Below, piece by piece: positions 1 through 64,000 of a stretch of DNA of 64,000 bases (positions are counted from its first letter, which is position 1; every line of letters begins with the position of its first letter). The DNA lies in the NCBI GenBank assembly GCA_024653345.1, contig JANLFV010000001.1:210387-274386 (forward strand). The letters are read 5' to 3'. This stretch comes from Candidatus Acetothermia bacterium (GTDB lineage: Bacteria; Bipolaricaulota; Bipolaricaulia; RBG-16-55-9; JANLFV01). Position numbers and translations under genes: made by a program. The notes beneath the pieces are model-generated. The model saw only the letters and a program-made list of their open reading frames with translations, searched no databases and had not been told where the DNA came from.

Positions 1-59
1 GGTAGGATGCGAAGGGGGAGCTGGGATGTAGCGCCGGGTTAGGTCGAGGGCCTCCAATG
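1..59 (-). CDS. Possible 5' end of a gene leaving the window
   Basis: Reading leftwards, a TTG codon at 59-57 opens a frame (MEALDLTRRYIPAPPSHPT) that stays open to the window edge. It is preceded by a good ribosome binding site (GGAGGAGG, about eight bases before the TTG). It lies 17 bases downstream of the ABC permease gene on the same strand, so it may be the next gene of the sugar operon. Nineteen residues are too few to name a family. Confidence 0.35.
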
Positions 60-76
60 CCTTTGCCTCCTCCTCG

Positions 77-898
77 TCAGCCTTTGATCCCGGAGGAGAG
101 CGCGATCCCGCGGATGATCCGCTGGCGAAGGATGAGAAAGACGACCAGAGATGGGAGAGAGGCCATGAACGCCGCGGAGGTGATCAGCCCGTAGTTAATC
201 TCAAATGCCCCCTGGATCAGCCTTAACCCCACAGGGAGCGTGACCTTCTGCGCGCTCCGTAGGCAGATCAGAGACCAGAAGAATTCGTTCCAGGTGTAGT
301 TGAAGATATACATGCCGTATGCCGCGAAGACCGGGGTCGAGTTCGGGATGATGACACGAGTCAGGACCCCCCAGCTCGAGCAGCCATCGATGCGTGCCGC
401 GTCTTCCAGATCGCGGGGGATGTTGAGGAAGAACTGCCGGAGAAGAAAGACCCCGATGGGGAGGGCGATCATCGGAAGGGCAGCACCGTAGATCGTGTTG
501 AGGAGCCGGAAGCTGTTCATCATGAAGTATAGAGGTATCACACTAACCTCCATAGGGAGAAGCATGAACACGAGGATCACCAGGAAGAGCGCGTCCCGCC
601 CGGGCCACTGAAGACGGGCGAAGGAGAAGGCCGCTAAGGTCGAGACGATCAATGAGCTGGCCGTCACCAAGGTTGCGAGGATCAGGCTGTTCAGCAGCCA
701 GCGCCCGAAAGGCCAGCTCGCGAAGAGCTTGCCGAGATGAGCGGTGGTCAGACGCGAGGGGAGCCACTTCGGTGGGATGGAGAAGATGTCGGGATTAGGT
801 TTGAACGCGGTCTCGGCCACCCATAGACTAGGGATGATCCAGAGGAGGGCGATGCCGAACATCACAAGATATGGTCCCCAGGCTCTGAGCCTTGTCAT
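77..898 (-). CDS. ABC sugar transporter permease, MalG/UgpE type
   Basis: Inner-membrane permease of a carbohydrate ABC importer, 273 residues from ATG 898. It begins MTRLRAWGPYLVMF and has about six hydrophobic segments. The EAA loop reads DLEDAARIDGCSSWGVL, the contact point for the ATPase in this family. The ATG overlaps the stop of the upstream permease as ATGA, which fixes the start; a longer reading of the frame upstream is only a shadow of the other permease. No ATPase gene is in the window, so the transporter probably borrows a shared MsmX/UgpC-type ATPase or has it further left. Substrate unknown. Confidence 0.93.
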   Translation of the reverse strand: MTRLRAWGPYLVMFGIALLWIIPSLWVAETAFKPNPDIFSIPPKWLPSRLTTAHLGKLFASWPFGRWLLNSLILATLVTASSLIVSTLAAFSFARLQWPGRDALFLVILVFMLLPMEVSVIPLYFMMNSFRLLNTIYGAALPMIALPIGVFLLRQFFLNIPRDLEDAARIDGCSSWGVLTRVIIPNSTPVFAAYGMYIFNYTWNEFFWSLICLRSAQKVTLPVGLRLIQGAFEINYGLITSAAFMASLPSLVVFLILRQRIIRGIALSSGIKG

Positions 899-1797
899 CC
901 TAGTTCCGATTTGAGGCCCAGCAGCTTGACTCCGATGAGGGTGAGGACCAGCATGATGACCAAGAGCACTACTCCGGAAGCCGCGGCCTTTCCGATGTTG
1001 AAATACTCGAAGGCCGTGCGGTAGAGATAGAGGGCCAGGACCTCTGTAGACCTCCCCGGCCCGCCCTCCGTCATCATCAGTGCCTGGCCGAAGGTCCGGA
1101 AGGCGGAGATGAGCGTCAGGACTAGAGAGAAGAGGAGAGCCGGTTTGAGAAGCGGGAGGATGATGTGGAGGAATTTCTGGTGGAAGACCGCGCCGTCGAT
1201 CGAGGCTACCTCGAAGAGTTCCTGGGGGATCTCCCCAAGGCCGGCCTGGAAGACGACCATGCGATACCCGGCCAACCACCAGGCAGTGGCGAAGGCGATC
1301 GCGGGCAGGGCCCAGGCAGGCTCCGTCAGAAACACGGGAGCCGCGATCTTCAGGGCCTTGAACGCATGTGTCACCAAGCCGAAGTCGGGATCGAACATCC
1401 ACTTCCAAGTGATGGCCACGGTGGAGACGGTGAGGAGGTAGGGGAAGAAGAGCACGGCCTGGATGAAACCGACCCCACGCCGGGTCCGTCCCCAGCTCCA
1501 GAGCATCAAGGCAAAGAGCAGCCCCAGGCCGAGGATCAGGGGCACAGCGATCGCGGCAAACTTGAATGTGTTGCCCAGGGCGTTCAGGAACCGCGCGTCG
1601 CCGAAGAGCTTGATATAGTTCTCCAAGCCGACGAAGCGAGAACCCTGCATCGGGCTCCACTCGAAGAGGCTGAGGTAAATCCCATATCCGACCGGCCAGG
1701 CGAGGAAGATGCCCCATAACGCAGCAAACGGGAGCACATACAGGATCCCCTCGAGCCCTCGATGGCGATAGAGGAATCCCCTGATCTTGGCTCTCAT
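895..1797 (-). CDS. ABC sugar transporter permease, MalF/UgpA type
   Basis: Second permease of the carbohydrate importer, about 300 residues from ATG 1797 (MRAKIRGFLYRHRGLEG). An alternative in-frame start at 1851 would add 18 residues of proline-rich sequence not expected in the family. Six membrane segments are visible, plus the EAA loop EIPQELFEVASIDGAVF near residue 205. It lies 73 bases downstream of the binding-protein gene and overlaps the next permease by four bases, a normal operon arrangement for the CUT1 family. Confidence 0.93.
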   Translation of the reverse strand: MRAKIRGFLYRHRGLEGILYVLPFAALWGIFLAWPVGYGIYLSLFEWSPMQGSRFVGLENYIKLFGDARFLNALGNTFKFAAIAVPLILGLGLLFALMLWSWGRTRRGVGFIQAVLFFPYLLTVSTVAITWKWMFDPDFGLVTHAFKALKIAAPVFLTEPAWALPAIAFATAWWLAGYRMVVFQAGLGEIPQELFEVASIDGAVFHQKFLHIILPLLKPALLFSLVLTLISAFRTFGQALMMTEGGPGRSTEVLALYLYRTAFEYFNIGKAAASGVVLLVIMLVLTLIGVKLLGLKSELG

Positions 1798-1870
1798 GGC
1801 TTGATCACTTATCTGATTTGAAGAAGCCGGGGGTGGAGGCCAAGGCTCCACCCCCGGCCCTCTCCCAAGC

Positions 1871-3148
1871 TTACCCGCCCTGTAGGATCCGATTGCACTC
1901 TGCCTCTGCCTCGGCTAGGGCCTGTGCGGGCGTGAGCTGTCCGTTCACCGCCAGTTCGATCCTGGTCTCGATCGCGCTTTCCAGCTCCGAGCCGCGCGGG
2001 TGGTTGATCGGGAACTTGACCAGACCCTCCTGGATCATCTCATTCAGTAGATGTCCGGAGCGGGTCCAGTAATCTGAGGAGAGAAGAGCTGGGTCTTCAA
2101 GCGCTGTCCGATTCGCCGCAATGTGGCCACCCGACATGGTCCAGATGTGGGAGTGTTCGACGACGAAGTGGGCGAGCTCCATCGTGGCTTCATAGACAGC
2201 GGGCGAGGTTCCAGCAGGCTGGAGCGGGACAGAGAGCTGGTGGCTTGCTCCCCAGGTGTAGGGCGTTCCGAAGAAGTTGGGGACCTTAGCATAGCCCCAG
2301 TTGACGCCGCTGTCCCGAGCTGTGGGGTAGAACCAGTTCCCGGCGAATAGCATCCCCAGTCGGCCGGCGGTGAACTGGTTATAGCCGTTGCCGCCCACGA
2401 TGTTCCAGCCGAAGCCGTTGAAGATGTCTACGAGGAACTGTAGGGCGGTGAGACCTATGGTGTTGTTGAACGTGGCCTTGGTGTATCCCTCGTCGAAGAG
2501 CGAGCCGCCGCCCATCTGGTAGAAGAAGATCTCCCAGGCCCGGCGGAGCTTCCGTGGGAGAGAGTCCTCGGCCGGATGGAAGGCATAGTAGCCGGCGGCC
2601 TTGATCGCCTCGGCCGCCCTGACGAACTCGCTCATTGTCTGGGGCGGCTTCTCCGGATCGAGGCCGGCGGCCGCGAAGATGTCCTTGTTATACCACAGCC
2701 CCCACCCGTGGGTGTCGAGCGGGATGAGGTAGTGGTGGCCACCGAACTCCCCGGCCTTCCAGGTGGCCTCGGGAAAGTCCGCGGCATTGATCCCGCCCAT
2801 CTGGATCAGGTCTCCAACTGGCGAGGCCTCAAGCGGGGTCAGGTAGTCCGCCACTTCCACAAGCCTGTTCACGTGGCAAATCCCGAGCTGCGGAGGAGTG
2901 CCGGCGATCACGGAGAGCCGGAGCTCCGCGTAGTATTGAGCCCAGCGCCCTTGGACGAGGTCCACCTGAATATTGGGGTGGGTCTCGGTGAATAGGGTGA
3001 CGATCTCTGCCATGGCGTTGGCATCGGCCTCGTGGAACAGGGTGTTGAATTCGATCCTCACTACTTGCTGAGCGGCCCCGCTGGGGACTGCCATCCCCAA
3101 CATCAGAAGCAGCACTCCCGTCATTGCCAACGTTAAGGCCTTGCGCAT
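1871..3148 (-). CDS. Extracellular sugar-binding protein of ABC transporter
   Basis: Substrate-binding component that delivers a sugar to the two permeases downstream. The 425-residue product starts at ATG 3148, preceded by AGGAGGTGAACGA. It begins with a signal peptide (MRKALTLAMTGVLLLMLG, cleavage probably after PSGAAQ) and no lipobox cysteine is seen. The body shows the family 1 pattern: VVRIEFNTLFHEADA near the N terminus and YLIPLDTHGWGLWYNKDIF in the middle, typical of UgpB/MalE-like proteins. The frame remains open to 3334 but that extension would overlap the lyase gene and precede the signal peptide, so it is rejected. Ligand not predictable. Confidence 0.92.
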   Translation of the reverse strand: MRKALTLAMTGVLLLMLGMAVPSGAAQQVVRIEFNTLFHEADANAMAEIVTLFTETHPNIQVDLVQGRWAQYYAELRLSVIAGTPPQLGICHVNRLVEVADYLTPLEASPVGDLIQMGGINAADFPEATWKAGEFGGHHYLIPLDTHGWGLWYNKDIFAAAGLDPEKPPQTMSEFVRAAEAIKAAGYYAFHPAEDSLPRKLRRAWEIFFYQMGGGSLFDEGYTKATFNNTIGLTALQFLVDIFNGFGWNIVGGNGYNQFTAGRLGMLFAGNWFYPTARDSGVNWGYAKVPNFFGTPYTWGASHQLSVPLQPAGTSPAVYEATMELAHFVVEHSHIWTMSGGHIAANRTALEDPALLSSDYWTRSGHLLNEMIQEGLVKFPINHPRGSELESAIETRIELAVNGQLTPAQALAEAEAECNRILQGG

Positions 3149-3189
3149 TTCGTTCACCTCCTCTGGAAGATGCGCATTCCCACGTCCTC

Positions 3190-4134
3190 TTACTCTGGAT
3201 GCTTCCCGGCAACCACCTCCTTTCTGCCGCATCGGGCAGCCACTTCGCTCAGTTGGGCCAGGGCCTGGCGTAGCTCGGCCAGTTCCGCGGCGCGGAGAGG
3301 CCGCAGTGGCGATAGGGTAGGCCCGACGGCCCAACCCAAGAGCTCTAGCCCCTGCTTAATGAACGCGAGTGGCGTGCCGTAATGCACCGCTTCACAGAGT
3401 CGCCGCACGATGTCCTGATAGGCCCTGGCTTGGGCGATGTCCCCGCGGACGGCGCGATACAGCCGGACATATAGCTCGGGCATGAGGTTCGCCGGCCCTG
3501 AGACGATCCCCGACGCACCCATCTCTAGCACAGGGAGGCAAAGCGTGTCCGTTCCCACAAACAGGGCCAGCGAGTCGGCGCGGGCCAGGTAGCCCTCCCA
3601 GGCTTCCCAGTCCGACCGGCTCACCTTTGCCCCGGCCACATTTGGGGCCTGCGCGGCGATGCGGCCGAGGAGATCAGCGCTCAGCGGATTCCCCGTAGCG
3701 CACGGGATGTCATAGAGGAGCATGGGGAAGCCTCCAAGAGCATGAGCGATCTTAAGGAAATGAGCTTCCAGCTCGCTCTCATCTAACCGATAGCGAGCTG
3801 GGGGAGAGACCGCCACGGCGGTCGCCCCTATAGCTTTAGCGTGCAACGAGAGTTCCACAGCCATAGCTGTGCGGTCGTGTCCCGTGTGGACGATGACAGG
3901 GAGCTTCCCTCGGGCCTCCTCCAGAGTCGCTTTCGCAAAGACCTCGCGCTCCTCAGGGCTCAGAAGGCCCCCCTCCCCCGTGGTCCCCAGGATGAAGAGG
4001 CCGTCAACGCCTGCTCGAGCAAACCGGTCGATCAGCCCGGCCAATATCCCTCGTCTCGGGGCTGCCCCGGCCTCATCCCAGGGGGTCACCATGGCCACCC
4101 ACACACCGTGCAGTCGCTGCCCGGACAAGCTCAT
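3190..4134 (-). CDS. DapA/NanA-family aldolase
   Basis: Class I pyruvate-dependent aldolase of the dihydrodipicolinate synthase / N-acetylneuraminate lyase family, 314 residues. Visible family marks are GTTGEGGLLS near residue 50, the catalytic tyrosine in LLYDIPCATGNP, and the Schiff-base lysine in NVAGAKVSRSD. Its place between a LacI regulator and a sugar ABC importer argues for a catabolic keto-acid-sugar aldolase rather than lysine synthesis; this is inference. The ATG overlaps the regulator stop as ATGA, so the two are translationally coupled. The last codons lie 41 bases before the binding-protein start. Confidence 0.88.
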   Translation of the reverse strand: MSLSGQRLHGVWVAMVTPWDEAGAAPRRGILAGLIDRFARAGVDGLFILGTTGEGGLLSPEEREVFAKATLEEARGKLPVIVHTGHDRTAMAVELSLHAKAIGATAVAVSPPARYRLDESELEAHFLKIAHALGGFPMLLYDIPCATGNPLSADLLGRIAAQAPNVAGAKVSRSDWEAWEGYLARADSLALFVGTDTLCLPVLEMGASGIVSGPANLMPELYVRLYRAVRGDIAQARAYQDIVRRLCEAVHYGTPLAFIKQGLELLGWAVGPTLSPLRPLRAAELAELRQALAQLSEVAARCGRKEVVAGKHPE

Positions 4135-5126
4135 GTCGACCCCCGCACCCGGAGTTCCACCGGGACTCGTATCTCCCTAGATCCTCCGGCACCAGGATCA
4201 TCGAGCCGCTCGAGGAGGAGCTCGAACGCGCGCTGGCCGATTTCATAAGGATCCTGGGCGACCACCGTGAGAGGCGGGATCACCATCTCTGCCAGTTCCA
4301 AGTCATCAAAGCCCACGACCGCGACCTTGTCCGGGATCGGGATCCGGCGAAGAAAGAGCTCGCGCAGCACTCCCACTGTCATCTGGTTGTTGGTGCTGAA
4401 GATCGCCGTGGGAGGCTCCGGTCGGGAGAGGAGCTGCGCCGCGGCCCGCTGCCCGCCCTCGATTCGGTAGCCGCCCCAGGCCACAAGCTCCTCGACGAAG
4501 GGGATCCCTGCTTCCTCCAGAGCCTGGCGGTAGCCGGCGAAACGCTCCTCGGTCGTCGTCGCCCCGGGAATCCCGAGCACGATCCCGATCCGGCGATGGC
4601 CCCGCTCGATAAGGTGTCGCGTGGCTTGATATGCCCCGCCCACATTGTCGGAGAGAACCGCATCCGCGGGAACCCCCGCCGCCCTGCGGTCGATGAACAC
4701 GAACGGCATTCGACGCTTAGCTAGCTCCTGGATCGCTGGGCTTGCTCCATCACGGACTGGGGCGATGAGAAGCCCGTCCATCCTCCGCCGCAGCAAGAGG
4801 CGCATGTAGGCATTCCCTTTGATCAGATCCTCATCACTGTTGCAGACAAGGAGGGAGTAGCCAGCCGCTACGGCGGCGTCCTCCACACCCCGGACGAGGG
4901 TAGCAAAGAATGGGTTGGTGATGTCCGAGACGAGGACCCCGATGACATGGGTCGTCCGGGTCCGCAGGGATTGGGCCACTGAATTGGGCTGGTAGTCCAG
5001 TTCCGCCATCGCCCGCCGCACCCGGGCTAGCGTGTCCGGGGCCACCCTGCGGGTCCCGTTGATCACATAGGAGACAGTCGCCACCGACACTCCCGCCTGC
5101 TCCGCCACCTCCCGGATAGTCACCAT
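4131..5126 (-). CDS. LacI-family transcriptional regulator of the sugar operon
   Basis: DNA-binding repressor, 331 residues. The N-terminal helix-turn-helix and hinge are classical (TIREVAEQAGVSVATVSYV, then NSVAQSLRTRTTHVIGVLV), followed by a periplasmic-binding-protein-like sensor domain (SDITNPFFATLVRG, VVGFDDLELAEM). It is the first gene of a five-gene operon with the aldolase, binding protein and two permeases. A LacI-type operator sits between its -10 box and start codon, so it very likely represses its own operon until a sugar ligand binds. Confidence 0.95.
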   Translation of the reverse strand: MVTIREVAEQAGVSVATVSYVINGTRRVAPDTLARVRRAMAELDYQPNSVAQSLRTRTTHVIGVLVSDITNPFFATLVRGVEDAAVAAGYSLLVCNSDEDLIKGNAYMRLLLRRRMDGLLIAPVRDGASPAIQELAKRRMPFVFIDRRAAGVPADAVLSDNVGGAYQATRHLIERGHRRIGIVLGIPGATTTEERFAGYRQALEEAGIPFVEELVAWGGYRIEGGQRAAAQLLSRPEPPTAIFSTNNQMTVGVLRELFLRRIPIPDKVAVVGFDDLELAEMVIPPLTVVAQDPYEIGQRAFELLLERLDDPGAGGSREIRVPVELRVRGST

Positions 5127-5132
5127 AGTTCT

Positions 5133-5146
5133 GTTAATCGTTTAAC
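5133..5146 (-). promoter_or_regulatory. LacI-type operator
   Basis: GTTAATCGTTTAAC is a near-perfect 14-base palindrome with a central CG, the usual form of LacI-family operators. It lies directly downstream of the -10 box and 6 bases upstream of the regulator ATG, so bound repressor would block transcription start. Only this one copy was seen in the region; no second copy was found in front of the aldolase or binding-protein genes. Confidence 0.8.
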
Positions 5147-5175
5147 ACTCTACCAGATACCCCGCCTTCTGTCAA
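5147..5175 (-). promoter_or_regulatory. Sigma70-type promoter of the LacI/sugar operon
   Basis: On the minus strand, a perfect TTGACA (5175-5170), a 17-base spacer and TAGAGT (5152-5147) form a strong promoter. The predicted start of transcription falls inside the operator palindrome. Confidence 0.8.
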
Positions 5176-5268
5176 GAGGGGGGCCTGTTCGTAACTGTTC
5201 GATTGAGGGTGGAAGAATAGGACCAGCCGAACACTTCTCCCTTGACGCCGGCCGATCACCTCTTCCCC

Positions 5269-5670
5269 TCAGCTAATGTAAAGCCCAAAGAGGCCGCTTT
5301 TCTCCTTTCGCCGCTCGAGCCGGATATCCAGCCGCTTGATGTAGAGCTCGTTCACATTGTGGACCTTCGCCCCGAGGAGGTGGCCTCCGATGACCGTCCC
5401 ATCCCGCCGCCCGAGGACGGCATGGCAGTGAGGGAAGGGCTTGCCGTCCTTGAGAGAGAGGTTGCACTGGAGCGAGAGGAGCTCGGCCGACTCTGGGATC
5501 TTGTGCTCCTCGTAGGCCGAGCCATTCCAGTAGCCGAGCCGGGCCTCTCGGACCATCCCGATCCCCAAGACCAGCCCCGCTTCGACCCCTAAGCGAGCGA
5601 GCTCCCCCAGGAGGTCCGCGCCGTCCTCCAGCTTCACGATCAGGTCAGCACCGGCTTCCGCCTTGAGCAT
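5269..5670 (-). CDS. PPC/DUF296-domain DNA-binding protein
   Basis: Small protein of 133 residues that is essentially one PPC (DUF296) domain. The marks are VLGIGMVREARLGYWN, HCHAVLGRRDGTVIGGHL and the C-terminal ELYIKRLDIRLERRK. Bacterial members are trimers often described as DNA-binding, but their role is poorly known. The ATG is preceded by AAGGAGGATGACTGACG. It is a single gene, divergent from endonuclease III, with their starts 82 bases apart. Confidence 0.85.
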   Translation of the reverse strand: MLKAEAGADLIVKLEDGADLLGELARLGVEAGLVLGIGMVREARLGYWNGSAYEEHKIPESAELLSLQCNLSLKDGKPFPHCHAVLGRRDGTVIGGHLLGAKVHNVNELYIKRLDIRLERRKEKSGLFGLYIS

Positions 5671-5709
5671 CGTCAGTCATCCTCCTTGCCCCAATGATAC
5701 CCGATCGGG

Positions 5710-5738
5710 TTGCTGCCGGAGGGGCGATCCCCTAACCT
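5710..5738 (+). promoter_or_regulatory. Probable promoter of nth
   Basis: TTGCTG (5710-5715), 17 bases, TAACCT (5733-5738), then 14 bases to the nth ATG. This would give a leader of only about seven bases, with no Shine-Dalgarno in it. Confidence 0.5.
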
Positions 5739-5752
5739 TGGCTTAGGCAGAG

Positions 5753-6445
5753 ATGGAGCTCAAGGAGGCGATCCTCGAGGTCGCGCGCCGGCTGGGGCAG
5801 AAGTATGGTAGACTGGAATGGCGCTCCCACGGCGATCCTTTAGATGTCCTGATCAAGACGATCCTCTCACAGAACACCAACGATGCCAACCGGGACCGGG
5901 CCTATGCCGGCCTGAAGGCGAGGTTCCCCACCTGGGAGGCCGCAGCCGCTGCCCCAGTGGAGGAGCTAGCGGAGGCGATCCAGCCCGGCGGGCTCCACCA
6001 CGAGAAGGCCCGGAGGATCAAGAAGCTCCTCCAGGAGCTGGCCGCGGAGAAAGGAGGCTATTCGCTCTCCTACCTCGAGCCCTTGAGCACCGAGGAGGCC
6101 CTGGCCGAGCTGCTCTCGTTCGAGGGCGTGGGGAAGAAGACCGCCGGGGTGGTCCTCCTCTTCTCCCTGGGGAAGCCCTACTTCCCCGTCGACACCCACA
6201 TCGGGCGGATCGCGCGCCGGCTCGGCTGGATCGAGGGGGGCGAGCCGCATGACAAGCTCAATCCGCTCATCCCCGACCGGCTGAAATACCAGCTCCACCT
6301 CCAGCTCATCCGGCATGGGCGCGAGATTTGCCGGGCCCGGCGGCCACGCTGCGCCGACTGCGTTCTGAGCGACCTCTGCCCCTCGGCCTTCCAAGCAATT
6401 TCATCCTGGGCTAGCCCGTCAAGAATCGGCAATGCTGGGGAGTGA
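5753..6445 (+). CDS. nth: Endonuclease III, DNA glycosylase/AP lyase
   Basis: Base-excision repair enzyme removing oxidised pyrimidines, 230 residues. The helix-hairpin-helix FEGVGKKTAGVV holds the catalytic lysine (about residue 129) and VDTHIGR the catalytic aspartate (about 147). The [4Fe-4S] motif is complete, with cysteines near 193, 200, 203 and 209 in C-x6-C-x2-C-x5-C spacing. A short serine-rich tail follows the cluster. It is monocistronic and converges on the coiled-coil gene. The start has no Shine-Dalgarno but does have an upstream promoter, suggesting a very short leader. Confidence 0.95.
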   Translation: MELKEAILEVARRLGQKYGRLEWRSHGDPLDVLIKTILSQNTNDANRDRAYAGLKARFPTWEAAAAAPVEELAEAIQPGGLHHEKARRIKKLLQELAAEKGGYSLSYLEPLSTEEALAELLSFEGVGKKTAGVVLLFSLGKPYFPVDTHIGRIARRLGWIEGGEPHDKLNPLIPDRLKYQLHLQLIRHGREICRARRPRCADCVLSDLCPSAFQAISSWASPSRIGNAGE

Positions 6446-6461
6446 CCGCTCTCAGAACGCA

Positions 6462-6496
6462 GATGGGGAAGGCAGCCTGTGGCCACCTTCCCCATC
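6462..6496. terminator. Perfect 11-bp inverted repeat between convergent genes
   Basis: GATGGGGAAGG (6462-6472) and CCTTCCCCATC (6486-6496) are exact complements around a 13-base loop. They lie in the 118-base gap between nth and the convergent coiled-coil gene. A bidirectional terminator is the natural reading, but no U-run follows on either strand, so it would have to be an atypical terminator. Confidence 0.55.
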
Positions 6497-6563
6497 TCTC
6501 CTCAAGAAAGGGGGATTCCTACTCTCCCATGTCCGCTCCCCGCACGGGGGAGACCGATCCGTC

Positions 6564-7697
6564 CTACTTCACCATGAAGGGCATGACGACCGCAGCCAAG
6601 CCGACCAGCAGCGCGAGCAGGGCCATGGTGTTCGCTGCGTTGATCTTCTTCGCGTTCTCGTCGAGCTGCCGCTGCATCGTGTCGATCTTTGCGGCCGCCT
6701 GCTGCACTGCCACCACCGACGGCTCGACCTCTGCCTTAACGGAGCTGACGATCTCGCTCTTGATCGCCTGGACATCGATCGGCTTCTGGAGCTCCTGGAC
6801 CTTCATGCGCGTGCTCTCAACCTCCATGAGCACCGAGCCAAGCTTCTCCTTCAGCTTCTCGATCGAGCCGTAGAGGTCCTCGATGTTCATCTGGTGGACA
6901 TAGACCTCGAGGTTCTTGATCCCCGCCTCGCTCTGATCAGCGCGGACGAGGAGCTTCCCCACCACATCCTGAAGGTTGTTCAGGACTGCGGGGAGGCCGG
7001 AGAGGGTCCTGACCGTTTCGGAGAGCTCGAGGAGGCGGTCCTCGTAGAGCTTGACCCTGATGTAGAGGTCTCCAACAGTCCCCTGGAGGCTGACCACGGC
7101 CGGCTGGAGGCTGCTCTGAGCGTTGCTCAAGTCGGCCACGGCCTTCTGCAAGACCGGGACTGTCCCGGCCAGGTCAGAGACGGTCTGGCCCAGCGCGACT
7201 ACGACGGGCTTGAGCTCGGAGAGATCCTGGACTTGCTCGGCTAGGATCCCTAGCCGGCCCTCGCTCTTCTCCAGCCGGGCGGTCATCCCTCCGACGGTAT
7301 TCTGGAGGGTGATCACGGTGCTGGAGAGCGAGCCGAAGCTCTCCCTCAGGTCCCCCACATCCTCGCTCAACTTGGCGGTCACCGCCTGGAGCTCGGAGAT
7401 TGTCCCTTCGAACTTCTTGTAGTTGAACTGCAACTCCTTGTAGAGCCGCTCCAGGGTGAGGACCCGTGGCTGGAGGTCCGCCACGCCCTTATCGAAGTCC
7501 TCGGAGAGCTTCAGCACTTCGACCGAGAGGGCCCGCACCGTGGACTCCAGGGCCTTCATGGTGTCCTGAAGCTGAGCCACCTTACTCTTCAGGGTTGAGT
7601 CGTCCTGAGCCTGGGTCGCCACGGAGAGCGACCCGCCGACGAGCGCTAGCAGCAGTAGCAGGAGCAGCGACCTACGCAACAAGCTGAATTTGAGCAT
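6564..7697 (-). CDS. Exported coiled-coil rod protein with C-terminal membrane anchor
   Basis: 377 residues. A signal peptide (MLKFSLLRRSLLLLLLLALV, cleavage near ATQAQ) is followed by about 310 residues with an unbroken heptad-like pattern, rich in L, V, S, E and K and almost free of proline, glycine and aromatics. A final hydrophobic segment ends the protein (TMALLALLVGLAAVVMPFMV, about 356-375). Signal peptide, long coiled coil and terminal membrane anchor is the plan of Thermotoga Omp-alpha rods that link layers of the envelope, but no SLH head domain is seen, so this is analogy only. The gene has a good Shine-Dalgarno (GGGGGGATGTGA) and stands alone. Confidence 0.75.
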   Translation of the reverse strand: MLKFSLLRRSLLLLLLLALVGGSLSVATQAQDDSTLKSKVAQLQDTMKALESTVRALSVEVLKLSEDFDKGVADLQPRVLTLERLYKELQFNYKKFEGTISELQAVTAKLSEDVGDLRESFGSLSSTVITLQNTVGGMTARLEKSEGRLGILAEQVQDLSELKPVVVALGQTVSDLAGTVPVLQKAVADLSNAQSSLQPAVVSLQGTVGDLYIRVKLYEDRLLELSETVRTLSGLPAVLNNLQDVVGKLLVRADQSEAGIKNLEVYVHQMNIEDLYGSIEKLKEKLGSVLMEVESTRMKVQELQKPIDVQAIKSEIVSSVKAEVEPSVVAVQQAAAKIDTMQRQLDENAKKINAANTMALLALLVGLAAVVMPFMVK

Positions 7698-7752
7698 TCA
7701 CATCCCCCCTTTATGCTTGGCCCCATTCTAGGGGGCAGCGCTGGGGCGATCG

Positions 7753-7766
7753 GTGATCGAAATCAC
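7753..7766. promoter_or_regulatory. Palindrome resembling a Crp/Fnr-type site
   Basis: GTGATCGAAATCAC has perfect five-base arms around CGAA, the geometry of Crp/Fnr-family operators. It lies 55 bases upstream of the coiled-coil gene start and about 115 bases upstream of the SDR start, in the divergent gap. No Crp/Fnr regulator gene is in the window, so the assignment is tentative. Confidence 0.35.
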
Positions 7767-7843
7767 TGTAACATTCCCAGAATCCGGAAACGGTTCCCCC
7801 GAGATGGTGATCTCCGTCCCCTCCCTCAGGCTCACCTGGCAAG

Positions 7844-7873
7844 TTGCAGGAGACCTGCCCGGAAGGGTATAAA
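7844..7873 (+). promoter_or_regulatory. Leaderless promoter of the SDR gene
   Basis: TTGCAG (7844-7849), 18 bases, TATAAA (7868-7873), then exactly 7 bases to ATG 7881. Transcription should begin at or next to the start codon; no Shine-Dalgarno is present. Confidence 0.65.
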
Positions 7874-7880
7874 GGCCCGC

Positions 7881-8672
7881 ATGGACTTGCAGCTTGCGGG
7901 GAAGCGGGCGCTAGTAGCCGCCGCCAGCCGGGGCTTGGGGAAGGCGATCGCCCTCCGGCTGGCCGAGGAGGGGGCGAGCCTGGCCCTCTGCGCCCGGGAC
8001 GGGCGGAGGCTGGAAGAGGCGGCGGAGGAGATCCGGCGGAGGACGGGCGCGGAGGTCCTAGCCGTCCCGGCGGACCTGACCGACCCTGAGCAGATCAAGC
8101 GGTTCGTCCGGGAGGCCGAGGCGCGGCTCGGGGGAATCGATATCCTGGTAGCCAACGCCGGTGGGCCGCCGCCCGGCCCGTTCCTCGAGTTGGGCGACGA
8201 GCAGTGGGAGGCCGCTTTCCGACTGACGCTGATGAGCGCCGTCCGCTTGGCGAGGGAGGTCATCCCGAAGATGATCGCCCAGCGCTGGGGCCGGCTGATC
8301 TTCTCCACCTCGGTCGCGGTGAAGCAGCCGATCGAGAACCTTGTGCTCTCGAACTCCCTCCGCCTGGCGGTGATCGGCCTGGCGAAGTCGCTCGCGAATG
8401 AGCTGGCGAGATACAACATCACCGTGAACTCCGTCTGCCCGGGGCCTACGGCCACGGACCGGATGAAAGAGCTGATCCGCGCCCAGGCCGAGCGCCAAGG
8501 GATCAGCTACGAGGAGGCCGAGCAAAGCTGGCTGCGGGACATCCCGATGGGCCGGCTGGGCCGGCCGGAGGAGTTGGCGGATCTCGTGGCCTTCCTCGTC
8601 TCGGACCGCGCGAGCTATATCACCGGCGCGGCGATCCAGGTCGATGGCGGCTCCGTCCGCTTCCCGCTCTAG
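7881..8672 (+). CDS. Short-chain dehydrogenase/reductase-like protein, atypical
   Basis: 263 residues with the SDR fold, annotated in many genomes as a 3-oxoacyl-ACP-reductase-like protein. The cofactor loop reads AAASRGLGKA rather than the usual GxxxGxG. The catalytic Tyr-x-x-x-Lys is absent: where the family has YxxSK the sequence reads LVLSNSLRLAVIGLAKSLA. The rest of the fold is well kept (LVANAGGPPPGPF, ITVNSVCPGPTATDRM, SYITGAAIQVDGGS). This matches a known SDR subgroup lacking the catalytic tetrad, so oxidoreductase activity is uncertain. The start is set by the leaderless promoter; an upstream in-frame extension to 7713 would cover that promoter. The TAG stop is shared base-for-base with the convergent Nudix gene. 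Confidence 0.85.
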   Translation: MDLQLAGKRALVAAASRGLGKAIALRLAEEGASLALCARDGRRLEEAAEEIRRRTGAEVLAVPADLTDPEQIKRFVREAEARLGGIDILVANAGGPPPGPFLELGDEQWEAAFRLTLMSAVRLAREVIPKMIAQRWGRLIFSTSVAVKQPIENLVLSNSLRLAVIGLAKSLANELARYNITVNSVCPGPTATDRMKELIRAQAERQGISYEEAEQSWLRDIPMGRLGRPEELADLVAFLVSDRASYITGAAIQVDGGSVRFPL

Positions 8673-9256
8673 TCTAGCGGGATCACCCCGAGCTCCCTCA
8701 ACCGGGCGAGGGCGAAATCGGCGAGCTCGGCGCGGTAGCGGAGGCCGCCGAGGCCTGAGCGGATCAGCCTCTCACGGATCGGCCCCTGGAGCTCGGCAGC
8801 CGAGACGAGCCGGACCGCCGCGATCTCGCGGGTGTCCCGCGGCCGAAGCGCCCCGCCCCTCCGCCGGGCGAGGAAGACATGGGAGGTCCAGCGGACTTCC
8901 TCCCCAGCGTGGACGAAGGTCGGCCGAAGCCGTAAGAGATACCTCTCCAGCTCGACCTCCAGGCCGGCCTCCTCCAGGGCCTCCCTCCGGGCCGCCTCGA
9001 GGAGCTCCTCGCTCTCCCGGACCAGCCCGCTCGGGGGCCGCCAGACCCCCGGGGGATGGAAGGGCTTCCGAATCACCACAATCCTCCCATCGATGAGGAT
9101 GAAGAGCGTGACATCCTGGGCCTGGGAGCGGCCGTCGGCCAGGCTCGCTCGGAGGAGCCGGAACTCCTCAGCCTGCATTTGGAAGGGCTCGGGGAGGGCC
9201 ACCTCTTCTGGCCGACCGAGCGACTCCCCCAGCGCGGTCTCCATCCTATCCTCCAT
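8669..9256 (-). CDS. Nudix hydrolase
   Basis: 195 residues. The Nudix box is exact: a glycine, five residues, glutamate, seven residues, then REALEEAGL, within the SGLVRESEELLEAARREA region at about residue 76-98. Nudix proteins cleave nucleoside diphosphates linked to another group; the substrate cannot be told. The N-terminal about 45 residues (LPEPFQMQAEEFRLLRASL) are outside the Nudix domain. A probable promoter (TTGCCC, 17 bases, TAAGCT) lies upstream on the minus strand. The stop codon overlaps that of the SDR gene in a CTAG tetranucleotide. Confidence 0.88.
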   Translation of the reverse strand: MEDRMETALGESLGRPEEVALPEPFQMQAEEFRLLRASLADGRSQAQDVTLFILIDGRIVVIRKPFHPPGVWRPPSGLVRESEELLEAARREALEEAGLEVELERYLLRLRPTFVHAGEEVRWTSHVFLARRRGGALRPRDTREIAAVRLVSAAELQGPIRERLIRSGLGGLRYRAELADFALARLRELGVIPLD

Positions 9257-9324
9257 GCCCGCGGGCTGACTGATGGGCCGACGGAGAGCTTAGCTTACGG
9301 GGCATCTTTGGGCAAGTGCTCGAG

Positions 9325-9354
9325 TTGTTCCCGGCCGAGCGCGGGCATTATCAT
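9325..9354 (+). promoter_or_regulatory. Promoter of mobA/formate dehydrogenase
   Basis: TTGTTC (9325-9330), 18 bases, TATCAT (9349-9354), then 9 bases to ATG 9364. The leader is at most two or three bases and there is no Shine-Dalgarno. Confidence 0.6.
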
Positions 9355-9363
9355 ACCCTGAAG

Positions 9364-9957
9364 ATGGGAGGCGTGACGGGGATCGTCCTCGCGGGGGGGC
9401 GCTCGCGGCAGTTGGGGAGGGACAAGGGCCTTCTGTGCTTCGAGGGCGAGCCGCTGGTCGTCCGAGCGGTGAGGCTCCTTGAGGGGCTCTGCCCCGAGGT
9501 CCTGGTCATAACGGGCGAGAGGAGGCGGTATACGGACCTCCTGGATGTCCCGGTGGTCGAGGACTTAGTGAAGGGGAAGGGGCCGCTCGGGGGGATCTAT
9601 ACCGGGCTGATGGTCTCGACTTATGAGTATAGCCTGGTCGTCGCCTGCGATATGCCCCTGCTCTCGCCCTCCGTGCTCTCATTGCTCCTCGAGAGGATTC
9701 CCCTCTCACCCCAAGCGGAGGCGATCCTCCCCCGCGTCCGCGGCTACCTTGAGCCCTTCCCTGGTGTCTACCGCCGGAGCTGCGCCGCGAAGATCGGGGG
9801 ACTCCTGGCGAAGGGCTCCCTGAGGGTTCACAACCTCTTGGAGCTGATCCCTAAAGAGGTCGTCGCCGAGGAGGAGCTCAGGGCCGTCGATCCCGGGCTC
9901 CGGAGCTTCACCAACTTGAATACGCCGGGGGAGCTCGAGATAGCGGGGCTGGGCTAG
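9364..9957 (+). CDS. mobA: Molybdenum cofactor guanylyltransferase
   Basis: Attaches GMP to molybdopterin to form the guanine dinucleotide cofactor used by DMSO-reductase-family enzymes. 197 residues from ATG 9364. The nucleotidyltransferase signature is clear: GIVLAGGRSRQLGRDKGLL at the N terminus, then GPLGGIYTGL and VVACDMPLLSP. It is immediately followed by the formate dehydrogenase gene, whose enzyme needs this cofactor, which supports the assignment and suggests a two-gene operon. An upstream in-frame start would overlap the promoter. Confidence 0.92.
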   Translation: MGGVTGIVLAGGRSRQLGRDKGLLCFEGEPLVVRAVRLLEGLCPEVLVITGERRRYTDLLDVPVVEDLVKGKGPLGGIYTGLMVSTYEYSLVVACDMPLLSPSVLSLLLERIPLSPQAEAILPRVRGYLEPFPGVYRRSCAAKIGGLLAKGSLRVHNLLELIPKEVVAEEELRAVDPGLRSFTNLNTPGELEIAGLG

Positions 9958-9979
9958 GAATGAGAGTGAGGTGAACGAG

Positions 9980-12016
9980 ATGAAAGAGGTCCTGACTGTC
10001 TGCCCTTATTGTGGGGTCGGGTGCAACTTCTACCTTCAGGTCGAGAACGGGAAGGTGAAGGGCCTCCGTCCCAGCAAGGAGCACCCGATCAACCGCGGGA
10101 GCCTCTGCCCCAAGGGGGCTACAGTCCATCAGGTGATCTACCATCCCGATAGGCTGACCAAGCCCTTGATCAAGAAGGGCGGCTCCTTTAAGGAGGCGAG
10201 CTGGGATGAGGCCTACTCCCTCATCGCCGCCAAATTCGCCGAGCTCAAGGAGAGATATGGCGGGAAGAGCCTGGGCTTGCTCTCATCCTCGATGGCCACT
10301 AACGAGGACAATTACCTGGCCCAGAAGTTCGCCCGGGCGGTCCTCGGGACGAACACCGTCGATCAGTGCGCCCGGCTCTGCCATGCCTCGACCGTGGCCG
10401 GGCTAATAAGCTCGTTCGGGAGCGGGGCGATGACCAACTCCATCGAGGAGCTCGGGGGCGCAAAGTGCCTCTTCCTCATCGGCTCGAACCCGGCCGAGGC
10501 CCACCCGATCATCGCCAATAACTTCATCAAGCCGGCCGTCCGCGCCGGGGCGAAGCTCATCGTCGCCGACCCGCGGCGGACTGAGCTGGCCAAGCGGGCC
10601 GACATCTATCTCCCTTTGAGGCCGGGGAGCGATATCGCCCTCCTCAATGCCATGATGAACTACATGATCGCGGAGGGGCTCCATGATGAAGGGTTCATCC
10701 GGGACCGGACCGAGGGGTTCGCGGAGCTGAGGGAGGTCCTGAGCCGCTACACCCTAGAGCGCGGGGCGGAGGCGAGCGGCCTCCCGGAGGAGCTGATCCG
10801 CGCCGCAGCCGAGACTTATGCCAAGAACTCACCCGCGAGCATCGTCTACTGCATGGGGATCACGCAACACCACATCGGCACGGGGAATGTGATCTCCATC
10901 GCCAACCTAGCGATGCTCACGGGGAATGTGGGGAAGGAGGCCTCCGGGGTAAATCCCCTGCGAGGGAAGAACAATGTCCAGGGGGCCTGCGATATGGGCG
11001 TCTTGCCGGAGTTCCTCCCTGGCTATCGGAGCATGGGCGATGGCGCAGCCCGGGGGGCCTTCGAGGCGGCCTGGGGGGTGAAGCTCCCCGACTATGAGCC
11101 GATGATCTGGTGCACGAGGATGTGGGACGAGATCCTCGCGGGCCGGCTGAAGGGGCTCTACATCATCGGTGAGAATATCGCCATCACCGAGGCCAACCTC
11201 TCCAAGGTCGAGCGGGCCTTAGAGATGCTAGAATTTCTGGTGGTCCAAGAGGTCTTCCCCACGAGGACGGCCGAGTTCGCCGATGTCATCCTCCCCGCCT
11301 GCAGCTTCGCCGAGAAGGATGGGACCTTCACCAGCACCGAGCGCCGGGTCCAGAAGGTGAGGAAGGCGATCGAGCCATTGGGCGAGAGCAAGCCCGACTG
11401 GCTCATCCTCTGCGAGCTGGCCCAGAGGCTGGGCTACCCCATGGCTTACGACTCCCCGGCGGAGATCATGGAGGAGATCCGTCGGCTCGTCCCGACCTAT
11501 GGCGGGATCACCTACAAGCGGCTTGAGGAGGGGTTCGGCCTCCAGTGGCCCTGTCCGAGCGAGGACCACCCCGGGACGAAGTTCCTCCATAAGGACCGGT
11601 TCACCCGGGGGCTGGGGCGATTCCAGCCGGTCGAGCACCGCCCTCCGGCGGAGGAGCCGGATGAGGAGTATCCTTTGGTTCTCACCACCGGGAGGATCTT
11701 GATGCAATATGGCGCGGGGAGCTTCACCCGGCGGGTCCCCGCGCTCGAGCGGGCCAACCCCGAGAACTTCATCGAGCTCAACTCCGAGGACGCTGGCCGG
11801 TATCACATTAAGGAAGGAGATAAAGTGAGGGTAATCAGCCGACGAGGGGAGATTATCGCCAAAGCCAGGATCACAGAGATAAGGCCGGGCACGGCCTTCA
11901 TGCCCTTCCTCTACCAGGAGTCGCCGGCCAATCGCCTCACGATCGACACCCTCGACCCCATCTGCGGGATCCCCGAGTTCAAGGTCTGCGCAGCCCGCAT
12001 CGAGCCGGTTGGCTAG
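9980..12016 (+). CDS. fdhA: Formate dehydrogenase catalytic subunit, Cys form
   Basis: Molybdenum/tungsten enzyme interconverting CO2 and formate, the first step of the methyl branch. About 678 residues. The N-terminal [4Fe-4S] motif CPYCGVGC...LCPKG is complete. The metal ligand is a cysteine in QCARLCHASTVAG, not selenocysteine, and the following histidine is kept. Further marks are LIGSNPAEAHPI, ADPRRTELA, GVNPLRGKNNVQGACDMG and the C-terminal dinucleotide domain beginning LVLTTGRILMQYGAGS. ATG 9980 fits the AGGTGA at 9969-9974 better than the GTG at 9971. There is no NAD- or hydrogenase-linked partner subunit next to it, so its electron donor is not visible here. The TAG stop overlaps the convergent ACT gene stop. 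Confidence 0.93.
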   Translation: MKEVLTVCPYCGVGCNFYLQVENGKVKGLRPSKEHPINRGSLCPKGATVHQVIYHPDRLTKPLIKKGGSFKEASWDEAYSLIAAKFAELKERYGGKSLGLLSSSMATNEDNYLAQKFARAVLGTNTVDQCARLCHASTVAGLISSFGSGAMTNSIEELGGAKCLFLIGSNPAEAHPIIANNFIKPAVRAGAKLIVADPRRTELAKRADIYLPLRPGSDIALLNAMMNYMIAEGLHDEGFIRDRTEGFAELREVLSRYTLERGAEASGLPEELIRAAAETYAKNSPASIVYCMGITQHHIGTGNVISIANLAMLTGNVGKEASGVNPLRGKNNVQGACDMGVLPEFLPGYRSMGDGAARGAFEAAWGVKLPDYEPMIWCTRMWDEILAGRLKGLYIIGENIAITEANLSKVERALEMLEFLVVQEVFPTRTAEFADVILPACSFAEKDGTFTSTERRVQKVRKAIEPLGESKPDWLILCELAQRLGYPMAYDSPAEIMEEIRRLVPTYGGITYKRLEEGFGLQWPCPSEDHPGTKFLHKDRFTRGLGRFQPVEHRPPAEEPDEEYPLVLTTGRILMQYGAGSFTRRVPALERANPENFIELNSEDAGRYHIKEGDKVRVISRRGEIIAKARITEIRPGTAFMPFLYQESPANRLTIDTLDPICGIPEFKVCAARIEPVG

Positions 12017-12448
12017 CCCTCCCCTCCGACCCCCACATAGGGGGGCCCACTCCTCCAGGGCGGTGAGGGCCTTCTTGGCCCGCTCGAGGTCATTGAGCCG
12101 GAAGCCGAATTGGACTCGCGATGCCCTCCCACTCCCGACTGTCCCCAAGGGATAGATCGACTCGATATTGACCCCGGCGTTCGCGATCGTCCGCGCCACC
12201 TTCGCCAATTGGCCCGGCTTGTCAGGGATGTCCACAAAGAGGACATCGGCCTCCTCGAACTTGGCCCCCTTCTCCTTGAGGCTCCGCCTCGTGAGCTCGA
12301 CATCGTAAGGGACCAATGCGACGAGGGCCTTCTCCGGCTCGGTGATGCTGATCACGGCCTTGAGGTTGATCCGCCGCTCCGCGAGATACTCCAGGAGCTC
12401 AGCCAGCCCGCCGGGCCGGTGGGGGACGGTCACCCGGAACTCCTTCAT
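12013..12448 (-). CDS. Two-ACT-domain regulatory protein, with a one-base frame disruption
   Basis: About 144 residues when read through. Two ACT motifs are seen: FRVTVPHRPGGLAELLEYLA at the N terminus and LFVDIPDKPGQLAKVARTIA in the second half. ACT domains bind amino acids or other small ligands; stand-alone tandem forms are common in anaerobes. As written, the frame runs on past EEWAPLCGG into antisense of the formate dehydrogenase gene. Removing one base from the six-C run (minus strand; 12040-12045) gives EEWAPYVGVGGEG and a TAG at 12015-12013. That stop would share CTAG with the fdhA stop. A sequence error is the simplest explanation. ATG follows AGGAGGTGAGCCCCG. Confidence 0.8.
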
Positions 12449-12506
12449 CGGGGCTCACCTCCTCTTTATTCTCCAAGGGGCTAGTTCATTCATCGCTCAG
12501 ATTAGA

Positions 12507-14258
12507 TCAGAACAGCCCCACGACTCGCCCATCCTCGTCGATGTCGACATTCATGAAGGCCGGCTTGCTCGGGAGCCCTGGCATCGTCCGCATCTCCCCG
12601 CACAGAGGATAGAGGAAGCCGGCCCCGACTGAGGCCCGGATATCCCGGACCGGGAGGCGGTAGCCCTTGGGTGCCCCCTTCCAATCGGGGTTGTGCGAGA
12701 GCGAGAGATGGGTCTTGGCCATGCAGATCGGGAGCTTGTCATACCCGAGCTTGGTGTAGAGCTGGATCTTCTCCTCCGCCTCGGGGGAGTAATCGACCCC
12801 GTCGGCCCCGTAGACCTTGGTGGCGATCGTCTCGATCTTCTCCTTGATCGGGATATCCAAGGGGTAGAGGAACCTGAAGTTGGGGCGCTTCTTGCAGGCC
12901 TGGACGACGGCCTCGGCCAGCTCAGCCCCGCCCTTGCCCCCCTCGGCCCAGACCCGGGACTCGACCCCGGCCTCGGCCCCGAACTGCTCCGCGGACTTTC
13001 TTACCAGCTCGAGCTCGCGGTCGGTGTCGGTGGGGAAGCGGTTGACCGCCACGACTACGGGGATCCCGAAGAGCTTGGCGATCTTAATGTTGGCCTCGAG
13101 GTTCACTAGCCCCTTCTCCAGGAGCTTCAAGTTCTCCTGGGTATAGGCCGGATCGAGCGGCCGCCCGGGGACGACCCTCGGCCCGCCGCCGTGCATCTTG
13201 AGGGCCCGGACGGAGGCGACCATCACCACGCAGTTCGGGATTAACCCGGAGTAGCGGCACTTGATGTCGAAGAACTTCTCCATCCCGCAGTCGGCCCCGA
13301 ACCCGGACTCAGTCACCACATAGTCGGCGAGCTTTAAGGCGATCTGGTCGGCCACGATCGAGTTATTCCCGTGGGCGATGTTCGCGAACGGGCCGGCGTG
13401 GACGAAGGCCGGGCTCCCCTCGAGGGTCTGGAGCAGGTTCGGCTTTATGGCGTCCTTCAAAAGGACGGTCATCGCCCCGGCCACGCCGAGGTCCTCGGCG
13501 GTGATCGGGTTCCCGGACCAATCGGTCCCGATCACAATCCGCCCGATCCTCGAGCGGAGGTCCTTCAGGCTCGTGGCGAGGGCCAGGATCGCCATCACCT
13601 CGCTCGCGACCGTGATGTCAAAGCCTGACTCCCTCGGGTAGCCGTCCTCGCGCGTCCCCAGCCCGATGATAATCTTGCGCAGCGCCCGGTCGTTGACATC
13701 GACGACGCGGTTCCAGGTGATGGAGTAGGGGTTGATGTTGAGGTAGCGCATCCCCATCTTCTCCCACCGCTCCTTCCCGTAGTTCCGCTCGTGGAGGAGC
13801 CGGGCGTCGATCGCCGCCGCGAGCTGGTTGTGGGCCGCCCCGACGGCGTGGATGTCCCCGGTTAAGTGGAGGTTGAAGTCCTCCATCGGGACGACCTGGG
13901 AGTAGCCTCCCCCGGCGGCCCCGCCCTTGATCCCGAAGGTCGGCCCCTGGGAGGGCTGGCGGATGCAGGTGAAGACCTTCTTCCCGATGTAGTGGAGCCC
14001 CTGGGAGAGGCCGATCGTGGTGACCGTCTTCCCCTCGCCGAGGGGCGTGGGCGTGATGGCCGTGACATCGATGTATTTCCCGTTCGGCCGGTCCTTGAGC
14101 CGCTCGCGGATCTCGAGGAGGACCTTGGCCTTATACCAGCCGTAGGGCTCGAGCTCCTCCTCCAAGATCCCGACCTCCCGGGCCAGCTCCAGGATCGGCT
14201 TGAGCTTGGCCGCCTGAGCGATCTCCAGATCCGATGGGACTGTCCGAACCCCAGCCAT
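12507..14258 (-). CDS. fhs: Formate-tetrahydrofolate ligase
   Basis: ATP-dependent formyl-THF synthetase, the second step of the methyl branch. 583 residues, about the usual size. The P-loop-like [16 protein letters not shown] lies near residue 68. [40 protein letters not shown] and the folate-site region [14 protein letters not shown] are all intact. It follows metV copy 1 on the same strand but has its own promoter. The leader is about 70 bases, with a good Shine-Dalgarno (GAAGGAGGTCTGA). Confidence 0.97.
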
Positions 14259-14337
14259 TCAGACCTCCTTCTGGTGGCTCATTTTTCCTTGACCTGTCTG
14301 ATCCCTCCTCTAGGCCACCTCCTCGTCTTAGTTCAGT

Positions 14338-14367
14338 ATCATAGCCCTCGCGCCGGGGCGGGGGCAA
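14338..14367 (-). promoter_or_regulatory. Probable fhs promoter
   Basis: On the minus strand TTGCCC (14367-14362), an 18-base spacer and TATGAT (14343-14338). It sits in the 111-base gap directly after the metV stop. Confidence 0.6.
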
Positions 14368-14369
14368 AT

Positions 14370-15029
14370 TCATTGCTCCGGCCCCGGCCGGGCTCGGGCG
14401 GGCCGGAGCACGCGGGGCCCGCCGGACCAGTCCCGGACTCCCCAGATCTCGGCCAAGGAGTCCAGTCGCCCCAGGGCCTTCAGCCGCTCGTAGATCAAGT
14501 GCCAGGCGCACTCGAGCGAGGGGTCGACCTCGCACCGGCCTTCCTGGGAGCCGCCGCAGGGGCCGTTGAGCAAAGATTTTGAGCAGCGGGTGATCGGGCA
14601 GATCCCCCCGGTCCGGCCCAAGAGGCAGTCCCCGCAGCCAGAGCAGAACTCAAGGAAGGCCCCTTCGGCGCCCTCCCCGCCGATGAACATCGTGTTCTGG
14701 GCGGGGAAGACCGGGACCTCCGGGAAGGCCGCGGAGACCATCTGGACCCCCACGCCGCAGGCAAGGGAGAGGACCGCTTCGGCATCGCCGAGCGGCCCGC
14801 TGAGCTGTTCCCCCAGCTTGGCCGCGACGAGCTTAGCATCGCACTGCCTCGCTAAGGTGGCCGCTCTCGCGGCCTTGCCCGTGGCTTCCAGCTTGGGGAG
14901 GTAAGCCTCGGCCTCCTTCAAGCCCCGCGGCGGCTGGAAGCAGCCCTGGCAGCCGAGGACCAAGATCCGCTGATAAGGGGCCAGGAAGGCCAGGACCTCC
15001 TCCAGCGGCTTCTCCGCGGTCACGATCAT
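14370..15029 (-). CDS. metV: MetV-type zinc/iron-sulfur subunit of methylene-THF reductase, copy 1
   Basis: 219 residues of the MetV family (methylene-tetrahydrofolate reductase C-terminal-like), partner of short MetF in acetogens. The cysteine-rich pattern is complete: LVLGCQGCFQP at the N terminus, then CSGCGDCLLGRTGGICPITR, CSKSLLNGPCGGSQEGRC and ECAWHLIYERL. It has no metF directly next to it; both metF genes lie on the other strand further right. The paralogue at 21315 aligns end to end and serves as a reference for judging the interruption there. The ATG has a Shine-Dalgarno (AAAGGGGGAAAGAG). Confidence 0.9.
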   Translation of the reverse strand: MIVTAEKPLEEVLAFLAPYQRILVLGCQGCFQPPRGLKEAEAYLPKLEATGKAARAATLARQCDAKLVAAKLGEQLSGPLGDAEAVLSLACGVGVQMVSAAFPEVPVFPAQNTMFIGGEGAEGAFLEFCSGCGDCLLGRTGGICPITRCSKSLLNGPCGGSQEGRCEVDPSLECAWHLIYERLKALGRLDSLAEIWGVRDWSGGPRVLRPARARPGPEQ

Positions 15030-15069
15030 CTCTTTCCCCCTTTCTATCCTTCTCGCTTCAGGCTTCAGA

Positions 15070-15684
15070 TTGGGCCGAAAGAGGATTATATTCGCCCCGG
15101 CCGAGGGGGGCTTCTACGGGACCTTGGGGGAGGAGCCGCTGGCCGCGCGGGCGGCTTCTTTAGGGAGGGCAGCCCAGGCGGCCCTGGCCCTGGGGACCTG
15201 CGCCTCCTTCGGGGGGATCTTCGCCGCAAGGCCGAACCCCACAGGCTGCATCGGGCTGGGCGAGCTATTCGCGCGCGAGGGGATCTCGACCCCGCTCGTC
15301 AACCTCCCCGGCTGCCCGCCCCATCCCGACTGGTTCGTCGGGACGGTCGCGGCCATCCTGCTTTCGGGCCTCGAGGGCCTGGAGGAGGCGCGCCTCCTGG
15401 ACGAATACCGCCGGCCGAAGCTCTTCTATGGGAAGCTGATCCACGAGCACTGCCCCAGGCGGGCCTACTTCGACGAGGGGAAGTTCGCGAGATACCTGAG
15501 CGATGAGGGCTGCCTCTACGAGCTGGGCTGCAAGGGGCCGATCACCCATGCCGACTGCCCCTTGAGGCTCTGGAACGGCGGGACCAATTGGGTTATCGGC
15601 TGCGGGGCCCCCTGCAACGGCTGTGTCGAGCCGGGCTTCCCGGACCTAGTCTCGCCGTTCTACGAGAAGCTGAAGGAGGCCTAA
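15070..15684 (+). pseudogene. [NiFe]-hydrogenase small subunit lacking its N-terminal domain
   Basis: 204 residues matching the C-terminal two thirds of a group-1-like small subunit. It starts where family members read the GFYGTLG segment and continues with ALALGTCASFGGIFAARPN and LVNLPGCPPHPDWFVGTVAA. Medial and distal cluster ligands (HEHCPRRAYFD, CLYELGCKGP, CGAPCNGCVEPGF) are intact. Roughly 80-90 N-terminal residues are missing, including the CxxC pair of the proximal [4Fe-4S] cluster. Upstream there is only 40 bases before the divergent metV start, so they cannot be recovered in another frame. The nominal start is a TTG with no Shine-Dalgarno. Either the gene is truncated by rearrangement or the assembly joins two places. 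Confidence 0.75.
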
Positions 15685-17219
15685 ATGGGCAAGATCGTCA
15701 TCGACCCGACCACCCGGATCGAGGGCCACCTCGCGATCGAGGCCATCGTAGAGGGCGGGGTGGTGAGGAGGCGAGGAGCTCGGGGACCCTCTTCCGCGGG
15801 CTGGAGTTGATCCTCCAGGGGCGGGACCCCCGAGATGCCCCGCTCATCACCCAGCGGATCTGCGGGGTCTGCCCGATCGCCCACGCCACGGCTTCGACCT
15901 TCGCCCTCGATCGGGCCTTCGGGGTGGAAGGGAAGATTACCAAGAACGGTCGGATCGTCCGCAACCTGATCTTGGGCTCGAACTTCATCCAGTCCCATGT
16001 CCTCCACTTCTACCACCTCGCGGCACTCGATTATGTCGATATCACCAAGGTGGCCGACTACAGCGGCAGTGATCCCGGCCTGCGAGCAGTCAAGCGATTC
16101 CTCGAGCGGGGCGAGCTCGGCCCCTTCCTCCCAAGGTATGAGGGGGACTACCGGCTCAATAAGGAGGCGAACCGCGCGGCCGCGGCCCATTACCTCCAGG
16201 CATTCGATATCCGCCGGAAGGCCCATGAGATGCTCGCGGTCTTCGGCGGGAAGGTCCCCCATACCGTGGGGATCGTCCCCGGCGGTGCCACCCAGGTCCC
16301 GACGGTCGATAAGATCACCTCGTTCCTCTGGAGGCTCAACGAGATCCGGGGCTTCATCGATAACATCTACATCCCCGATGTCCTGACGATCGCTAAGGCC
16401 TACCCCGACTACCTCGAGATCGGCTCGGGGTGCAAGAACCTCCTCTCCTACGGCGGCTTCCCTCAAGAGGATGGGCTGTTCTTCTGGAGTGGGGCCACCT
16501 CTCGGGATCTGAACCCCCAGGAGCTCGACCCCTCCAAGGTCACCGAATCGGTCCGCTACTCTTGGTATGCCTCTTCCCGAGACCCGCTCCACCCTACGGA
16601 GGGGATGACCAAGCCCCACTTTGGGAAGGAGGGGGCCTACTCCTGGATCAAGGCCCCCCGCTACGACGGGAAGGTCTACGAGGTCGGCCCGCTGGCCCGC
16701 CTCCTGGTGAACTACGCCGAGGGGCACCCCCGAGTGAAGGGGCTGGTGGACTGGGCCCTGGGTGAGCTTGAGGTAAGGCCCCAGGCTCTCTTCTCCGTGA
16801 TGGGACGCCATCTCGCCCGGGCCTTGGACTGCAAGCTGGTGGCCGATGCGATGGCCGAGTGGGTGATGGAGCTCGAGCCGGGCGGGCCGGTCTATACCGA
16901 ATATGAGCTACCGGATTCGGCCCAGGGCTTCGGGCTGGTCGAGGCCCCCCGCGGGGCCTTGGGCCACTGGCTCAAGATCGAGGGCAAAAGGATCGAGCAC
17001 TACCAGTGCGTGGTCCCGACCACTTGGAATGCCTCCCCCAGGGACGAGAAGGGCCAGCCGGGGCCGCTCGAGCAGGCCATTGAGGGGACGAAGATCCGGG
17101 ACGAGCGGAACCCCTTCGAGATCGTGAGGATCGTCCGGTCGTTCGACCCCTGCCTCGCCTGTGCCGTCCACTTAGTGGGGCCGAGGGGGCAGGCGCTCGC
17201 CCGCCTCGAGGTGAGCTAG
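15685..17219 (+). CDS. [NiFe]-hydrogenase large subunit, with a one-base frameshift near the start
   Basis: Catalytic subunit for H2 oxidation or production, about 511 residues when repaired. From ATG 15685 it reads MGKIVIDPTTRIEGHLAIEA, then loses frame near 15764-15772. It resumes as EARSSGTLFRGLELILQGRD in the other frame, one base being absent. Both nickel motifs are intact: RICGVCPIAHA near the N terminus and DPCLACAVH at the C terminus. A short tail after the histidine is the peptide removed by the maturation protease encoded next. Sequence features are those of group 1 uptake hydrogenases, but no twin-arginine signal or cytochrome b gene is present. It follows the small subunit with no gap. 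Confidence 0.85.
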
Positions 17220-17222
17220 TCT

Positions 17223-17789
17223 ATGCGGATCGCGGTCCTCGGTGTGGGCAACATCTTGCTGAGGGACGAGGGTGTGGGGGTCCACCTCATCCGGGAGTTG
17301 CGGCGACTCCCGCTCCCCGAAGGGGTGGAGGTGATCGACGGGGGGACCTCGCCCGAGGCGGCCTACCTCGCCGCGGGCTATGAGAAGCTCATCATCGTCG
17401 ATGCCGCTCCCTTGGGGCTCAGCCCGCCGGGGACGGTCTACCGCCTCACCCTGGAGGAGGCGATCCGCCACCTCGGGCAAGGTGGCGACCTGCGTAGGTT
17501 GCACCTCCTCTCGGGCCACGAGCTTGATCTCTTCCAGTGCCTCTCGGCGTTGGGCCCCGAGGAAGGGCCGAAGGAGGTAGTGGTCCTCGGGATCGAGCCG
17601 AAGGAGCTCGGCTGGGGCTTGGAGCTCTCACCCGAGCTTCGGGCCAAGCTGGGGGATCTCTGCCGAGCGGTCCTGCGGGAGTGCGGGTTTGAATCTGAAG
17701 ATGGTGCCGGTCCAGCTCCTGCGGAGGTTCGCGCTCTTCTCCGGCCTGACCGAAGAGGAGCTCGCGCGTCTCGCCGCGATCGGCCGTGA
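17223..17789 (+). CDS. hyaD: Hydrogenase maturation endopeptidase
   Basis: Cleaves the C-terminal peptide of the hydrogenase large subunit after nickel insertion. The first about 155 residues carry the family pattern: MRIAVLGVGNILLRDEGVGV, EVIDGGTSPEA, LIIVDAAPLG and LLSGHELDLFQCL. The frame as written runs to 188 residues and overlaps the kinase gene by 101 bases, which is unusual. A TGA at 17690-17692 in another frame would end the protein at about 156 residues, the family length, and would overlap the kinase TTG as TTGA. A missing base near the 3' end is therefore likely, though not proven. It lies 3 bases after the large subunit. Confidence 0.85.
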   Translation: MRIAVLGVGNILLRDEGVGVHLIRELRRLPLPEGVEVIDGGTSPEAAYLAAGYEKLIIVDAAPLGLSPPGTVYRLTLEEAIRHLGQGGDLRRLHLLSGHELDLFQCLSALGPEEGPKEVVVLGIEPKELGWGLELSPELRAKLGDLCRAVLRECGFESEDGAGPAPAEVRALLRPDRRGARASRRDRP

Positions 17790-19566
17790 GGAGGTCCACG
17801 AGCCGGGGACGGTCCTCTTCCGTGAGGGCGAGCCGGCCCGGGACTTCTTCCTGGTCCTGGCCGGTGAGGTTGCCCTGGAGATGGGGGTCCAGCTCTGGCC
17901 CGGGGCATCGAAGCGCCAGGTGGAGGTCGAGGCCGTCCCCAGCGGGGGCAGCTTCGGCTGGTCGGCCCTCGTCGGCCCCCAGAGGACCCGGACCCTCTCC
18001 GCTCGGTGCCGGGGCGAGACGAGGCTGATCGCCCTCCCCGGGGAGGAGCTCCGCAAGCTCCTCGACTCCGACCCCAAGATCGGGCATAAGGTCCTGGGTA
18101 AGCTCGCCGAGCTCATCGCCTCCCGCCTCCGTGAGACCCGCGGGAAGCTCACGGAGTTCCTCCGCGGGGAGGAGCTGGCGAGCGGCTTCACCCCCGAGGA
18201 GGCCACCCTCCTCCGCCGGGTCCAATATTTGATCGACTTCCGCTGGCTCGCCGTGGCAGGTGTGGTCGCCGTGGCCCTCTTCGCCAGGCTCGTCCTGGGG
18301 ATCGGCTTCCCCCTCCATATCGTCCTCGCCATCGCCCTTGCGATCGGGCTCTACAACCTCGGCCTCCTGCTTTATGCTAGAGTAGCCCTCCAGCGGGCCG
18401 GCCCGGGGCTCGGGCTCATCCCCAGAGCTAGGAGGTTCATCCTCCTCCAGAGCGGGCTGGACCTCTTGGCCTTCACTGCGATCTTCCGCTTCACCGGGGG
18501 GATCGAGAACCCCTTCATCCTCTGCTACATCTTCCATATCATCATCGCCGGGGTCCTCCTCCCCTACCGCGCGGCCTATCTTGTCACCACCCTGGCCGCT
18601 CTCCTCATCTCCGCCTTAGCCGGACTGGAATACTTCGAGGTCATCCCGCATTACCATCTTGAGGGCTTCCTCCCCTTCGAGCTCTACCGCCGCGGGCCGG
18701 TAGTCCTGGGGATCTTGGTCGCGCTGGTCACGACCATCTATGTCTCGACCTACATTGCCACCTCGATCGCCGGGGAATTGCGCAAGCGGCAACGGGAGGT
18801 CGCCAAGCTCAAGGACCGCTGCTTCCTCGATATGAAAGAGCTGGAGGAGGCCAACCGCCGGCTGGTGGAGCTCGACCGGCTCCGGACCCATTTTTTGGCC
18901 ATCGCCTCTCACGACCTCAAGGCCCCACTAGCTGTGGTCCAGAGCTACCTCGGGGTCCTCCTCGGCGGCTTCGTGGGGGAGCTCACCGACCGCCAGCGGG
19001 AGATGCTCTCCCGGAGCAGCACAAGGATCAAGGAGCTACTGAACTTGATCAACGACCTCCTGGACGCTACGCGGATCGAGGCGGGGCAGATCGTCCAGGA
19101 GATGAGGGAGATCGAGCTTCCTCCAGTGGTGGAGGCCGCCTTAGAGAACATCCGCTCCCAGGCCGAGGAGAAGGGGCTGAAGCTCGAGGTCGCCCTCCCC
19201 GAGGGGCTCGGGCCGGTCCGGGCCTCAGCCAGAAGGCTCGAGCAGGTCCTGACGAACCTCCTCCACAATGCCATCAAGTTCACACCCCAGGGCGGCGAGG
19301 TCCGCTTGGAGGTCGAGGACCGCGGGGACCACCTCGAGGTGGCGGTCCGAGACACCAGTGTGGGGATCCCGCCTGAGGAGTTGCCGAGGGTCTTCGAGGA
19401 GTTCTATCGTGGTAAGGGCGCGGAAGGGAAGGGCGCGGGGCTGGGGCTGGCGATCGCCCGAAAGATCGTCGAGGCCCATGGCGGGAGGATCTGGGCCGAG
19501 AGCCCCGACCCCGCCACGGGAAAGGGGAGCCGGTTCACCTTCACCCTTCCCAAGGAGGGGCGATGA
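17689..19566 (+). CDS. Membrane sensor histidine kinase with N-terminal cNMP-binding domain
   Basis: About 625 residues. Domain order: a Crp-type cyclic-nucleotide-binding fold (residues about 10-150, LFREGEPARDFFLVLAGEV), about six membrane helices (170-345), a short coiled coil, a HisKA domain with ASHDLKAPLAVVQS, and a HATPase domain with LHNAIKF, DTSVGIPPEELP and GAGLGLAIARKIVEAHGG. The G1 box reads DTSVGI instead of DTGxGI. The start is TTG 17689 or ATG 17701. It is coupled by an ATGA overlap to metF copy 1 and sits in an operon with hydrogenase genes, so H2, redox state or a nucleotide is a plausible signal; this is inference. Confidence 0.88.
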   Translation: MNLKMVPVQLLRRFALFSGLTEEELARLAAIGREEVHEPGTVLFREGEPARDFFLVLAGEVALEMGVQLWPGASKRQVEVEAVPSGGSFGWSALVGPQRTRTLSARCRGETRLIALPGEELRKLLDSDPKIGHKVLGKLAELIASRLRETRGKLTEFLRGEELASGFTPEEATLLRRVQYLIDFRWLAVAGVVAVALFARLVLGIGFPLHIVLAIALAIGLYNLGLLLYARVALQRAGPGLGLIPRARRFILLQSGLDLLAFTAIFRFTGGIENPFILCYIFHIIIAGVLLPYRAAYLVTTLAALLISALAGLEYFEVIPHYHLEGFLPFELYRRGPVVLGILVALVTTIYVSTYIATSIAGELRKRQREVAKLKDRCFLDMKELEEANRRLVELDRLRTHFLAIASHDLKAPLAVVQSYLGVLLGGFVGELTDRQREMLSRSSTRIKELLNLINDLLDATRIEAGQIVQEMREIELPPVVEAALENIRSQAEEKGLKLEVALPEGLGPVRASARRLEQVLTNLLHNAIKFTPQGGEVRLEVEDRGDHLEVAVRDTSVGIPPEELPRVFEEFYRGKGAEGKGAGLGLAIARKIVEAHGGRIWAESPDPATGKGSRFTFTLPKEGR

Positions 19567-20479
19567 AGGCCGGGAGCAACCTGGAGAAGATCCTCGAGAG
19601 CGGCCAGTTCGCCGTCACCTGCGAGCTCGGCCCACCGCGGGGGACGAGCCGGAGGGCGATCGAGAGTAAGGGCGAGCTCCTCCGGGACTACTGCGATGCC
19701 ATCAATGTCACCGACAACCAGACGGCGATCGTCCGGATGGGGAGCCTCCCCTCACGTGTGATCCTCCGGGAGATGGGGCTCGAGCCGGTCTGGCAGATCA
19801 CGGTCCGCGACCGGACCGGCTGGCGATCCAGAGCGATGTCCTGGGGGCCGTGGCCCTGGGTGTAAAGAACATACTCTGCCTCTCGGGGGACCATCCCCGG
19901 CTGGGGGACCACCCCCAGGCCAAGGGTGTCTGGGACTTAGACTCGATCCAGCTCATCCAGACTTTGAAGCAGATGCGGGACGAGCGGAGGCTCCTCTCGG
20001 GGAACGAGATCCGCGGGGAGGTCCCCATCTTCATCGGCGCGGCCGCGAACCCCTTCGCCGACCCCTTCGAGTTCCGTGTGGTCCGCTTGGCCAAGAAGGT
20101 TAAGGCCGGGGCCGACTTCATCCAGACCCAGGCGGTCTTCGACCTCCCCAGGTTCAAGCGGTTCATGGAGCTGGTCCGGGACCAGGGGCTGGACGAGCAG
20201 GTCCACATCCTCTCGGGGGTCATCCCGCCCAAATCGGCGGGGATGGCTCGCTAGATGCGGGACTATGTGGCCGGGGTCCGTGTCCCGGATGAGGTGGTCC
20301 GGCGGATGGAGGACGCCCGTGACGCCAAGGAGGAGGGGCTCGCGATCTCACTGGAGATCATCGCGCAGATCCTCGAGATCCCCGGGGTCCACGGGGTCCA
20401 TATCATGGCCGTCGGCTGGGAGGAGGCCGTCCCGGAGATCGTCTCCCGGGCCAAGCTCCTCCCCAGGCCGATCATCTAA
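19563..20479 (+). pseudogene. metF: Methylene-THF reductase MetF, copy 1, interrupted twice
   Basis: Short MetF of acetogens, about 305 residues when read through; reduces methylene-THF to methyl-THF together with MetV. Frame 1 gives VTCELGPPRGTSRRAIESKG to TVRDRTG. One base is missing near 19815, after which frame 2 gives LAIQSDVLGAVALGVKNILC. The second lesion is an in-frame TAG at 20252-20254: GMAR, stop, MRDYVAGVRVP. Copy 2 (22034) reads GMARFMNKNVAGVHVP at the same place, so the stop replaces an aromatic residue. It ends with a TAA 10 bases before the next gene and overlaps the kinase as ATGA. It is either a decaying duplicate or misread sequence. Confidence 0.85.
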
Positions 20480-20489
20480 AGGAGGGCTG

Positions 20490-20897
20490 ATGGAAGAGAA
20501 GATCCTGGTCGTGGACGATGATCCTGATGTGCTCGAGGCGCTGAAGGTGGTCCTCGAGAGCAGGCCGTATACCGTCATCACCGCGCGGGACGGGCTCGAG
20601 GGGCTGGAGAAGGTCCGCCAGGGGAACCCGGACTTGATCATCCTCGACCTGCTGATGCCAAGGCTGGACGGCTTCGGGGTGGTGAGGGCCCTCAAGGAGG
20701 ACCCAAGATACGCGAAGTATAGCGAGATCCCGATCTTGATCCTCACCGCCGTCCGGGAGGAGGCCTCCCGGAGGCGGTATGAGCTCGAGACCGGCCTGGC
20801 GATGGACGTGGACGACTATGTGGAGAAGCCGATTGCCCCGGAGGAGCTCCTCCGGCGGGTAGAGAAGCTCCTGACGAAAAGGAGGAAAGGAGGATGA
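20490..20897 (+). CDS. Single-domain response regulator 1
   Basis: 135 residues consisting only of a receiver domain. The phosphorylation site is the aspartate in LIILDLLMPRLDGF; the acidic pair is VVDDDPDV, the conserved threonine ILTAV and the lysine YVEKPI. No DNA-binding or enzymatic output domain follows. Like its two paralogues in this operon it has a longer than usual segment between the Thr and Lys (EEASRRRYELETGLAMDVDD). It is preceded by AAAGGAGGGCTG and overlaps the next regulator as ATGA. Its partner may be either kinase of the operon. Confidence 0.92.
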   Translation: MEEKILVVDDDPDVLEALKVVLESRPYTVITARDGLEGLEKVRQGNPDLIILDLLMPRLDGFGVVRALKEDPRYAKYSEIPILILTAVREEASRRRYELETGLAMDVDDYVEKPIAPEELLRRVEKLLTKRRKGG

Positions 20898-21328
20898 TGC
20901 GAGAGCAGAGGCAGGTGCGCCCGAAGATCTTGGTCATCGACGACGACCCCGACTTCGTGGAGGCCACGAGGGTGGTCCTGGAGAGCGGGGGCTACCAGGT
21001 CCTCGCGGCCTACGACGGGAAGGCGGGGCTGGCTAAGGTCCGCGCCGACCGCCCGGACCTGGTGATCTTGGACATCATCATGCCCGAGGAGGACGGCTTC
21101 AAGGTCTGCGAGGCGCTCAAGGCCGACCCGGAGCTCTCTAAGATCCCGGTGATCGTCCTGACGAGCCTGTCCGAGCGCTGGAGCGAGGTGACCCTCTCGG
21201 TCACCCAGGGGCTCAAGCTCGAGGCTGAGGACTACATCGACAAGCCGGTCGAGCCGGAGGAGTTGCTCCGGCGGGTCGAGAAGCGCCTTAAGGCCCAAGG
21301 TCAAGGAGGTCAGAATGCTCGTCTCTGA
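20894..21328 (+). CDS. Single-domain response regulator 2
   Basis: About 144 residues, receiver domain only. Marks are LVIDDDPDFVEA, phosphoacceptor aspartate in VILDIIMPEEDGF, VLTSL and YIDKPVEPEELLRRV. A short charged tail follows. It is clearly paralogous to the regulators at 20490 and 24897. Two adjacent ATG codons (20894, 20897) could start it. Its last 14 bases overlap the start of metV copy 2, so translation of regulator and enzyme subunit is coupled. Confidence 0.92.
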   Translation: MMREQRQVRPKILVIDDDPDFVEATRVVLESGGYQVLAAYDGKAGLAKVRADRPDLVILDIIMPEEDGFKVCEALKADPELSKIPVIVLTSLSERWSEVTLSVTQGLKLEAEDYIDKPVEPEELLRRVEKRLKAQGQGGQNARL

Positions 21329-22037
21329 GAGGAAGCCTCTGGAGGAGGTCTTGGAGTTGCTCGAACGCGAGGGCCGGCGGCGGCTCTTCCTCCTGGGCTG
21401 CAACGGCTGCGCCGCGGCCTCGGGGACCGGCGATGAGCGGGCGATCCTCGAGCTGAAGGGGGAGCTCGAGCGGGCGGGGAAGGAGGTCATCGGCTGGAAG
21501 GTCCTCGACTTCCTCTGCCAGAAGGGGCTGATCCGGGCCGGGCTTTCGCCCTATCGGGCCGAGCTGGCTGAAGCTGAGGCCGTCTTGGCCGCCACCTGCG
21601 GGATCGGGGTCCAGGCCGCGGCCGCGGTCCTGGCGGATGAGGAGGCGCGCCTCCCCGTTTACCCCGCCTGCAATACCATCTCCCTCGGCGGGTTCCGCGG
21701 GGAATGGCCCGGCGCGGAGCGGTGCCTCGAGTGCGGCCAGTGCTTCCTCGGCCTGACCGCGGGGATCTGCCCCCTCACCGCCTGCACCAAGCAGCTGGTG
21801 AATGGCCCCTGCGGCGGGGCCAAGGAAGGGCGATGCGAGTTCGAGCCCGACGCCCGGCCCTGCGGCTGGGAGTTGATCTAAGAGCGATTGAAGCGGCAGG
21901 GCCGGCTCGACCTCTTGCGGGAGAGCCCGCCTCTCTTCAAGGACTACGCCAAGATGCAGCCACCGAAGAGGCTGCGGCAGACCACCAGGTGGGCCCTCGA
22001 GCTAGAGCTGGAGGAAGAGGAGGTGGCGGGAAGATGA
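21315..22037 (+). pseudogene. metV: MetV-type subunit of methylene-THF reductase, copy 2, with in-frame TAA
   Basis: Paralogue of the gene at 14370. The first 188 codons are intact: LFLLGCNGCAAASG, CLECGQCFLGLTAGICPLTA, NGPCGGAKEGRC and CGWELI. A TAA at 21879-21881 follows. The same frame then continues as ERLKRQGRLDLLRESPPLF to a TGA at 22035-22037 that overlaps the metF start as ATGA. Copy 1 reads LIYERLKALGRLD here, so the stop stands where a tyrosine codon is expected. All cysteine motifs lie before the stop, so a shortened protein might still work. The clean ATGA junction shows the gene originally extended to 22037. Confidence 0.85.
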
Positions 22038-22912
22038 AGCTGCGTGAGCTCTTCCGCGAGGGGAAGTTCGTCGTCACCTCGGAGGTCGGCCCGCCCAAGG
22101 GGACCGATACCAAGGAGATGCTCGCGAACGCCGAGCTCCTCCGCCCCTGGGTCGATGCGCTCAACATCACCGACCAGCAGTCATCGGTGATGCGGCTCGC
22201 CTCGCTCGCGGCCGCTCATCTCTTAAAGGAGCGAGGGCTCGAGCCGATCTTTCAGCTCACCTGCCGGGACCGGAACCGGATCGCCCTCCAGTCGGACCTC
22301 CTCTCGGCCTGGGCCCTCGGCGTGGAGAATGTCCTCTGCCTCACCGGGGACTATGTCTCCCTGGGGGACCATCCCAGCGCCAAGCCGGTCTTCGACCTCG
22401 ACTCGGTCTCGCTCTTGGCCACGGCCAAGCGGCTCAATGAGGGCTTCGACCTCGCGGGGAACGAGCTTCAGGGCAAGCCGGACTTCTGCCTCGGTGCGGT
22501 CGTCACCCCTGGGGCCAATCCCGTGGAGATGCAGCTCATCAAGATGGAGAGGAAGCTCAAGGCCGGGGCGGAGTTCTTCCAGACCCAGGCGGTCTACGAG
22601 CCGGAGAAGTTCGCCCGCTTCATGGAGGAGATGAAAAGCGCGAAGCGCCCGGTCATCGCCGGGATCATCCTCCTCAAATCGGCCGGTATGGCCAGGTTCA
22701 TGAACAAGAATGTGGCCGGGGTCCATGTCCCGGAGCCTCTTATCGAGGAGATGGAGGAGGCCAAGGACCGGGTGGCAAAGTCCATCGAGATCGTGGCTCG
22801 GCTGATCCGGGAGATCAGGCCCCTCTGCCAGGGGGTCCACATCATGCCGATCGGCTGGGAGAGGCATGTCCCGGCGGTCCTCGAGGAGGCCGGGCTCGGG
22901 CCGGGACGATAA
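22034..22912 (+). CDS. metF: Methylene-THF reductase MetF, copy 2
   Basis: Intact 292-residue short MetF, which forms methyl-THF for the acetyl-CoA synthase branch. Marks are VVTSEVGPPKGTDTKEMLAN at the N terminus, ALNITDQQ, CLTGDYVSLGDHPSAKPVFD (flavin and folate region) and GAEFFQTQAVYEPEKF. It lacks the C-terminal regulatory domain of eukaryotic MTHFR, as all bacterial forms do. ATG 22034 overlaps the MetV stop; an upstream extension to 21704 is only the MetV shadow. A sensor kinase gene follows after 4 bases, so metabolic and signalling genes share one transcript. Confidence 0.95.
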   Translation: MKLRELFREGKFVVTSEVGPPKGTDTKEMLANAELLRPWVDALNITDQQSSVMRLASLAAAHLLKERGLEPIFQLTCRDRNRIALQSDLLSAWALGVENVLCLTGDYVSLGDHPSAKPVFDLDSVSLLATAKRLNEGFDLAGNELQGKPDFCLGAVVTPGANPVEMQLIKMERKLKAGAEFFQTQAVYEPEKFARFMEEMKSAKRPVIAGIILLKSAGMARFMNKNVAGVHVPEPLIEEMEEAKDRVAKSIEIVARLIREIRPLCQGVHIMPIGWERHVPAVLEEAGLGPGR

Positions 22913-22916
22913 TTTG

Positions 22917-24884
22917 ATGGGGCTCTGGCGAAGCTTCTGCGCCCTCCGCTCCTCCCTCCGGGGGAGGCTCATCTTGAGCTTCCTGGCCGTCGTGATCCTC
23001 GGGATCGCCATCTCCGCCTGGGTCGGGATCCGCCTGATCGGGGACACCGTGCTCGCCCAGGCCCAGAGCAAGGTCCAGCACGACCTGGCCGCGGCCTGGA
23101 TGGTCTACAACACCAAGCTGAAGGAGATAAGGTCGGTCGTCGAGCTGACGGCCGAGCGGTTCTTCATCCGGGAGCCCTTCCGCGGGGGCGAGCTCGGGCC
23201 GGCCCAAAGCGAGCTCGAGCGGGTGCGGCGCGAGCGGGGGCTCGACTTCCTCACCCTCACCGATCGCGCGGGAGTGGTGCTCATCAGGACGAGGGAGCCC
23301 TACACCACCGGGGACGACCACTCCGGGGATGAGCCGGTCCGAAGGGCTCTCGCCGGCGAGGCGGTGGCCGCGACCGTGCTCATCCCTCGAGAGCAGTTGC
23401 TCCTCGAGGGCGCGGGCCTGGCCGAACAAGCCGGCATCGAGCCCGTCCCCACCCCGCGGGCCAAGCCGCAGCCAGAAGCGGAGGTGACCGCGGGGATGGC
23501 CCTCCTGGCGGCCGCAGCGGTCTGGGACGAGGCCGGGAGGGTCCTCGGGGCTTTATACGGCGGGGTCTTGCTCAACCGGAGCTACGAGCTGGTCGATAGG
23601 ATCAAGGAGACGGTGTATAAGGGCGAGCGCTACCTCGGGAAGGAGGTGGGGACGGCCACGATCTTCCAGTGGGACCTGCGGATCTCGACCAATGTCCGGA
23701 CGGCCGCGGGTGAGCGGGCGATCGGGACACGGGTCTCGGCCGAGGTCTACGACCGAGTGCTCGCTGAGGGCCGGCCCTGGACCGATCGGGCCTTCGTCGT
23801 CAATGATTGGTATGTCACGGCCTATGAGCCGATCAAGGACATTAATGGAAAGATCATCGGGATGCTCTATGTCGGGATGCTCGAGGCCCCCTTCGCGAAG
23901 ATGCGGGCCGAGGTCGTCTGGGCGATCGTGAGGTATTCCTCGCTCAGCCTGGCCTTGGCCCTGGGGCTCGCCTTCCTCCTGGGGCGGCGGATCACCAAGC
24001 CGGTAGAAGAGCTGGCAAGGGCTAGCGAGGCGATCTCCCTCGGGCGCCTCTCCCAGCGGGTCGAGAGCCGCTCGAAGGACGAGCTCGGCCGGCTGGCCGC
24101 CTCCTTCAATCGGATGGCCGCGAGCCTCGAGCGGACCCTCGCGGAGAAGGACCGGGCGAATCAGCGGCTCCAGGACTTGAATCTCCGGTATCTTGAGCTC
24201 CTCGGCTTCGCGACCCATGAGCTGATGCAGCCCCTGGGGGTCTTGAAGGGCTACCTCACGCTGATGCGGGCGAGCGCGACCGGGGCCTTGGAACCTGACC
24301 GCCAGCGGCAGGCCGTGGCGGCGATGCTCCGGAACCTCGACTCATTGATCAACATGAGCCGGATGTATCTCGAGCTCTCGCGGATCGAGAGCGGCGAGCT
24401 CGAGGTCCACAAGGAGCGGGTCCGGGTCTACCAGGATGTGCTCGCGCCGGTGATCGAGGACGCCCGGATGGAGCTGGAGCGGCGAGGGATGAGATTGACG
24501 CTCGAGGATGAGCGGGCCTGGAGCGCGCTCGAGCTCGAGGCCGATCCAATACTGCTAAGGGCGGTCTTCAGTAACCTGATCGGGAATGCCATCAAGTATG
24601 GCCGGGAAGGGGGCGAGATCCGCTGCGGCTTCAAGGACGAGGGGGCTTCTTATCGCTTCCATGTGTGGAACGAAGGGCCGGGGATCCCCACCGATAAGCT
24701 CGGGGCGATCTTCGAGAAGTTCGTCCGGCTCGAGCGAGAGGCCGGCCCGCAGGGCCGGCGAGGGACCGGCCTCGGGCTGTTCATCACCAAGGAGATCATT
24801 GCCCGGCACGGCGGGGCGATCTGGGCCGAATCGGTCGAAGGGGAGTGGGCGGATTTCATCTTCCGCCTCCCGAAGGAGAACTGA
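22917..24884 (+). CDS. Membrane sensor histidine kinase with extracytoplasmic Cache-type domain
   Basis: About 655 residues from ATG 22917. TM1 (about 17-38, LILSFLAVVILGIAISAWVG) is followed by a large extracytoplasmic region of about 300 residues with double-Cache features (LTLTDRAGVVLIRTR, YEPIKDINGKIIGMLYVGM). TM2 is near 340-360. Then come HAMP (RRITKPVEELARASEAISLG), HisKA with FATHELMQPLGVLKG, and HATPase (NLIGNAIKYG, NEGPGIP, GTGLGLFITKEI). The G1 box has Asn instead of Asp. The periplasmic sensor suggests an external small-molecule signal. It lies 4 bases after metF copy 2 and 12 bases before a response regulator. Confidence 0.92.
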   Translation: MGLWRSFCALRSSLRGRLILSFLAVVILGIAISAWVGIRLIGDTVLAQAQSKVQHDLAAAWMVYNTKLKEIRSVVELTAERFFIREPFRGGELGPAQSELERVRRERGLDFLTLTDRAGVVLIRTREPYTTGDDHSGDEPVRRALAGEAVAATVLIPREQLLLEGAGLAEQAGIEPVPTPRAKPQPEAEVTAGMALLAAAAVWDEAGRVLGALYGGVLLNRSYELVDRIKETVYKGERYLGKEVGTATIFQWDLRISTNVRTAAGERAIGTRVSAEVYDRVLAEGRPWTDRAFVVNDWYVTAYEPIKDINGKIIGMLYVGMLEAPFAKMRAEVVWAIVRYSSLSLALALGLAFLLGRRITKPVEELARASEAISLGRLSQRVESRSKDELGRLAASFNRMAASLERTLAEKDRANQRLQDLNLRYLELLGFATHELMQPLGVLKGYLTLMRASATGALEPDRQRQAVAAMLRNLDSLINMSRMYLELSRIESGELEVHKERVRVYQDVLAPVIEDARMELERRGMRLTLEDERAWSALELEADPILLRAVFSNLIGNAIKYGREGGEIRCGFKDEGASYRFHVWNEGPGIPTDKLGAIFEKFVRLEREAGPQGRRGTGLGLFITKEIIARHGGAIWAESVEGEWADFIFRLPKEN

Positions 24885-24896
24885 AAAGGAGGAGCG

Positions 24897-25289
24897 ATGA
24901 AAGGGGAGAGGATCTTGGTGGTCGATGACGAGCCCGATATGGTGGAGATGCTGAAGTTGATCCTGGAGAGCGCCTCCTACGAGGTGATCGCGGCTTACGA
25001 CGGCCAGGAGGGGGTCGAGAAGGCCAAGGCCGACCGGCCGGACGCGATCATCCTAGACCTGATGATGCCGCGGAAGGACGGCTTCCAGGCCTGCAAGGAG
25101 CTGAAGGGGGACCCCGCGACCGCGGAGATCCCCGTCCTGGTCCTCACCGCCATTAGCGAGAAGCTCTCGCACACGAAGTATGCCAAGAGCATGGGGCTCG
25201 AGCTCGAGGCTGAAGACTACATCGATAAGCCCGTGGACGCCAACATCCTGCTCGCGCGGCTGGCGAAGCTCCTGCGCCGGAGGTCATAA
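24897..25289 (+). CDS. Single-domain response regulator 3
   Basis: 130 residues, receiver domain only ([11 protein letters not shown], phosphoacceptor in [30 protein letters not shown]). Preceded by AAAAGGAGGAGCG. It is the last gene of the hydrogenase/metF/kinase operon and closest to the paralogue at 20894. With no output domain it must act by protein contact or as a phosphorelay intermediate. Its TAA lies next to the TGA of convergent folD, the two coding ends overlapping by a few bases. Confidence 0.92.
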
Positions 25290-26150
25290 CCCCGCCGCCT
25301 CCCTGGCCGCACGGACGGTGTTGGCCAGGAGCATGGTGATCGTCATCGGCCCGACCCCGCCGGGGACTGGGGTGAGGTAGCCGGCCACCTCCTTGGCCTG
25401 GTCGAAGTCCACATCCCCGACGAGGCCCTCCTCGAGCCGGTTGACCCCCACATCGATCACCACTGCCCCGGGCTTGATCATCTCCCCCTTGATGAGCCGC
25501 GGGACACCCGCGGCCACCACCAGGATGTCGGCCTCGCGGGTCACGGCCCCGAGGTCCTTGGTCCGGGAGTGGCACATCGTGACGGTCGCCTGCCGGGCCA
25601 AAAGGAGCATCGCCACCGGCTTGCCGACGATGATCGACCGCCCGACCACCACGGCCTGCTTACCCTCGATCTCCACCCCCGTGGAGTCGATCAGCTTGAT
25701 GACCCCGGCGGGGGTGCAGGGAACGAACTTGGGGAGCTCATCCCAATACTTGGCCGAGAGGAGCTTCCCCAGGTTCAGTGGATGGAAGCCATCGACATCT
25801 TTTTCCGGGCTCACATGCTTGAGGACTTCAGCGGTATTAAGATGCTTCGGCAAGGGCAATTGGACCAAGATCCCGTGGATCGCGGGGTCGCGGTTCAGCT
25901 CCTCGAGCTGGGCGATCAGCTCCTCCTGGGGGATGTCCGCCGGGGGCCTGATCCCCTTTGAGATGATCCCGATCTCCCCGCAGGCCTTCTCCTTCATCCT
26001 CACATAGACCTGCGAGGCGGGGTCCTCACCAACTAAGACCGTCGCCAGCCCGGGGGTGACCCCCTTCTTCGCCAGCTCGGCCACCTCCTCCTTCAGCCTC
26101 TGGCGGATGCTGGCCGCGACCTGCTTCCCGTCAATAATCTTTGCGCCCAA
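25284..26150 (-). CDS. folD: Methylene-THF dehydrogenase / methenyl-THF cyclohydrolase
   Basis: Bifunctional enzyme for the middle of the methyl branch, 288 residues. The cyclohydrolase/dehydrogenase marks are [15 protein letters not shown] (catalytic lysine in the VRMKEKA region), [53 protein letters not shown] and [18 protein letters not shown]. The start is a TTG at 26150 ([10 protein letters not shown]) behind AGGAGGTGGCGTCGCA; no in-frame ATG or GTG with a better site exists. It is divergent from the core methionine synthase. Confidence 0.96.
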
Positions 26151-26190
26151 TGCGACGCCACCTCCTCTCGCTCCGGCTTCTCCTGGGATG

Positions 26191-26220
26191 AAATTAGCAG
26201 CGCCCCGGCTCGAAGATCAA
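26191..26220 (-). promoter_or_regulatory. folD: Probable folD promoter
   Basis: Minus strand TTGATC (26220-26215), 18 bases, TAATTT (26196-26191), about 40 bases before the TTG start. It is back to back with the metE promoter. Confidence 0.5.
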
Positions 26221-26221
26221 G

Positions 26222-26250
26222 TGGACCTCGCCCCGCTCGGGCTGTTAAAT
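26222..26250 (+). promoter_or_regulatory. Probable promoter of the core methionine synthase, nearly leaderless
   Basis: TGGACC (26222-26227), 17 bases, TTAAAT (26245-26250), then 5 bases to ATG 26256. There is no Shine-Dalgarno. Confidence 0.45.
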
Positions 26251-26255
26251 AGCGA

Positions 26256-26978
26256 ATGACGATGTATCTCTACGAGAGGCAGGCGAAGATCACCACCCAG
26301 ATCGGCTCCCTCCCCTTCCACGAGGTGAAGGCCGCGGTGGCCTACAGCCTGGAGCATGACATCCCTTTCCTCCCGGAGCTTGTGGCAAGAGGGGAGGCGA
26401 TGCTCGAATACATCAAGAAGCCCGGGAGCTTGAGCTGCCTTGCGGAGTTCAAGCGCCACCGCTTCGAGACCGTCAAGGTCCAGGTGATCGGCCCGGCCAC
26501 GCTGATCCAGAGCGGCTATGAGGGGGGCGAAGCCCTCGCTAGGATCTATGAGCACATCTTGGGCATCTTGGAGGGCCTCGAGGCCGAGGAGGTCATCCTC
26601 TTCTTGGATGAGCCCGCACTGGGCTATGCGGGGTTCGACTACGAGCGGCTGTGGGAGGCCCTCTTTGCGAGCCTACCCCGCCCGGTGATCCGTGGGGTCC
26701 ATGTCTGCGGGAACATGGAGTGGGATAGACTCTTCGATGCGGAGATCGAGATCATCAGCTTCGACGCCTCGCGCTACGATATCACCAGATACTACGAGAG
26801 CCGGAAGGGGAAGCGGCTGGCCTGGGGGATCACTCAGCCCGAGCAGATCAAGGACTTCCGGAAGGGGGACCTGATCACCCCGCCCTGCGGCCTCCCGCCC
26901 CGAGCCTTCACTGAGGAGAGGGCCGGGGAGATCCTGGCCCTCCTCCGCCGGGCCGCCGAGCTGTATAGAGTCATGTGA
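26256..26978 (+). CDS. Core methionine synthase (MetE C-terminal-domain type)
   Basis: 240 residues, only about a third of the classical MetE, matching the stand-alone catalytic barrel called core-MetE. Zinc-site residues are visible as VHVCGN (His 149, Cys 151) and TPPCGL (Cys 211), with LFLDEPALGY near 118. Core enzymes lack the folate-binding half. In Dehalococcoides a core-MetE takes methyl groups from a methyl-corrinoid protein of the Wood-Ljungdahl pathway, so a link to the corrinoid protein encoded at 33665-38717 is a reasonable inference. It is divergent from folD. Confidence 0.82.
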   Translation: MTMYLYERQAKITTQIGSLPFHEVKAAVAYSLEHDIPFLPELVARGEAMLEYIKKPGSLSCLAEFKRHRFETVKVQVIGPATLIQSGYEGGEALARIYEHILGILEGLEAEEVILFLDEPALGYAGFDYERLWEALFASLPRPVIRGVHVCGNMEWDRLFDAEIEIISFDASRYDITRYYESRKGKRLAWGITQPEQIKDFRKGDLITPPCGLPPRAFTEERAGEILALLRRAAELYRVM

Positions 26979-26979
26979 C

Positions 26980-27008
26980 TTGCCCTATCGGGACGAGGGT
27001 GCTATCCT
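26980..27008 (+). promoter_or_regulatory. Probable promoter of the molybdopterin-fold/membrane pair
   Basis: TTGCCC (26980-26985), 17 bases, TATCCT (27003-27008), about 45 bases before the start at 27054. Confidence 0.5.
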
Positions 27009-27053
27009 CGGGCTGGGAACCCTCAAGCTGAGCCGGACCGGAGGTGAACGGAG

Positions 27054-27899
27054 ATGGAGATGAAGGGCTGGACCCACCGGGCCGGGCTGGGGCTGGTCCT
27101 AGCCCTTGCCTTGCTGGTGGCCCTGTGGCCTTCGGCCCCGAGCCAGAGCGAGCTAGCCGCCAGCGAGACTGGGGCCGAGTGGGCCCTCACCTTGACGATA
27201 GACGGGGCCGAGGCCAAGTTCACCCTCGAGGAGATCGAGGCCCTCCCGAGCCGAGAGGTAGAATTCCATGAGCATATCTATCGTGGCACCCCCCTGCGGA
27301 CCCTCCTCACCCAGGCCGGGGTCGATATCGGCAGGCTGGAGGCGGTCAAGGCGATCGCCGCGGACGGCTATCGCCTCGAATACGAGCGGCGGCTTGTCAA
27401 GCGGTTCGACTTCATCCTGGCCTATGAGGCGGATGGGAAGCCCCTCCCTCAGGGAGAAGGCCCTCTTCGGATCGTCTTCCCCGGCGGCCGGAGCGCCCAG
27501 ATGATGAAGATGGTCGAGCGGCTGATCGTCAAGCTGGGCGAGTGGCGCCTCACCTTGGTCGCTAAGGAGGAGAGGGAGTTCACCCTCCCCGAGCTTGAGC
27601 GGCTCCCCGCGCGAGAGGTCCAGGCCGACTCGAAGATATACAAGGGCATCCCGCTCGAGGCCCTCCTCCTGGCGGCCGGGGTAGACCTCGGGGCCGTCCA
27701 GACGGCGAGCGTGATGGCCTCTTCCGGCTACTTCGTGGACTACGGCCGCGAGGCGCTCTCCGAATCGGAGCCGCTCCTGGCCTATGAGCTGGACGGCGGC
27801 CCGCTCCCCGCGGAGCTGGGGGCACTCGCCTGCCTCTTCCGGGGCGAGGTCCAGGTCAAGGCCGTCGAGCGGGTGATCGTGGCCTTCAAGGCGGAATGA
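27054..27899 (+). CDS. Exported protein with two molybdopterin-oxidoreductase-like domains
   Basis: 281 residues. A signal peptide (GLVLALALLVALWPSAPSQS) precedes two related domains, about 40-150 and 160-280. Each repeats the pattern FTLxELExLPxREV, YxGxPLxxLLxxAGVD, a GY turn, LAYExDGxPLP and ERLIV/ERVIV. This resembles the oxidoreductase molybdopterin-binding (SUOX) fold. The cysteine that ligates molybdenum in real enzymes is absent from both copies, so a cofactor-free binding role is more likely. It is preceded by GGAGGTGAACGG. The membrane protein 18 bases downstream is probably its partner. Function unknown. Confidence 0.7.
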   Translation: MEMKGWTHRAGLGLVLALALLVALWPSAPSQSELAASETGAEWALTLTIDGAEAKFTLEEIEALPSREVEFHEHIYRGTPLRTLLTQAGVDIGRLEAVKAIAADGYRLEYERRLVKRFDFILAYEADGKPLPQGEGPLRIVFPGGRSAQMMKMVERLIVKLGEWRLTLVAKEEREFTLPELERLPAREVQADSKIYKGIPLEALLLAAGVDLGAVQTASVMASSGYFVDYGREALSESEPLLAYELDGGPLPAELGALACLFRGEVQVKAVERVIVAFKAE

Positions 27900-27917
27900 A
27901 CATGAGGAGGTGAAGCG

Positions 27918-28601
27918 ATGGAGAGGCTGAGGCAGGCACGGGCGGGGGTGGATCTTAGGCTGCTAGCAGGGATGATCATCTTCGGCTCGCTCTGGGGGGC
28001 CTTGGAGGCGACCCTCGGCGCGGCCCTCATTGCCTTACATATCCCGCGGTTCGGGGCGATCATGGCCAACTTCGGCTTCCTGCTCATGGCCGCGGGGGTC
28101 GCCATCTACAAGCGGCCGGAGCTGCCGTTGGGGATGGGGATCATAGCCGCCTCGTTCAAGCTCATCGATGCCACCGCTTTAGGGGTCTCGCCCCTCGCGC
28201 AGATGATCCTTAACCCGATGATCGCGATCGTGATGGAGGCCCTGGGCTTCACCCTGGCGGTCGCGCTGCTCTGGCGCTGGTTCCCGAGGAGGCTCGCGGC
28301 CCAGGCCGGGGCCGGAGCACTGGGGATGGCCCTCTACTACATCGGTGTGAGCGCCATCTACCTCTATATTCTGCGGCGGGGGCGAAGGGAGCTGCTGGAG
28401 GAGGGCTTCTTAAGATACATCTTAGCCCACGGCGGGCCCGCGGCGGCGATCGCCCTCTTCTTTAGCCCGCTGGGGTATCGCCTCGGCCGGCTCATCACCC
28501 GCGGGCTGGAGCGGCTCGCCGCCCGTCCCGGCCTGCTCTACGCCGGCGCGGTCGGGCTCGTCCTCCTCTGCTGGGCCGCGATTGCCTGGAGGTTCTTCTA
28601 A
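27918..28601 (+). CDS. Integral membrane protein of unknown function
   Basis: 227 residues with about six hydrophobic segments. The N-terminal half (LLAGMIIFGSLWGALEATLG, FGFLLMAAGVAIYKRPELP, AQMILNPMIAIVMEALGF) has the look of an ECF-transporter S-component or related small transporter, but no diagnostic motif is seen. It is preceded by GAGGTGAAGCG and co-transcribed with the exported molybdopterin-fold protein. Together they could be a binding protein and membrane unit. Confidence 0.65.
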   Translation: MERLRQARAGVDLRLLAGMIIFGSLWGALEATLGAALIALHIPRFGAIMANFGFLLMAAGVAIYKRPELPLGMGIIAASFKLIDATALGVSPLAQMILNPMIAIVMEALGFTLAVALLWRWFPRRLAAQAGAGALGMALYYIGVSAIYLYILRRGRRELLEEGFLRYILAHGGPAAAIALFFSPLGYRLGRLITRGLERLAARPGLLYAGAVGLVLLCWAAIAWRFF

Positions 28602-28634
28602 AGTTCGATCCTGCTAGGACAGGCCAGGAGGGGA

Positions 28635-29810
28635 ATGGGGAAGGCACCATCGACATCGGTGGTGAAGGTGCCAGAGGCCGGCCTGAGGGCCTTCTGGGCC
28701 TCCCGCCTGGCGGTGAGGGAATACACCAGCACCGACGGGAGGGCGGTCAGGGTCAAGTTCCCGGGCTTCGAGAACGAGGAGGCCGGCCCGGACTTCCTGA
28801 ACGGGCTCATCGAGGTGGACGGGCTCGAGCGCCAGGGGGACATCGAGCTTCACCGGCTGGAGAGCGATTGGCAGGCCCATGGCCATGAGCGGGAAGAGAG
28901 CTACCAAGATGTCATCCTCCATGTCGTCTTCCAGGCCGACGGCCCGCAAGCCAGGACCCTCTCTGGAGAAGAGGTTGTCACCATCTCGCTCGCCCAGAAC
29001 CTCGGGGAGCACCTCCCCTCCCTAGTAAAGGCCGCGAGGGAGGAGCAAGCACGGGCCCTCCCCTGCCCCGCGAGCCCCTCTCTCAAGCTTGAGGAGCTAG
29101 AACATACTTTAAGGGAGCTCGGGGAGGCGCGGCTCCGCCGGAAGGCCGCGCGGTTCGAGCAAGCCCTCGATGAGCACGGCGACCTCGATCAGGTGATCTA
29201 TGAGGGGCTGGCCGAGGCCCTCGGCTACCCCGGGAATAAGGGGCCGATGCGCCAGCTAGCTCGCACCCTCACCTTCGCCCGGGCTAGAGAGGAGCCGGAG
29301 CTAAGGCGGCTGATGGAGCTTTTCACCTCCGAGGCCGCAAAGGTCCCAGGCTGGACCAGCCGGGGGATGAGGCCGGCGAACCTCCCTCTCCCGCGGATTA
29401 GGGGCCTGGCCTCGCTGGCCTTCAAGTTTAGGGAGGAGGGGCTCGCTAAGCCCCTGCTCTCGAGCCTCGATGAGCCAGAAGCTCCAGCACTGCTGCCCAG
29501 GCTCTTCACTGTCAAGGGGCTGATCGGCCCTGGGCGGGGAAGAGTCATCGCCGTCAATGTGGCCCTCCCGATCGGGCTGATTGCCCTCACGGGAAGGGAA
29601 GCCGAGGTCTTAGCCGCCTGGGAGGCCCTCCCTCCGGAGCCGATGAACAAAGTCCTGAAGAGGATGAAGAAGAGGCTCCTCGACCACCTCGAAGGCGGGG
29701 GGAAATTGCTCAGGAAGGCCCACCTCCAGCAGGGGCTGATCGAGCTATATCAGCGCTATTGCTCCCTCACGCTGTGCGAAGAGTGCCCTCTTGTTTCTTC
29801 TCAACTCTAG
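28635..29810 (+). CDS. DUF2851-family protein
   Basis: 391 residues. The N-terminal half has the features of the DUF2851 family: VRVKFPGFENEEAGPDFLNG, GDIELHRLESDWQAHGH, YQDVILHVVF. The C-terminal part carries a repeated YP/NKGP pattern (ALGYPGNKGPMRQLA) and ends with CSLTLCEECPLV. The early region recalls a nuclease-like fold with acidic residues, but activity is unproven. ATG 28635 is preceded by AGGAGGGGA. The AT-richer island begins just after its stop. Confidence 0.75.
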   Translation: MGKAPSTSVVKVPEAGLRAFWASRLAVREYTSTDGRAVRVKFPGFENEEAGPDFLNGLIEVDGLERQGDIELHRLESDWQAHGHEREESYQDVILHVVFQADGPQARTLSGEEVVTISLAQNLGEHLPSLVKAAREEQARALPCPASPSLKLEELEHTLRELGEARLRRKAARFEQALDEHGDLDQVIYEGLAEALGYPGNKGPMRQLARTLTFARAREEPELRRLMELFTSEAAKVPGWTSRGMRPANLPLPRIRGLASLAFKFREEGLAKPLLSSLDEPEAPALLPRLFTVKGLIGPGRGRVIAVNVALPIGLIALTGREAEVLAAWEALPPEPMNKVLKRMKKRLLDHLEGGGKLLRKAHLQQGLIELYQRYCSLTLCEECPLVSSQL

Positions 29811-30545
29811 AGACTTAGGACATATCCACCAATGCTAGGGGAAGCCGATCCCGCTATTTCGTGAGCTAGCTCTGAGACCTCTATATCCAGCATTTTGTGT
29901 ATTTGCAATAATTGTATTCATCTATAGCCTTGAGCGGATTGGACCCGATAGCTCCCTCCCCTCCCAGGCTATCAACTTGCTCTTTTGTAATTCGCATGAA
30001 AAGGTAATATCGATACCCATTCTTACCGCTTTTCCCTAGGGAGAGGCCATATGCCCTTGCTATGGCCCGATCCCATAGAGGGGAAAAGCGGGGTGCGAGA
30101 AGGTGTAAACACTTAGCCGCACCTACAGGGCCCAACACTCTTTCAAAATCCTCGAAGACTCTTCTCACTCTCGCTTCATCCTTATCGCAGAGAGTCTCAA
30201 TAGAACGGGCTCTAAAGCCCTCAAGAAGTTTTTGATATTTGTTGAAAAGGGGCTCAATGTCGGAGAAGTGCTGGTTGTCGAAGCGCTTATAACGGTAGTA
30301 GACTTAGTTCCATGTCTGAAGAAGCACAGCCAGAGCTTCGGCTACACTTAATGATATAGCTTTACATAAGGTCAGGTCTACCAGCTCTATTGCTGCACGG
30401 TAGAAGAGATCGCGCGATTCATTGGCCTCGAAGGTTCGCCGTGCGACTTCGATCTCATTGAGTGTGGGTATATGAAAACTCACGATCCGCTAAGCTTTGT
30501 CCGCTGACTTTAAAATAGCAGCGAATCGCAAGAGGGTCATTCTCA
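29811..30545. other. AT-richer island holding one broken gene
   Basis: This 735-base stretch is visibly poorer in G+C than everything around it. Apart from the interrupted hypothetical gene at 29881-30483, nothing coding, RNA-like or repetitive is recognised. It lies between the DUF2851 gene and the 3' end of the acetyl-CoA synthase operon. Foreign origin is likely, but no insertion-sequence ends, integrase or flanking repeats were seen. Confidence 0.55.
29881..30483 (-). pseudogene. Hypothetical protein gene with an internal TAA
   Basis: A single frame runs from GTG 30483 to 29881, about 200 codons, broken once by TAA at 30306-30304. Before the stop it reads SFHIPTLNEIEVARRTFEAN to VLLQTWN; after it, VYYRYKRFDNQHFSDIEPLF to the end at KYTKCWI. 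Continuity of charged/aromatic residues across the stop, and the absence of another start with a Shine-Dalgarno, argue that this was one gene. A single C-to-T change of CAA (Gln) would create the stop. The product is not recognised. Base composition differs from the neighbours, suggesting transfer. Confidence 0.55.
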
Positions 30546-30723
30546 TTACTCCAGGATCCTTAAGGTATCGTCCTTCTCCCGCCACTCGAACCGCTTGACC
30601 CCCTCGAGCCTAAGCTCGCCCTCGAAGAGCCTCTTCAAGATGAGCTTACCGTCCTCGTAGCGGAACTCGATCACCCCCTCGGCCAGCTTCTCCTCGCCCC
30701 CTCTTGACGGTGATCTCGCACAT
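30546..30723 (-). CDS. cooT: CooT-like nickel chaperone, with a one-base frame disruption
   Basis: 58 residues when repaired: it starts MCEITVKRGEEKLAEGV and ends DDTLRILE before TAA 30548-30546. The Met-Cys start followed by a small beta-rich domain (IEFRYEDGKLILKRLFEGEL) is typical of CooT, which binds nickel through Cys2 and helps mature CO dehydrogenase. The minus-strand G run (30701-30697) has five G where four keep the frame; the total length of 178 bases fits one extra base. It is the last gene of the CODH/ACS operon, 32 bases after the 67-residue gene and behind a GGAGGGAGCG ribosome site, which supports both the identity and a sequence error. Confidence 0.75.
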
Positions 30724-30755
30724 CGCTCCCTCCTCCTTCTAGTCTAGAGGCCCGA

Positions 30756-30959
30756 TCAGATCGAGAGGCCCATCCCTCTCTTCCGGTCCATCGCCCTCCT
30801 CCCTTTGGCCTGGAGCTTCGGCTGGAGCACCTCTAAGATGAATTTGAGCGCCTCATCCCTGTCCCGGTCGACGATGATCTCCTCGAGGCGCAACACCTCC
30901 TCAGCGCTCAAGCTGAGAGTCAGGGTCCCCTTGGCCTCGGCCGGGCTCCCTTCAGGCAT
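30756..30959 (-). CDS. Small 67-residue protein between cooS and cooT
   Basis: ATG 30959 overlaps the 3' end of the CO dehydrogenase gene by 8 bases and is preceded by AGGAGGTCATGT, so it is almost certainly translated. The sequence has a short beta-like stretch (GTLTLSLSAEEVLRLEEIIV) and a helix (RDEALKFILEVLQPKLQ) ending in basic residues. There are no cysteines or histidine clusters, so direct nickel binding is unlikely. No family recognised. Its fixed place between cooS and the nickel chaperone suggests a role in CODH maturation or control. Confidence 0.7.
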   Translation of the reverse strand: MPEGSPAEAKGTLTLSLSAEEVLRLEEIIVDRDRDEALKFILEVLQPKLQAKGRRAMDRKRGMGLSI

Positions 30960-32850
30960 ACATGACCTCCTTGAGCTTGAGGGCCGCGCGCTTCTTCTCG
31001 ATGTGCTCGATCATGAGGTGAGCGGCCTTAATCGGGTCCGACTCGAAGGCGAACTTCCCCCCGACCATCCCCTCTAGCTCCTCAGTCAGGAGCTTATTGA
31101 GCTTCTTCGAGCCGTAGATGGGGAAGGGGAAGCCCAGGACGGTGAAGACCCCCGAGGCCACGAAGTAGAACGCGATGGCCACAGCTTTTTCCGACATCCA
31201 TTCCGGCGCGGCCCCCGCGACCGGCAGGTCAGCGATGTCCTCCCCGAGGCCCCCCTCGGCCACCATGTGGGTGAGGGTCATCAAGATCCTGGAGTTGTCG
31301 ACGCATGAGCCGACATGGAGGACCGGCGGGATCCCCACGGCCTCGCAGATCTCCTGCAGGCCCCGGCCGGCGAGCTCGAAGGCCACCTCCGGGCGGAGCA
31401 GGCCATGCTTGGCGTCCGCGATCGCCGAGCAGCCGGTCGTGACCACAAGAACATCGTGCTTGATCAGCTCCTCAGCCATCTCCACATGGGCCCAGTCGTG
31501 GGTGATCTTGGGGTTGTTGCAGCCCACGATCCCCGCCGCGCCGCGGAGCCGGCCGTCGATGATCGCGTCGTTCAGCGGCCGGTAGGTCGCGCGATAGGTC
31601 CCGCCCAGGAAGGTGAAGACCGACTCGGCGGTGAAGCCCGCCACGAGGTCCATCGTCTCCTTGGGGATGAACGCCTTCCCCGAGCGGCGGGTGAAGTTCT
31701 CGACCCCGAGGCGGACGATCTCCTTGGCGATCTCGAGGGCGTGTTCCTCAGAGAACTCGATGTGCTCGACCCCGGGGAACTTGGCCTTGGGCGAGGTGGT
31801 GACCAGTTTGGTGTGGAAGTGCTTGACCAGGTCGGAGAGGGCGGGCATGATGCACTGGACATCGACCATCATCAGGTCGACCGCGCCGGTCATGACCGCC
31901 AGCTCCTGCTGGAGGAAGTTTCCCGCGATCGGGACCCCGTGGCGCATCAAGATCTCGTTGGCCGTGCAGCAGATCCCGGAGATGTTGATCCCCTTCGCGC
32001 CCTTCTGCTCCGCGAGCCTGAGGAGCTCGGGGTCCCGGGCCGCAGCCACCACCATCTCCGAGAGGGTCGGCTCATGGCCGTGGACTACGATGTTCACCTT
32101 GTCCTCTTCGAGGACACCCAGGTTCACTTTAGCCCGCAAGGGCTCGGGCGTCCCGAAGAGGATATCCTGGAGCTCGGTGGCGATCATCGACCCGCCCCAG
32201 CCGTCGGCTAGAGCGCAGCACAGCCCCTGCTGGATGATGTTCCGGTAGTCGGTGTCCACGCCCATAGTGGTGCGATGCATGATCTCCACGACCTCGCGGT
32301 CGATCCCTCGGGGCAAGATCCCCAGCTCGCGCCAGCGCTCGACCCGCTTCTTAGGGGCTCGCAAGGCCAGCTCGAGCTCGCCCTCCTGCTGGCCGAAGTC
32401 CGCCAAGGCCCGCTCGGCCAGGGCTTTGGCGATCTCGCGGTCGCTCGCCCCGTCCAGGCCGATCCCGTAGGCCCGGGCCACCTCGCGGAGCTTGGCCGGG
32501 TCCTTGACCTGGTAGTCGCTCTCCGCCGAGGCGGCGAGGAGCAGGGCATGGGCCACATCCCGGCCGTGGTCGGAGTGGGCCGCCGCCCCGGCGGCGATCA
32601 TCCTCGCCAGGTTCCTCGCGGCGATCGTGTCCGCATCGGCCCCGCAGACCCCTTCGCTCGGCCCCTTCCCGAAGGGGTCGATCCGGCAGGGGCCCATGTT
32701 GCAGATCCGGCAGCAGATCCCCAGCTGCCCGAAGCCGCACTGCGGCTGCTGCAGCTCATACCGCTCCCAGGCGGTCCGGAGGTGGGCCTCCTCAGCCCGC
32801 TTCAGCACCTCCTGTGTCGCGCGATCGATACTCCTCTCCTTCGCCATCAT
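30952..32850 (-). CDS. cooS: Anaerobic Ni-Fe carbon monoxide dehydrogenase
   Basis: Catalytic CODH subunit (AcsA type) of the CODH/ACS complex; it reduces CO2 to CO for the carbonyl branch. 632 residues. B/D-cluster cysteines lie near 38, 46, 47, 50, 55 and 69. All C-cluster ligands are present: VHGHEPTLSE, GICCTANE, DVQCIMP, GCNNPK, TTGCSA and GSCVDNS. Two ATG codons (32850, 32847) are possible and both overlap the acsE stop. It lies downstream of acsE and upstream of the small protein and cooT. Confidence 0.97.
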   Translation of the reverse strand: MMAKERSIDRATQEVLKRAEEAHLRTAWERYELQQPQCGFGQLGICCRICNMGPCRIDPFGKGPSEGVCGADADTIAARNLARMIAAGAAAHSDHGRDVAHALLLAASAESDYQVKDPAKLREVARAYGIGLDGASDREIAKALAERALADFGQQEGELELALRAPKKRVERWRELGILPRGIDREVVEIMHRTTMGVDTDYRNIIQQGLCCALADGWGGSMIATELQDILFGTPEPLRAKVNLGVLEEDKVNIVVHGHEPTLSEMVVAAARDPELLRLAEQKGAKGINISGICCTANEILMRHGVPIAGNFLQQELAVMTGAVDLMMVDVQCIMPALSDLVKHFHTKLVTTSPKAKFPGVEHIEFSEEHALEIAKEIVRLGVENFTRRSGKAFIPKETMDLVAGFTAESVFTFLGGTYRATYRPLNDAIIDGRLRGAAGIVGCNNPKITHDWAHVEMAEELIKHDVLVVTTGCSAIADAKHGLLRPEVAFELAGRGLQEICEAVGIPPVLHVGSCVDNSRILMTLTHMVAEGGLGEDIADLPVAGAAPEWMSEKAVAIAFYFVASGVFTVLGFPFPIYGSKKLNKLLTEELEGMVGGKFAFESDPIKAAHLMIEHIEKKRAALKLKEVMYA

Positions 32851-33668
32851 TGCCTCCTTCCTTGATTATCTTTGAGCGCAGCCTTCATCCTGAAGGCCTG
32901 AAGATAGGAGTCGCTGTAGATCTCCTTGTTCAGGATCAGCTCGGCCGTGGCGATGGCATTCAAGAGATCCTCATCCAGGACATTGCAGACCGCGGCGTCG
33001 AGCCCGAAGGCCATGGCCATCACCAGGAATGTCCGGGTGATCAGCCCCCGCTCGGCGGCCTTGGAGCAGATGTTACTCAATCCCACGGAGATGTGGGGCG
33101 GGGGGTCAGAGAGCATCGTATACTGCTGGATCGTCTCGAGGACATTCTTGGCCTGGTTCTGCATGAACTTCAGCGGCATGAGGATCGGGTCGAGGAAGAT
33201 CCTCTCCGGGGTGAGGCCGGCCTCGATCGCCGCGGCGAAGATCTTGGCCCCGTTCTCGACCCGGCGGGCCACATCCTGTGGGCTCCCGCGCTCGTCCATC
33301 GCCACCCCGATCAGGCTGGCGTTATACTCCACCGCCAGGGGGAGCAACTGCTCCAGCTTCCGGTCGTCGGCGGTGGTGGAGTTGATAAGCACCGGCCGGC
33401 CGTCGAGGGCCTTAAGGCCCCCCTTGATGACCTCGACGGTCGTGCTATCGACCGAGATCGGGGTCGGGACGGCCTCCTGGACGGTCTCGACCAGCCAGGC
33501 CATGTCCTCGGGCTTCTTCGAGACCGCGCCGATGTTCACATCGATGTAGTCGGCCCCGGCCGCGGCCTGCTTCCTCGCCCACTCCTGGACCGGCCGCTTA
33601 TCCTTCTCCAGGATCGCCCGCTTGATGTCCCTGAAGCTCGCGTTGATCCGCTCACCGATGAGGATCAT
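32847..33668 (-). CDS. acsE: Methyl-THF:corrinoid iron-sulfur protein methyltransferase
   Basis: Transfers the methyl group from methyl-THF to the cobalt of the corrinoid protein. 273 residues forming a pterin-binding TIM barrel: MILIGERINASFRDI, GADYIDVNIGA, ISVDSTTVEVIKGGL, NSTTADDRKLEQ and SVGLSNICSKA. Length and motifs match MeTr of Moorella. It overlaps acsD upstream and cooS downstream by four bases each. Confidence 0.97.
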   Translation of the reverse strand: MILIGERINASFRDIKRAILEKDKRPVQEWARKQAAAGADYIDVNIGAVSKKPEDMAWLVETVQEAVPTPISVDSTTVEVIKGGLKALDGRPVLINSTTADDRKLEQLLPLAVEYNASLIGVAMDERGSPQDVARRVENGAKIFAAAIEAGLTPERIFLDPILMPLKFMQNQAKNVLETIQQYTMLSDPPPHISVGLSNICSKAAERGLITRTFLVMAMAFGLDAAVCNVLDEDLLNAIATAELILNKEIYSDSYLQAFRMKAALKDNQGRRQ

Positions 33669-34645
33669 CGGCCCTCACCTCCCCGCTCGCCCATGAGCTG
33701 CCGGATCACCGCTTTCGTCGCCCGGACCGCCTCGGGATGGCGCATGATCAGGATGTCGGCCCCCGCGAGGAGGTAGACATAGGCGGTCGTGGCCTCCCAA
33801 AGGGGCCCGCGCTTCTTGGGGTCGCCCCATTCGGGGACCTCGGCCTTCGCCTCCTTCACCCCCCAGACCTCGATCCCGATGTCGCAGAGGATCGGCATGG
33901 CCATCACCTTGTCCCCTTTCAAGCCGGCGATCCGGGTCCGCTCCATGATCGAATAGATGTATTCCAGGCCGTAGCCTAAGGCCCCGGTTGAGGGGAAGAT
34001 CACGATGTCCTCGAGCCTGAAGCCGGCGTCGAGCGCGAGGATGTTCACCTGCTTGGCGATGTTGATGTCCACGGGCGACTCGGCGATCAGCTTGTGCTTG
34101 TAGGCAGTGCAGAGGGCCGTGAGGGTCTTGTAATTGTCCTCGGTGATCGTCCCGAGGAGACAGTTCTCGCCCGCCACGGCCTCGGCCACCAAAGGGAAGA
34201 CCTCGTTATCCTTCTCGTCGTTCCCACAGCCCCAGATGATCAGCGGGACCCCGACCGACTCGAGAACCCGTCTGGCCGCCTGGGCTGCTTCCTTGGGGGA
34301 CTTATTCGCCCCGTTGGGGTCGCAGCCCTTCAGCCGGAGGCAGATGAGCTCGGCCCCATACTCCTCGACGCATTTTCGGGCCCACTCGCCGGGGTCGTGC
34401 ATCACCTCGGCGAACGGCTCCTTCACGGCCTCGGGCCACTCCTCCCCGGGGATGTCCCAGACCTCCATCGCCACCACCGGGGGATGGGGGATCGCCCCCT
34501 CGAAGTGATAGAACGGGAGAGTCGTCTCGCCCCCAACGGTGACGGTCGAGGTCCGGGTCCCGCCCTCTTCTTTTGTGGCCCCGATCTTGACGGTGTTGAT
34601 CGGGTTCGGCCAGCTCTGCTTCACCTCGGGGATCTTTACCTCCAT
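33665..34645 (-). CDS. acsD: Corrinoid iron-sulfur protein, small subunit
   Basis: CoFeSP small (delta) subunit, 326 residues. It pairs with AcsC to carry the methyl group from AcsE to acetyl-CoA synthase. TIM-barrel type sequence with LICLRLKGCDPNGANKSPKE, LIIWGCGNDEKD and GYGLEYIYSIMERTRI. The start overlaps the end of cooC by ten bases. Confidence 0.96.
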   Translation of the reverse strand: MEVKIPEVKQSWPNPINTVKIGATKEEGGTRTSTVTVGGETTLPFYHFEGAIPHPPVVAMEVWDIPGEEWPEAVKEPFAEVMHDPGEWARKCVEEYGAELICLRLKGCDPNGANKSPKEAAQAARRVLESVGVPLIIWGCGNDEKDNEVFPLVAEAVAGENCLLGTITEDNYKTLTALCTAYKHKLIAESPVDINIAKQVNILALDAGFRLEDIVIFPSTGALGYGLEYIYSIMERTRIAGLKGDKVMAMPILCDIGIEVWGVKEAKAEVPEWGDPKKRGPLWEATTAYVYLLAGADILIMRHPEAVRATKAVIRQLMGERGGEGR

Positions 34646-35436
34646 CTCTGCTCAACCTCCTTGGGGGTCGATCGTTCCTCTCGAGTCAGGGCTTCCAGCG
34701 ACCGGGCCAGCCCTCGCTTCGCCGGCGAGCCCGCCGAAAGGTTGCTCAGAGGCCGGCCCGCGAGCGCTAGCCTCAGGACCTCCTCGTCGTGGGGGACCAC
34801 CCCGAGGAGGGGTAGGCCGGTCTGGGCCAACTCCGCCTCTAAGGCCGGTGGGAGCTCGCCGGCCAGATCGTTCACCAACAGATACCGCCCCTTGATCCGC
34901 AGCTTGAGCGCGGCGGCCAGCTCGCTGATCCGCCTCGCCGAGCGGATCGAGATCGGGTCGGCCCGGGCCACGACGATTAAAGCATCGACATCCTGGGTGG
35001 TCCGGCGGGAGAGGTGCTCCATCCCCGCCTCGTTATCGATCACCACATACTTATAATTCCCGCGGAGCACATCGATGTATTTCCGCAGGATGTGGTTGAC
35101 CATGCAGTAGCACTTCGGCCCCTCGCCGTGGCCCATCACCAGGAGGTCCACGCCCTCGTCCTCGACTAGGCACTCCTGGAGCCCGAGCTCGAGATACTGC
35201 TCCTTGGGGAGGCCGGCGGGGAGGTCGGCGATCCGCTCGAGGGTCTCCTCGCGGAGCTCGCCGACGGTCCTGGCGACCTCGAGCCCCAGGAGCTCATGCA
35301 GGTTCACATTGGGGTCGGCATCGACCGCCAGGATCGGGCCCGCGCCCCTCTCCCGGAGGAGCTCGATCAGGAGGGCGGCGATCGTGGTCTTCCCCGTCCC
35401 GCCCTTGCCCGCTACAGCGATCGTGAATGGCATCAA
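34636..35436 (-). CDS. cooC: CooC/AcsF nickel-insertion ATPase, copy 1
   Basis: MinD-type ATPase thought to load nickel into CODH/ACS. 266 residues. Deviant Walker A GKGGTGKTT at 10-18, and the nickel-binding CxC at 109-111 within GPKCYCMVN. VVIDNEAGMEHLSR is the family's Walker B region. It lies inside the CODH/ACS operon between the corrinoid activator and acsD, five bases after the former. A second copy is at 42861. Confidence 0.94.
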   Translation of the reverse strand: MMPFTIAVAGKGGTGKTTIAALLIELLRERGAGPILAVDADPNVNLHELLGLEVARTVGELREETLERIADLPAGLPKEQYLELGLQECLVEDEGVDLLVMGHGEGPKCYCMVNHILRKYIDVLRGNYKYVVIDNEAGMEHLSRRTTQDVDALIVVARADPISIRSARRISELAAALKLRIKGRYLLVNDLAGELPPALEAELAQTGLPLLGVVPHDEEVLRLALAGRPLSNLSAGSPAKRGLARSLEALTREERSTPKEVEQRWR

Positions 35437-35441
35437 CTCAG

Positions 35442-37361
35442 TCAGACCCGCGCCTCCAGTCCCAGCCGCTTCGTGACCGTGGGGAAGAGGGAGAGGTCGG
35501 TGTGGGGGAGGAACTTGGCCGAGATGAACTCGTCGTAGTAGTAGGGGTAGGTGATGAGGTCGTAGTATGTCACGCTCTTCGAGATCTCATAGGCTCGGGC
35601 GTAGGCCTCCTCCGAGAGGAGGGCCATCTTCGCCCCGATGATCGAGGTGTTCCCCACGAACCGGACCCGCTCGAGTGGGATATCCGGGATCAGGCCGATC
35701 ATGATCGCCTTCTCCCGGTCGAGGTAGTTCCCGAACCCCCCGGCGATGAGGAGCTGCTCGATGTCCTGGAAGTCGAGGCCCATCGACTTGAGGAGGATCT
35801 TGGCCCCGGCGAAGATCGCGGCCTTGGCCCGCAGCAGGTTCTCGATGTCCCTCTGGGTGAGGACGATCTCCTTCCCGGTCTCCGTCCGGCCGGCCGGGAC
35901 GAGGACGAACTCGAGCTGGCCGTCCCGCTCCCGGACCCGGGGGGAGCTATCAGGGAGGAGTTGCCCTGAGCGGTCGATGTAGCCGGCGGCGAAGAGCCCG
36001 GCTACGGCGTCGATCAGCCCCGAGCCGCAGAGCCCCTTGGGCTTGGCGTCCCCGATCGTCTTATACCGGAGGTAGCCGTCCGGCGAGATCTCGACCCGCT
36101 CGATCGCCCCCCGGCTCGCCTTCATCCCGCACTTGACGCCGCTCCCCTCGAAGGCCGGCCCGGCGGAGGTGGAGCAGGTGAGGAGCCAGTCGCGGTTCCC
36201 TAGGACAATCTCCCCATTGGTCCCGATGTCGATGAACATCGTCAGCCTTCTTGTCTGGTAGAGCCCGGTGGCGAGGATCCCCGCGGTCGTGTCCCCCCCG
36301 ACCCAGCTCCCGATGCTCGGCATGGTATAGAGCAGCCCGCGGGGGTTGATCTTGATCCCCACCTCCGCGGCCCGGACCGGCGGAGGGGCGGTGGCCGCGG
36401 GGATGTAGGGGCTCTTTCGGATCCTCGTGGGGTCGAGCCCCAAGAGGAAGTGGAGCATCGTCGTATTCCCGGCGCAACAGAGGGCGGTCACATCGCTCAG
36501 CTCGGCCTTATTCCTCGAGATGAGGGCCGAGATCAGGTTGTTGATGTCCCCGACGATCGCCTCGTTCAGGGGCTTCAGTCCCTCCCGCTCGGCGTAGATG
36601 ATCCTCCTTGTCACCTCCTCCCCGAAGGGCATCTGGGAGTTGTAGCACGCCTCGGCGTCGATCGTCCTCGAGGTCGAGAGGTCGACGAGGTGGGCCACGA
36701 CGGTCGAGGTCCCGACATCGACGGCCAGGCCGAAGTTTTGCCCCGCGCGATCCCCCGGCTCGACCTGGATCAGCTCGACCGTCCCGCCCCGCCTCCCTAA
36801 GGTCACGGTCACCTTCCAGCCGCTCGCTCGGAGGAGCTTGGGGAGGGACTGGAGGACCTTGAGCCCGGTCTGCATCGGCAAGGCGGGGATGTAGCGCCGG
36901 ATCTCGCGGTAGAGCCGCTCTTGGTCCGCGAGGTTATCCTGCAAGCTCGGTGGCGGGAGCTCGAGGTAGAGCTTCTTCACCAAGGGGTCGTGGCGGAAGA
37001 GGGCCTCCTCCTCGGAGGCGGCATAGAGGGCCCGGAACCGCTGGGCGTCCTCATCGATGAGGATCTGAGCCCCCTCGGCCCGCGACTCCGGCGGGATGAG
37101 GACCTCGACATCCCCGAGGACCTTAGTCTGGCAGGCGAGGGTATAGCCCCGCTGGACCTCCTCTCGCGTGAGCAAGGTGGTGGGGGCGGCCTCGACCTCA
37201 CCGCCCTTGATGATCACCCGGCAGCGGCCGCAGATCCCGTCCCCGCCGCAGATCGAGGCGATGAAGATCCCCGCCTCCTTAGCGATCTCGAGGAGCGTCT
37301 TCCCGCGCTCGGCCTCCACGGCCTCGCCTGTGGGGTAGAAGGTGACCCGGACCTTCTTCAT
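35442..37361 (-). CDS. acsV: Reductive activator of the corrinoid iron-sulfur protein (RACo)
   Basis: Reactivates Co(II) CoFeSP by ATP-dependent reduction. 639 residues: an N-terminal [2Fe-2S] ferredoxin domain with cysteines near 38, 44, 47 and 77 (SICGGDGICGRC, LACQT), a linker and middle domain, then an ASKHA-type ATPase fold (FGLAVDVGTSTVVAHLVDL, MFIDIGTNGEIVLGN, CSTSAGPAFEGSGV, LIAGGFGNYLD). It stands next to acsC, whose cobalt it reduces, with only 3 bases between them. Confidence 0.95.
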   Translation of the reverse strand: MKKVRVTFYPTGEAVEAERGKTLLEIAKEAGIFIASICGGDGICGRCRVIIKGGEVEAAPTTLLTREEVQRGYTLACQTKVLGDVEVLIPPESRAEGAQILIDEDAQRFRALYAASEEEALFRHDPLVKKLYLELPPPSLQDNLADQERLYREIRRYIPALPMQTGLKVLQSLPKLLRASGWKVTVTLGRRGGTVELIQVEPGDRAGQNFGLAVDVGTSTVVAHLVDLSTSRTIDAEACYNSQMPFGEEVTRRIIYAEREGLKPLNEAIVGDINNLISALISRNKAELSDVTALCCAGNTTMLHFLLGLDPTRIRKSPYIPAATAPPPVRAAEVGIKINPRGLLYTMPSIGSWVGGDTTAGILATGLYQTRRLTMFIDIGTNGEIVLGNRDWLLTCSTSAGPAFEGSGVKCGMKASRGAIERVEISPDGYLRYKTIGDAKPKGLCGSGLIDAVAGLFAAGYIDRSGQLLPDSSPRVRERDGQLEFVLVPAGRTETGKEIVLTQRDIENLLRAKAAIFAGAKILLKSMGLDFQDIEQLLIAGGFGNYLDREKAIMIGLIPDIPLERVRFVGNTSIIGAKMALLSEEAYARAYEISKSVTYYDLITYPYYYDEFISAKFLPHTDLSLFPTVTKRLGLEARV

Positions 37362-37364
37362 CGT

Positions 37365-38717
37365 CTAGTTCGGACTCCACTCGTTCCGCAGGAAGGCCGG
37401 GATCCCCGCGGCATCCTCAGGTCCGACGATCACCTCCCAGCCGGTCTCCTCCTGGATCTCCATCTTCAGGACCGCCACCAGGCCGGGGATGATCAGCTTC
37501 TTGTGCCGGACCTTCTCCATCGCTCCATACTCCTTGACCGCTTTGATGATCCGCTCGGCTGTGAACTTGTCGTCGGCGTAGGCGTTGAGGACCCCCAGCC
37601 CTTCGGTGTTCACGACCGCGATGTAGGCCGGGACCTTGCTATTCTCCACCTCCCCCTCGACGGTGAAGTAGGTGAGGGCGAAGTTGGTGGTGACCAGGAC
37701 CGGGCTCTCCTCATTCGGGGCCCCGACCTCATAGAGCTTGGGCTCGATGGCGTTGGGGACCTGCGGGTCGGTGTAGATGTTCTGCCGGACGGTCAGGAGC
37801 GGGAGGAGTTGCCAGCTCTCGGCCCTGTTCAGGACCACGAGGCTCCCATACTTGCAGATGTAGGCCGTGGCTTCGGCGGCCTCTTCCATTGGCGAGTTGG
37901 AGTTGGTGAAGACCATCGTGGGGTAGCCCAGCGGGCGGAAGGTCTTCTCCAGCGCGAGCCTCCGGATGAGGACCAATCTGGTCAGGTTCTCCAGGAGCCC
38001 CTTCCCCCCGGGGTCGAGGACCAGGTCCTCGACCCCCTTCCCTTTCACTCGTTCGACGAGCTCGACCAGCCCCTCCAGCGTCGGGGCCCGGACCGCCAGT
38101 GGGACCTTGTATTTCGCCGCCAGCGCGCTCATCTCCTCCCAGTTCTCGGGGGTGGCGGCCCAGATCAGCGACCGGCCCTCAGCTACGGCCTCGAGGGCCG
38201 GCGCGAGGGCCTTCGGATCGGGGCAGAGGAGGACCAGTGGGAGCTTCGTCCTCCCCTTGACCCGCTCGACCGCCGCGGCATAGCGGTTCCCGTCGCTCCC
38301 CTGGGCCTGGTGCTCGACCGCCACCAGGTCCACGCCGATCTCCTGGCCCACGCGGACGAACCTCAGGCCGTTGATCTTCTCCACCCGCCTGTCCAGCTCC
38401 TCATCGCTCAGGCCGGCCTGGACCTTGACCGCGAGCCCCGTCGGATGATGAAACTTCTCCTCATGGTGGAAGAGGACCGTCTCCCCGCCGAGCACGAGCT
38501 CCTTCTCGCCCGTTCCGATCCGGACCGTCCGCATCGGCGGGGCCTGGGCCTCCCCGAGGGCGGCCTTGGCCTCGGCGGAGGCATGAGGGCACTGCTCGAG
38601 GGCCACTTTCTTCGCCGCCACCTGCATGGCGAAGGCCATACATGTGGGGAAGCGGCAGTCCCCGCAATTGGTCTTCGGCAGGAGCTTGTATATGTCGATG
38701 CCAGTCAGCTTCTTCAC
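37365..38717 (-). CDS. acsC: Corrinoid iron-sulfur protein, large subunit
   Basis: CoFeSP large (gamma) subunit, 450 residues. The N-terminal [4Fe-4S] domain has cysteines at 18, 21, 26 and 43 (TNCGDCRFPTCMAF). A TIM barrel follows, then a C-terminal cobalamin-binding domain beginning around YITDP-like and ALTYFTVEGEVENSKVPAYI. Accepts methyl from AcsE and donates it to AcsB. It lies 22 bases after the acsB stop. Confidence 0.96.
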   Translation of the reverse strand: MKKLTGIDIYKLLPKTNCGDCRFPTCMAFAMQVAAKKVALEQCPHASAEAKAALGEAQAPPMRTVRIGTGEKELVLGGETVLFHHEEKFHHPTGLAVKVQAGLSDEELDRRVEKINGLRFVRVGQEIGVDLVAVEHQAQGSDGNRYAAAVERVKGRTKLPLVLLCPDPKALAPALEAVAEGRSLIWAATPENWEEMSALAAKYKVPLAVRAPTLEGLVELVERVKGKGVEDLVLDPGGKGLLENLTRLVLIRRLALEKTFRPLGYPTMVFTNSNSPMEEAAEATAYICKYGSLVVLNRAESWQLLPLLTVRQNIYTDPQVPNAIEPKLYEVGAPNEESPVLVTTNFALTYFTVEGEVENSKVPAYIAVVNTEGLGVLNAYADDKFTAERIIKAVKEYGAMEKVRHKKLIIPGLVAVLKMEIQEETGWEVIVGPEDAAGIPAFLRNEWSPN

Positions 38718-38739
38718 CGCGGTTCCCTCCTGGACTGGA

Positions 38740-40959
38740 CTAGATGATCGGCTCCATCTCCAGGGCCGGATGGCCCACCTTCCGGAGGAACTCCAGGAGC
38801 TCCTCGGTGGTCGTGGCCTCCTCTTCAGTGGCGATCTTATCGATCAAGTCCGGCTCACCGATCTCCTGGAGCCTCTTCTCGAGCCGCTCCCGGATCTCCT
38901 CCTTCAGTTCCTTCGGCATCCAGACGACCCTCCTGATCCCCCCTCAGCGGAGATGAACTTCTCGCTGGTGATGTAGAGCTTCCCGATCCCCAAAAAGCCG
39001 GGGGTCTGGACCCCGCCGCCGATCTCGCCGGCCATGGTGGAGAAGGTCATCCCGATCGGGGTCATCCCCATGTATTCCCGGTTTACGAGCATCACCCCGT
39101 TCGTCTCGGGCAAGACCGCGGCGATCACCTCGAAGCAGCCGCAGCTCGTTTGAGGGTCGGTCATGATGGAATACATGCTCACGCGCTCGAGGTTCCCGTT
39201 AGAGGCCTGGGCGACATACTCATTGACCCCGGCGAAGATCCCGTGGACCGGGTCGAGGACCTCGCCCTTCTTCACCGGCTTGTTCGGGCCGTGGGGGTCC
39301 ATCTCGTAGCTCGCGCCGCAGTCGAGCCAGGTGTAGGCCCCGCAGAGGCCCAACCGCTGGGGGGTGACGATGCAGACATGGTTCGGGGCATAGGACTGGC
39401 AGAGGATGCAAGAATAGAATGTATCGACACTTTCGTCCTTGAGCCCCATGACTCGCTCGTCCCGCTGGCGGTAGATCTTCCGCGCCTCCTCGATCAGCCG
39501 GTCGACTTGGGCCTGGTCGGTGACGATCTTGACCTGGACCTTATCGACGATCGCCCCGAAGTCCTCCTTGAACTTGGCGACGAGGACCTCGCCGTAGTGC
39601 CGCAAGCGAAAGCCCTTCTGATAGGCCTCCTTGCTGATCCTCACCCAGGGGATGTCCCGCTGGCCGATGTGCATCACCCCGTTGATGCAACTGATGAAGT
39701 GGTGGATCCGCCGCTCGAGCACCGGCTCGAAGTCCACCTTCAGGTTCCGCCCGGCCACATCGACGATCAAGCCCAGGGGCATCGCCTCGCCCTCCTTGGC
39801 CTGGTCGATGTCCGGTCCGATCAGCTCGATCTTGCCGTCCTCGACCTCCTCCATCGGCCGGGCCCGCAGGAGCTCGAAGGCCGTGGAATATTTCCCGCCG
39901 AACTCGACATAGAGGTTCTCCTTCCGGACCCGCTCGCCCTCGAAGCCCGCACCATAAGGGACGGGGATGGGGATCTTAGTGATCTTGAGCTTGAGGCCCC
40001 GGACCTCCACGGCCTTGGTCACGATCTTGTCCAATGGGACCCCGGAGACGACATGCTCGTAGGTGCAGATCCCCCTGGGAAGGATCTGGGGGATGTTCAC
40101 ATCCGAGATAACGGGGAAGCCGAAGTTGATCGCCCCCGCGGCGGTAGCATACTTCTCATCGGTGAGGAGCTGGCCGCCGTCCGCGTGGGGATCGTGGTCC
40201 GCGTCGAGGGCCAGGACGAAGGCATGGACCCTCTCTTTGTTGTAAAGCAAGATCTTCCGCGCCGCCTCCAGGTCCCCGGGCTTGACCCCACCGAAGGTCA
40301 TCGCCGCCCTCGCGGCGAAATTGAGGGCATGGACCGCGGCTGAAGTATCTTTCCCGTAGGGGACAAGGAAGGTGTCCCAATTCATCTCCACGCCCTCTTC
40401 ATGCAACTGCTCGGCCATCGAGCGGCCGTTGGTGTTCGAGGCCATGAAGACGAGGATGTTCCTCTCCTGGAGGGAGCGGGCCAGCTCGACCGCCTCCTTA
40501 ATTCGTCGGCAAGGCCCCGACGCAGGCGGCGAACCCCGGCATCCGGCCGTCGACGAGCTTGATCCCCTGCGTTCTGAGAATGGAATCGTCGGTGAACCCG
40601 AGCCAGGGCTCCTTCGGCTCCTCTCCCCTCAAGTATTTGAGGGCCTCGATGATCTCCTCCGCGATCAGGGTGGCGATCCCCGCGTCCAGGGCGTTCCCAA
40701 GATAAGGGAGCCAGAGCCGCTCCTCCGGGACCGGCGGGAGGAGGGATTTAGCCCAGTCGAGGGCCTTCTGGGCGTCGGCCAGGGTCTTGACCTCCAGCCC
40801 GGTGAGGGCGAGGATCAAGGGCAAGTAGTAGGCCGTATTGGGGAAGCCGATCCCCTTCTCCGGCCCGAAGGCCTCGACCGCCTGGCGGAGCCCCTCCTCC
40901 GCCTGGGCCACATACTTGTGCGCGCCGCGGATGGCCGCACTGGCGATGATCCTCGACAT
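38740..40959 (-). CDS. acsB: Acetyl-CoA synthase, interrupted by two compensating frameshifts
   Basis: Forms acetyl-CoA from CO, methyl-CoFeSP and CoA. Read through, it is about 739 residues, as in Moorella. Piece 1 (40959-40501) encodes the N-terminal CODH-contact domain (AEEGLRQAVEAFGPEKGIGF). A TAA at 40500-40498 interrupts it, and the sequence resumes in another frame as KEAVELARSLQERNILVF. Piece 2 carries every A-cluster ligand (SCILCQSYAPNHVC, GLCG, SCGCFE). The second break is in a six-G run at 38943-38938; with one G added it reads AEGGIRRVVWMPKELKEEI and ends at TAG 38740. The total length is divisible by three, so the breaks cancel. Sequence errors are likely for at least the second. 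Confidence 0.88.
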
Positions 40960-40971
40960 CTTTCAACCTCC

Positions 40972-42273
40972 TTAACTCACGAGCCTCATCGTCTCGATCA
41001 ATTCCTGGTATTCCCGCTCGGGGAACCGCTCGCTCCGGCCCTCGATGAGCGGCAGGACCTCCGAGAAGCCGAACGACTCCCGGAGGAGCTGGTCCTTGAG
41101 CCCGGCGACGCTCACGCCCTTCGCCACGAGCGAGCGGATGAGCCCGGCATTCTCGATCTCCCCGACCAGGATGAACCCCACCACCCGGTCGCCGCGGAGG
41201 ACCAGCCGCTTATAGACCCGCGGCGCGGGCTGGACGATCAGCTCCTCATCGAAGTCCCGCTCGCGCAGGCCCGCCAGCCCGGCGGAGATGACCGGGAGGT
41301 CGAAGAGCTGGACGGAGTTCATCCCGATCGAGCCCCGGTAGACCGCCTCCTTCGCCGCCATGTTCAGCCCCGCGACCCGCCCCTGCTCCACGGCGCAAGG
41401 CCAGAGGGCGTTGGTCCAGTGCTCCCCACGGACCACATCGTAGCTCTGGGCCACATCCCCCGCGGCATAGATGTTCGGGATGTTCGTCCGGCAGTGCTCG
41501 TCGATGATGATCCCGTAATCATACCGGACCTCGGTCCCCTCGACCGGCTCGAGGTTGGCCCGGACTCCCTTCCCGACGACGACAAGCTGGCAGGGGAGCT
41601 CCTCGCCTGATCTCATGAGCACGCCCGTGACCTGGCTGTCGCCCAGGATCTTCGCCGGCTCCATCCCGGTGGCGACCTTGATCCCGTGGGCCTCCAGAAG
41701 CTCTCCGTAGATCTCGCTCGCCCGGGCGTCGATCATCTGGGAGAGGAGGTGGGGCGAGCCGACGGCCACGGTCACCTCGACCCCGCGGGCCCGAAGGCCG
41801 ACGGCTGCCTTCAGGCCCACCAGGCCCCCGCCGAGGACGACTGCCTCCTTCACCTCGGGGAGGAGCCTTAGCATCTCCTTCGCGTCCTTAAGCGTCCGGA
41901 AGCCGAAGACGCCCCTCTTCTCGAGCCCCTCGATCTCGGGGAAGACCGGCACGGCCCCGGTGGCGAGGAGCAGATTGTCGTATTCCAGTTCCTCGCCGTT
42001 ATCGAGGATCACCCGGTTGGCCCGGGGCTCGACCCGGACGGCCCTCCTCCCGAGGCGGGCCTCGATCCGGTTCCGCTCGTAGAAGTCGGGCGGGCGATAG
42101 TAAATCCTCTCCTCGGGGAGCTCGCCCGCGAGGTAGTAAGAGATGAGGGGACGGGAATATAAGGGGTTGGGCTCATCAGAGATCATGACGATCTCGCAGG
42201 TGGGATCGGCCCGGCGGAGGGCCTCAGCGGCGCTGATCCCGGCCGCGCTGCTCCCGATGATGATGTTCTTCAA
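40972..42273 (-). CDS. FAD/NAD(P)-dependent oxidoreductase paired with CooF
   Basis: 433 residues of the pyridine-nucleotide-disulfide oxidoreductase fold, close to NADH oxidase/nitrite-reductase-like FNOR proteins. FAD motif IIIGSSAAGISAAEALRR, NAD motif AVVLGGGLVGLKAAVGL, and IPNIYAAGDVAQSYDVV are clear. No redox CxxxxC pair is present. In several CO-metabolising anaerobes the set CooS-CooF-FNOR moves electrons between CO and NAD(P)/ferredoxin. The order here (cooF, this gene, acsB) supports the same role. It overlaps cooF by four bases. Confidence 0.88.
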   Translation of the reverse strand: MKNIIIGSSAAGISAAEALRRADPTCEIVMISDEPNPLYSRPLISYYLAGELPEERIYYRPPDFYERNRIEARLGRRAVRVEPRANRVILDNGEELEYDNLLLATGAVPVFPEIEGLEKRGVFGFRTLKDAKEMLRLLPEVKEAVVLGGGLVGLKAAVGLRARGVEVTVAVGSPHLLSQMIDARASEIYGELLEAHGIKVATGMEPAKILGDSQVTGVLMRSGEELPCQLVVVGKGVRANLEPVEGTEVRYDYGIIIDEHCRTNIPNIYAAGDVAQSYDVVRGEHWTNALWPCAVEQGRVAGLNMAAKEAVYRGSIGMNSVQLFDLPVISAGLAGLRERDFDEELIVQPAPRVYKRLVLRGDRVVGFILVGEIENAGLIRSLVAKGVSVAGLKDQLLRESFGFSEVLPLIEGRSERFPEREYQELIETMRLVS

Positions 42274-42767
42274 TACGGGACCACCTCCTCCTCTAGGAGC
42301 CGCTTAAACTCCACGAACTCCCCGGCGAAGAGGGCCTCGGTCGGACAGGCCTCGACGCAGGCATATCTCGCCCGGCCGGCCTTCCCTTCCCGGTCGGGGC
42401 AGAGGTCGCACTTCAGGGCCACCTTGAGCTTGCTGGGGGTGATCGCCCCGAACGGGCAGGCCATCACGCACATCCAGCAGCCGACGCACCTCTCCTGGTC
42501 GACGAGCACGACCCCGTCTTCATGGTGCATCGCCCCGGTGATGCAGGCATCAACGCACGGCGCGGGGTCGCAGTGGTGGCAAGCGAGCGAGATGTTCAGG
42601 CTCACGCTGCCGAAAGGGGCGGCCTGGACCTCGCGTCGCCCGACGGGGGCCTCGCCCTCCAGGACCGCGCGGAAGAGGTCCTTGCTCGAGGAATGCTCGA
42701 CAGCACAGGCGAGCTCACAGGCCCCGCAGGCCAGGCAGCGGCGCAGGTCGCAGAAGATTCTCTCCAT
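42270..42767 (-). CDS. cooF: CooF-like polyferredoxin
   Basis: 165 residues with four cysteine clusters for [4Fe-4S] centres: CDLRRCLACGACELAC, CHHCDPAPCVDAC, CVGCWMCVMACPF and CDLC...CVEACP. It is the HycB/CooF type that transfers electrons to or from CODH. ATG 42767 (MERIFCDLRRC) follows GGAGGAGAAG; the open frame extends upstream to 42842 but would cross the promoter. It is first gene of the eleven-gene CODH/ACS operon. Confidence 0.92.
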   Translation of the reverse strand: MERIFCDLRRCLACGACELACAVEHSSSKDLFRAVLEGEAPVGRREVQAAPFGSVSLNISLACHHCDPAPCVDACITGAMHHEDGVVLVDQERCVGCWMCVMACPFGAITPSKLKVALKCDLCPDREGKAGRARYACVEACPTEALFAGEFVEFKRLLEEEVVPY

Positions 42768-42813
42768 CTTCTCCTCCAATTCGGCCCTACACGGGAATGG
42801 GGCACCAGCCGGG

Positions 42814-42842
42814 ATTATAGCATTGGGCCTGCTGGTGATCAA
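42814..42842 (-). promoter_or_regulatory. Main promoter of the CODH/ACS operon
   Basis: Minus strand TTGATC (42842-42837), a 17-base spacer and a perfect TATAAT (42819-42814), giving a leader of about 40 bases before cooF. Downstream genes follow with overlaps or gaps of at most 32 bases, so this probably drives everything down to cooT. Confidence 0.78.
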
Positions 42843-42860
42843 GTCCGGAGCTGAGGGCGA

Positions 42861-43643
42861 TCAGCGGGCCGAAGGCCGCCTCTCAGCTCCCGAGATCGCC
42901 TCCGTCAGGGAGGTGAAGATCGCCCCAATCTCGTGGCGGAGGAGGCCATCGGGCTCAAGCTGGGGGAGCCCGCCCGGGCTGAGGATGCGCAGTTGCTCGC
43001 TATAGCTGAGGGAGCCGAGGAGGGGGAGATCCGGGGGCAGGCCCCGCTCGATCGCCTCCCGCTCAAGGGGCTCACGGACCCTGTTCCCCACGGCCAGGAC
43101 ATGGCGGAGGCCGATCTCCCGGGCGAGCTTTGAGATCCTCGCGGCGGTCTGGAGGCTCCTCGGATCGGGGTCGACCACCACGATGAGGCCGTCGACCCCC
43201 TGGGCTGTCCCCCGCCCGAGGTGCTCGATCCCGGCCTCCATGTCGACGATCACCAGCTCATCCCGCTCGAGAAAGAGGTGCCGCAGCAGGCCGCGGAGGA
43301 AGCTGTTCTCGGGGCAGGCGCAGCCGCCACCGCCCTTCCGGATCGCCCCGAGGACCATCACCCTGATCCCGTCCTTGTAGACGGAGTAGCGGTCGGGTAT
43401 GTCCTCCACCCTGGGATTGAGCTTGATGAGCCCCGCGGCTTCCCCCACCCGCTCCTTGATCAACTCCTGCAGCTCGGCCAGGGGGGTGATCTCCGCCTCG
43501 ATCCCTAGAGTAGCGGCTAGATTGGCGGCGGGGTCGGCGTCGACCGCCAGGACCCGGTAGCCGCGGGAGACGGCCTCCCGCGCCAGGAGGGCCACCAGGG
43601 TCGTCTTCCCCACCCCGCCCTTACCCGAGATCGCCAGCTTCAT
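42861..43643 (-). CDS. cooC: CooC nickel-insertion ATPase, copy 2
   Basis: 260 residues. Walker A GKGGVGKTT at 7-15, nickel CxC at 108-110 (GGCACPENSF) and VIVDMEAGIEHLGRG. It differs clearly from the copy at 34636 (different start, longer middle segment RVEDIPDRYSVYKDG), so the two may serve CODH and ACS separately; this is inference. It overlaps the DUF3786 gene by four bases and lies just upstream of the cooF promoter. Confidence 0.93.
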   Translation of the reverse strand: MKLAISGKGGVGKTTLVALLAREAVSRGYRVLAVDADPAANLAATLGIEAEITPLAELQELIKERVGEAAGLIKLNPRVEDIPDRYSVYKDGIRVMVLGAIRKGGGGCACPENSFLRGLLRHLFLERDELVIVDMEAGIEHLGRGTAQGVDGLIVVVDPDPRSLQTAARISKLAREIGLRHVLAVGNRVREPLEREAIERGLPPDLPLLGSLSYSEQLRILSPGGLPQLEPDGLLRHEIGAIFTSLTEAISGAERRPSAR

Positions 43644-44266
43644 CTAATCTTGATCAGCTTGGAGCAGAGCATCCTCCCGAGAATCGCCAGTCCGTCGATA
43701 GGAAGATAGCGGCCGGCCGCGGCATCGAAGAGGACGGTGGCTCTGGGGGCGAACTCCTCGTCCCCGCGCCAGTAGACCACGGCCATCCGGATGTGAGGCA
43801 GGACCCTGAAGGCGAAGGCGGCGTCCCCAAGCTCCAGGGGCTCCCCCCCGAGGGCGAGCGCGGCCAGCTTGAGGCCTTCTAAGTCGTTCCCGAAGGCCCG
43901 GACGAGGCTGTCCCCCGAATACCCTTGGAAGGCCCGGTAATAGAACTGGCCTTCGGGGAGCTCGCGGAAGGCGAGCCACTCCCCCGAAGGAGGGGGCTCA
44001 GTGGCGGTGGCGCGCCACTCGGCCCGCCGGAGGTAGTCGAGCAAGAGGGCCTGGATCTCCGCCGGTGCGGGCTGGCCCCTTTCCAACTCGTAGACCACTA
44101 GCTCAGGGTGGGTGATCCGATGCTCGCAGTCTAAGAGGCGGAGGAGCAATTCCCCATCACGGTATTCCGCCCCGGAGAGGGCAGCCAGCTCTTCCGCCTT
44201 TCGGCTCCTCAACTCGGCCCGAGCCGCCTCGATTGAAGGCTGGAGCGACCTGCGCCATCCCTCCAT
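43640..44266 (-). CDS. DUF3786-family protein
   Basis: 208 residues with the pattern of DUF3786, a family found in anaerobes next to corrinoid and CODH genes. Visible features are ELLLRLLDCEHRITHPE, GEWLAFRELPEGQFYYRAFQ, LVRAFGNDLEGLKLAALALG and FRVLPHIRMAVVYWRGDEEF. The biochemical role is unknown. It is the first gene of a two-gene unit with cooC copy 2, which hints at cofactor delivery or assembly. Confidence 0.78.
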   Translation of the reverse strand: MEGWRRSLQPSIEAARAELRSRKAEELAALSGAEYRDGELLLRLLDCEHRITHPELVVYELERGQPAPAEIQALLLDYLRRAEWRATATEPPPSGEWLAFRELPEGQFYYRAFQGYSGDSLVRAFGNDLEGLKLAALALGGEPLELGDAAFAFRVLPHIRMAVVYWRGDEEFAPRATVLFDAAAGRYLPIDGLAILGRMLCSKLIKIR

Positions 44267-44275
44267 TCCTCGCCC

Positions 44276-44304
44276 ATGGTAGCGCAGCCGGGCCGAGGGT
44301 TCAA
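44276..44304 (-). promoter_or_regulatory. Promoter of DUF3786-cooC2, nearly leaderless
   Basis: Minus strand TTGAAC (44304-44299), 17 bases, TACCAT (44281-44276), then 9 bases to ATG 44266. Confidence 0.6.
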
Positions 44305-44314
44305 TGGTGTGAGC

Positions 44315-44926
44315 TTATCTCACCTTGGCTAGCTCCCGTCTCTCCTTCTCCTCCGGGCTCTTCCTCGCGGCCGGCCCGACAGGGAGGACCGGCCTCCCCC
44401 AGGTGGCCTCCAGCACGACCGCGAGCGAGGTATACCAGGCGGAGAGGGCGCAGAGGATCCCCTCAAAGCCGGCGATCCGATGGACGATGGGGACGAAGAC
44501 CCCGATGGCTAAGAGGAAGAAGAGGATCGTCAAGGTGACGAAGACCACGGTCACGGCCTTCGAGACCCTGAGTGCCCCGAAGGTCATATACCCGGTGAAG
44601 ATCCCCCAGGCGATGAGGAAGACCGCCAGCCCTTCCTTGGGGATGGGGGGAAAGATCCCCATCTGGACGAAGATCTCCATCAAGGCGAAGCCCATCCAGA
44701 AGGCCCCGTAGGAACTGAAGGCCGTGGCCCCGAAGGTGTTCCCCGCCCGGACCTCCCACATCCCGGCGAGGAACTGGGCCAAACCGCCGTAGAAGAGGCC
44801 CATGGGGAGGACCATCCCCAGGCTCTCCGGGGGGATCAGCCCGGCGTTCACGATGTTCAGGATGAAGGTGGTGAGGGCAAACCCTCCCAGCCCCAAGGCC
44901 GCGGGATTGGCCAAGTCCTTATTCAT
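44315..44926 (-). CDS. satP: Acetate/succinate transporter, SatP/YaaH family
   Basis: 203 residues with six membrane helices. The family signature NPAALGLGGFALTTF is near the N terminus, and YGAFWMGFALMEIF in the middle. SatP proteins move acetate with protons across the inner membrane. Its position downstream of acetyl-CoA synthetase and near the CODH/ACS operon fits export or uptake of acetate. A charged cytoplasmic tail ends the protein. Shine-Dalgarno AAGGAGGTCTTCTC. Confidence 0.92.
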   Translation of the reverse strand: MNKDLANPAALGLGGFALTTFILNIVNAGLIPPESLGMVLPMGLFYGGLAQFLAGMWEVRAGNTFGATAFSSYGAFWMGFALMEIFVQMGIFPPIPKEGLAVFLIAWGIFTGYMTFGALRVSKAVTVVFVTLTILFFLLAIGVFVPIVHRIAGFEGILCALSAWYTSLAVVLEATWGRPVLPVGPAARKSPEEKERRELAKVR

Positions 44927-45068
44927 GAGAAGACCTCCTTGATAGATTCCGGTGCTGCATCAATCTCGCTTCGATGACCGATCTCCTCCCCCCTTGAGAG
45001 AGGGTTGAGGTGCGGAACCTTCTCCCATCAAAGGGGAAGTTCACTCTGAAGCGCGAGGGACGGCTCAG

Positions 45069-47006
45069 TCAGTAGCCCATCTTCTTCCGGATCTCATCGA
45101 CGATCGCCGGGTCCCTTAGAGTGGTCGTATCCCCTAGCTCGCGGCGCTCGGCCAGATCTTTCAAAATACGGCGCATGATCTTCCCCGAGCGGGTCTTCGG
45201 GAGGTCTGGGACGAAGATGATCTCGTCAGGCTTGGCGATCGGGCCGATCACCTCGGCCACTTTATTCCGCAGCTCCTGGACGAGCGCGGGGCTCTCCTCA
45301 TACCCCGGGGCGAGGATCACAAAGGCCGTGAGGGCCTGCCCTTTGAGAGGGTGGGACTTCCCCACAGCCGCGGCCTCCACGACCGCCGGGTGCTCGACGA
45401 GCGCGCTCTCGACCTCCATCGTCGAGAGCCTGTGGCCCGAGACATTGATCACATCATCGATCCGGCCCACGATCCAGAAGTAGCCGTCCTCATCTTTCTT
45501 GGCCCCGTCGCCGGTGAAGTAGATCCCGGGGACCTGGTTCCAGTATTTCTCATACCTCGCGGGGTCGCCGTAGATCGTCCGGAGCATCGCCGGCCAGGGG
45601 CGCATGATCGCGAGGTAGCCGCCTCTCCCGGGCGGGACGGGCCTCCCGTCCTTATCGACGATCTCGGCCTCCACCCCGGGGAAGGGGAAGGTCGCCGAGC
45701 CGGGCTTGGTCCTGGTGATCCCCGGCAGCGGCGAGATCAGAATCATCCCGGTCTCCGTCTGCCACCAGGTATCTACAATGGGGCAGCGCTCCTTCCCGAT
45801 CACCCGGTGATACCACATCCAGGCCTCGGGGTTGATCGGCTCCCCGACGGAGCCCAAGAGCCTTAGTGAGGAGAGGTCGTGCTTGTTCGGCCACTCCTCC
45901 CCGTCGCGCGTGAAGGCCCGGATCGCCGTCGGGGCGGTGTAGAAGATGTTCACACTGTATTTCTCCACGATCTCCCAGAAGCGGTCCGGCTGGGGGTAGT
46001 TCGGGACAGACTCGTAGATCAGCGAGGTCGTCCCTACCGCAAGCGGGCCGTAGACGATGTAGCTATGGCCTGTGACCCAGCCGATGTCGGCCGTGCACCA
46101 GAAGGTGTCCTCCTCCTTGATGTCGAAGATCCACTTCATCGTGGCATAGACACCGACCAGATACCCGCCGGTGGTATGGACGACCCCCTTCGGCTTCCCG
46201 GTCGTCCCGGAGGTGTAGAGGATATAGAGCATGTCCTCGCTGTCCATCTGCTCGGGCTCGCAGTAGGCCGGGGCGTCGCGCATCAGCTCGTCCCACCAGA
46301 AGTCCCTCCCCTTCTGCATCGGGACCTCTCGCCCGATCCGCTTGACTACCACGACCTTCTCGATCGAGGGGCAGGCCGCGGCGGCCTCGTCGGCCCGCTC
46401 CTTCAATTGCTCGACCTTCCCGCCGCGATAGTAGCCGTCGGCGGTGATCAAGAGCTTGGCCTTGGAATCCTCGGTCCTCTCCTGGAGAGCTTTGGAACTG
46501 AAGGCGGAGAAGACGACGCTGTGCGGGGCCCCGATCCGGGCGCAGGCGAGCATCGCGATCGGGAGCTCCGGGATCATCGGGAGGTAGATCGCCACCCGGT
46601 CGCCCTTCTTGACCCCCAGCTTCTTCAGGACATTGGCGAACTTATTGACCTCGCGGTAGAGCTCGAAGTAGGTCAAAGTCCGGGTATCGCCCGGCTCGCC
46701 CTCCCAAATGATCGCGGCCTTGTTCTTCCTCGGCCCCTTGACGTGCCGGTCAAGGCAGTTGTAGGAGATGTTGAGCTTCCCGCCGACGAACCACTTAGCG
46801 TAGGGCGGGTTCCACTCGAGGACCTTCTTCCAGGGGCGGAACCACTCCAGCTCTTGGGCGAAGTTCGCCCAGAACCGCTCCGGATCGCGCCGCGCCTCCT
46901 CGTAGATCCCCGGGTCAGTGATGTTTGCCCGCTCGACGAACTCCTCAGGCGGGGTGAAGGTCCGCTCCTCCACGAGCAGGGCCTCAATGTCCTTCAGTTC
47001 CTCCAT
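45069..47006 (-). CDS. acs: Acetyl-CoA synthetase, AMP-forming
   Basis: 645 residues. Adenylate-forming motif [18 protein letters not shown], acetate-pocket region [16 protein letters not shown] and the acetylatable lysine [14 protein letters not shown] are all present, as is [20 protein letters not shown]. Activates acetate to acetyl-CoA; in reverse it could yield acetate and ATP. The gene has its own strong promoter and a leader of about 90 bases with AAAGGAGATGGAAGC before the ATG. satP follows 142 bases downstream on the same strand; that gap has an imperfect hairpin (45016-45041) but no certain terminator. Confidence 0.96.
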
Positions 47007-47101
47007 GCTTCCATCTCCTTTCTCTGTGCTAGCGATACACCAAGGATGGCCCGAAGGCTATCAATCGTTAGCTTCTCTGTTTCAGGCTTTTTGCTCGTTG
47101 C

Positions 47102-47130
47102 ATTATAGCTAGCCTTATGGGAGGCCACAA
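47102..47130 (-). promoter_or_regulatory. acs: acs promoter
   Basis: Minus strand TTGTGG (47130-47125), 17 bases, perfect TATAAT (47107-47102). The leader of about 90 bases contains an A-rich stretch but no riboswitch that I recognise. Confidence 0.72.
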
Positions 47131-47178
47131 TGACCCTCAGCAGGGTGCTGACTGACCGAGGTCAAGAGGCCTCCGGCT

Positions 47179-47207
47179 TTGTCGCTAAGCAGAACCCCAA
47201 GTATATT
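47179..47207 (+). promoter_or_regulatory. Leaderless promoter of the fabH-like gene
   Basis: TTGTCG (47179-47184), 17 bases, TATATT (47202-47207), then exactly 7 bases to ATG 47215. No Shine-Dalgarno. Confidence 0.7.
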
Positions 47208-47213
47208 TGGGGT
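47194..47213. promoter_or_regulatory. Palindrome enclosing the -10 box
   Basis: ACCCCAA, six bases, TTGGGGT is a perfect 7-base inverted repeat. It encloses the TATATT box and ends one base before the start codon. Its position suits a repressor operator. Confidence 0.5.
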
Positions 47214-47214
47214 G

Positions 47215-48195
47215 ATGGTTCGGGTGGGGATTCTCGGGATCGGCTCCTATCTTCCGGCGCAAGTGATGACCAACTCTGACTGGGAGGCCTATTGCGGCGC
47301 GAGCGCCGAGCGAATTACCGAGCGCACGGGGATCAAGAAGCGCCGGATTGCCGCCCAGAACGAGACGACGGTCGATCTGGCAGCCAAGGCCGCTGAAGAT
47401 GCCCTGGCCAAGAGCGGCGTAGCGCGAGGCGATCTAACCGAGCTGATCGTGGCTACCGACACTCCGGAGGCCTTCGCCCCGGACACCGCGGCCTACCTAC
47501 AGGCCCGGCTGCAGCTGGGCGAGATCCCGGCCTATGACCTCGCCGGGAGCGGATGCGCCGGGTTCATCCTAGGCCTCTCCCTCGCGGCCTCGCGCGTCCG
47601 GGACAGCGGAGGGAAGGCCCTGGTCATCGCGGTCGAGCTGATCAGCCGGATCATGGACTGGCATGAGCCGCGGATCGCGCCGCTCTTCGGGGACGGGGCC
47701 GGCGCGGCGATCGTGGGGGAGTCCGAGCACCTAGAGATCCTGGCGACCTACAATGCCACCGACGGGAGCGGGGCCGACGCCCTCGGGCTCGAGGTCGGCG
47801 GGACCCGAGCTCCGGTGACGCCGGAGCGGGTCGCGCGCGCGGAGCACAAGCGCGTCGTCCTCCAGGGCGAGCGAGTCTACCGCAACGCGATCAAGCGGAT
47901 GGTCGAGACGGGGCAAAGTCTCCTGGCTAGGACGGGCCTGAGAGCCGAGGACATCGGCCTGCTCATCCCGGGTCAGGCCAACATTCACCTGATCGAAGCG
48001 GTGGCCAAGGGGCTGGGAATCCCCCTAGAGCGGGTGGTGATCAACCTCGACAGGTATGGCGACACCGGCTCCGCGGCCTTCCCGATCGCCCTCGACGAAG
48101 CTCTCCGCTGTGGCAGGATCAAGCCCGGGGACCATGTGCTGATGGTGGCCTTCGGGATGGGGTTCCACTGGGGCGGGGCAGTCATCCGCTACTAA
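47215..48195 (+). CDS. Ketoacyl-ACP synthase III-like protein with altered catalytic triad
   Basis: 326 residues of the FabH fold. The nucleophile cysteine (about 114) is present in DLAGSGCAGFILGLSLA, and FGDGAGAAIVG is normal. Yet the histidine motif HQAN reads PGQANIHLIEAVA (Gly 253), and the asparagine motif YGNT reads DRYGDTGSAAFPIAL (Asp 283). So Cys-His-Asn has become Cys-Gly-Asp. That makes ordinary FabH decarboxylating condensation doubtful; an acyltransferase or non-decarboxylating synthase is possible. No other fatty-acid genes are nearby. The start is fixed by the leaderless promoter. Confidence 0.82.
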   Translation: MVRVGILGIGSYLPAQVMTNSDWEAYCGASAERITERTGIKKRRIAAQNETTVDLAAKAAEDALAKSGVARGDLTELIVATDTPEAFAPDTAAYLQARLQLGEIPAYDLAGSGCAGFILGLSLAASRVRDSGGKALVIAVELISRIMDWHEPRIAPLFGDGAGAAIVGESEHLEILATYNATDGSGADALGLEVGGTRAPVTPERVARAEHKRVVLQGERVYRNAIKRMVETGQSLLARTGLRAEDIGLLIPGQANIHLIEAVAKGLGIPLERVVINLDRYGDTGSAAFPIALDEALRCGRIKPGDHVLMVAFGMGFHWGGAVIRY

Positions 48196-48216
48196 CGAGC
48201 CCGGCCGGATTTCAGA

Positions 48217-48245
48217 TTGAGCCCCCCTCCCGAGGAGGGTATACT
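48217..48245 (+). promoter_or_regulatory. cysS: Leaderless promoter of cysS
   Basis: TTGAGC (48217-48222), 17 bases, TATACT (48240-48245), then exactly 7 bases to ATG 48253. The only GAGGAGGG lies upstream of the -10 box and cannot serve as a ribosome site. Confidence 0.75.
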
Positions 48246-48252
48246 ACCCCCG

Positions 48253-49755
48253 ATGAGGCTCTACAATACCCTGACGCGGCGGGAGGAGGAGTTCGTCCCC
48301 CAGGAGGCGGGCGTGGTGAGGATGTATGCCTGCGGGCCGACGGTCCATGACCGGTTTACCATTGCGAACGCCCGGGCCTTCCTCACCTTCGATGTGCTGC
48401 GCCGGTATCTCGAGTTCAAGGGATATAAGGTCCTCTACACCCAGAACATCACCGACATTGAGGACCGGATCATTAAGAAGGGCGAAGCCCTCGGCAGCTC
48501 AGCCCAGGAGGTGGCAGAGCGGTATACCCAAGCCTTCTTCGAGGACCGTGAGCTGCTGGGGATCTTGCCCCCCACCTACCAGCCCCGGGCCACGGAGATG
48601 GTCCCCAAGATCATCGAGTTCATCCAGGGCCTGCTCGAGAGGGGCTTTGCCTATGTCGTGGACGGGGATGTCTACTTCCGTGTCCGGCGGTTCAAGGACT
48701 ACGGGAAGCTCTCGGGGAAGAACCTCGAGGAGCTCGCGGCCGGGGCGAGCGGGCGGGTCGAGCCCGACCCCCGGAAAGAAGACCCCCTCGACTTCGCCCT
48801 CTGGAAGGTCGCTAAGCCCGGCGAGCCGGCCTGGGACTCCCCCTGGGGGAAGGGCCGCCCGGGGTGGCACATCGAGTGCTCGGTGATGGCCCAGGCTACC
48901 CTAGGAACGACACTGGACATCCATGGGGGCGGGCAGGACCTGATCTTCCCCCACCACGAGAACGAGCTCGCCCAGTCCGAGGCCCTGACGGGGAGGCCGC
49001 TCGCGCGGTTCTGGGTCCACAATGGCCTGGTGATGGCCGGCGGCCAGGAGATGCACAAGTCCCTGGGGAACTTCGAGTATGCCAGGGATGTGGTCGCCCG
49101 CCACGGGAGGGAGGCGGTCCGGCTCTTCTTCCTCTTGAGGCACTACCGGAAGCCAATGGACTTCTCTCACAAGGCCCTGGCCGAGGCTCAAGCCGCGGTC
49201 GAAAGGGTATATAACTTCCTGGAGGAGATCGAGGCTCAGGGAGCGCTCGCCCCCACGAGAGCCGAGCCCCGGTCTCCGGCAGAGCAAGAGTTCTCCGCCT
49301 ACCTGGCGACCGTCCGGGCCGAGTTCGAGCGGGAGATGGACGCGGACCTCAATACCGCGGGCGCGCTGGGGGTGCTCTTCGAGCTGGTGAGGCGGACGAA
49401 CACCTTCATGCAGGAGACGGCCCCCCACGACCGGTCGCTCTTGCGCCGGGCGGGCGAGCTGATCCGGGAGCTCGGCCGGCCGCTCGGGCTCTTCCAGGAG
49501 GAACCGAAGGTTCGGGCTAAAGTCACGCTCAGCGGAAGAGCCAGGATCATTGCTGGAGCTGAAGAAGAAATCATCGCCGGAAACGTGGAAGAACTCATAA
49601 ACCTGCTCGTCGAGGTCCGGGGCGAGCTCCGGGCGAAGGGCGAGTTCGCCCTGGCCGATCGGATCCGCGCCCGACTGAACGAGCTCGGGATCGAGCTCCG
49701 GGACAAGGAGGGAGGGACTCGCTGGCGCCTCCGGCTCAAGGGGAAGGAGCAGTGA
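48253..49755 (+). CDS. cysS: Cysteinyl-tRNA synthetase
   Basis: Charges tRNA-Cys; 500 residues. Zinc ligands are in MYACGPTVHD, WHIECSVM and LIFPHHENE. The whole catalytic core aligns with normal CysRS (YTQNITDIEDRIIKKGEA, DPLDFALWKVAKPGEPAWD). Both class I signatures are altered: HIGN reads TIAN (FTIANARAF) and KMSKS reads EMHKS (QEMHKSLGNF). A segment around residues 425-450 (KVTLSGRARIIAGAEEE) in the C-terminal domain is written with less GC-rich codons. Its last 20 bases overlap the convergent surface-protein gene. Confidence 0.95.
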   Translation: MRLYNTLTRREEEFVPQEAGVVRMYACGPTVHDRFTIANARAFLTFDVLRRYLEFKGYKVLYTQNITDIEDRIIKKGEALGSSAQEVAERYTQAFFEDRELLGILPPTYQPRATEMVPKIIEFIQGLLERGFAYVVDGDVYFRVRRFKDYGKLSGKNLEELAAGASGRVEPDPRKEDPLDFALWKVAKPGEPAWDSPWGKGRPGWHIECSVMAQATLGTTLDIHGGGQDLIFPHHENELAQSEALTGRPLARFWVHNGLVMAGGQEMHKSLGNFEYARDVVARHGREAVRLFFLLRHYRKPMDFSHKALAEAQAAVERVYNFLEEIEAQGALAPTRAEPRSPAEQEFSAYLATVRAEFEREMDADLNTAGALGVLFELVRRTNTFMQETAPHDRSLLRRAGELIRELGRPLGLFQEEPKVRAKVTLSGRARIIAGAEEEIIAGNVEELINLLVEVRGELRAKGEFALADRIRARLNELGIELRDKEGGTRWRLRLKGKEQ

Positions 49756-51010
49756 GCATGAGCCTCCCGAGGTCCTTCTCTTCCCCCGCGCCGCGATCTG
49801 CCGTGAGCCGGTAGAAATACGGCCCTGCGGGGAGCGGCCTCCTTCGGTTATCATCGCCTCTCCACAGGAGACGGTCATCGATCACTACTCGCCTCGCGAC
49901 CAGCCTGCCGGCGGGGTCGTAGACCTCGAGGTTCAGCCAGGCCGCGCCGTAGACCTGGATCGTGAGCGGCTCGCCGGGGCGATAGACTGCGGGGAGGCGG
50001 TTGGTGGCGTCACTGAAGACGATCCCGCGATGAAGGGAGAGCCCTTCGACCTCAGTCGCGACGGCAACGATGACCTCTCCGGCCTTGGCCAAGGCTGCCT
50101 GGATCGGGGCGAGTAGCTCCTCAAGAGACTGGCCCGAAGAGCCGGAGAGGTTCGCCGCAAGCGCGAGCGTTGCCTGGGCCGCTTCCTCGAGATGCTGAGC
50201 GGCGAGCGCGAGCGGCCCCAGCCGGACCCGGTCTAAGCTGAGCCGAGAGAGCGCGAGTAGCTCCGCCTCCGCTTCCCGGAGAGCCGCGATGCCAGCATCG
50301 AGATTGAAGCTCTGCAGCGCAGGCCCGACCTTAGCTAGCGAATCAGCTAGCTCAAGGAAGATCTGCCCGACAGCTCGGCCGCCACGGAGGATCTCCTCTT
50401 GAGCGAGCGGGCCAGGGGGGTCCGCCCCAATCGATACGAGCTTCGCGCCCCCATTAGCTGAGGCAAGCCTCGCCCCGTCGAGCCGCCGCAGCCCTTCCTC
50501 CAGGGCCGCGAAGAGGTCGGACCCGATCGCGAAGTTCAGCCCCTCGCCGACGGCACGGAGGGTCTTCCCGATGACAAGAGTGATCTCGTCGGTAAGGGAG
50601 GAGATGGCTGTTCGGGCCTGAACGGTCACGACGACCTGGAGGGAGTTGTTCCGCTCGTCGCTCTCCTCGATGTCGTTCAAGGGCCGATCGGCCTCGACTG
50701 CAATCCGGTGCTCCCCCTCGACCGCCTCCCACTCGGCTTGGACCTCGACCGTCCTTCCTGCCCGGAGTTGCCGCACCCGCTGGCGGGAGAGGGGGAGGTC
50801 ATCGACCTTGAACTGCACCTGAAAGGCCTCGGCATCGCCTTCCCCCAGATTTCCCACCACCGCGCTGATCTGGACCGGCGCTCCCGGCTCGGGATCGGCC
50901 GGCTCGACTCGGACCTCCTTCACCACCAGGTCCGGCTGGGCAGGCTGGGCGATGCCCAAAGGGACGAGCGCGAGAACCGCTAAGACCAGAACAGTTAGTG
51001 ACTTCTGCAT
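49736..51010 (-). CDS. Exported CARDB-domain protein with FlgD-like C terminus
   Basis: About 424 residues from ATG 51010. Signal peptide MQKSLTVLVLAVLALVPLGI is followed by a CARDB/Ig-like domain (DLVVKEVRVEPADPEPGAPV, SDERNNSLQVVV), then an alanine-rich helical region (about 135-320). The C-terminal FlgD/secretion-tail-like Ig fold is recognised by NLEVYDPAGRLV and LPAGPYFYRLTA. It is a probable cell-surface or secreted protein; partner and role unknown. It has its own strong promoter and is divergent from the LeuC-type gene. Confidence 0.78.
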   Translation of the reverse strand: MQKSLTVLVLAVLALVPLGIAQPAQPDLVVKEVRVEPADPEPGAPVQISAVVGNLGEGDAEAFQVQFKVDDLPLSRQRVRQLRAGRTVEVQAEWEAVEGEHRIAVEADRPLNDIEESDERNNSLQVVVTVQARTAISSLTDEITLVIGKTLRAVGEGLNFAIGSDLFAALEEGLRRLDGARLASANGGAKLVSIGADPPGPLAQEEILRGGRAVGQIFLELADSLAKVGPALQSFNLDAGIAALREAEAELLALSRLSLDRVRLGPLALAAQHLEEAAQATLALAANLSGSSGQSLEELLAPIQAALAKAGEVIVAVATEVEGLSLHRGIVFSDATNRLPAVYRPGEPLTIQVYGAAWLNLEVYDPAGRLVARRVVIDDRLLWRGDDNRRRPLPAGPYFYRLTADRGAGEEKDLGRLMLTAPSP

Positions 51011-51044
51011 CGATGAGACCTCCCGTGCCGAGCTCGATGGTGGC

Positions 51045-51073
51045 ATTATAGATTTCGAGGCCAGCCGGTTCAA
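51045..51073 (-). promoter_or_regulatory. Promoter of the CARDB surface protein
   Basis: Minus strand TTGAAC (51073-51068), 17 bases, perfect TATAAT (51050-51045), about 35 bases before the ATG. Confidence 0.72.
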
Positions 51074-51079
51074 CCCGGG

Positions 51080-51109
51080 TTGACTCAGAGGGCGGACCCC
51101 TGGCATCAT
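51080..51109 (+). promoter_or_regulatory. Possible promoter of the LeuC-type gene
   Basis: TTGACT (51080-51085), 18 bases, CATCAT (51104-51109), then 9 bases to ATG 51119. The -10 box is weak. Confidence 0.4.
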
Positions 51110-51118
51110 CTCCCGGAG

Positions 51119-52378
51119 ATGGGGCAGACGATTGCGGAGAAGATCTTGGCGAATAAGTCCGGCGAGCGGGCGGTCCGGCCGGGCCAGATCGTGAACGCGA
51201 AGGTCGATGTGGCCATGTCCCACGAGAACGCGGCCCTGGTGAAGAAGCACTTCGAGGAGCTCGGCCTCCCGAGGGTCTGGGACCCCGAGCGGATCGTCCT
51301 CTTGTTCGACCACCGCGTCCCGGCGGAGTCGGTGAAGACCGCCCAGGGCCAGCGGGAGGTCCGCCAGTTCGCCAGGGCCCAGGGGATCAGGCACTTCTAT
51401 GACATGAACGCCGGGATCTGCCACCAGGTCCTGCCCGAGCGGGGCCATGTCCGGCCGGGCGAGCTGATCGTCGGGACCGACTCGCACACCACTACCGCTG
51501 GGGCCTTCGGGGCCTTCGCCACCGGGATCGGGGCCACGGAGATGGCCGCGGTCTGGGCCACCGGCGAGCTCTGGCTCCGCGTCCCCGAGACATTTAAGAT
51601 CACGGTCACCGGCCGGTTCCAGAAGTGGGTGGGGGCCAAGGATTTAATCCTTCATATCATCGGCCGACTCGGGGCCGACGGGGCGGATTACAAATCGGTC
51701 GAGTTCTACGGCCCAACGGTCGAGAAAATGAGCTTGGCCTCGAAGATGGTCCTGGCGAACCTGGCGATGGAGATGGGCGCGAAGGCCGCCATCGTCCCGC
51801 CGGATGGGAAGACCCTCGAGTATGTTAAGTCCAGGACGGATAAGCCCTTCAAGCCGGTCTATGCCGACCCCGATGCCGAGTATGAGAAGGAGTTCGAGTT
51901 CGATGTCTCCGGCCTGGAGCCGCAGGTGGCCAAGCCCCATCAGGTCGATAATGTCGTCCCCATCTCCGAGGTGTCGGGCCTCAAGGTCGATCAGGCGCTC
52001 CTCGGCTCCTGCACCAATGGGCGGCTCGAGGACCTCGAGGTCGCGGCCCGGATCTTGAAGGGCAGGCGGGTCCACCCCGATGTCAGGCTCCTGGTGATCC
52101 CGGCCTCCTGGGAGGTCTACCTTGAGGCGATGAGGAAGGGGATCTTGGAGACCCTCATCTCCGCCGGGGCGGTGGTCGTCAACCCCGGCTGCGGGCCCTG
52201 CCTTGGGGCCCATCAGGGGCTCCTCGCCCCGAGTGAGCGGTGCATCTCCTCGACGAACCGGAACTTCCAGGGGAGGATGGGCTCCCCCGAGGCCGAGGTC
52301 TACCTCGCCTCGCCGGCGGTCGTGGCCGCCTCGGCCCTGGCGGGCGAGCTCGCCGACCCTCGGGGCCTCCGGCTCTGA
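51119..52378 (+). CDS. leuC: 3-Isopropylmalate dehydratase/homoaconitase large subunit
   Basis: 419 residues from ATG 51119 (MGQTIAEKILANKSG), the standard start of the LeuC2/HacA branch of the aconitase family. The [4Fe-4S] cysteines are in LLGSCTNGRLEDLEVAA and NPGCGPCLGAHQG; TDSHTTTAGAFGAFATGIG is the active-site region. No small subunit (leuD) follows, so it must be encoded elsewhere. Substrate could be isopropylmalate, citramalate or homocitrate; the sequence cannot decide. Confidence 0.9.
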   Translation: MGQTIAEKILANKSGERAVRPGQIVNAKVDVAMSHENAALVKKHFEELGLPRVWDPERIVLLFDHRVPAESVKTAQGQREVRQFARAQGIRHFYDMNAGICHQVLPERGHVRPGELIVGTDSHTTTAGAFGAFATGIGATEMAAVWATGELWLRVPETFKITVTGRFQKWVGAKDLILHIIGRLGADGADYKSVEFYGPTVEKMSLASKMVLANLAMEMGAKAAIVPPDGKTLEYVKSRTDKPFKPVYADPDAEYEKEFEFDVSGLEPQVAKPHQVDNVVPISEVSGLKVDQALLGSCTNGRLEDLEVAARILKGRRVHPDVRLLVIPASWEVYLEAMRKGILETLISAGAVVVNPGCGPCLGAHQGLLAPSERCISSTNRNFQGRMGSPEAEVYLASPAVVAASALAGELADPRGLRL

Positions 52379-52404
52379 CCTGATCTCGAGGGGAGGGGCC
52401 AGAG

Positions 52405-53325
52405 ATGGCTTTCCGACCGAGCTACCTCAGTCTGAGCCCGGGGGAGTTCGAGGCCAGGGTGGCCGAGCTCTACAAGCTCCTCGAGAGCTGCACCCTCTGC
52501 GCCCGCCGCTGCCGAGTCGATCGGACCAAAGGGGAGAGGGGCTTCTGCCGCTCGGGGATGGAGCCGCTGGTCTCGAGCTTCTTCCCCCACTTCGGCGAGG
52601 AGGACCCCCTCCGGGGGAGCCGCGGCTCAGGGACGGTCTTCCTCGCGAATTGCAACTTGAGGTGCGTCTACTGCCAGAACTGGGAGCTGAGCCACCTCGG
52701 CGAGGGTGAGCCGATGACCCCTGAGGAGCTGGCCCGGGCGATGCTCCACCTCCAGCGGCTGGGATGCCATAACATCAACTTCGTCACGCCTACGCACTTC
52801 GCCCCGCAGTTGATCGAGGCCGTCCGCCTGGCCGCCAAGCACGGGCTGAGGCTCCCGATCGTCTGGAACTGCGGGGGATATGAGTCGGTCGAGGCTTTGA
52901 GGCTCCTCGAGGGGATCGTGGACATCTACATGCCGGACATCAAGTATGGCACCGAGCCGCCGGCGAGGAAGTATTCCGCGGCCCCGGACTACTTCGAGGT
53001 CGCCTGCGCCGCGGTCCGGGAGATGCACCGCCAGGTGGGAGACCTCCAGGTCGAGGACGGGCTGGCGGTCCGCGGGCTCCTGATCCGCCATCTGGTCCTG
53101 CCCAATGGCCTGGCGGGCTCGAAGGAGGTCCTCGAGTTCATCACCTCCCTCTCCCAGGAGAGCTATGTGAACATCATGGACCAATACCGGCCGTGCTATA
53201 AGGCCTTCGACTACCCCGAGCTAGCCCGGGGGATCACCCTCGAGGAGTATGAAGAGGTCGTCAGGCTCGCCTGGAGCCTCGGCCTCCGCCGCGGCTTCCC
53301 CGAGGACCGAAGGCTCTGGATGTAG
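52405..53325 (+). CDS. Radical SAM protein of the PflX/COG1313 type
   Basis: 306 residues. The radical SAM cluster is CNLRCVYC (CxxxCxxC). It is preceded by an extra N-terminal cysteine motif (CTLCARRCRV...GFC) usual for this group of pyruvate-formate-lyase-activase relatives. Other family features are INFVTPTHFAPQLIEAV, VWNCGGYESVEAL, IYMPDIKYG and VNIMDQYRPCYKA. Substrate unknown; no glycyl-radical enzyme gene is nearby. Shine-Dalgarno GGGGAGGGGCCAG. Confidence 0.88.
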   Translation: MAFRPSYLSLSPGEFEARVAELYKLLESCTLCARRCRVDRTKGERGFCRSGMEPLVSSFFPHFGEEDPLRGSRGSGTVFLANCNLRCVYCQNWELSHLGEGEPMTPEELARAMLHLQRLGCHNINFVTPTHFAPQLIEAVRLAAKHGLRLPIVWNCGGYESVEALRLLEGIVDIYMPDIKYGTEPPARKYSAAPDYFEVACAAVREMHRQVGDLQVEDGLAVRGLLIRHLVLPNGLAGSKEVLEFITSLSQESYVNIMDQYRPCYKAFDYPELARGITLEEYEEVVRLAWSLGLRRGFPEDRRLWM

Positions 53326-53402
53326 CTGCCGCGCGGCGAGCAGGCCAGGCGGGAGCTTGGGTTGCTTTCAGGGCTGATTTGCCCGAAGCTTGGCGTGGCG
53401 AG

Positions 53403-53801
53403 ATGGCGAGTGTCAGGACCTACATGCTCCTCGAGTTAGGCGAGCTTCTCGGGATCATCCTGCTCATCGTCGTTATCACGCAGTTCATTCGCATCCCGGT
53501 CTGGCTGGCCGTGGCCATACCCGCGGGCAAGCTTCTCAAGTTCTTATTGGTCTACCCCTCCGTCCGTCGCGCCGGGAGGCAACCGGTCGCCACAGGCCTG
53601 GAGAGCCTCCTCCACAAGCGCGGCGTGGTCGTGGACCCGCTCGATCCCGAGGGGTATGTCGAGATCCGCGGGGAGCTATGGCGGGCACGGAGCATCGGCT
53701 CCTCACTCGCCCCTGGCGCTCAGGTCGAGGTCTGCGGGCTCGACAGGACCAGGCTGCTGGTGAAGGAGGCATCTGACCCTGAGCGGCCCAGGTCGGCCTG
53801 A
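53403..53801 (+). CDS. NfeD-like membrane protein
   Basis: 132 residues: two N-terminal membrane helices (LLGIILLIVVITQFIRI, WLAVAIPAGKLLKFLLVYPS) followed by a small beta-barrel NfeD/OB-like domain (GVVVDPLDPEGYVEIRGELW, GAQVEVCGLDRTRLLVK). NfeD proteins usually accompany stomatins or a serine protease, neither of which is adjacent. ATG 53403 starts the first helix cleanly; no good Shine-Dalgarno or promoter is seen. Confidence 0.78.
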   Translation: MASVRTYMLLELGELLGIILLIVVITQFIRIPVWLAVAIPAGKLLKFLLVYPSVRRAGRQPVATGLESLLHKRGVVVDPLDPEGYVEIRGELWRARSIGSSLAPGAQVEVCGLDRTRLLVKEASDPERPRSA

Positions 53802-53892
53802 TCTTGCGGCCTCCGCCTTGCCCCTGCCACTCGGACTGCCGGGCCGAGCCTCCGCTTACTAACGGGCAATCGCTGGGCCTAAAGCCGCCCGA

Positions 53893-53922
53893 TTGGCCAG
53901 GGCGCAGACAAAGCTCTATCAT
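53893..53922 (+). promoter_or_regulatory. Probable promoter of the class II amidotransferase
   Basis: TTGGCC (53893-53898), 18 bases, TATCAT (53917-53922), 22 bases before ATG 53945. Confidence 0.5.
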
Positions 53923-53944
53923 CCCACGGCCGAGTCTGGTTGAG

Positions 53945-54688
53945 ATGTGCCGACTGATGGCGAAGCTGACCGCGACCCCCGAGCCAGCTCTCTATGAGCT
54001 GAGCGAAGCCCCGTTCAGCTTGAGGAACCTCAGCCGGAACGGGAACAGGTTCAACAAGCCCCGCGGCCCGCACCCCCACGGCTGGGGCGTGGCCTATAGG
54101 GCAGCCGGAAGGATACTCATCACGAAGAGGGCACAGCCGGCGTTCGAGGACGAGAGGTTCACTGAGATCGTCGCCGGTATCGCGACCGACCTGCTCCTCG
54201 GCCATGTCCGGCTCGCCTCGCCGGGGACGAGGATCGATGAGAAGAACGCCCATCCGTTCAAGAAGGACGAGCTAGTCCTGATCCACAACGGCACGATCCG
54301 AGACTTGGCCGAGCCAGGGGGGAACGATTCCGAGGCCTTCCTCGAATGGCTCAGCAGGAGATGGGATCGCACCGAAACCGGCTTGGCTGGGCTCCTCCGC
54401 GAGGCCGCGACCTCGCTCGACTACACCGCCTTGAACATCATCCTGACCGACGGTCGGCGGCTATTCGCGTTCAGGCAGACCTTGGACGAGCCGCTATTCC
54501 TCGCATACTATACGCTCTACCAGCTCCGTGAGCCGGGCAAACTCCTGGTAAGCTCCGAGCCGCTCGACGATCGGCCCTGGGAGAGCCTGCCCAACGGCCA
54601 TCTGCTAGTAGCTCAGAGCCCGAGCGAAGCGGACATCCTGGCGCTGAAATGCTCTCCCCCCGTAGCGAAGCCAGGATCGAAGGGGTAG
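53945..54688 (+). CDS. Class II glutamine amidotransferase (YafJ-like)
   Basis: 247 residues beginning Met-Cys (MCRLMAKLTATPEP). The cysteine at position 2 becomes the N-terminal nucleophile after Met removal, which decides the start. Family marks are PHGWGVAYRAAG, LLGHVRLASPG, NAHPF and LVLIHNGTI. Only the glutaminase domain is present, with no synthase domain, as in the YafJ group. Substrate unknown. An upstream in-frame extension to 53804 is rejected. Confidence 0.86.
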   Translation: MCRLMAKLTATPEPALYELSEAPFSLRNLSRNGNRFNKPRGPHPHGWGVAYRAAGRILITKRAQPAFEDERFTEIVAGIATDLLLGHVRLASPGTRIDEKNAHPFKKDELVLIHNGTIRDLAEPGGNDSEAFLEWLSRRWDRTETGLAGLLREAATSLDYTALNIILTDGRRLFAFRQTLDEPLFLAYYTLYQLREPGKLLVSSEPLDDRPWESLPNGHLLVAQSPSEADILALKCSPPVAKPGSKG

Positions 54689-54762
54689 ATGAGGCGTGCT
54701 AGTTGAGCTCAAGCCTGCCGCGGGATCGGTGTTGACGGCCGGAGCCGCTGCCCGATAAACTC

Positions 54763-54791
54763 TTGCCGTGGTCTCTTGCCCAGTCTAGAGT
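54763..54791 (+). promoter_or_regulatory. Probable promoter of the second acyl-CoA synthetase
   Basis: TTGCCG (54763-54768), 17 bases, TAGAGT (54786-54791), giving a leader of about 70 bases. A second candidate -35 (TTGACG at 54732) lies further upstream. Confidence 0.5.
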
Positions 54792-54869
54792 TGCGAGGCA
54801 TCCTGGCGAAGCCCATTGCGCGAATAGTTCGTCCCGAGGTCGAGATCGTGAGAGATGAGGAGGATATCC

Positions 54870-56774
54870 ATGCGCTATAGCTACGAAGAGATGCATGCTC
54901 TTTCCATCAATGATCCCGAGCGGTTCTGGGCAGCGGAGGCGGAGAAGCTCCATTGGTTCAAGCGGTGGGACAAGGTCCTGGACGACTCTCGGTCCCCCTT
55001 CTTCCGCTGGTTCTCCGGCGGGGAGACGAACCTGTGCTATAACGCCGTCGACCGGCACGCGCTCGGGCCGAGAGGGGAGAAGCCAGCGATCATCTGGGAG
55101 AGCCCCGAGACCGGAGGGAGCCGGACCATCACCTTCCGCGAGCTCTATGGGCTTGTCAATCGCTGCGCGGCCGTGTTGAAGAGCAGGGGCGTGAAGCGGG
55201 GCGACCGGGTCCTGATCTACATGCCGATGGTCCCCGAGGCGCTCGTGGCGGTCCTGGCCTGCGCGAGGATCGGGGCGATCCATTCGGTCGTCTTCGCCGG
55301 GTTCTCCTACGAATCCCTGGCCGATCGGATCAACGACTCCAGCCCGAAGCTCGTGATCTGCGCCGACGGGGGCGTCCGGAAGGGGAAGGCCATCCCTTTG
55401 AAGCAGATCGTGGACCGGGCCCTCGCCGCCGCCCAGGTGGAGGTCCCCCATGTCATCGTCCTCGACCGCGGCCTGGGGAAGGGCTGGCGGACCGACCGGC
55501 GGCGGGACCTGAGCTGGGAGGAGGAGCTGGAGCGCGTGGGGCCGGCCCAGGTCGAGCCGGAGCGGATGCTCTCGACTGACCCGAGCTACATCCTTTACAC
55601 TTCGGGGACGACGGCCAAGCCGAAGGGGGTGGTCCGCGACACCGGGGGCTACATGGTGGCATTGCACGCCTCGATGTGGCAGATCTACGGCTGCGGGCCG
55701 GACGACATTTATTGGTCCACCTCGGACATCGGCTGGGTCGTCGGCCACAGCTACATCATCTACGGCCCGCTCCTCTTCGGGATCCCCACAGTCGTCTTCG
55801 AGGGGACGCCTGACAGCCCGAACCCAGGGATCTGGTGGGAGGTCGTGGAGAAGCACAAGGTGACGGTGATCTTCTCCGCCCCCACGGCGATGCGCATGCT
55901 CCGGAAGTTCCCGTCCCAATGGATCGAGGAGCACGACCTCTCCTCGCTCCGCCACATCTTCCTCGCCGGGGAGCCGCTCGATGAGCCGACCTACCATTGG
56001 GCCCGGGAGGCCTTGCAGAAGCCGATCATCGACCACTACTGGCAGACCGAGAGCGGCTGGCCGATGATCACCAATCACATGGGCCTGGAGACCCTCCCCG
56101 TCAAGCCGGGCTCCCCCACGAGGGAGGCGATGGGCTGGCACCTCGAGGTGGTCGATGAGCGGGGCGAACCCCTTCCCGCAGGGACACGCGGCTATCTGGT
56201 GGCCCGTCCGCCCCTCCCGCCCGGGGCGCTCATGACCATCTGGGGCGACGATGAGAAGTATCTCGAGAGCTACTGGACCAGATTCAAGCAGCATGGGAAG
56301 CTGCTCTACCTCACGGGAGACTACGCGATCAAGGACGAGGACGGCTACTTCTGGCTCCTCGGCCGAGCGGACGAGGTGATAAATGTCGCCGGCCATCGGC
56401 TCGGGACTAGGGAAGTCGAGGAGGTTGTCTCCAGCCACCCCCAGGTCGCCGAGGTCTCGGCGATCGGCGTGGCGGACGAGGTGAAGGGCGAGGCCCTCGC
56501 CGTCTTCGTGGTCTTGAAGAAGGGCGTGGACGAGTCCGAGGGCCTGAGGCAGGAGGTCATCGGCCTGATTCGGGAGAAGATCGGGGCGATCGCCGCCCCG
56601 AAGATCCTCAAGATCGTCCCCCAGCTCCCCAAGACCCGCTCGGGGAAGGTGATGCGCCGGGTCTTAAGAGCGCTCTGCGAGGAGCGGGAGCTGGGCGATA
56701 TCTCGACGATCGAGGACGGAGCGAGCGTCGAGGAGATCCGCCGGGGGCTGGAAGCGATGGGCCACAAGGTATGA
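54870..56774 (+). CDS. Acyl-CoA synthetase, probably propionyl-CoA type
   Basis: 634 residues from ATG 54870, behind GAGGAGGATATCC. It belongs to the same family as Acs, with [38 protein letters not shown] and the catalytic lysine in PKTRSGKVMRRVLR. The acyl-pocket region IDHYWQTESGWPMIT resembles PrpE (propionate-CoA ligase) more than acetate enzymes, whose motif is WWQTETG. The P-loop has Ala in place of Gly (TTAKPKG). It is monocistronic and ends 24 bases before the convergent HD gene. Confidence 0.9.
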   Translation: MRYSYEEMHALSINDPERFWAAEAEKLHWFKRWDKVLDDSRSPFFRWFSGGETNLCYNAVDRHALGPRGEKPAIIWESPETGGSRTITFRELYGLVNRCAAVLKSRGVKRGDRVLIYMPMVPEALVAVLACARIGAIHSVVFAGFSYESLADRINDSSPKLVICADGGVRKGKAIPLKQIVDRALAAAQVEVPHVIVLDRGLGKGWRTDRRRDLSWEEELERVGPAQVEPERMLSTDPSYILYTSGTTAKPKGVVRDTGGYMVALHASMWQIYGCGPDDIYWSTSDIGWVVGHSYIIYGPLLFGIPTVVFEGTPDSPNPGIWWEVVEKHKVTVIFSAPTAMRMLRKFPSQWIEEHDLSSLRHIFLAGEPLDEPTYHWAREALQKPIIDHYWQTESGWPMITNHMGLETLPVKPGSPTREAMGWHLEVVDERGEPLPAGTRGYLVARPPLPPGALMTIWGDDEKYLESYWTRFKQHGKLLYLTGDYAIKDEDGYFWLLGRADEVINVAGHRLGTREVEEVVSSHPQVAEVSAIGVADEVKGEALAVFVVLKKGVDESEGLRQEVIGLIREKIGAIAAPKILKIVPQLPKTRSGKVMRRVLRALCEERELGDISTIEDGASVEEIRRGLEAMGHKV

Positions 56775-56797
56775 AGCCGCGGCTTGGGGAGAGCCGA

Positions 56798-57565
56798 TCA
56801 GATCCGATACTGCTCGACGATCTTCCGCTCCTCGCCGATCTCGACGTTGATCTCGAAGTAGTCCTTGATCCCGGAATGCTCCAGCTTCCGCTTCAGTAGG
56901 TTATCGAGCTGGAAGATCCCCGCGGAGTTGGACATCCGGACGCGGATCTCGACCGGCCGCTCCTTCCCACGGCGGAGCTGGACCTTATCGATTGCCATGG
57001 CCGAGACGGAATGGATCGTGATCCCGCCCGTGCGGAAGGGGATCCTCGCCCGGCCCTGCTCCATGTCCAGTGCATCGGCTACCTTCAAGACACCCGCCTC
57101 GAGCGTGAGGGGCTCGATCTCCGTCTTGTGGGCGTAGACCGCGTGCAGGACCTCGGCGGTGATGATCGCCAGCTCCCGCTCTTCATAGAGCCCGTCCAGT
57201 AGCTCCTTGATGACCGGCGGGGCGACGGAGATTGAGAACTCCTCGTGGTGCTCCCGGTGGACGATATGCCCGATGTCGTGGAGCGCCGCCGCCAGGACCA
57301 CGATCACCTCGGCGTCTGAGCGGCTGAGCTTATGGTCCTTCACGGCGCTCGGCTCGATCCCGCTCGCCATCAGCAGCCTGAGGATCTTCAAGGCGATGTT
57401 CGCTACGATCTTGATGTGCACCGGGCCGTGATCGTTGATCCCCAGCCGGTCGATCACATTGATGTTCGAGCAATACCAGTAAGTCTGGAGCGCCTCGTGG
57501 GCTCCGATCCGTTGCTCCAGCGAGGCGAGCTTCTCGTTCCCGTTGTGGGGCAGGTTGAGGATCAT
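56798..57565 (-). CDS. HD-domain phosphohydrolase
   Basis: 255 residues from ATG 57565, which overlaps the pncC stop as ATGA. The HD motif is [18 protein letters not shown], with an upstream histidine in [10 protein letters not shown] and the later [17 protein letters not shown] and [16 protein letters not shown]. These are the metal ligands of HD nucleotide phosphohydrolases. Coupling with pncC and nadM suggests a role in nucleotide or NAD turnover; substrate unknown. Confidence 0.85.
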
Positions 57566-58029
57566 CCCAGATACTCCACCAGCAACTCCAGGGCCCGCTC
57601 GGCCGAGCGGCGCTTGTTCTCCAGCCGATCGCCCTGCCAGATATGCCGCACGCACAGCTCCTTATCCGGGGCCGCGAGAGCAACATAGACCAATCCGACC
57701 GGCTTCTCCGGCGTCCCCCCGCCCGGGCCGGCGATCCCGGTGGTCGCGAGGGCCAGGTCTGAGCCGAAGAGCCTCCTCGCCCCTCGCGCCATCTCCCGGG
57801 CTGTCAGCTCGCTCACCGCGCCCTCGCTCTCCAACGTCTCGCGCCGGACTCCAAGCAGCCGCTCCTTCGCCCTGTTAGAGTAGGCGATCACACCACCTAG
57901 GAAGTAGTCCGAACTGCCGGGGAGATTCGTCAGGCTATGGCCCAATAGGCCGCCGGTGCAGGACTCGGCCACGGCCAGGGTGAGGCCCCGCGCGCGCAAC
58001 AGCTCCCCCACCCTCTCTTCCAGGCCCAT
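57562..58029 (-). CDS. pncC: Nicotinamide-nucleotide amidohydrolase (CinA C-terminal type)
   Basis: 155 residues from ATG 58029. Motifs are [36 protein letters not shown] and [20 protein letters not shown]. PncC converts NMN to nicotinate mononucleotide in pyridine-nucleotide recycling. The gene next upstream encodes an NMN adenylyltransferase, which makes the assignment coherent. The stop of that gene lies one base before this start, a tight coupling. The open frame upstream of the ATG is out of context and rejected. Confidence 0.9.
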
Positions 58030-58030
58030 C

Positions 58031-58582
58031 CTATGCCGATCCCCCGCCCCGCAGGTCCTGGGGGACGACCGCATCGCTGGCGGTCACCTGGCGGAGCCGC
58101 TCCAGGCCATTGATCTCGCGGAGGACCTCCGTGACTGCCGGAGGGACGAGCTGCTCCCAGGGCTCGCCGTTGACCATCCTCCGGCGAATCTCGACCCCCC
58201 AGTAGAGCTCCCGCTCGACCATCTCCGTCCGTCGGACAGGGATGCCCTCCTCCTCGAAGAGCCGCCGGATCAGCGGGTTGTTGGAGTAGACCACGCTGAA
58301 GGGCGGGACGATCGTCTTGATGTGAGCCACATAGAGCGAGTTCCGCTGGATGTCCTCGATCGGGAGGACATAAGTGGTGATGGGAAGGTGCTTGATCGCG
58401 CGGCGGACCATCAGCACCCGCTCCCCAGCAGTGAAGGGGTTGTCGAAAGAGTGGCTCCACTGCGCGCTCCCGATCCCAATGATCAGCTCGTCCACCTCGC
58501 TGGCGATCTGCTCGATCACCGCGTGATGGCCGTTGTGATACGGCTGGAACCGCCCGAGAAATAGACCCCGCCTGATGCTCAA
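58031..58582 (-). CDS. nadM: Nicotinamide-nucleotide adenylyltransferase, archaeal type
   Basis: 183 residues. Nucleotidyltransferase motif [20 protein letters not shown], and [20 protein letters not shown] is typical of NadM, which makes NAD from NMN and ATP. The usual ISGTxIR motif reads [11 protein letters not shown]. The start is TTG 58582 behind GGAGGTG; the nearby ATG (58586) is out of frame. First gene of the nadM-pncC-HD operon; a -10-like TATGAT lies at 58611-58606. Confidence 0.9.
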
Positions 58583-58706
58583 TCATCCACCTCCAAAGAC
58601 AGTGTATCATACCAAGAACTTCGAGCCAAAGCTATCGACAGCCACCTGCCGCCTGGGCAGGACGGTCGCTGAGCCACGCGCCCGACTCGGACGATGACCG
58701 GCGAGA

Positions 58707-58735
58707 TTGATGCACCGGAGAGCTTCGGCTACGAT
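58707..58735 (+). promoter_or_regulatory. Leaderless promoter of the radical SAM gene
   Basis: TTGATG (58707-58712), 17 bases, TACGAT (58730-58735), then exactly 7 bases to ATG 58743. No Shine-Dalgarno. Confidence 0.7.
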
Positions 58736-58742
58736 CGGCAGT

Positions 58743-59561
58743 ATGAGGGCCGTCGTCGAGGAGGTCGAGTGCCGCTCCATCCTGACCAGGTCCGGGATCC
58801 CGGGGATCGACTATGCCCTCAACCCCTATGTGGGCTGCGAGCACGCCTGCGTCTACTGTTACGCCGACTTCATGCGGCGGTTCACCGGCCATCGCGAGCC
58901 CTGGGGGAGCTTCGTCGATGTGAAGGTCAACGCCCCCGAAGTCCTGAGGCGGCAGCTCCGGAGGCTCCCGCGGGGGCTGATCTCCTTCGGGACCGTGACC
59001 GACCCCTACCAGCCGGCCGAGGCCAGATACAAGGTCACGCGCGGCTGTCTGGAGGAGCTGCTCGGGCGGGGCTTTCCCGTCTCGATCCTCACCAAGTCGG
59101 CCCTGATCTTGCGGGACCTCGATTTACTAAAGGCCCTTGAAGGGCTCGAGGTCGGGTTCACCGTCACCGTCCTCGATGAGCGGGTCCGGCGGGCCTTCGA
59201 GCCCTACAGCTCGCCCTCCCGGGCCCGGCTCGAGGCCCTGGAGAAACTAGCCGAGGCCGGGCTCAAGACCTGGCTCTTCTTCGGCCCGGTCTTGCCCTAC
59301 TTCTCGGACTCCTGGGAGCATATCGATGAGCTGTTCGCCTCCGCGGCGGAAGCAGGAGTAGACTATGTCCTCGTCGACCGGCTCAACCTCTACCCCGGGG
59401 TCTGGGGAAGGGTCCGGCGGCTCTTGCGGCGGGCCTTCCCCGAGGCCCTGCCCGCATATGAGGAGTATCGGCGGAATAGCATGATCTGGTGTGAGGAACT
59501 CAAAGCCAAGGCTGAAGAGGCTGCCAAGCAGCATCGGGTTGGGCTCCGACTCGCCTTCTGA
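58743..59561 (+). CDS. Radical SAM protein, SplB-like (Rv2578c/PA0069 type)
   Basis: 272 residues. Cluster motif CEHACVYCYADFM (CxxxCxxC) close to the N terminus, then LISFGTVTDPYQPAEARYKV, VSILTKSALILRDLDLL, FTVTVLDERVRRAFEP and WLFFGPVLPYFSD. This matches the widespread family annotated as Rv2578c-like, related to spore photoproduct lyase. Function unknown. It probably forms a unit with the DUF402 gene 6 bases downstream. Confidence 0.87.
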   Translation: MRAVVEEVECRSILTRSGIPGIDYALNPYVGCEHACVYCYADFMRRFTGHREPWGSFVDVKVNAPEVLRRQLRRLPRGLISFGTVTDPYQPAEARYKVTRGCLEELLGRGFPVSILTKSALILRDLDLLKALEGLEVGFTVTVLDERVRRAFEPYSSPSRARLEALEKLAEAGLKTWLFFGPVLPYFSDSWEHIDELFASAAEAGVDYVLVDRLNLYPGVWGRVRRLLRRAFPEALPAYEEYRRNSMIWCEELKAKAEEAAKQHRVGLRLAF

Positions 59562-59567
59562 TCTGAG

Positions 59568-60056
59568 ATGGCAAAGCTCAAGGTGCTCTACTACCGCGGG
59601 CCCGGCCAGGTCACGGTCTACGAGCACGAGCTGCTCTACGACGATGGCAAGCTGATTGTCTCTCAGGCCCCCTTCCGGCCGTCGGCCTCCCTCCGCGCCC
59701 AGGTCCCCCAGCTCGCCGCGCAAGAGTATCGTGCGACCTGGTCCGTAGCCTTGGGGGAGTGGCACGACCTGGGGAGGGTCTATGACCTTGCGGGCGGACT
59801 GGTGGGCTACTACTGCGACATCATCCGGCCAGTGAGGCGGACAGCCGCGGGGCTGGAGGTCGAGGACCTCTTCCTCGACCTCTGGGTCTCCCCCGATGGG
59901 CGTTATCTCATCCTAGACGAAGAGGAGTTCACCGCGGCCCGAAGCCGGGGCTGGCTCGACGGCCCGACCGCCGCCAGAGCCTGGGAGGAGCTGGCCCGGC
60001 TGATCGCCGAAGTCCGGGCGGGCCGGTTCCCGCCGGAGAAGGCTCGGGATTTCTGA
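59568..60056 (+). CDS. DUF402-family protein (FomD/NtdP-like)
   Basis: 162 residues. The family core is GGLVGYYCDIIRPVRR, FLDLWVSPDGRYLILDEEEF, with the acidic residues that bind metal in the FomD/NtdP nucleotide phosphatases. Activity is not proven here. It follows the radical SAM gene by 6 bases with no promoter of its own. Confidence 0.78.
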   Translation: MAKLKVLYYRGPGQVTVYEHELLYDDGKLIVSQAPFRPSASLRAQVPQLAAQEYRATWSVALGEWHDLGRVYDLAGGLVGYYCDIIRPVRRTAAGLEVEDLFLDLWVSPDGRYLILDEEEFTAARSRGWLDGPTAARAWEELARLIAEVRAGRFPPEKARDF

Positions 60057-60057
60057 C

Positions 60058-60086
60058 TTGACCCTCCTTGCGGCCCTTCCTATCAT
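60058..60086 (+). promoter_or_regulatory. Leaderless promoter of thrC and glycerate genes
   Basis: TTGACC (60058-60063), 17 bases, TATCAT (60081-60086), then exactly 7 bases to ATG 60094. It is the clearest of the leaderless promoters. Confidence 0.78.
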
Positions 60087-60093
60087 CCGGGGG

Positions 60094-61200
60094 ATGGCCG
60101 GGCTCTCCTTCCGTTGCGCCGCCTGTGGGCGGGAGTATCCGCTCGAGGCCGCGAGCTGGAATTGCGCCTGCGGCGGGCCGTTCGAGCTTGCGGGCGGGCC
60201 GGCCTTCTCTAGGGCCGGGCTCGAGCCGGGCGAGTGGAGCCTCTGGCGGTATCGGGCCTTCCTCCCCGTCGAGGAGCGGGTCTCGCTCGGGGAGGGGCTG
60301 ACCCCGCTCGTCGCGCTCGAGCTCTTTGGGCTGGAGGCCCACTTCAAGCTCGAGTTCCTGATGCCCACCGGCTCGTTCAAGGACCGCGGGACGGCCGTGC
60401 TCGTGAGCTTCCTGAAGGAGCGGGGGATAAGGGAGGTTGTCGAGGACTCCTCGGGGAACGCCGCGGCCAGCCTGGCGGCCTACTGCGCGCGGGCCGGGAT
60501 CAGGGCGAGGATCTTCGTCCCGAGCTACGCCTCCCCGGCCAAGCTCCGCCAGATCGAGGCCTACGGGGCCGAGCTCGTGCCGGTCCCGGGCTCACGGGCC
60601 GACGCCGCCCGCGCGGCGGAGGCGGCCGCCCGAGCCGGGAGCTACTACGCCAGCCACTACTGGAGCCCGTTCGTCCTGGAGGGCCTGAAGACCTTCGCCT
60701 ACGAGCTCGCGGAGCAGCTCGGCTGGCGCGCGCCCGACAATTTGATCTTCCCGAGCGGCCACGGGACCTTCCTCTTGGGGGCCTACTTTGGCTTCCGCGA
60801 GCTGGCACAGGCCGGGGCGATCTCGCGGCTCCCGCGGCTCTTCGCGGCCCAGGCCGAGGCCTGCGCCCCCCTCGCCGAGGGCTTCAGGCTTGGGCTGGCC
60901 GGCCCGGCGGAGATCACACCGGGGGAGACCATCGCGGAGGGGATCCGCATTGCCAGGCCGGTCCGCGGCCCGCAGGTCTTGAAGGCCATCCGCGAGAGCG
61001 CCGGCGGGGTCGTGACCGTGAGCGACGCTGAGGCCGAAGCGGCCCAGCGCGAGCTGGCCCGGCATGGACTTTATGTTGAGCCGACCTCCGCGGTCGCGGT
61101 CGCCGGGCTGCAGAGGCTGGTCGAGCGGGGCTCGATCAGGCCGGGGGAATTGACCGTCGTCCCCCTCACCGGGAGCGGGCTGAAGGGCGGGAGCGGATGA
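60094..61200 (+). CDS. thrC: Threonine synthase
   Basis: PLP enzyme converting O-phosphohomoserine to threonine; 368 residues from ATG 60094. A zinc-ribbon-like N terminus (CAACGREYPLEAASWNCACG) precedes the PLP lysine in PTGSFKDRGTAV. Then VEDSSGNAAASLAAYCARAG, the phosphate loop NLIFPSGHGTFLLGAYFG, and EPTSAVAVAGLQ. Cysteate or threonine-dehydratase relatives are less likely given the zinc ribbon. First of three tightly packed genes. Confidence 0.9.
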   Translation: MAGLSFRCAACGREYPLEAASWNCACGGPFELAGGPAFSRAGLEPGEWSLWRYRAFLPVEERVSLGEGLTPLVALELFGLEAHFKLEFLMPTGSFKDRGTAVLVSFLKERGIREVVEDSSGNAAASLAAYCARAGIRARIFVPSYASPAKLRQIEAYGAELVPVPGSRADAARAAEAAARAGSYYASHYWSPFVLEGLKTFAYELAEQLGWRAPDNLIFPSGHGTFLLGAYFGFRELAQAGAISRLPRLFAAQAEACAPLAEGFRLGLAGPAEITPGETIAEGIRIARPVRGPQVLKAIRESAGGVVTVSDAEAEAAQRELARHGLYVEPTSAVAVAGLQRLVERGSIRPGELTVVPLTGSGLKGGSG

Positions 61201-61201
61201 A

Positions 61202-62353
61202 ATGAAGGTCCTGATCGCCCCTGGGCCGTTCAAGGGCTCGCTCTCCGCCCCACAGGCGGCGGAGGCGATCGCTCGGGGCTTTAAAGCGGCGCTCCCCCAG
61301 GCCGAGCTGGAGCTGGTCCCCCTGGCCGACGGGGGGACCGGGACGGTCGCGGCCTTAGTCGCGGCCACGAAGGGCCGGCTCTTGACCGCCCGGGTCCACG
61401 GCCCGCTCGGTGAGCCGGTTGAGGCGAGCTGGGGCCTCCTCGGGGACGGGACAACGGCAGTTATCGAGATGGCCGCGGCCGCGGGGCTTTGGCTCGTCCC
61501 GCCGGGGAAGCGGAATCCGCTGAAGACCACCACCTACGGCGTGGGGGAGCTGGTCCGCGCGGCCCTCGCCCATTCCCCAAGGCGGATCATCATCGGCCTG
61601 GGGGACTCAGCGACGGTCGACGGCGGGGCGGGCCTGGCCCAGGCCCTAGGGGTGGGGCTCCTCGACTCCCGGGGCGAGGCGATTCCCCGAGGGAACGAGG
61701 GCCTGGCGCGGCTGGCCCGGCTCGAACTAGGGGGGCTCGACTCCCGGCTTAAGGGGGTCGAGGTCCTCGCCGCCTGTGATGTGGAAAACCCCCTCCTCGG
61801 GCCGGAGGGCGCGGCCTCGGTCTACGGGCCGCAGAAGGGGGCCACCCCGGAGATGGTCCCGCTGCTGGAACGCAACCTCGAGCACTTGGCGGGGGTGATC
61901 ACCCGCGAACTGGGCCGGGAGGTGGCGGCCCTCCCCGGGGCCGGTGCGGCTGGAGGGCTGGGTGCTGGCCTGGCCGCCTTCTTGGGGGCCGAGCTTCGCT
62001 TGGGGATCGAGCTGATCAAAGAGGTCCTGAACTTCGAGGCCCGGCTCGCCGACGCGGACCTAGTGATCACCGGCGAGGGGCAGGTCGACCGGCAGACGGC
62101 CTTCGGGAAGGCCCCGCTCGGGGTGGCCCGCTCGGCGAAGCGCTCGGGCAAGCCGGTGATCTGCTTTGCCGGGGCCATCGGCTCGGGCGCGGAGGGGGTC
62201 TACGCCCAGGGCATCGACGCGCTGGTCCCGATCGTGCCGGGCCCGATCAGCCCAGAGGAGGCCCTAGCCCGGGCCGAGCAACTCCTGGAAGAGGCGGCGG
62301 CGCGGACGGCCAGATTGCTCGAGCTGGCCTGGCAGAGGAGGCCGCAGGGATGA
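61202..62353 (+). CDS. Glycerate kinase, GlxK/GarK family
   Basis: 383 residues. Family marks are LIAPGPFKGSLSAPQAAEAI, VPLADGGTGTVAALV, IGLGDSATVDGGAGLAQALG, GAGAAGGLGAGLAAFLG and ITGEGQVDRQTAFGKAP. It phosphorylates glycerate (usually to 2-phosphoglycerate in this family). It starts one base after thrC and overlaps the dehydrogenase by four bases. With that enzyme it links hydroxypyruvate or glyoxylate to glycolysis. Confidence 0.94.
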   Translation: MKVLIAPGPFKGSLSAPQAAEAIARGFKAALPQAELELVPLADGGTGTVAALVAATKGRLLTARVHGPLGEPVEASWGLLGDGTTAVIEMAAAAGLWLVPPGKRNPLKTTTYGVGELVRAALAHSPRRIIIGLGDSATVDGGAGLAQALGVGLLDSRGEAIPRGNEGLARLARLELGGLDSRLKGVEVLAACDVENPLLGPEGAASVYGPQKGATPEMVPLLERNLEHLAGVITRELGREVAALPGAGAAGGLGAGLAAFLGAELRLGIELIKEVLNFEARLADADLVITGEGQVDRQTAFGKAPLGVARSAKRSGKPVICFAGAIGSGAEGVYAQGIDALVPIVPGPISPEEALARAEQLLEEAAARTARLLELAWQRRPQG

Positions 62354-63318
62354 GAAGGGTCCTGATCACGAGGAAGCTCTTCCCCGAGGCCCTGGCACTG
62401 CTCGAGGATCAGGGGGTCGCCTACGAGATGAATGAGGGCCCGCCGCTCCCCAAGCGGGAGCTGCTGAGGAAGGTCGCGGGAGTGGACGGGCTGATCTGCC
62501 TCCTGAGCGACCGGATCGACCGCGAGGTGCTCGAGGCGGGGAAGGCCCTGAGGGTCGTGGCCAATGTGGCCGTCGGATACGATAACATCGATGTCCAGGC
62601 CGCGAGCGAGCTCGGGATCATGGTGACCAACACACCGGAGGTCCTCACTGAGGCCACGGCCGACCTGACCTTCGGGTTGATCCTGGCCGTGGCGCGGCGG
62701 ATCGTCGAGGGGGATCGGCTCGTCCGGGAGGGAGGGTTCAAAGGCTGGGAGCTGGACCTCCTGCTCGGGGCCGAGGTCCACCACAAGACCCTAGGGATCG
62801 TGGGGTTCGGGCGGATCGGTCAGGCGGTCGCCCGCCGGGCCCGGGGCTTCGGGATGGAGGTCCTCTACTACGATCCCATCCGCAGGCCGGAGCTGGAGCG
62901 GGAGCTCGGGGCCCAATTCGTTCAGCTTAAGGAACTGCTCAGCCGGAGCGACTTCGTCTCGCTCCACTTGCCGCTCACGCCCCAGACCCGCCATCTCATC
63001 GGGAGGGAGGAGCTCGGGCTGATGAAGCCCTCGGCCTTCTTGATCAATGTCGCCCGCGGGCCGATCGTCGATGAGGCGGCCCTGGTCGAGGCCCTGAAAT
63101 CAGGCGAGCTCGCCGGGGCCGGGCTCGATGTCTTCGAGCACGAGCCGGATGTCCACCCCGAACTCCTCAGAATGAGCAATGTCGTCTTAACCCCGCACAT
63201 CGGGAGCGCGGGGCGGGAGACGCGCCTCCGGATGGCCCTCATGGCCGTGGAGAATGTGCTCGCCGCCCTCGCGGGCCGGAGGCCGCCGAACCTCGTCAAC
63301 CCCGAGGTCTGGCCTTAA
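62350..63318 (+). CDS. gyaR: D-glycerate dehydrogenase / glyoxylate-hydroxypyruvate reductase
   Basis: 322 residues of the D-2-hydroxyacid dehydrogenase family. NAD motif TLGIVGFGRIGQAVARRA, substrate arginine region NVARGPIVDEAALVEAL, glutamate in GLDVFEHEPDVHPEL and catalytic histidine in VVLTPHIGSAG. The neighbouring glycerate kinase suggests it reduces hydroxypyruvate or glyoxylate, or oxidises glycerate. The ATGA overlap with the kinase indicates coupled translation. Confidence 0.9.
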   Translation: MRRVLITRKLFPEALALLEDQGVAYEMNEGPPLPKRELLRKVAGVDGLICLLSDRIDREVLEAGKALRVVANVAVGYDNIDVQAASELGIMVTNTPEVLTEATADLTFGLILAVARRIVEGDRLVREGGFKGWELDLLLGAEVHHKTLGIVGFGRIGQAVARRARGFGMEVLYYDPIRRPELERELGAQFVQLKELLSRSDFVSLHLPLTPQTRHLIGREELGLMKPSAFLINVARGPIVDEAALVEALKSGELAGAGLDVFEHEPDVHPELLRMSNVVLTPHIGSAGRETRLRMALMAVENVLAALAGRRPPNLVNPEVWP

Positions 63319-64000
63319 GCGGGCCGGGCCAAGCCGGAGTCGGGGTGAAGTCCGCCACCACCGACCCGCCGATGAACTCCCGGAGGACCGACTCCTCGGG
63401 GACCAGCTCGGGCGGGCAGGGCGAGAGCCAGCTCAATAGCTGGAGCAAGCGCCGCGCCTCGGGATACTGGGGCGAGTCGGGCTCGACCTGCCGGAGGAGC
63501 GGCTCGGCCAAGGGCTTGAGGACCGCCAGCTCGTGCGGCAGGGCGGAGTTGAACATCGCATCGGCATTCTCCTGGTAAGGGAAGACATACTGCTCCTCGC
63601 CGTGGCGGACGCTCGGCCACTGCTCGAGGGTCCGCTGGGCATCGCTCCCCCGCTCCCGGCTGTCCCGGACGATCCGCCGGATCAGCCTTGTATCGGTCGT
63701 GGGGATTCGCGTCAGCCGGTCGAGCCGGAGCTGCGCGACCGCTGAGACATAGATCCGGAAGACGCTCTCCTGAGGGACCTGGGGGACCAGCGCCGGATTG
63801 AGCCCATGCAACCCCTCGATCAGGAGGATATGGCCCCGGCCGAGCCGGACGGTCGGGCCCGCCTCGCTTCGCCCCAAGAGGAAGTTGTAACGCGGGATGG
63901 TCACCCTCCGCCCCTTGAGCAGGGCGAGGAGATGTTTGTTCAACAGCTCCAGGTCGAGGGCCTCGAGGGCCTCGAAGTCCGGCCGCCCCTCCGCATCCCG
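63296..64000 (-). CDS. Uridine-kinase-type nucleoside kinase, 5' end outside the window
   Basis: The last 234 or so codons of a longer gene that continues past the right edge. The kinase part shows FEALEALDLELLNKHLLALL, RYNFLLGRSEAGP, GHILLIEGLHGLNPALVP, RIPTTDTRLIRRIVRDS, FPYQENADAMFNSALP and ILREFIGGS-like LREFIGGSVVADF. These are typical of the nucleoside kinases that carry an N-terminal TGS-like domain in thermophilic anaerobes; the P-loop would lie outside the window. The final 23 bases overlap the convergent dehydrogenase gene. Confidence 0.88.
   Translation of the reverse strand, partial: RDAEGRPDFEALEALDLELLNKHLLALLKGRRVTIPRYNFLLGRSEAGPTVRLGRGHILLIEGLHGLNPALVPQVPQESVFRIYVSAVAQLRLDRLTRIPTTDTRLIRRIVRDSRERGSDAQRTLEQWPSVRHGEEQYVFPYQENADAMFNSALPHELAVLKPLAEPLLRQVEPDSPQYPEARRLLQLLSWLSPCPPELVPEESVLREFIGGSVVADFTPTPAWPGPLKARPRG

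Follow-up and report, generated by a model that had tools for sequence, protein, structure and literature searches.

The gene coding for acetyl-CoA synthase, acsB, lies on the minus strand (38740-40959) of a 64,000-nucleotide stretch of a Candidatus Acetothermia bacterium draft assembly (contig JANLFV010000001.1; hereafter the window), where it is spread over three reading frames. The question raised by this locus is whether the gene is broken in the organism or in the assembly. The first frame ends in ...GALPTN followed by a stop codon, the second starts at TAAG|GAGGCGGTC (EAVELARSLQ...) and extends to a run of six G, and the third opens with GGIRRVVWMPKELKE... after that run and reaches its stop at 38740-38742 (Table 1). 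Two frameshifts that cancel each other had been described in an earlier note at these two places, and this description holds: the +1 shift at break 1 and the -1 shift at break 2 sum to zero.

Summed over the three frames, the gene has the same domains, domain order and cysteine motifs as the bacterial acetyl-CoA synthase AcsB (NF040764, PRK09529; Moorella 1oao/1mjg, further chain 1ru3). The N-terminal CODH-contact (PF18537), CdhC (PF03598) and ACS C-terminal (PF19436) domains are all present, the latter two being matched by piece 2 with E=3.6e-68 and E=8.8e-93, respectively. The NF040764 model (705 positions) is matched in two pieces, 1-140 and 146-641, and the last 67 residues match those of relatives in the third frame. 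Piece 2 contains the A-cluster cysteine motifs SCILCQ, NHVC and TSCGC at positions 360, 370 and 448. The neighbours acsC, acsV, acsD, acsE and acsA are also those found with bacterial AcsB. Unlike known bacterial AcsB, which is read in one continuous frame, the gene in the window is broken twice, and in this assembly only. A single CdhC match was found in the host genome (1.71 Mb, 31 contigs, 92% complete); an explanation by two gene copies was rejected, as no further copy could stand in for this one. Open frames were seen in every other cluster gene that was checked (CODH, AcsE, AcsD, CooC-like, AcsV and AcsC). The same CODH/ACS cluster carries two separate MinD/CooC-like ATPase genes (34636-35436 and 42861-43643, minus strand) and, beside them, an FAD oxidoreductase (40972-42273).

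Table 1. Coordinates of the acsB pieces, of the frame breaks and of related features in the window and in other loci
Feature	Position	Strand	Details
acsB piece 1	40498..40959	-	153 residues; N-terminal half of CODH-contact (A1) domain; PF18537 E=1.9e-29
acsB piece 2	38938..40497	-	Remainder of A1, CdhC domain and start of C-terminal domain
acsB piece 3	38740..38943	-	Final 67 residues and stop; 94% identity to G001 (L028)
Break 1	40498..40503	-	+1 base: AAT TAA G GAG GCG (window) vs AAT GAG GAG GCG (G001)
Break 2	38938..38943	-	G6 run, -1 base; relatives read AEGG|IRRVVW
TTAAGGAGG at break 1	40493..40501	-	On and after the break-1 stop
TTAAGGAGG, true acsB ribosome-binding site	40967..40975	-	Nine letters identical to break 1
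Nickel-dependent hydrogenase large subunit, frame break	15766..15767	+	One A short
Methylenetetrahydrofolate reductase gene (metF), frame break	19814..19815	+	One A short
Small ORF beside acsA, frame break	30700..30704	-	One G too many
Intein in acsB, in frame, directly before CGC cysteine pair	L126:100-1476	-	G001 (same genus), 459 aa
Intein in acsB, in frame, directly before CGC cysteine pair	L137:5173-6549	-	G009, 459 aa
Intein in acsB, in frame, directly before CGC cysteine pair	L046:4342-6054	+	Aerophobetes record, 571 aa
Intein at second acsB site, directly before second cysteine of SCILC	L089:1101-2705	+	Aerophobetes, 535 aa
Intein at second acsB site, directly before second cysteine of SCILC	L097:4099-5700	+	Aerophobetes, 534 aa

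Comparison with relatives was based on 110 acsB loci, drawn from a search of the genome itself, from 60 related genomes (24 of them matching) and from one contig scan, of which the best 80 loci were taken. Two of these loci are the window itself and about 10 gave no row, one end being missing; the rows are loci, and some genomes, present in both sets, are counted twice. Break 1 could be read on both sides in 99 loci and break 2 in 100. All non-window rows are in frame (97/97 at break 1 and 98/98 at break 2), and the rows out of frame are in each case the two copies of the window. The same-genus genome G001, with 86-88% identity to the window over the acsB stretches, is continuous at both breaks. 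A split of acsB shared by the lineage was rejected on these counts, and the comparison, proposed earlier for the case that break 1 was real, spoke against it. Both breaks are absent from the relatives compared. In one other draft, a Fraserbacteria record (G008, L105 / L023), acsB likewise occupies three frames, but its breaks do not coincide with those of the window; this fits draft errors scattered at random better than a device kept by selection.

The same loci revealed inteins in the acsB genes of relatives (Table 1). At the first site, before the CGC cysteines where we expect two A-cluster ligands, the inteins of G001 and G009 are 78% identical to each other, and that of the Aerophobetes record is 40-44% identical to these; at the second site the two inteins are 79% identical. 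Each insert starts with Cys and ends in Lys-Asn or Arg-Asn, followed by Cys. The whole AcsB protein of G009 has a LAGLIDADG_3 match, and its Intein_splicing match falls slightly under the cut-off (32 vs 35.8 bits). An intein at the CGC site was found in 2 of 100 genomes of the phylum (E <= 1e-20), and both sites are empty in the window. Literature searches for inteins together with acetyl-CoA synthase, carbon monoxide dehydrogenase, CODH or Bipolaricaulota showed nothing on ACS inteins among the papers listed; part of PMC6390638 deals with GyrB and DnaE inteins.

At break 1, which is not located in a long homopolymer run, TAAGGAGG corresponds to ordinary Lys/Glu-Glu-Ala coding sequence with one additional T. 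The earlier note had pointed to a stop codon fused to a strong Shine-Dalgarno-like sequence. The letters TTAAGGAGG are indeed there, with three occurrences in the window against 0.32 expected, one of them at the true ribosome-binding site of acsB. At break 1 the Shine-Dalgarno-like letters are the codons GAG GAG GCG of a conserved Glu-Ala stretch, common to G001. Termination at TAA followed by reinitiation from AGGAGG would give two polypeptides and a free CODH-contact fragment. AGGAGG does overlap the stop and an in-frame CTG is found 16 nt past the T of TAA; this CTG is the only candidate, with no ATG, GTG or TTG at Shine-Dalgarno spacing after the break and the first in-frame ATG only 55 nt past the TAA. 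Moreover, G001 has the same GGAGG letters without a stop, the window contains GGAGG 581 times when both strands are counted (278 + 303), and break 2 would still take away the last 67 residues. In 9fu4_B, a 311-residue N-terminal construct, residues 26-161 align with piece 1 and residues 188-311 with the start of piece 2, which places break 1 inside the A1 domain. The cut thus halves the CODH-contact domain in its middle; a split at the domain border was rejected, and with it the separate CODH-contact domain suggested earlier. We regard reinitiation as exceedingly improbable.

Break 2 falls in a G run that is one base short, as suspected earlier when it was likened to a homopolymer error; G001 reads GAG GGA GGG ATC at this place, on an end piece located in another contig. 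Programmed frameshifting, +1 at AAT TAA G and -1 at the G run, could in principle fuse the three frames. The run reads G GGG GGA in frame, a type that is a classical -1 slip pattern, and the two shifts cancel. A conserved device of this kind should leave traces in relatives, and none of the rows is out of frame (0/97 at break 1 and 0/98 at break 2). No stimulatory RNA structure was found in the two downstream 81-nt stretches, which are no more stably folded than shuffled sequences (z -0.36 and 0.07). At break 1, the tRNA reading AAT would be expected to mispair on ATT after a +1 slip, and the Shine-Dalgarno-like motif overlaps the stop and extends beyond it instead of preceding it. The chance that frameshifting joins the frames therefore seems minimal, and the earlier suggestion of frameshifting or reinitiation at break 1 found no support, given that no relative has the break and no start codon other than CTG stands at the right spacing. 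It is very doubtful that break 1 is real and that the enzyme works from pieces made separately or joined by frameshifting, the first half of the CODH-contact domain being a free polypeptide. Literature searches on acsB frameshifts and on frameshift errors in MAGs showed nothing on acsB among the papers listed.

Coding constraint was examined in an alignment of 28 sequences (735 columns, 286 of them near-invariant). The window acsB deviates in 1/286 near-invariant columns, like working relatives, and the other 27 rows in 0 to 4, except one divergent row with 28. With six outgroups, 16 nonsynonymous and 37 synonymous changes were assigned to the window branch and 18 and 44 to the G001 branch (25 and 52 were not assignable to either), and the window branch has no excess of amino-acid change compared with G001. 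The dN/dS values against G001 are 0.28, 0.09 and 0.12 for pieces 1, 2 and 3, the highest of which may reflect the small size of piece 1, the only explanation on offer; against L031 and L032 they are about 0.06-0.07 where computable. These values show the coding constraint to be preserved across all three frames. The earlier argument that this enzyme cannot be lost is supported in so far as acsB, with its single deviating column and its lack of amino-acid excess, is too constrained to have been dead for long.

The two breaks in acsB are not the only ones in the window. Comparison with the G001 contigs revealed five single-base differences that break the frame, distributed over four genes within about 25 kb, at all of which G001 is whole. 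Each fits a one-letter run that has gained or lost a single base (AA to A twice, G4 to G5, G7 to G6 and T to TT). The three outside acsB are uncompensated and affect the hydrogenase large subunit, metF and a small ORF (30548-30723) beside acsA, which has no Pfam family and which we liken to CooT. The automatic test flagged three in-gene breaks in the 44.3 kb of aligned coding sequence of the window (15767, 38941 and 40501) along with gene-junction switches, and no break within a gene in the 48.7 kb from four other 20-kb stretches, a count that may be too low since two of the five window breaks were added by eye. One flagged site outside the window was discarded as a gene junction. The single-base slips are locally clustered. 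Two further approaches were less telling. A frame-coding model applied to the window and to other stretches initially put forward 7 candidates in 238 kb of G000 coding sequence and 1 in 58 kb of G001. Several of these are natural overlaps or junctions, among them 17689, which is common to G001, and the gene junction C2:15185, so that the count alone gives no rate. Gene-by-gene tblastn, too coarse to detect short lost ends, flagged 2/44 G001 genes in the window (the acsB end and a poorly aligned gene start) and, in the reverse direction, 2/46 window genes in G001.

The main rival explanation is a real and very recent loss, in which true frameshifts affecting acsB along with further Wood-Ljungdahl and hydrogenase genes would mark the beginning of pathway decay. 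The strongest argument for it is position: the four affected genes all belong to the pathway cluster or its vicinity, and the 48.7 kb from elsewhere showed no comparable break. On the other hand, decay would not easily produce five indels in four genes without amino-acid excess in acsB, stop substitutions were not seen in that gene, and the other cluster genes checked are open. We consider such a loss unlikely.

The organism very probably has an ordinary bacterial acetyl-CoA synthase gene in one continuous frame, to which indel errors in a draft assembly would have added a base at break 1 and from which they would have removed one at break 2; the three other single-base spots would be assembly errors of the same kind. 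Since the single-base indels appear random, the constraint is intact and the positions are common to no relative, we infer sequence errors and not fresh mutations. Homopolymer-type draft errors are alike in being single-base changes, several per stretch, that are absent from relatives and leave constraint intact; the local clustering sets the present breaks apart. With five breaks in 44.3 kb against no in-gene break in 48.7 kb elsewhere, the errors would be local, as might be expected of a weak stretch of the assembly, for example one of low coverage. Apart from its effect on annotation, the finding is ordinary. That effect would be for acsB to be scored as missing or as a pseudogene, with metF and the hydrogenase recorded as broken, and Wood-Ljungdahl carbon fixation would thereby be wrongly denied to this organism.
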